A stretch of DNA of 10,397 nt from Candidatus Nomurabacteria bacterium. Lineage in GTDB: Bacteria > Patescibacteriota > Saccharimonadia > Saccharimonadales > Saccharimonadaceae. The notes under the pieces were generated by a model, which was not told the origin of the DNA, made no database searches, and was given only the letters and a program-made list of their open reading frames with translations. Position 1 is the stretch's first letter. Each line of letters opens with the position of its first letter. Position numbers and translations under genes: made by a program. Positions 1 through 10,397 of the stretch are shown in pieces. Location: the NCBI GenBank assembly GCA_031262565.1, contig JAISHL010000077.1, positions 1 through 10,397 of the forward strand, written 5' to 3'.

Positions 1-431
1 TGAATGACGATGAACCAATGGTCATGCCAGCTCAACCTGTTGCGGCGGCAACAACTACAACTACGACAACCACAACGACTGTTGCAGAAGAGGATTATGT
101 GGCGGTGCCAGGGCAATTGGCAGTTGATGTCTATGAAACCGAGGCTCGTTTGGTGGTTAAGGCGCGAACGGCTGGCGTAAATAAGAACGACTTGGATGTT
201 TCAATTGCGGACGGTGTTTTGACAATCAGCGGCACATTGTCGAGTGGCGACGAGTCTGGCGCAATTCAATGGCATATTCAGGAATGCTACTGGGGTGAAT
301 TTTCACGCACATTGGTTTTGCCAGTGGCTGTCAAAGAAGACGAAGTTGAAGCAGTCTTGAAAGACGGTGTTTTGACGATCTCGTTCAACAAAGTCAAGCA
401 AGAACAAGCTAAGAAGATTCAGATTCTATAA
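1..431 (+). CDS. Hsp20/alpha-crystallin small heat shock protein (5' end outside window)
   Basis: ATP-independent holdase chaperone of the small heat shock protein family, expected in the cytoplasm as oligomers. The first ATG is at 18, but the frame is open to the window edge (codons for N-D-D-E-P precede that Met), so the true start is probably upstream and the gene is partial. Counting from the Met at 18, residues 12-21 are ten consecutive Thr forming a linker after an Ala/Pro stretch. The alpha-crystallin domain follows (about residues 32-130), with the LAVDVYET strand, the DGVLTISG strand, the ECYWGEFSRTLVLP core and a second DGVLTISF. The end KIQIL carries the I-x-I motif that docks into neighbouring subunits. 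A hairpin terminator lies 22 bases after the stop. The family call is firm; the native N terminus is unknown. Confidence 0.93.
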   Translation, partial: NDDEPMVMPAQPVAAATTTTTTTTTTVAEEDYVAVPGQLAVDVYETEARLVVKARTAGVNKNDLDVSIADGVLTISGTLSSGDESGAIQWHIQECYWGEFSRTLVLPVAVKEDEVEAVLKDGVLTISFNKVKQEQAKKIQIL

Positions 432-453
432 TCTCGGAGCTTAGTAAAAACTC

Positions 454-476
454 AACCCGCGAAGAGGCGGGTTTTT
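454..476 (+). terminator. Rho-independent terminator of the Hsp20 gene
   Basis: A 7-bp perfect stem (AACCCGC / GCGGGTT) with the loop GAAGAG is followed directly by a T run. It begins 22 bases after the Hsp20 stop codon. Confidence 0.9.
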
Positions 477-506
477 GGTTTGTGATAATTGGGCAAGTTC
501 TATTCA

Positions 507-538
507 CTAGATTGCTTCGCTGTGCTCGCAATGACGAG
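507..538 (-). repeat. Interspersed hairpin repeat, type A, copy 1
   Basis: On the minus strand it reads GTCATTGCGAG at one end and GAAGCAATCTAG at the other, with ATTGC/GCAAT arms able to pair. It is an inverted match to the copy at 634-663, 28 of 30 bases by eye. The same type recurs in both intergenic islands of this window. Confidence 0.85.
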
Positions 539-633
539 ATCGTTATTATTGCGCAATTATAATTCTACCAGATTACTTTACTCACAATTACAAACATTAT
601 TTTACATATGTAAATCGTGTATATTGCTGTATT

Positions 634-664
634 CGTCATTGCGAGCGGAGCGAAGCAATCTAGG
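634..664 (+). repeat. Interspersed hairpin repeat, type A, copy 2
   Basis: Forward copy with GTCATTGCGAG at the left and GAAGCAATCTAG at the right. With copy 1 it forms a 30-base inverted pair around 97 bases of AT-rich DNA (537-633) in which I see no gene. It lies 65 bases upstream of the GIY-YIG nuclease gene. Confidence 0.85.
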
Positions 665-713
665 CTTCGTAATCCGATTAGCTTGATTGAGTATAATAGA
701 AATAATGCGTCCA

Positions 714-722
714 TGATATAAT
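714..722 (+). promoter_or_regulatory. Extended -10 promoter of the GIY-YIG gene (leaderless)
   Basis: TGA followed by a perfect TATAAT (717-722), six bases before the ATG at 729. A start point seven bases past the -10 would fall on the A of the ATG. No good -35 hexamer stands 16-18 bases upstream, as is usual for extended -10 promoters. Another TATAAT at 692-697 could act as a secondary site. Confidence 0.7.
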
Positions 723-728
723 TTTATA

Positions 729-1016
729 ATGAGACACGGTTATGTATATATTTTATTCAATAAACAAAATGGCACGCTATATGTCGGCGTAACGTCTAAT
801 TTAACGAAACGTGTTTACGAGCATAAAAATCATCTAGTGGAGGGTTTTACGGATAAGTATAATGTTGATAAGCTTGGCTACTATGAAGTTTTCGATGATA
901 TAACATCTGCAATTGCGCGCGAAAAACAGATTAAAGGTGGGTCGCGCAATAAGAAACTGGCGCTAATCGAATCTATCAATCCAAATTGGCACGATTTGTA
1001 TAATGATATTATTTAG
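729..1016 (+). CDS. Small GIY-YIG superfamily nuclease (COG2827/URI-like)
   Basis: A stand-alone GIY-YIG domain protein of 95 residues, the usual size for the single-domain COG2827-type family. Visible motifs are Y5-V6-Y7 (the GIY strand), Y18-V19-G20 (the YIG strand), R28 and H32 in the RVYEH helix, and the predicted metal-binding Glu65 in the AREKQIKG segment, followed by the family's basic RNKK stretch and a closing NPNW. All expected catalytic positions are present, so it is likely active as a metal-dependent DNA endonuclease; its target cannot be read from sequence. There is no Shine-Dalgarno: the -10 box ends six bases before ATG. It stands alone, with inverted copies of type A repeats on both sides (634-664 and 1024-1053), which raises the possibility that nuclease and repeats are connected. 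It stops in TAG, with no clear terminator other than the repeat hairpins. Confidence 0.9.
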   Translation: MRHGYVYILFNKQNGTLYVGVTSNLTKRVYEHKNHLVEGFTDKYNVDKLGYYEVFDDITSAIAREKQIKGGSRNKKLALIESINPNWHDLYNDII

Positions 1017-1023
1017 TTGAATA

Positions 1024-1053
1024 CTGGATTGCTTCGCTTTGCTCGCAATGACG
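1024..1053 (-). repeat. Interspersed hairpin repeat, type A, copy 3
   Basis: Reverse-oriented copy starting 8 bases after the GIY-YIG stop. It matches the 634-663 copy at about 27 of 30 bases on the opposite strand, so the nuclease gene sits between inverted repeats. Confidence 0.85.
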
Positions 1054-1111
1054 AATGCAGGGGTTATGTGTACTAGTTGTGGTTGGTTCGTGTTGTGCGA
1101 ACAGAATATTA

Positions 1112-1148
1112 CTGGATTGCCACGGCGATAAATCGCCTCGCAATGACG
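1112..1148 (-). repeat. Interspersed hairpin repeat, type B (variable inner stem)
   Basis: It shares the outer ends of type A (ATTGC ... GCAATGACG) but has a different core, a perfect inner inverted repeat GGCGAT-AA-ATCGCC at 1124-1137. Outer arms at 1116-1120 and 1140-1144 can also pair, giving a two-part hairpin. Confidence 0.8.
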
Positions 1149-1160
1149 CACATGAGTTTT

Positions 1161-1194
1161 GTCGTTGCGAGTGGAGCGAAGCAAAGCAATCTAG
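1161..1194 (+). repeat. Interspersed hairpin repeat, type A, copy 4, with internal 5-base duplication
   Basis: Forward copy (GTCGTTGCGAG ... GCAATCTAG) in which the GAAGCAA segment has become GAAGCAAAGCAA. That is a 5-base tandem duplication relative to the other copies, plus two substitutions (GTCGTT and GAGTGG). Confidence 0.8.
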
Positions 1195-1198
1195 GCAA

Positions 1199-1215
1199 AA
1201 CGAGTTTAGGATGAC
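1199..1215 (-). repeat. Half copy of interspersed repeat type C
   Basis: Matches the reverse complement of part of the complete type C hairpin at 5775-5800 with one mismatch in 17, starting in the conserved ACGAG loop. The partner arm is missing, so this is a remnant. Confidence 0.65.
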
Positions 1216-1253
1216 AGGGTAGGGTGACAAAAACAGACAATAAAATACAAACC

Positions 1254-1282
1254 AAAAACCGCGGATGAGAGAATCCGCGGTT
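1254..1282 (-). terminator. Rho-independent terminator of the pilin-like gene
   Basis: A perfect 10-bp stem (1257-1266 with 1273-1282, AACCGCGGAT/ATCCGCGGTT) and the loop GAGAGA, followed on the minus strand by TTTTT. It lies 28 bases beyond the pilin stop and is the strongest terminator in the window. Confidence 0.93.
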
Positions 1283-1309
1283 ATTAACTATTATAATAAA
1301 CTACTATAA

Positions 1310-1819
1310 TTAAATTAAATCAGTAAAGAAATTCATTATAGTCCAAGAAAGTAACGCAACGATCAAGCCGATAACTGCATAAAGAATTGTATTCTTAGCG
1401 CTTTCAACTTTCTTGCTGTCGCCACGTGACATTGTGTAGGTGATGCCGCCCCAAATAATGAAGACGACACAGAGAATGCCGATTATATATAGCATAGCGT
1501 TGATGATTGTGCCGACGGTAATGTCTGTGCCATTTGATATAGGTTTTCCATCTTTATCAACACATACATTTTCGCTTCCGTTAACCACTAAATATTTAGC
1601 TCCTGCTTGAGTATCACATTTACCTGCTGCGGAAGCTTGCTCTCCCGTCAGATCAGCGAAAGGTATTTCAGTGCCACCTACTGCATAGTTTCCTGTGCTA
1701 TTAGGGGAACCCGTTACTACTTTTACTGCTCCTGCTGGCACTGCTGCTCCAATCACAGCAAAAACCATCATCGGCACGACGAGGACTGCCCCTAGAATTT
1801 TTTTGGTTGTTGACTTCAT
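1310..1819 (-). CDS. VirB2/TrbC-like pilin-type secreted membrane protein
   Basis: A 169-residue protein with the layout of VirB2/TrbC-like pilins (the style often named Mbov_0395 family in CPR genomes). Residues 1-31 look like a signal peptide: K2, K6, K7, a hydrophobic core and an A-G-A cleavage site. A polar segment (32-100) follows, with two Cys (C68, C86) that could form a disulfide outside the cell. Two membrane helices come next (about 103-125 and 144-166), joined by a short basic loop SRGDSKKVESAKN. The second helix, ILYAVIGLIVALLSWTIMNF, is the most conserved part in CPR relatives. The role, inferred from the family, is pilus or type IV secretion/conjugation-like surface structure. 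No VirB4, VirB6 or relaxase lies nearby. A consensus promoter, a TAAGGAG site 10 bases before ATG and a strong terminator suggest an abundant monocistronic product. Start chosen from the Shine-Dalgarno and signal peptide. Confidence 0.8.
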   Translation of the reverse strand: MKSTTKKILGAVLVVPMMVFAVIGAAVPAGAVKVVTGSPNSTGNYAVGGTEIPFADLTGEQASAAGKCDTQAGAKYLVVNGSENVCVDKDGKPISNGTDITVGTIINAMLYIIGILCVVFIIWGGITYTMSRGDSKKVESAKNTILYAVIGLIVALLSWTIMNFFTDLI

Positions 1820-1829
1820 TTTATTATAA

Positions 1830-1836
1830 CTCCTTA
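1830..1836 (-). promoter_or_regulatory. Shine-Dalgarno of the pilin-like gene
   Basis: TAAGGAG on the minus strand, ten bases before the ATG at 1819. It fixes that start. Confidence 0.8.
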
Positions 1837-1862
1837 TGAATTAAGTTAGTGTTTACGGAAGC

Positions 1863-1891
1863 ATTATAGCGTTATCGTTACTGGTTGTCAA
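1863..1891 (-). promoter_or_regulatory. Near-perfect sigma70-type promoter of the pilin-like gene
   Basis: TTGACA (1891-1886), a 17-base spacer and TATAAT (1868-1863) on the minus strand, a full match to the primary sigma consensus. The predicted start is near 1856, giving a leader of about 37 bases. The -35 lies only two bases from the TGn element of the divergent GT4 promoter. Confidence 0.93.
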
Positions 1892-1893
1892 TA

Positions 1894-1902
1894 TGTTATA
1901 AT
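1894..1902 (+). promoter_or_regulatory. Extended -10 promoter of the GT4 gene (leaderless)
   Basis: TGT plus TATAAT (1897-1902), ending six bases before the ATG at 1909, with no good -35. The predicted transcript starts at the ATG. It is placed back to back with the pilin promoter. Confidence 0.75.
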
Positions 1903-1908
1903 AGATAA

Positions 1909-3063
1909 ATGAAAAAATTTGGCAAAGTCGCGATTGTGTGCGATTGGCTGACAGAGATCGGTGGGGCGGAGCAGGTGTTGAAAGCTGTGCATAAAATGTT
2001 TCCGCGTGCGCCGATTTACACTTCGCAATATCGACCGAAGCGGGCGGGTTTTCGCGAGGCGGATGTGCGGACGGGTTGGCTGAACATTTTGCCTGCTGGT
2101 TGGCGGCGGTTTATGCCTTTTTTGCGTGGTTTTTATTTCAAGCATTTGGATTTGTCGGAATATGATTTTGTGATCTCTGTCGTGAATGCTGAGGCAAAGG
2201 GCGTAAAAACGCGGGCTGGGGCGGTTCATGTGGCGTATTTACAGGGGCCGCCGACGCAGTATTATTGGGGATTATATGATCAATATTTGAAAAATCCGGG
2301 GTTTGGGAAGTTGAATTTTTTGGCGAGGTTTGGGCTGCGGGTTTTGGTGCGACCACTGAGGCGGGCGGATTATAAAGCGGCGCAAAAGCCCGATTTTTTG
2401 ATCGCGAACTCGAACTATGTTGCGGAGGAAGTTCGGAAATATTACGGGCGCGAGGCGGTGGTGGTTCATCCGCCTGTGGATGTGAAGAAAATTTTTGAGC
2501 TGGTTGATGCGGGTGGCGTGGTGAAAAAACAGACGCGAGCTGGTTCAAACGGTGGGCGAGCGGGTTTTGTGATCGCTGGGCGACAGGTGAGCTGGAAACG
2601 CGCGGATTTGGCGATGCGGGCGTGCATTGAGCTGAATGAGCCACTACTGGTGATTGGCGACGGACCCGAACATAAAAAGTTGGTGGAATTGGCGCGCGGA
2701 CATGAAAATATTAGGTTTCTGCCGAAATATAACGGAGTGGGTGAGATCGTGAAGTATTTTCGGGCGAGCGAAGGGTTTATTTTTCCGAGTTTGGAGCCGT
2801 TTGGAATCACGCCGATTGAGGCGCTGGCGACAGGTCTGCCTGTGATTGCGTTGAAAAAAGGCGGCGCGCTGGATTTCATTCGCGACGGCGAGAACGGTGT
2901 GTTTTTTGACGAGCAAAATGAGGAAAGTTTGATCAAAGCGATCCGAGAGTTTAAGAAAAAGAAATTTGATTCGCGGGCGGTGGCGGAATCTGCGAGAGAG
3001 TTTTCAAGAGAAAATTTTGAGAAGAAATTCAGCGATACTTTGGTGAAGTTGACTCAGAAATAG
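1909..3063 (+). CDS. Glycosyltransferase family 4 protein
   Basis: A GT-B fold, retaining glycosyltransferase that moves a sugar from a nucleotide-sugar donor onto a glycan or lipid acceptor, probably at the inner face of the membrane; donor and acceptor cannot be read. It is 384 residues, normal for GT4. The N-terminal Rossmann half starts VAIVCDWL-TEIGGAEQVL (Gly-rich acceptor-side loop, residues 8-24). The C-terminal donor half starts near FVIAGRQVSWKRADL (220-234). Next are LLVIGDGPE (246-254) and the donor-binding EPFGITPIE with Glu296 and Glu304 (E-x7-E), then GLPVIALKKGGALDFI and the DGENGVFF loop. No signal peptide or membrane helix is seen. The next gene, convergent and 9 bases away, is a sugar-phosphate transferase, so both likely serve surface polysaccharide assembly. 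It lacks a Shine-Dalgarno and looks leaderless. Confidence 0.92.
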   Translation: MKKFGKVAIVCDWLTEIGGAEQVLKAVHKMFPRAPIYTSQYRPKRAGFREADVRTGWLNILPAGWRRFMPFLRGFYFKHLDLSEYDFVISVVNAEAKGVKTRAGAVHVAYLQGPPTQYYWGLYDQYLKNPGFGKLNFLARFGLRVLVRPLRRADYKAAQKPDFLIANSNYVAEEVRKYYGREAVVVHPPVDVKKIFELVDAGGVVKKQTRAGSNGGRAGFVIAGRQVSWKRADLAMRACIELNEPLLVIGDGPEHKKLVELARGHENIRFLPKYNGVGEIVKYFRASEGFIFPSLEPFGITPIEALATGLPVIALKKGGALDFIRDGENGVFFDEQNEESLIKAIREFKKKKFDSRAVAESAREFSRENFEKKFSDTLVKLTQK

Positions 3064-3072
3064 AAAAGAAGA

Positions 3073-4488
3073 TTATTTCGCGCCGCGCCCAGTCAAAACC
3101 TGCCAAAACGTGCGGAACAAGATAGATAGATCCAGCCAAAATGACCAGTTTTGAACATAATAAACGTCGAGTTTTCGGCGCTGATCCCACGCCAAATCGC
3201 GTCGTCCAGAAATCTGCGCCAAACCTGTGATGCCAGATTTTACGTTCAAGATCGTGTGTTTTTTCTCAAAAGTGTTCAGTTCCTCAGGGATCAATGCGCG
3301 CGGACCGACCAGAGAAATATCGCCCTTGAAAACATTCCAAAGTTGCGGCAGCTCGTCGAGCGACGTTTTGCGCAAAAAACGACCCAGTTTCGTGATTCGC
3401 GGATCGTCATCCAGCTTGTCGCCATTCGCGCGATATTTTTTAATCAAATTCGGTTGCCCAATCATATCAAAAGCTTGCTCTGGTGTGGTGTTATCAAACT
3501 TCGCCCATTGCGATCGGAATTTATAGAGCTCAAATTTTTGACTGCCACGCGTCAGACGAGTGTGATGAAAAATCGGCGACCCGCCACCAAAAAGTTTTTC
3601 CAAGATCCAGATTATCAGAAAAATCGGCGACAAAATCACTAAACCAAGCCCGCTCACCGCCAGATCAAACAGCCGTTTTCCGACGCGCCCCCAGCCCAGT
3701 AAAGTCGTTTGACAAACGCTCATCATTGGCACATTTCCCATAAACAGCCCAATTTCAACGCGATCGGGCAGATCGTTAATTTCGCTCGGCACAAAATTAA
3801 ACGCAATAAAATTTTTCTGCGCAAAATCCAGAATCGTCGTGTCGATCACGGGCGCTTCGGGCGTGGCAATTTGGATAATCATATTTGGGTTGCTCGTCAA
3901 AATCGCCTCGGCGAAATCTTTATGTGTAACAAAACTTTTGCGTCGATCGCCGATGACAGAATGGATTTTATAACCGCTATTCGGCTGTTCAATATCGTCA
4001 AAAATTTGTCGTGCCACGTCGTTGTCGCCAATAATCATAATCCCATAAACCCCCAAACGACGGCGACGGCGAATAAAACGAATCAGATATAGAAAACCGC
4101 GCCCCAGACCGACTAAAATCAAGCTGATCCCGAAACCATATGACGGCACGAGTTTGGCGGGAAAAATCGGCTCGTTATGGAAATAATCAATAAAAATCAT
4201 GAACATCAGCGCACCAAAAGTGCCAGCGATCAGGCGTAAAACTTGCGTGCTTTTGCGAGCGGATTCTTGTTTATACGAACCAATCACGCTGAACCAGATG
4301 ACGGTAAACGGCAAAAGTAGCCAGATCATATACCAAAAGAAATTCCGCGCCGCGACGAAATCGTGAATCGGTGCGTCACTGATCTTGACTCGCAAAATGT
4401 AGGCGATGATATAAGAGGCAAAAACCGCGAACATGTCGCTCAACATCATCAGTCCGACGAAAAACAGGGAATTGCGTGCGCGTTTCAT
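3073..4488 (-). CDS. Polyprenyl-phosphate sugar-1-phosphate transferase (WbaP/WcaJ-like)
   Basis: Integral membrane phosphoglycosyl transferase expected to transfer a sugar-1-phosphate from a nucleotide sugar to undecaprenyl phosphate, the first membrane step of a surface glycan. It is 471 residues, the length of the large WbaP/WcaJ group. Membrane helices lie near 10-32, 48-70, 87-103 and 117-137. A basic stretch RFIRRRRR (137-144) and a CoA-binding-like Rossmann domain starting YGIMIIGDNDVARQI (148-162) follow. The C-terminal catalytic domain begins KRLFDLAVSGLGLVILSP (271-288, membrane re-entrant helix). It contains YKFRSQ (322-327), DDPRITKLGRFLRKTSLDELPQLWNV with the catalytic Asp378-Glu379 dyad, GDISLVGPR (389-397) and GITGLAQISGRR. 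All key motifs are intact. No clear Shine-Dalgarno or promoter is seen; a weak TGTTAAACT extended -10 sits at 4536-4528 on the minus strand. Confidence 0.93.
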   Translation of the reverse strand: MKRARNSLFFVGLMMLSDMFAVFASYIIAYILRVKISDAPIHDFVAARNFFWYMIWLLLPFTVIWFSVIGSYKQESARKSTQVLRLIAGTFGALMFMIFIDYFHNEPIFPAKLVPSYGFGISLILVGLGRGFLYLIRFIRRRRRLGVYGIMIIGDNDVARQIFDDIEQPNSGYKIHSVIGDRRKSFVTHKDFAEAILTSNPNMIIQIATPEAPVIDTTILDFAQKNFIAFNFVPSEINDLPDRVEIGLFMGNVPMMSVCQTTLLGWGRVGKRLFDLAVSGLGLVILSPIFLIIWILEKLFGGGSPIFHHTRLTRGSQKFELYKFRSQWAKFDNTTPEQAFDMIGQPNLIKKYRANGDKLDDDPRITKLGRFLRKTSLDELPQLWNVFKGDISLVGPRALIPEELNTFEKKHTILNVKSGITGLAQISGRRDLAWDQRRKLDVYYVQNWSFWLDLSILFRTFWQVLTGRGAK

Positions 4489-4581
4489 AAATTTTAAAAA
4501 TCAAATTTTAACTTTCGTAACAATATTAGTTTAACATAAAATGGCGAAAAAATCCATATACGCGATGCTGATAAAAATCAT

Positions 4582-4610
4582 TTGCATTTTGTAAGGTTTT
4601 ATGCTAAAAT
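4582..4610 (+). promoter_or_regulatory. Promoter of the coiled-coil membrane protein gene
   Basis: TTGCAT (4582-4587), a 17-base spacer and an extended -10 TGC-TAAAAT (4602-4610). The predicted start is near 4617, which excludes Met codons at 4582 and 4609 as starts. A small dyad, TGAT-AAAA-ATCA (4569-4580), lies just upstream of the -35 and could be an operator, but this is weak. Confidence 0.72.
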
Positions 4611-4638
4611 GTCTAATTACAATAAAAGAAAGGGATAT

Positions 4639-5628
4639 ATGATAAATAATGATTACCCAACAGGTGTAACCAGCGAACAAAAATATCAAAAAGCAAGTGG
4701 TAAATTAAAGACGGCGGCGTTTTGCGTCTGGGGTGTGGCGCTGTTAATCGCAGGAATTATCGTTTTTTCTAATTTGGCGAAGAGCGCGAGCTATGACGGG
4801 CAGATAAATGATGTCAAGGCAAAAATGGCTGGGATTGACCAAAAAATTACCGATGCTAATAAAAAATTGACTGACACCGAAGAAGAATGGCAGGATTTGA
4901 AAGATGAATATGAAGACAAGTTGGAGGAAGGCTTAGAAGAACTGGATGCGCAATATGGTGATCCTAGACCATCTGATGCTAAGTATAAAGAAAAGCAAAA
5001 TGCTCTAAAAAATTTAGAGGAAAAATATAGCACAAGCACTTCCTCGGATAATTACGAGGAATATTACGGATCGGGAGTCTTTGGTGGTAAAAAAGGTAAA
5101 GTTACAAAAATAGAGAAAGAGATAAGCGACCTAGAAAGCGAAAAAAGGAATATTGAATATAAAGAGCTTAGTCCGCTTGAAGGCAAAAAGAATTCAGTTG
5201 GACACGGGAACTTTTTTGCCATTGCGCCACTAATGTTCGGCGGTATGATCGGCTTGATGCTATTTATGACTTCCAAACAGCGTCATATCGCGGCATATCA
5301 AGCGCAAAGTATGGCTCCTGTGGCTGGCGAAACCATGGTTAAAATGAGTGGCTATGCGGGCGAGGCGATGAGCAACGTCGTTGATTCAATGGATAAAAGT
5401 GGCGCGCTTGACAAGATCGCTAAGATGGGTGTTAAGATGCAAAATAAAACCATGGACGAGATGAATACGACGGGAACTTACGACAAGATGGCGAACGCTA
5501 ACGTGAAAGTTACGAGCGCGACGATTGATAAGATGAACGAAACTGGTACGACAGAGAAGTCGGCGGAAATGGTTGGAAAATACGCCGAAAAAATCGCTGA
5601 CGGCATCAAAAAAGGTATGGAGAAGTAA
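4639..5628 (+). CDS. Unrecognised coiled-coil membrane protein with three C-terminal 24-residue repeats
   Basis: I do not recognise a named family. With the start at 4639 the product is 329 residues. An upstream in-frame ATG at 4582 lies inside the -35 box and one at 4609 precedes the predicted start point; a purine-rich GAAAGGG ends four bases before the ATG at 4639. Features in order: a polar N terminus; a membrane helix at about 26-46; a long charged Lys/Glu/Asp heptad-like coiled coil (about 52-130); a Ser/Tyr/Gly linker (131-152); a second coiled segment (153-182); a second membrane helix (about 192-210, rich in Phe/Met/Gly); and an amphipathic tail. Within the tail, 248-271, 272-295 and 296-319 are three consecutive 24-residue units with shared Asp at position 2, Met at 4 and Gly at 8. 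Two helices around one coiled coil suggest both ends face the same side, with the coil on the other. It could be a scaffold or envelope-spanning protein. Function unknown. Confidence 0.8.
   Translation: MINNDYPTGVTSEQKYQKASGKLKTAAFCVWGVALLIAGIIVFSNLAKSASYDGQINDVKAKMAGIDQKITDANKKLTDTEEEWQDLKDEYEDKLEEGLEELDAQYGDPRPSDAKYKEKQNALKNLEEKYSTSTSSDNYEEYYGSGVFGGKKGKVTKIEKEISDLESEKRNIEYKELSPLEGKKNSVGHGNFFAIAPLMFGGMIGLMLFMTSKQRHIAAYQAQSMAPVAGETMVKMSGYAGEAMSNVVDSMDKSGALDKIAKMGVKMQNKTMDEMNTTGTYDKMANANVKVTSATIDKMNETGTTEKSAEMVGKYAEKIADGIKKGMEK
5380..5595 (+). repeat. Three tandem 72-bp units coding for 24-residue repeats
   Basis: Residues 248-271, 272-295 and 296-319 of the coiled-coil protein align without gaps. 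The starts read VDSMDKSG, MDEMNTTG and IDKMNETG. The DNA is diverged, so the repeat is clearer in protein than in bases. Confidence 0.7.
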
Positions 5629-5657
5629 AATTATAGGGAACGATTTTTGTTTTCGTC

Positions 5658-5689
5658 ATTGCCCGACTCGTTCGGGTAATTCAGTTTTT
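5658..5689 (+). terminator. Repeat-derived hairpin (type C, stem variant 1), possible terminator of the coiled-coil gene
   Basis: Nine pairs (5658-5666 with 5672-5680, one G-U) around the loop CTCGT, then TTTTT at 5685-5689, 30 bases beyond the stop codon. It belongs to the CTCGT-loop hairpin family also seen at 5779-5799. The four bases between stem and T run make it a moderate terminator. Confidence 0.55.
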
Positions 5690-5693
5690 ATCT

Positions 5694-5717
5694 GTCATTG
5701 CGAGCAGAGTAATCTAG
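5694..5717 (+). repeat. Interspersed repeat type A, shortened copy
   Basis: GTCATTGCGAGC ... AATCTAG as in the other type A copies, but about 5 bases shorter in the middle, which removes the GAAGC segment. Confidence 0.75.
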
Positions 5718-5724
5718 TGGCTTT

Positions 5725-5760
5725 GTCATCGCGAGACGACTTGTCGTCGTGGCGATCCAG
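5725..5760 (+). repeat. Interspersed repeat type B with another inner stem
   Basis: Outer arms ATCGC (5728-5732) and GCGAT (5752-5756) enclose a perfect inner stem ACGAC-TT-GTCGT (5736-5747). The frame is that of the copy at 1112-1148, but the inner stem differs, and the outer arm has changed on both sides (ATTGC/GCAAT to ATCGC/GCGAT), a compensated change. Confidence 0.78.
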
Positions 5761-5774
5761 AGCAACTAAACTAG

Positions 5775-5800
5775 TGTCATCCTGAACTCGTTTCAGGATC
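5775..5800 (+). repeat. Interspersed repeat type C (CTCGT-loop hairpin, stem variant 2)
   Basis: A perfect 8-bp stem ATCCTGAA (5779-5786) / TTCAGGAT (5792-5799) with the loop CTCGT. The same loop caps an unrelated stem at 5658-5680. Confidence 0.82.
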
Positions 5801-5820
5801 TATAATGCATAAATAATGGA

Positions 5821-5840
5821 GATTCCGAAACGAGTATCGG
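5821..5840 (-). repeat. Degenerate type C repeat
   Basis: CCGA (5825-5828) and TCGG (5837-5840) flank a segment containing ACGAG, the complement of the CTCGT loop. The stem is short and imperfect, so this looks like a decayed copy. Confidence 0.5.
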
Positions 5841-5920
5841 CTTCACATCCTTCAGTCCTTAGTTTATTAAGAATAAATTCGCATGAATCAATTTTCCCCA
5901 GCTAGAATGATAAAAAGTCG

Positions 5921-5955
5921 CTAGATTGCCACGTCGCTACGCTACTCGCAACGAC
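5921..5955 (-). repeat. Interspersed repeat type A/B, reverse copy
   Basis: CTAGATTGCCAC at the left and CTCGCAACGAC at the right, the usual ends, with a GTCGCTACGCTA core that forms no perfect inner stem. Confidence 0.75.
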
Positions 5956-5961
5956 AAAAAC

Positions 5962-5977
5962 ACGCTATATATAGCGT
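5962..5977. repeat. Perfect 16-bp palindrome
   Basis: ACGCTATATATAGCGT is its own reverse complement. It sits between the last repeat copy and the Fic terminator, without a T run of its own. Confidence 0.7.
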
Positions 5978-5987
5978 ATAAAAAGCT

Positions 5988-6008
5988 AAAAACGCGACAA
6001 GTGCCGCG
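5988..6008 (-). terminator. Rho-independent terminator downstream of the Fic gene
   Basis: On the minus strand CGCGGC-ACTT-GTCGCG (six pairs, one G-U) is followed by TTTTT. It lies about 100 bases past the Fic stop. I see nothing else in the AT-rich stretch between 6009 and 6111. Confidence 0.65.
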
Positions 6009-6111
6009 CCGCTCGGTCTCATAAATACGACCTAAAAACCACAAAAAACCAATTTTCCGCCAAACTGGAATCTTTTAAAGTTGATACTATGAATTTAAAT
6101 GCGAAAAATAG

Positions 6112-7149
6112 TTATTTATTTTGTGCATAAAATCCGTTTTTGAGTGGAGTGCCGTTTTCATAAGTATGAGCGGTGGGATTTTTAAAAATATCAATCATTG
6201 CTCCAAATGACGCCATTTTTAACTGGTCGTTTATTTCAATAAAGCGTTTTGCCTGTTCGTGATTGAGCGTGATTGCGCCATTCTGTTCATTATCATACAT
6301 ATACGTGCCGTTTTCAATCTCGGCGGGCGGTATTTTGAATGTTTCATCTTCTTTTGAAAGCATATGTATCGTCATAATATTAAAAGGACAAATAAACGAA
6401 CCTGTATCATTTGCACAGATACTTTTAATTCTGTCAATATCCTTTACTGATAATGATTTAATTGTCTCGTCGTCAAATTGAGGTTCTACCCATGGAAGAG
6501 CAGACCTGATATTATTTGCCCCGAGCCGTTCGAGCTCTGAGTCAAAGGCAACAAAATTAGCAAAGCCACTTGTAGCATAGGTGTTAGCATTTAAATATGA
6601 CTGGATTTCCTTGCGCCCAGTAGTGGCAGTACCGTTTTGCGTGTCGTTGTCGTGTTCCGTGAGCACCTTAATTGCTTCTTCATCAATTCGCTCGCCACTA
6701 AGTATGTGATGCCAAACTCGCATTGAGCGCCCGTTGCCATCACCAAATAAATGCACCGCACCAAGAATATTATACGTTAAAACCCCACGATCTTTGGGCG
6801 ACAAATCCTTCAGCGCGTCAAAAGCCATTTCAACGACTTCCTCCTTGTGTTCCGTGGATATAGGAAGAAGATTATCTCCAACGTATACAGCCCCCCCATC
6901 AATCTCGTGCTGCTCTGGTGAAATATTACGGAACAAGGCATTTAATCGGACTAAATGCACCTTAAAATCTTTATATGTTCCGTTTTGAATTAGGTCTTCT
7001 ACTGTTTCGGGGTTATTTAATCCTGTTTCCATTAGGTAATCAGACGCTGTCTTTGCCGGATTTTGTTCGAATTCGCTATTGGGTTCAACTGTGTTTTGTT
7101 CCAATTCGTTAGTTACTAATTGATTACTTTGGTATGAAGGTTTTTCCAT
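6112..7149 (-). CDS. Fic domain protein (predicted AMP/NMP transferase)
   Basis: Fic enzymes usually transfer AMP, or another phosphate-containing group, from a nucleotide to a hydroxyl side chain of a target protein. The full active-site motif is present at residues 133-144: H133-L-F-G-D137-G-N139-G-R141-S-M-R144, matching HxFx[D/E]GNGRxxR, with the catalytic His intact. An ISTEHKEEVVEMAFDAL helix (97-113), likely the Fic-core flap and first helix, precedes it. Residues 1-50 are Gln/Asn/Glu-rich and probably disordered; 200-345 form a region I do not recognise. No [S/T]xxxE[G/N] self-inhibition motif is visible, and no small antitoxin ORF adjoins the gene. No signal peptide or membrane helix is seen. 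It is leaderless (extended -10 six bases before ATG) and follows the tRNA-Asn gene. It looks somewhat less GC-rich than its neighbours, which could mean transfer. Toxin, regulator and host-directed effector are all open. Confidence 0.88.
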   Translation of the reverse strand: MEKPSYQSNQLVTNELEQNTVEPNSEFEQNPAKTASDYLMETGLNNPETVEDLIQNGTYKDFKVHLVRLNALFRNISPEQHEIDGGAVYVGDNLLPISTEHKEEVVEMAFDALKDLSPKDRGVLTYNILGAVHLFGDGNGRSMRVWHHILSGERIDEEAIKVLTEHDNDTQNGTATTGRKEIQSYLNANTYATSGFANFVAFDSELERLGANNIRSALPWVEPQFDDETIKSLSVKDIDRIKSICANDTGSFICPFNIMTIHMLSKEDETFKIPPAEIENGTYMYDNEQNGAITLNHEQAKRFIEINDQLKMASFGAMIDIFKNPTAHTYENGTPLKNGFYAQNK

Positions 7150-7155
7150 GCGTAA

Positions 7156-7185
7156 ATCATAGCATAAGTTTCATATTTCGCACAA
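7156..7185 (-). promoter_or_regulatory. Extended -10 promoter of the Fic gene (leaderless)
   Basis: On the minus strand: TTGTGC (7185-7180), an 18-base spacer, and a -10 TATGAT (7161-7156) preceded by TGC (7164-7162). The box ends six bases before the ATG at 7149. The -35 begins about ten bases after the tRNA terminator. Confidence 0.7.
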
Positions 7186-7197
7186 TAGCTATCAAAG

Positions 7198-7219
7198 AAA
7201 AAATCGCCCGCGAGGGCGA
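7198..7219 (-). terminator. Rho-independent terminator of tRNA-Asn
   Basis: On the minus strand TCGCCC-TCGC-GGGCGA (6-bp perfect stem, tetraloop) runs into TTTTTT. It lies 23 bases after the encoded CCA and separates the tRNA from the Fic gene. Confidence 0.92.
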
Positions 7220-7242
7220 CTCTTCCGATTTTATAAGGTCTA

Positions 7243-7317
7243 TGGCTCCAGAGGCCGGATTCGAACCGGCGACCAATTGGTTAACAGCCAACTGCGCTAC
7301 CGCTGCGCTACTCTGGA
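7243..7317 (-). tRNA. tRNA-Asn (GTT anticodon)
   Basis: All cloverleaf arms can be drawn on the minus strand: acceptor TCCAGAG / CTCTGGA; D arm GCGC-AGCGGTA-GCGC; anticodon arm GTTGG-CTGTTAA-CCAAT, with GTT at positions 34-36 and one G-U pair; T arm GCCGG-TTCGAAT-CCGGC. The discriminator is G and the CCA tail is encoded (7245-7243). GTT reads AAC and AAT codons, so the identity is asparagine. It has its own promoter and terminator and is a single-gene unit. Confidence 0.97.
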
Positions 7318-7334
7318 ATATGATACCGTAGATA

Positions 7335-7363
7335 ATTATAGCGAAAATTTTATCGTCGGTCAA
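7335..7363 (-). promoter_or_regulatory. Promoter of tRNA-Asn
   Basis: On the minus strand: TTGACC (7363-7358), a 17-base spacer and a perfect TATAAT (7340-7335). The predicted start near 7328 leaves an 11-base 5' leader for RNase P to remove. Confidence 0.9.
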
Positions 7364-7400
7364 GAGTTCGGCGATAAATCAAAATTTTACACTATACATC

Positions 7401-7429
7401 TTGCGCCAGTTTTATACTTATGCTAAAAT
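7401..7429 (+). promoter_or_regulatory. Promoter of the tpiA operon
   Basis: TTGCGC (7401-7406), a 17-base spacer and an extended -10 TGC-TAAAAT (7421-7429), nearly the same as the promoter of the coiled-coil gene. The predicted start is near 7436. A Shine-Dalgarno run AGGGAGGGAG at 7441-7450 ends four bases before the ATG. Confidence 0.78.
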
Positions 7430-7454
7430 ATCCGCATATAAGGGAGGGAGTTTT

Positions 7455-8246
7455 ATGGCGAAAAAATTTATCATCGGTAACTGGAAAATGAATCTGAACG
7501 TGCATGAGTCGTCTTTGTTTGCGGCGAAACTGGCGCAGGAAGTTCCGACGTATCGTGACGTGACGACGGCGATTTGCCCATCATTTTTAGCGTTGCAGCC
7601 GTTATCTTTACAGGTCAATCACCGCCAGATGAAACTCGGCGCGCAAAACTGCTATTGGCGCGATTCAGGTGCTTTTACTGGGGAGATTTCGGCGACGCAA
7701 TTGCGCGGTTTGGCTCAATACGTTTTAATCGGACATTCCGAGCGACGCAATATTTTTTCTGAGGGCGATCGTGAAATTCGCTTCAAAGTGCAGGCGGCGT
7801 TGCGAAACTGTTTGACCCCTGTGCTATGTGTTGGCGAAACGGCGTTGGAGCGCAAAGACGGCGACACTGAACACGTTTTGAATGATCAAGTTGTAAGTGG
7901 ACTTTTGAACGTTAGTAGCGAGGAGATCAGCGAAGTTTTGATTGCTTATGAGCCAGTTTGGGCGATCGGCACGGGTGAAACGGCGGGTCCAGAAGATATT
8001 GAAAAAGCCATGAAGATTATTCGCGCGCAAGTGTCGCATTTATTCGGTCGTGAAGCCAGTAAAAAAGTGAGTTTGCTGTATGGTGGCAGCGTTAAATTGG
8101 ACAATGCGGCGAGCATATTGAGCGCCAAGGGCGTTGATGGATTACTAATCGGTGGTGCTTCACTGATCGCACCAGAGTTTGCTGGCATGGTTAAAATTGC
8201 AGGTGAACTCGCCAAAGAAGAGGCAAAAAACGAGGTTAAAGAATGA
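7455..8246 (+). CDS. tpiA: Triosephosphate isomerase
   Basis: Glycolytic and gluconeogenic enzyme interconverting dihydroxyacetone phosphate and glyceraldehyde 3-phosphate in the cytosol. The start at 7455 follows a strong Shine-Dalgarno; an in-frame TTG at 7401 belongs to the -35 box and is rejected. The product is 263 residues, slightly above the usual 250 because of a charged tail (EEAKNEVKE). Active-site residues are all present: N9 and K11 in GNWKMN; H94 in IGHSERR (91-97); the catalytic base E166 in AYEPVWAIGTG (164-174), with the flexible lid right after it; the phosphate-binding YGGSV (209-213); and the final GLLIGGASL (229-237). It ends in TGA overlapping the next gene (ATGA), so the two are translationally coupled. 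No other glycolytic gene is in the window. Confidence 0.98.
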   Translation: MAKKFIIGNWKMNLNVHESSLFAAKLAQEVPTYRDVTTAICPSFLALQPLSLQVNHRQMKLGAQNCYWRDSGAFTGEISATQLRGLAQYVLIGHSERRNIFSEGDREIRFKVQAALRNCLTPVLCVGETALERKDGDTEHVLNDQVVSGLLNVSSEEISEVLIAYEPVWAIGTGETAGPEDIEKAMKIIRAQVSHLFGREASKKVSLLYGGSVKLDNAASILSAKGVDGLLIGGASLIAPEFAGMVKIAGELAKEEAKNEVKE

Positions 8247-8815
8247 GCGAGAGGGGCGGATCTGTGCAGGGCGGGCGAAAATTTCGCGGTCAGTATACTA
8301 GCGCGAGAATAGACCGACTTTCTTCCGAAAAAGTAGCCGCAAATGACGACAGCTCTTCGGAAAATATAAACGAGCTGGACGCGGTTTTTGTGGCGAATAA
8401 TGGCGAAGTAAAACAGCCGCAACTTGACGCAGAGCCAATAGTTGAAGAAGTTAACGATAGTGAAGCTGAAAAAATCGAAGTTGAAATTACGCACAAACCA
8501 AAACCAGTTGCTCCGAAAATCGTAGATATTATGCCAGCAGGTCAGGCGACTGTTGATCATTTGCCACGTGCGAACGCAGACGGTAAACCAAATGCGGATC
8601 AACAGGCGAATATGAACGAAGCGATTGATAAATCCACTTATAAACCGCGTCGCGAAGAAGATTTATCAGATACAAATGTCGAGTCAGTCAAATATGGCAA
8701 GCCGAAACATTTTCCAATTATTGGGTGGATTTTTGCAATACTTTTGCTGTTTATGGTTGGTGTGGCGGTGGCAGCGTGGGTATATCTCAACCATCCCGAG
8801 TGGCTGAATTTATAA
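8243..8815 (+). CDS. Hypothetical tail-anchored membrane protein, coupled to tpiA
   Basis: No family recognised. 190 residues: a short basic N terminus (RKFRGQ), then a long acidic, Ser/Asn/Glu-rich and probably disordered region (about 26-150), and a single membrane helix near the end (about 159-181, PIIGWIFAILLLFMVGVAVAAWVYL), closing in HPEWLNL. That layout implies a mostly cytoplasmic protein anchored by its C terminus with only a few residues across the membrane. No signal peptide, Cys residues or catalytic motif are visible. Its ATG shares four bases with the tpiA stop (ATGA), so it is read from the tpiA transcript. A membrane scaffold or regulator is possible, but nothing in the sequence says which. 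The reading frame is well supported by its length, the overlap and the clean helix. Confidence 0.8.
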   Translation: MSERGGSVQGGRKFRGQYTSARIDRLSSEKVAANDDSSSENINELDAVFVANNGEVKQPQLDAEPIVEEVNDSEAEKIEVEITHKPKPVAPKIVDIMPAGQATVDHLPRANADGKPNADQQANMNEAIDKSTYKPRREEDLSDTNVESVKYGKPKHFPIIGWIFAILLLFMVGVAVAAWVYLNHPEWLNL

Positions 8816-8819
8816 GAAT

Positions 8820-8849
8820 TTGACAACTTTTAATTAAGAATAATAAATT
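8820..8849 (+). promoter_or_regulatory. Possible distal promoter of rpoD
   Basis: A perfect TTGACA (8820-8825) begins five bases after the upstream stop. An 18-base spacer leads to TAAATT (8844-8849), a 4-of-6 match. It is less convincing than the proximal promoter. Confidence 0.35.
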
Positions 8850-8854
8850 TTTTC

Positions 8855-8883
8855 TTCACTTTTTAAACTTTCTATGATATAAT
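8855..8883 (+). promoter_or_regulatory. Main promoter of rpoD
   Basis: TTCACT (8855-8860), a 17-base spacer and an extended -10 TGA-TATAAT (8875-8883). The predicted start near 8890 gives a leader of about 105 bases, the longest in the window. The leader contains small inverted repeats (CATAC/GTATG at 8890-8906; CAGTCG/CGACTG at 8926-8947) and ends in the strong Shine-Dalgarno AGGAGG, four bases... before the ATG at 8995. Confidence 0.75.
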
Positions 8884-8994
8884 TTACAACATACATATTT
8901 AGTATGCGCATTTTAACTTGTGCGTCAGTCGGAAAATTAAGCGACTGTTAGTAAAATTCTAAAACTGAACAAAAAATTTAACCATAGGAGGAAA

Positions 8995-10119
8995 ATGGCA
9001 GACGAAGATCAAGAAAAATTGATAAATGAAGCAGATATAACTAGCGAGCCTGACGATTTAGATATTCCGTTCGACGACAAGATAGATTTCGGCGATGACG
9101 ATTATGAGGACTTAGCGGACGACGCGGTTGTAGAAGGCGATTGGAACGAGTTGACAGACGACTCGGTGCGCGTTTATTTACGTGAGATTGGGCGTATTCC
9201 AATGCTATCACAAGAGGAAGAGGACGGTTTGGCGTGGAAAATTGTGGAAAATGCCGAGTCGCTAGCAGAAGCGGAGGCGGAGCAAGCTGAATTAGATCAG
9301 AAATTGCAAGCTATGGATCGTAACGACCCCGAGCGATTTGCTACAAAAAAGGCGTTTGATAAATTATCTCTGAAAATTCGCAAACTGAAACAGCCGAAAG
9401 ATCAGATGGCGGAAGCAAATATGCGTCTGGTGGTGTCAATTGCAAAACGTTACGGCAACCGCGGTTTGGACTTTTTGGATTTGATTCAAGAGGGAAATGT
9501 TGGTTTGATGCGCGCGGTTGAGAAGTTTGATCCGAGCAAAGGTTTCAAATTTTCCACTTACGCGACGTGGTGGGTGCGTCAGGCGATCACGCGAGCAATT
9601 GCAGATCAGGCGCGCACGATTCGCATCCCTGTTCATATGGTGGAAAAAATCAACAAGCTCATGCGCGTGCAGCGTCGTTTGACTCAGGAATTGAACCGTG
9701 AGCCGAGCATTGACGAGCTGGCGAAAGAGCTTGATGAAACGCCGAAATCGGTTGAACATATTTTTAAGGTCAAGCAAGATATTCAGAGCTTGGACGCGAC
9801 GATCGGCGGTAGCGATGATGACGATTCGTCGGAGTTGGGCAATTTTGTTGAGGACGGCACAGCGGTTAAGCCAGAGGAAGCGGCGGCGAAACAGTTGTTA
9901 CATGAGCAGATTTTGAGTATTGTCAATGATTTGAGTGATCGTGAGCGTAAGATTATTAAAATGCGTTTTGGGATTGACGGAGGGCGACCACATACACTTG
10001 AAGAAGTTGGCGCAGAGTTTCAGGTGACGCGCGAGCGAATTCGTCAGATCGAGAGCAAGGCGTTGAATAGATTAAAGCGACAGAAGGACGTGCAAAAACT
10101 TTATGAATACCTCCAATAA
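8995..10119 (+). CDS. rpoD: Primary RNA polymerase sigma factor (sigma-70, RpoD)
   Basis: Directs RNA polymerase to housekeeping promoters. It is 374 residues, short for RpoD: region 1.1 is replaced by an acidic tail (1-55, many Asp). Region 1.2 is DSVRVYLREIGRIPMLSQEEE (56-76), followed by a charged non-conserved helix (80-135). Region 2 is ANMRLVVSIAKRYGNRGLDF onward (141-212), including W192-W193 and the -10 readers Q196 and T199 in WWVRQAITRAIADQ. Region 3.0 has RIPVHMVEKINK, whose H214 and E217 match E. coli H455 and E458 that contact extended -10 promoters. An acidic linker (GGSDDDDSSE, 271-280) fits region 3.2. Region 4.2 has TLEEVGAEF and VTRERIRQIESKALNRL, with -35 readers R346, E347 and R350. 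These features agree with the promoters seen here. The ATG follows AGGAGG. The gene overlaps the next one by 17 bases. Confidence 0.97.
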   Translation: MADEDQEKLINEADITSEPDDLDIPFDDKIDFGDDDYEDLADDAVVEGDWNELTDDSVRVYLREIGRIPMLSQEEEDGLAWKIVENAESLAEAEAEQAELDQKLQAMDRNDPERFATKKAFDKLSLKIRKLKQPKDQMAEANMRLVVSIAKRYGNRGLDFLDLIQEGNVGLMRAVEKFDPSKGFKFSTYATWWVRQAITRAIADQARTIRIPVHMVEKINKLMRVQRRLTQELNREPSIDELAKELDETPKSVEHIFKVKQDIQSLDATIGGSDDDDSSELGNFVEDGTAVKPEEAAAKQLLHEQILSIVNDLSDRERKIIKMRFGIDGGRPHTLEEVGAEFQVTRERIRQIESKALNRLKRQKDVQKLYEYLQ

Positions 10120-10397
10120 TCTACCTAATTTGATCGGCTTGGGTGGCACTTTTGCGAGTGGAAAAGACAGTTTGGCGAACTTTCTGGTAGAGAAATTTGG
10201 TTTTACGAACGTGTCGACCGGCGATATGGTGCGAGTTGCGGCGCGCGAGCGTTATGGTGATATTGAGCGACCGACGTTAAAAAAAGTTGGCGCAGAGCTG
10301 AGAAATGAACTTGGCGCAGGGGCGTTGGTTTTGCGCGGATTGCAAGAACCACGACCTCTAATAATTTCGGGGATTCGGGCGATCGGCGAAGTTGAAG
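10103..10397 (+). CDS. P-loop kinase resembling archaeal-type dephospho-CoA/nucleotide kinases (3' end outside window)
   Basis: The first 98 residues are visible. They start MNTSNNLPNLIGLGGTFASG and carry a Walker A loop G15-TFAS-G20-K21 with Asp22-Ser23 after the Lys, a GKD[S/T] variant known in some nucleotide kinases. Next are STGDMVR (38-44) and LRNELGAGALV (66-76), and then IISGIRAIGEVE (87-98). This order (ASGK, STGD, GIR-x3-EVE) resembles the archaeal UPF0200/dephospho-CoA kinase-like group and adenylate kinases, so a small-molecule phosphotransferase is likely, with the substrate open. The ATG lies inside the end of rpoD (17-base overlap) with no good Shine-Dalgarno at normal spacing; an AAGGA about 15 bases upstream is too far. 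Translation is therefore probably coupled to rpoD. Confidence 0.75.
   Translation, partial: MNTSNNLPNLIGLGGTFASGKDSLANFLVEKFGFTNVSTGDMVRVAARERYGDIERPTLKKVGAELRNELGAGALVLRGLQEPRPLIISGIRAIGEVE

Follow-up and report, generated by a model that had tools for sequence, protein, structure and literature searches.

Extended -10 motifs six bases before start codons point to leaderless or near-leaderless initiation in a Saccharimonadaceae genome

Leaderless or near-leaderless initiation beside Shine-Dalgarno starts is well supported, as far as sequence can tell, in a member of the Saccharimonadaceae (Candidatus Nomurabacteria bacterium, assembly GCA_031262565.1). Many mRNAs of core as well as accessory genes appear to begin on or beside the start codon in this genome, and relatives seem to share the trait to differing extents. 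Three genes in the window analysed here, a stretch of 10,397 nucleotides (contig JAISHL010000077.1), carry TGn and a TATAAT-like hexamer separated from the ATG by exactly six bases (N6), and the same spacing is in excess throughout the draft genome. We consider it probable, at roughly 0.87, that N6 sites are extended -10 promoters of the sigma-70 (RpoD) type set against the coding sequence, giving leaderless mRNA. RNA polymerase, with promoter recognition by the organism's own RpoD, would start at the first base of the ATG, or no more than three bases from it, and the resulting mRNA would have practically no 5' leader. Its 5'-terminal AUG would then be bound by the ribosome and initiator tRNA without Shine-Dalgarno pairing. 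For the N6 genes, this mode of translation, the true positions of the 5' ends and the part played by RpoD are inferred from the signals described below.

Start sites in the window

The three sites, the genes that they precede and the contrasting starts in the window are as follows.

692..697, plus strand: additional TATAAT, without TGn, 5' of the GIY-YIG gene (read from sequence)
714..722, plus strand: extended -10 TGaTATAAT of the GIY-YIG gene (sequence, pattern match)
723..728, plus strand: six-base spacer before the GIY-YIG ATG; the base at -1 is A rather than the usual pyrimidine
729..1016, plus strand: GIY-YIG gene (PF01541), ATG at 729
1894..1902, plus strand: extended -10 TGtTATAAT of the GT4 gene, then six bases and ATG 1909
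1909..3063, plus strand: family 4 glycosyltransferase (GT4) gene (PF00534, domain match)
7156..7164, minus strand: extended -10 TGcTATGAT of the Fic-like gene, then six bases and ATG 7149
6112..7149, minus strand: Fic-like gene (HLFGDGNGR by eye; sub-threshold match to PF02661, E=0.024)
1830..1835, minus strand: Shine-Dalgarno AAGGAG (good) of the pilin gene, ATG 1819
4629..4634, plus strand: Shine-Dalgarno AAAGGG (modest) of the coiled-coil gene, ATG 4639
7441..7450, plus strand: Shine-Dalgarno AGGGAGGGAG (good) of tpiA, ATG 7455
8986..8991, plus strand: Shine-Dalgarno AGGAGG (good) of rpoD, ATG 8995

The pattern TGNTATRATN6ATG has exactly three matches in the whole window, at the GIY-YIG, GT4 and Fic-like genes, where a mean of 0.01 is expected and none of 200 dinucleotide shuffles reached three; the shared geometry claimed for these genes in the preliminary description is exact in its coordinates. 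A second pattern, using TATAAT and tolerating one mismatch, likewise gave three against 0.29 expected, a count again reached in 0 of 200 shuffles. As described, a Shine-Dalgarno sequence is absent from all three starts, and the good to modest Shine-Dalgarno sequences attributed to the pilin, coiled-coil, tpiA and rpoD genes could all be read. The rpoD product contains sigma-70 regions 1.2, 2, 3 and 4 by domain search. As to other features, the sugar transferase gene (ATG 4488, minus strand) has neither a -10 nor a Shine-Dalgarno signal by reading, and the open reading frame at 8243 overlaps the stop of tpiA.

The PF01541 match begins at residue 4 of the GIY-YIG protein, which makes ATG 729 the plausible start. 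The additional TATAAT at 692-697 could give a leadered GIY-YIG transcript from near 704, with a leader of about 25 nt. Judged by eye, a good -35 is absent from all three genes, and the base at -1 is A in two of them, so that transcription may start one base upstream.

Spacing and promoter signals across the genome

The preliminary description had proposed scanning the genome for an excess at this spacing, and the scan found one. TATAAT-N6-ATG occurs 57 times in the draft genome, against 8 for the reversed control; with 227 occurrences in total at spacings 2-16, this leaves 12.1 for each other spacing (binomial p=2e-18). Among the 117 genes of contig set B, whose contigs were picked by number, 16 have an N6 site where the background is 0.97 per spacing (Poisson p=1e-14). 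The lower edge of the distribution is sharp, N0-N5 together holding three sites. In a larger sample of the genome, with a background of 2.2 per spacing, N6 is by far the top peak (46), and N7, N8 and N9 hold 14, 5 and 11 sites against 2.2 expected. Four rearranged hexamers gave 0 at N6 in both contig sets; in set A of this control, TAATAT reached 5 at N4 and TTATAA 4 at N7. At exactly N6, the putative leaderless class comprises roughly one gene in eight, and more if N7-N9 are counted.

Promoter signals were evaluated on 49 N6 genes from the larger sample, which is partly biased. In 18 of the 49, the sequence at -36 or -35 matches TTGACA in at least 4 of 6 positions; these two offsets hold 9 and 10 matches against 2.4 per offset farther upstream, and the peak lies 17 bases from the -10. 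A pyrimidine occupies -1 in 42 of the 49, whereas among the 217 other starts the figure is 118 (p=4e-5). Neither signal served for selection, and both fit a start on the ATG. TGn precedes TATAAT in 45 of 49, in part owing to the selection rule, and the lack of a Shine-Dalgarno sequence at all 49 (against 136 of 217 other starts at best start, and 86 of 217 in a shifted control) is largely by construction, since the -10 occupies the space. For nine of the 49, the open frame contains an earlier start codon, so some may not be true starts.

A possible but doubtful sub-case of the preferred explanation is that the -10 boxes are real and transcription begins mostly 1-3 nt 5' of the ATG, leaving a minimal leader. 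Besides the A at -1 in two window genes, this would accommodate the excess at N7, N8 and N9, found both in the organism's own sample and in the 53 related loci described below, and the starts at N9 (n=11), which mostly have A-Y-T before the ATG and a -35 displaced by the same three bases. Starts at N7 in the organism's own genome (n=12) have no sensible -35, which speaks against the preferred explanation. Against a minimal leader, N6 is the top peak in the organism's own genome, and the pyrimidine at -1 is what is expected before a start site.

Orthologues, relatives and gene functions

The geometry recurs at orthologues, beginning with a GT4 orthologue in the same genus that reads TGATACAAT-N6-ATG. 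We classified GT4 loci by whether or not a sugar transferase lies directly upstream. Orthologues not directly after a sugar transferase have a -10 at N6-8 in 15 of 28 loci (12 genera), as opposed to 0 of 41 directly behind one (p=7e-8 if loci are treated as independent). By the rule used, the adjacent -10 is missing in the remaining 13. The 28 loci are not all operon heads (L128 and L129, for example, follow another long open frame). One of the 15 positive loci, L130, is also close behind another long open frame. An initial operon rule, which accepted any open frame of 180 nt on the same strand with its end close by, was dropped as too loose; under it, the operon class comprised 51 loci without a near site, 6 with N7-9 and 3 with N6, and the first-gene class 3 with N6, 3 with N7-9, 1 other and 2 with none. 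GIY-YIG orthologues have an N6 site in 5 of 13 loci, our own locus counted, and lack it in 8, and the Fic-like gene had no match among the 120 other family genomes searched. Leaderless initiation suits genes with their own promoter, and the GT4 gene lacks an adjacent -10 when behind a sugar transferase.

Beyond the genome itself, the N6 excess varies between genera, amounting to 3.0-fold in the family and 2.0-fold elsewhere in the phylum. In 53 related loci with 764 genes, N6-N9 hold 119 sites against 12.4 expected, with 39, 27 and 17 at N7, N8 and N9 against 3.1; the best -35 of the N6 genes in these loci is weak, with a gap of 20 bases. Three Bacillota loci used for comparison gave 0 at N6 and N7, and 21 loci from Actinomycetota and similar groups, among the rpoD matches, had no clear N6 peak by the rule used and are therefore unusable as a positive control. 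A 16S rRNA was not found in the organism's own draft genome; of eight relatives, three have matches, and the two with a readable 3' end both contain CCTCC.

These data bear on an unlikely alternative, in which the A+T-rich block before the ATG is a translation signal, such as an S1 or another non-Shine-Dalgarno ribosome site, and leadered transcripts come from promoters farther upstream. Sites of this kind have been discussed for other phyla (PMC5397173, PMC9581028, as far as their available text goes), but such a signal sits poorly with TGnTATAAT at one spacing and almost none at N2-N5, with the -35-like partner 17 bases away in the organism's own genome, and with the absence of the motif from all 41 GT4 starts behind a sugar transferase. 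That A+T-rich intergenic DNA yields -10 look-alikes by chance, three in one window being luck, is highly improbable despite how common TATAAT is (about 12 pairs at each other spacing), given the shuffling result, and is refuted for the genome-wide excess by 57 against 12 per spacing, although any single N6 site can yet be chance at about one per spacing per 117 genes.

The idea of two initiation classes held in one part and failed in the other. Leaderless or near-leaderless starts beside Shine-Dalgarno starts are supported by the N6 excess, the -35 and -1 signals and the orthologues, whereas the proposal that the leaderless set is made up of accessory or surface genes, an impression gained because only three genes in one window were seen, is not supported: Pfam searches covered every one of the 46 N6 genes that the sample contains beyond the window. 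Many of these have core functions, including DNA polymerase I (polA-type), DnaX-like, DnaG primase and class II tRNA synthetase, as well as guanylate kinase, ribulose-phosphate epimerase and Mur ligase. Genes with a strong Shine-Dalgarno sequence in set B, of which 19 of 37 were scanned, have likewise mixed functions (among them ribosomal protein L6, EF-Ts, GreA, RecJ, LDH, FtsX and FemAB). Compared as lists of functions, the N6 genes of the sample give no hint of forming a functional class of their own.

Known leaderless systems and meaning for the family

Leaderless initiation is a known kind of gene start that, for Saccharibacteria, appears to be undescribed. In the available text of Zheng et al. 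2011 (PMC3160421), leaderless bacterial genes termed TA-led have a TATAAT-like signal about 12 bp before the start codon, with a TG extension in several low-GC genomes, a mixture with Shine-Dalgarno genes and members beyond accessory genes. We found the same features here: a -10-like hexamer six to seven bases 5' of the start in both window and genome sample, and a genome-wide excess specific to that position over other spacings. The lineage is different, ours being Patescibacteria; the main text of that survey names neither TM7 nor Saccharimonas, and one of its 207 genomes is just "unclassified". In Deinococcus-Thermus, according to the accessible part of PMC12340547, a -10 motif about 6-7 bp before open reading frames acts experimentally as a -10 region, similarly adjacent to the frame and without pathway bias; there, however, TANNNT precedes close to a third of the genes in D. 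radiodurans, whereas here a near-full TATAAT with TGn was recognised from sequence alone. Leaderless transcripts are also common in mycobacterial genomes (PMC3898074, PMC4633059, both in part), with starts that were mapped there and are sequence-inferred here. Among the open-access literature matches listed, no description of leaderless genes in Saccharibacteria or Patescibacteria was found; those examined that touch both topics name leaderless work only in their reference lists or make brief mention of YchF and leaderless translation.

Should a considerable fraction of genes in these bacteria be leaderless, gene callers designed around Shine-Dalgarno starts would misplace starts, and expression cassettes of the same design would fail. 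Close genera that differ, together with the same gene having or lacking an adjacent -10 by context, would make a natural system for studying change of initiation mode. More broadly, and here we are evenly divided, leaderless initiation may be a major expression mode in this family of Saccharibacteria, inherited at the level of the genus, with variation of about sixfold between genus means and elevenfold between single genomes, and gained outside operons, where a gene needs its own promoter. It would cover core replication genes, and patescibacterial ribosomes may be tuned to leaderless initiation.

An extended -10 sequence six bases from the start codon

Three genes of the window had been proposed in the preliminary description to share a leaderless promoter, in which TGn and a TATAAT-like hexamer end six bases before ATG, and this geometry is exact at all three:

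GIY-YIG gene, ATG at 729
GT4 glycosyltransferase gene, ATG at 1909
Fic-like gene, ATG at 7149, minus strand

The pattern TGNTATRATN6ATG matches the window at these three places only; shuffled windows contain a mean of 0.01 matches, and none of 200 shuffles gave three. Sequence comparison secures the first two start codons, since the GIY-YIG domain match starts at residue 4 and most full-length GT4 relatives match from residues 1-6 onwards. In the frame of the Fic-like gene no start codon precedes ATG 7149, and this gene had no match in the 120 other family genomes searched. The gene owes its name in part to the sequence HLFGDGNGR, which we take to be the Fic signature; its similarity to PF02661 (E=0.024) and to Fic proteins in the PDB (E=0.17 and worse) is sub-threshold. 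A tRNA gene (RF00005; 7246-7317, minus strand) lies about 97 bases upstream on the same strand.

The window corresponds to contig 68 of a draft genome that totals 587,657 bases across 89 contigs and is estimated at 70.85% complete. The preliminary description had suggested scanning this genome for the same spacing, and the scan returned 57 instances of TATAAT-N6-ATG, where N6 denotes exactly six bases between hexamer and start codon, compared with 8 in the reversed control. Across spacings 2-16 there are 227 such pairs, with a mean of 12.1 at the other 14 spacings, corresponding to a 4.7-fold enrichment at N6 (p=2e-18). At the level of genes of at least 100 codons, we accepted TGn-TATAAT with at most one mismatch or exact TATAAT. 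Among contigs chosen by number, 16 of 117 genes had a site at N6, followed by 7 at N7, 3 at N8, 8 at N9 and 2 at N10, with none at N2-N5, 3 at N0-N1 and a mean background of 0.97 at N12-N40. Net of background, N6 sites account for approximately 13% of genes and N6-N9 sites for up to approximately 26%, a figure in which one gene may be counted at two spacings. A second set of contigs, biased by its choice, had an N6 site in 33 of 131 genes. RNA polymerase begins transcription some seven bases past the -10, and any nearer start codon would not be transcribed whole; we infer that the sharp lower edge at N6 matches this requirement of a promoter.

Signals flanking the N6 starts

Features outside the selection rule were examined at 49 N6 genes with a minimum length of 80 codons, pooled from both contig sets and the window, a sample suited to motif anatomy but unfit for rates. 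TTGACA-like hexamers with at least four matches were found 9 times at -36 and 10 times at -35, whereas offsets between -60 and -43 average 2.4 each; 18 of the 49 genes have one at either position, and T occupies -35 in 69%. A pyrimidine, the usual base immediately before a transcription start, precedes 42 of the 49 ATGs and 118 of 217 other starts (p=4e-5). None of the 49 N6 starts has a Shine-Dalgarno match of at least four bases, which is largely a product of how they were selected, and 136 of the 217 others have one at their best start (shifted control, 86). As the 16S rRNA ends in ACCTCCTTT in the two relatives with a readable 3' end, Shine-Dalgarno pairing is available. Nine of the 49 N6 starts sit within a longer open frame. 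In polA, numbering from the N6 ATG places the start of the Pfam match at residue 10, which suits this ATG; others of these starts, such as that at 1377 in locus L026, may be wrong.

The best reading is that RpoD would drive extended -10 promoters abutting the coding sequence, with transcription beginning at the A of the start codon or no more than three bases from it, and that translation would rely on the ribosome binding the 5'-terminal AUG directly. The promoter part of this reading draws on the sequence evidence presented here, and the translation part on work in other bacteria (PMC9031893, PMC12340547). At single genes a leader of one to three nucleotides is possible. The base at -1 is A in two of the three window genes, which counts against transcription from the ATG itself, and the 11 N9 starts of our sample, a second and smaller peak three bases beyond N6, mostly have A-Y-T before the ATG and a -35 displaced by three as well, which would fit a three-base leader. 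The 12 N7 starts show no sensible -35.

Functions and gene order

The proposal that leaderless genes form an accessory or surface class was not borne out. Pfam searches of all 46 N6 genes outside the window, 10 of which had no match at 0.001, revealed, among others, DNA polymerase I, a DnaX-like clamp loader and DnaG in replication; a class II (D/K/N) tRNA synthetase and a TsaD-family domain; guanylate kinase, ribulose-phosphate epimerase, a pyruvate phosphate dikinase-like protein and two class V aminotransferases; a ComEC-type competence protein and a ComM-like Mg-chelatase; Mur ligase and DivIC; and a response regulator, transporters and DNA methylases. Bacterial PH domains and a protein with a pilin-type N-terminal motif were also present. 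Core functions are thus prominent in the set, which agrees with passages of a Deinococcus study, where pathway bias was absent among genes with an adjacent -10 (PMC12340547), and of Zheng et al., where leaderless genes were relatively commoner among information genes and rarer among translation genes (PMC3160421).

Elsewhere in the genome, an ORF with an N6 start, MscL-like by eye, adjoins a gene for a 136-residue protein (L001, on contig C1, 7949-8356, minus strand). By eye this protein opens like a signal peptide; behind it comes a ubiquitin domain (PF00240, E=1.8e-27) that lacks the usual RGG at its end. It is possibly a secreted ubiquitin-like protein in a Saccharibacterium.

Of 121 family genomes, 94 contain a GT4 match, and we compared 69 starts from 68 of these, drawn from 29 of 30 search loci (L146 lacks its start) and 40 further stretches. 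None of the 41 GT4 genes directly behind a sugar-transferase gene has a -10 at six to eight bases, whereas the 28 without one directly upstream comprise 6 at N6, 9 at N7-8 and 13 with none (15/28 versus 0/41; Fisher p=7e-8, treating loci as independent, which same-genus loci are not). The 15 positive loci are spread over 12 genera, and one of them, L130, closely follows another long open frame. The window's GT4 gene stands alone, with the sugar transferase on the opposite strand, and a same-genus relative has TGATACAAT-N6-ATG.

GIY-YIG matches are restricted to 12 of the 121 genomes, our own included (13 loci). At five loci the -10 falls at exactly N6, in one case before GTG, within upstream DNA that looks dissimilar by eye; recurrence of the geometry in unlike sequence argues for selection upon it. 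These orthologues also adjoin dispersed palindromic repeats, tcatcctgaacttgtttcaggatc and gcgaagcaatc, at 8 clear and 2 partial loci of 13 by eye (window positions 510, 650, 1027, 1115 and 5924; loci L195-L207), as though the nuclease and a family of repeats went together. Nothing fitting this pairing was found among the papers listed.

Variation across the family and phylum

In 62 genomes representing 61 genera of the family, with a second genome from the window's genus, N6 accounts for 2,233 of 12,542 pairs (3.0-fold), and 41 genomes show an excess at p<0.001. In 229 genomes from the rest of the phylum it accounts for 5,570 of 44,834 (2.0-fold), with a ratio above 1 in 203 and p<0.001 in 92; seven genomes of the window's order outside the family are weak (1.0 to 2.1). 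At 53 named loci around rpoD (764 genes), titled mostly Candidatus Saccharibacteria and in some cases 'bacterium' or 'Patescibacteria group bacterium', N6-N9 sites total 119 against 12.4 expected; the best -35 for N6 is weak, with a gap of 20, and 31 of 36 N6 starts have a pyrimidine at -1. Three Bacillota loci have none at N6, none at N7 and one at N8. By rpoD, the closest named relatives are the MAGs Th196P3bin19 (73%) and Co191P4bin22 (69%), presumably of termite-gut origin.

Within the family the excess ranges from 1.0-fold (genome G275) to 11-fold (G245). The strongest leaderless signal of the family sample, noted in connection with genera g215 and g3, is that of G245, where 126 of 285 pairs at spacings 2-16 fall at exactly N6. 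Among the 27 genera represented by two or more genomes (87 genomes in all), the mean excess per genus varies between about 1.5 (g6) and about 8.6 (g215). Differences between genera account for 85% of the variance in log-excess, a share reached by none of 2,000 label shuffles; the degree of leaderless use thus looks inherited, shifting from genus to genus.

The N6 genes would belong to a leaderless kind already known in bacteria, described since at least 2011 (PMC3160421) and modelled by gene callers such as GeneMarkS-2 (PMC9581028). No description in Saccharibacteria or Patescibacteria was found among the open-access papers listed, which is weak evidence of absence. The aspects worth following are the differences between genera and the tie to gene order.
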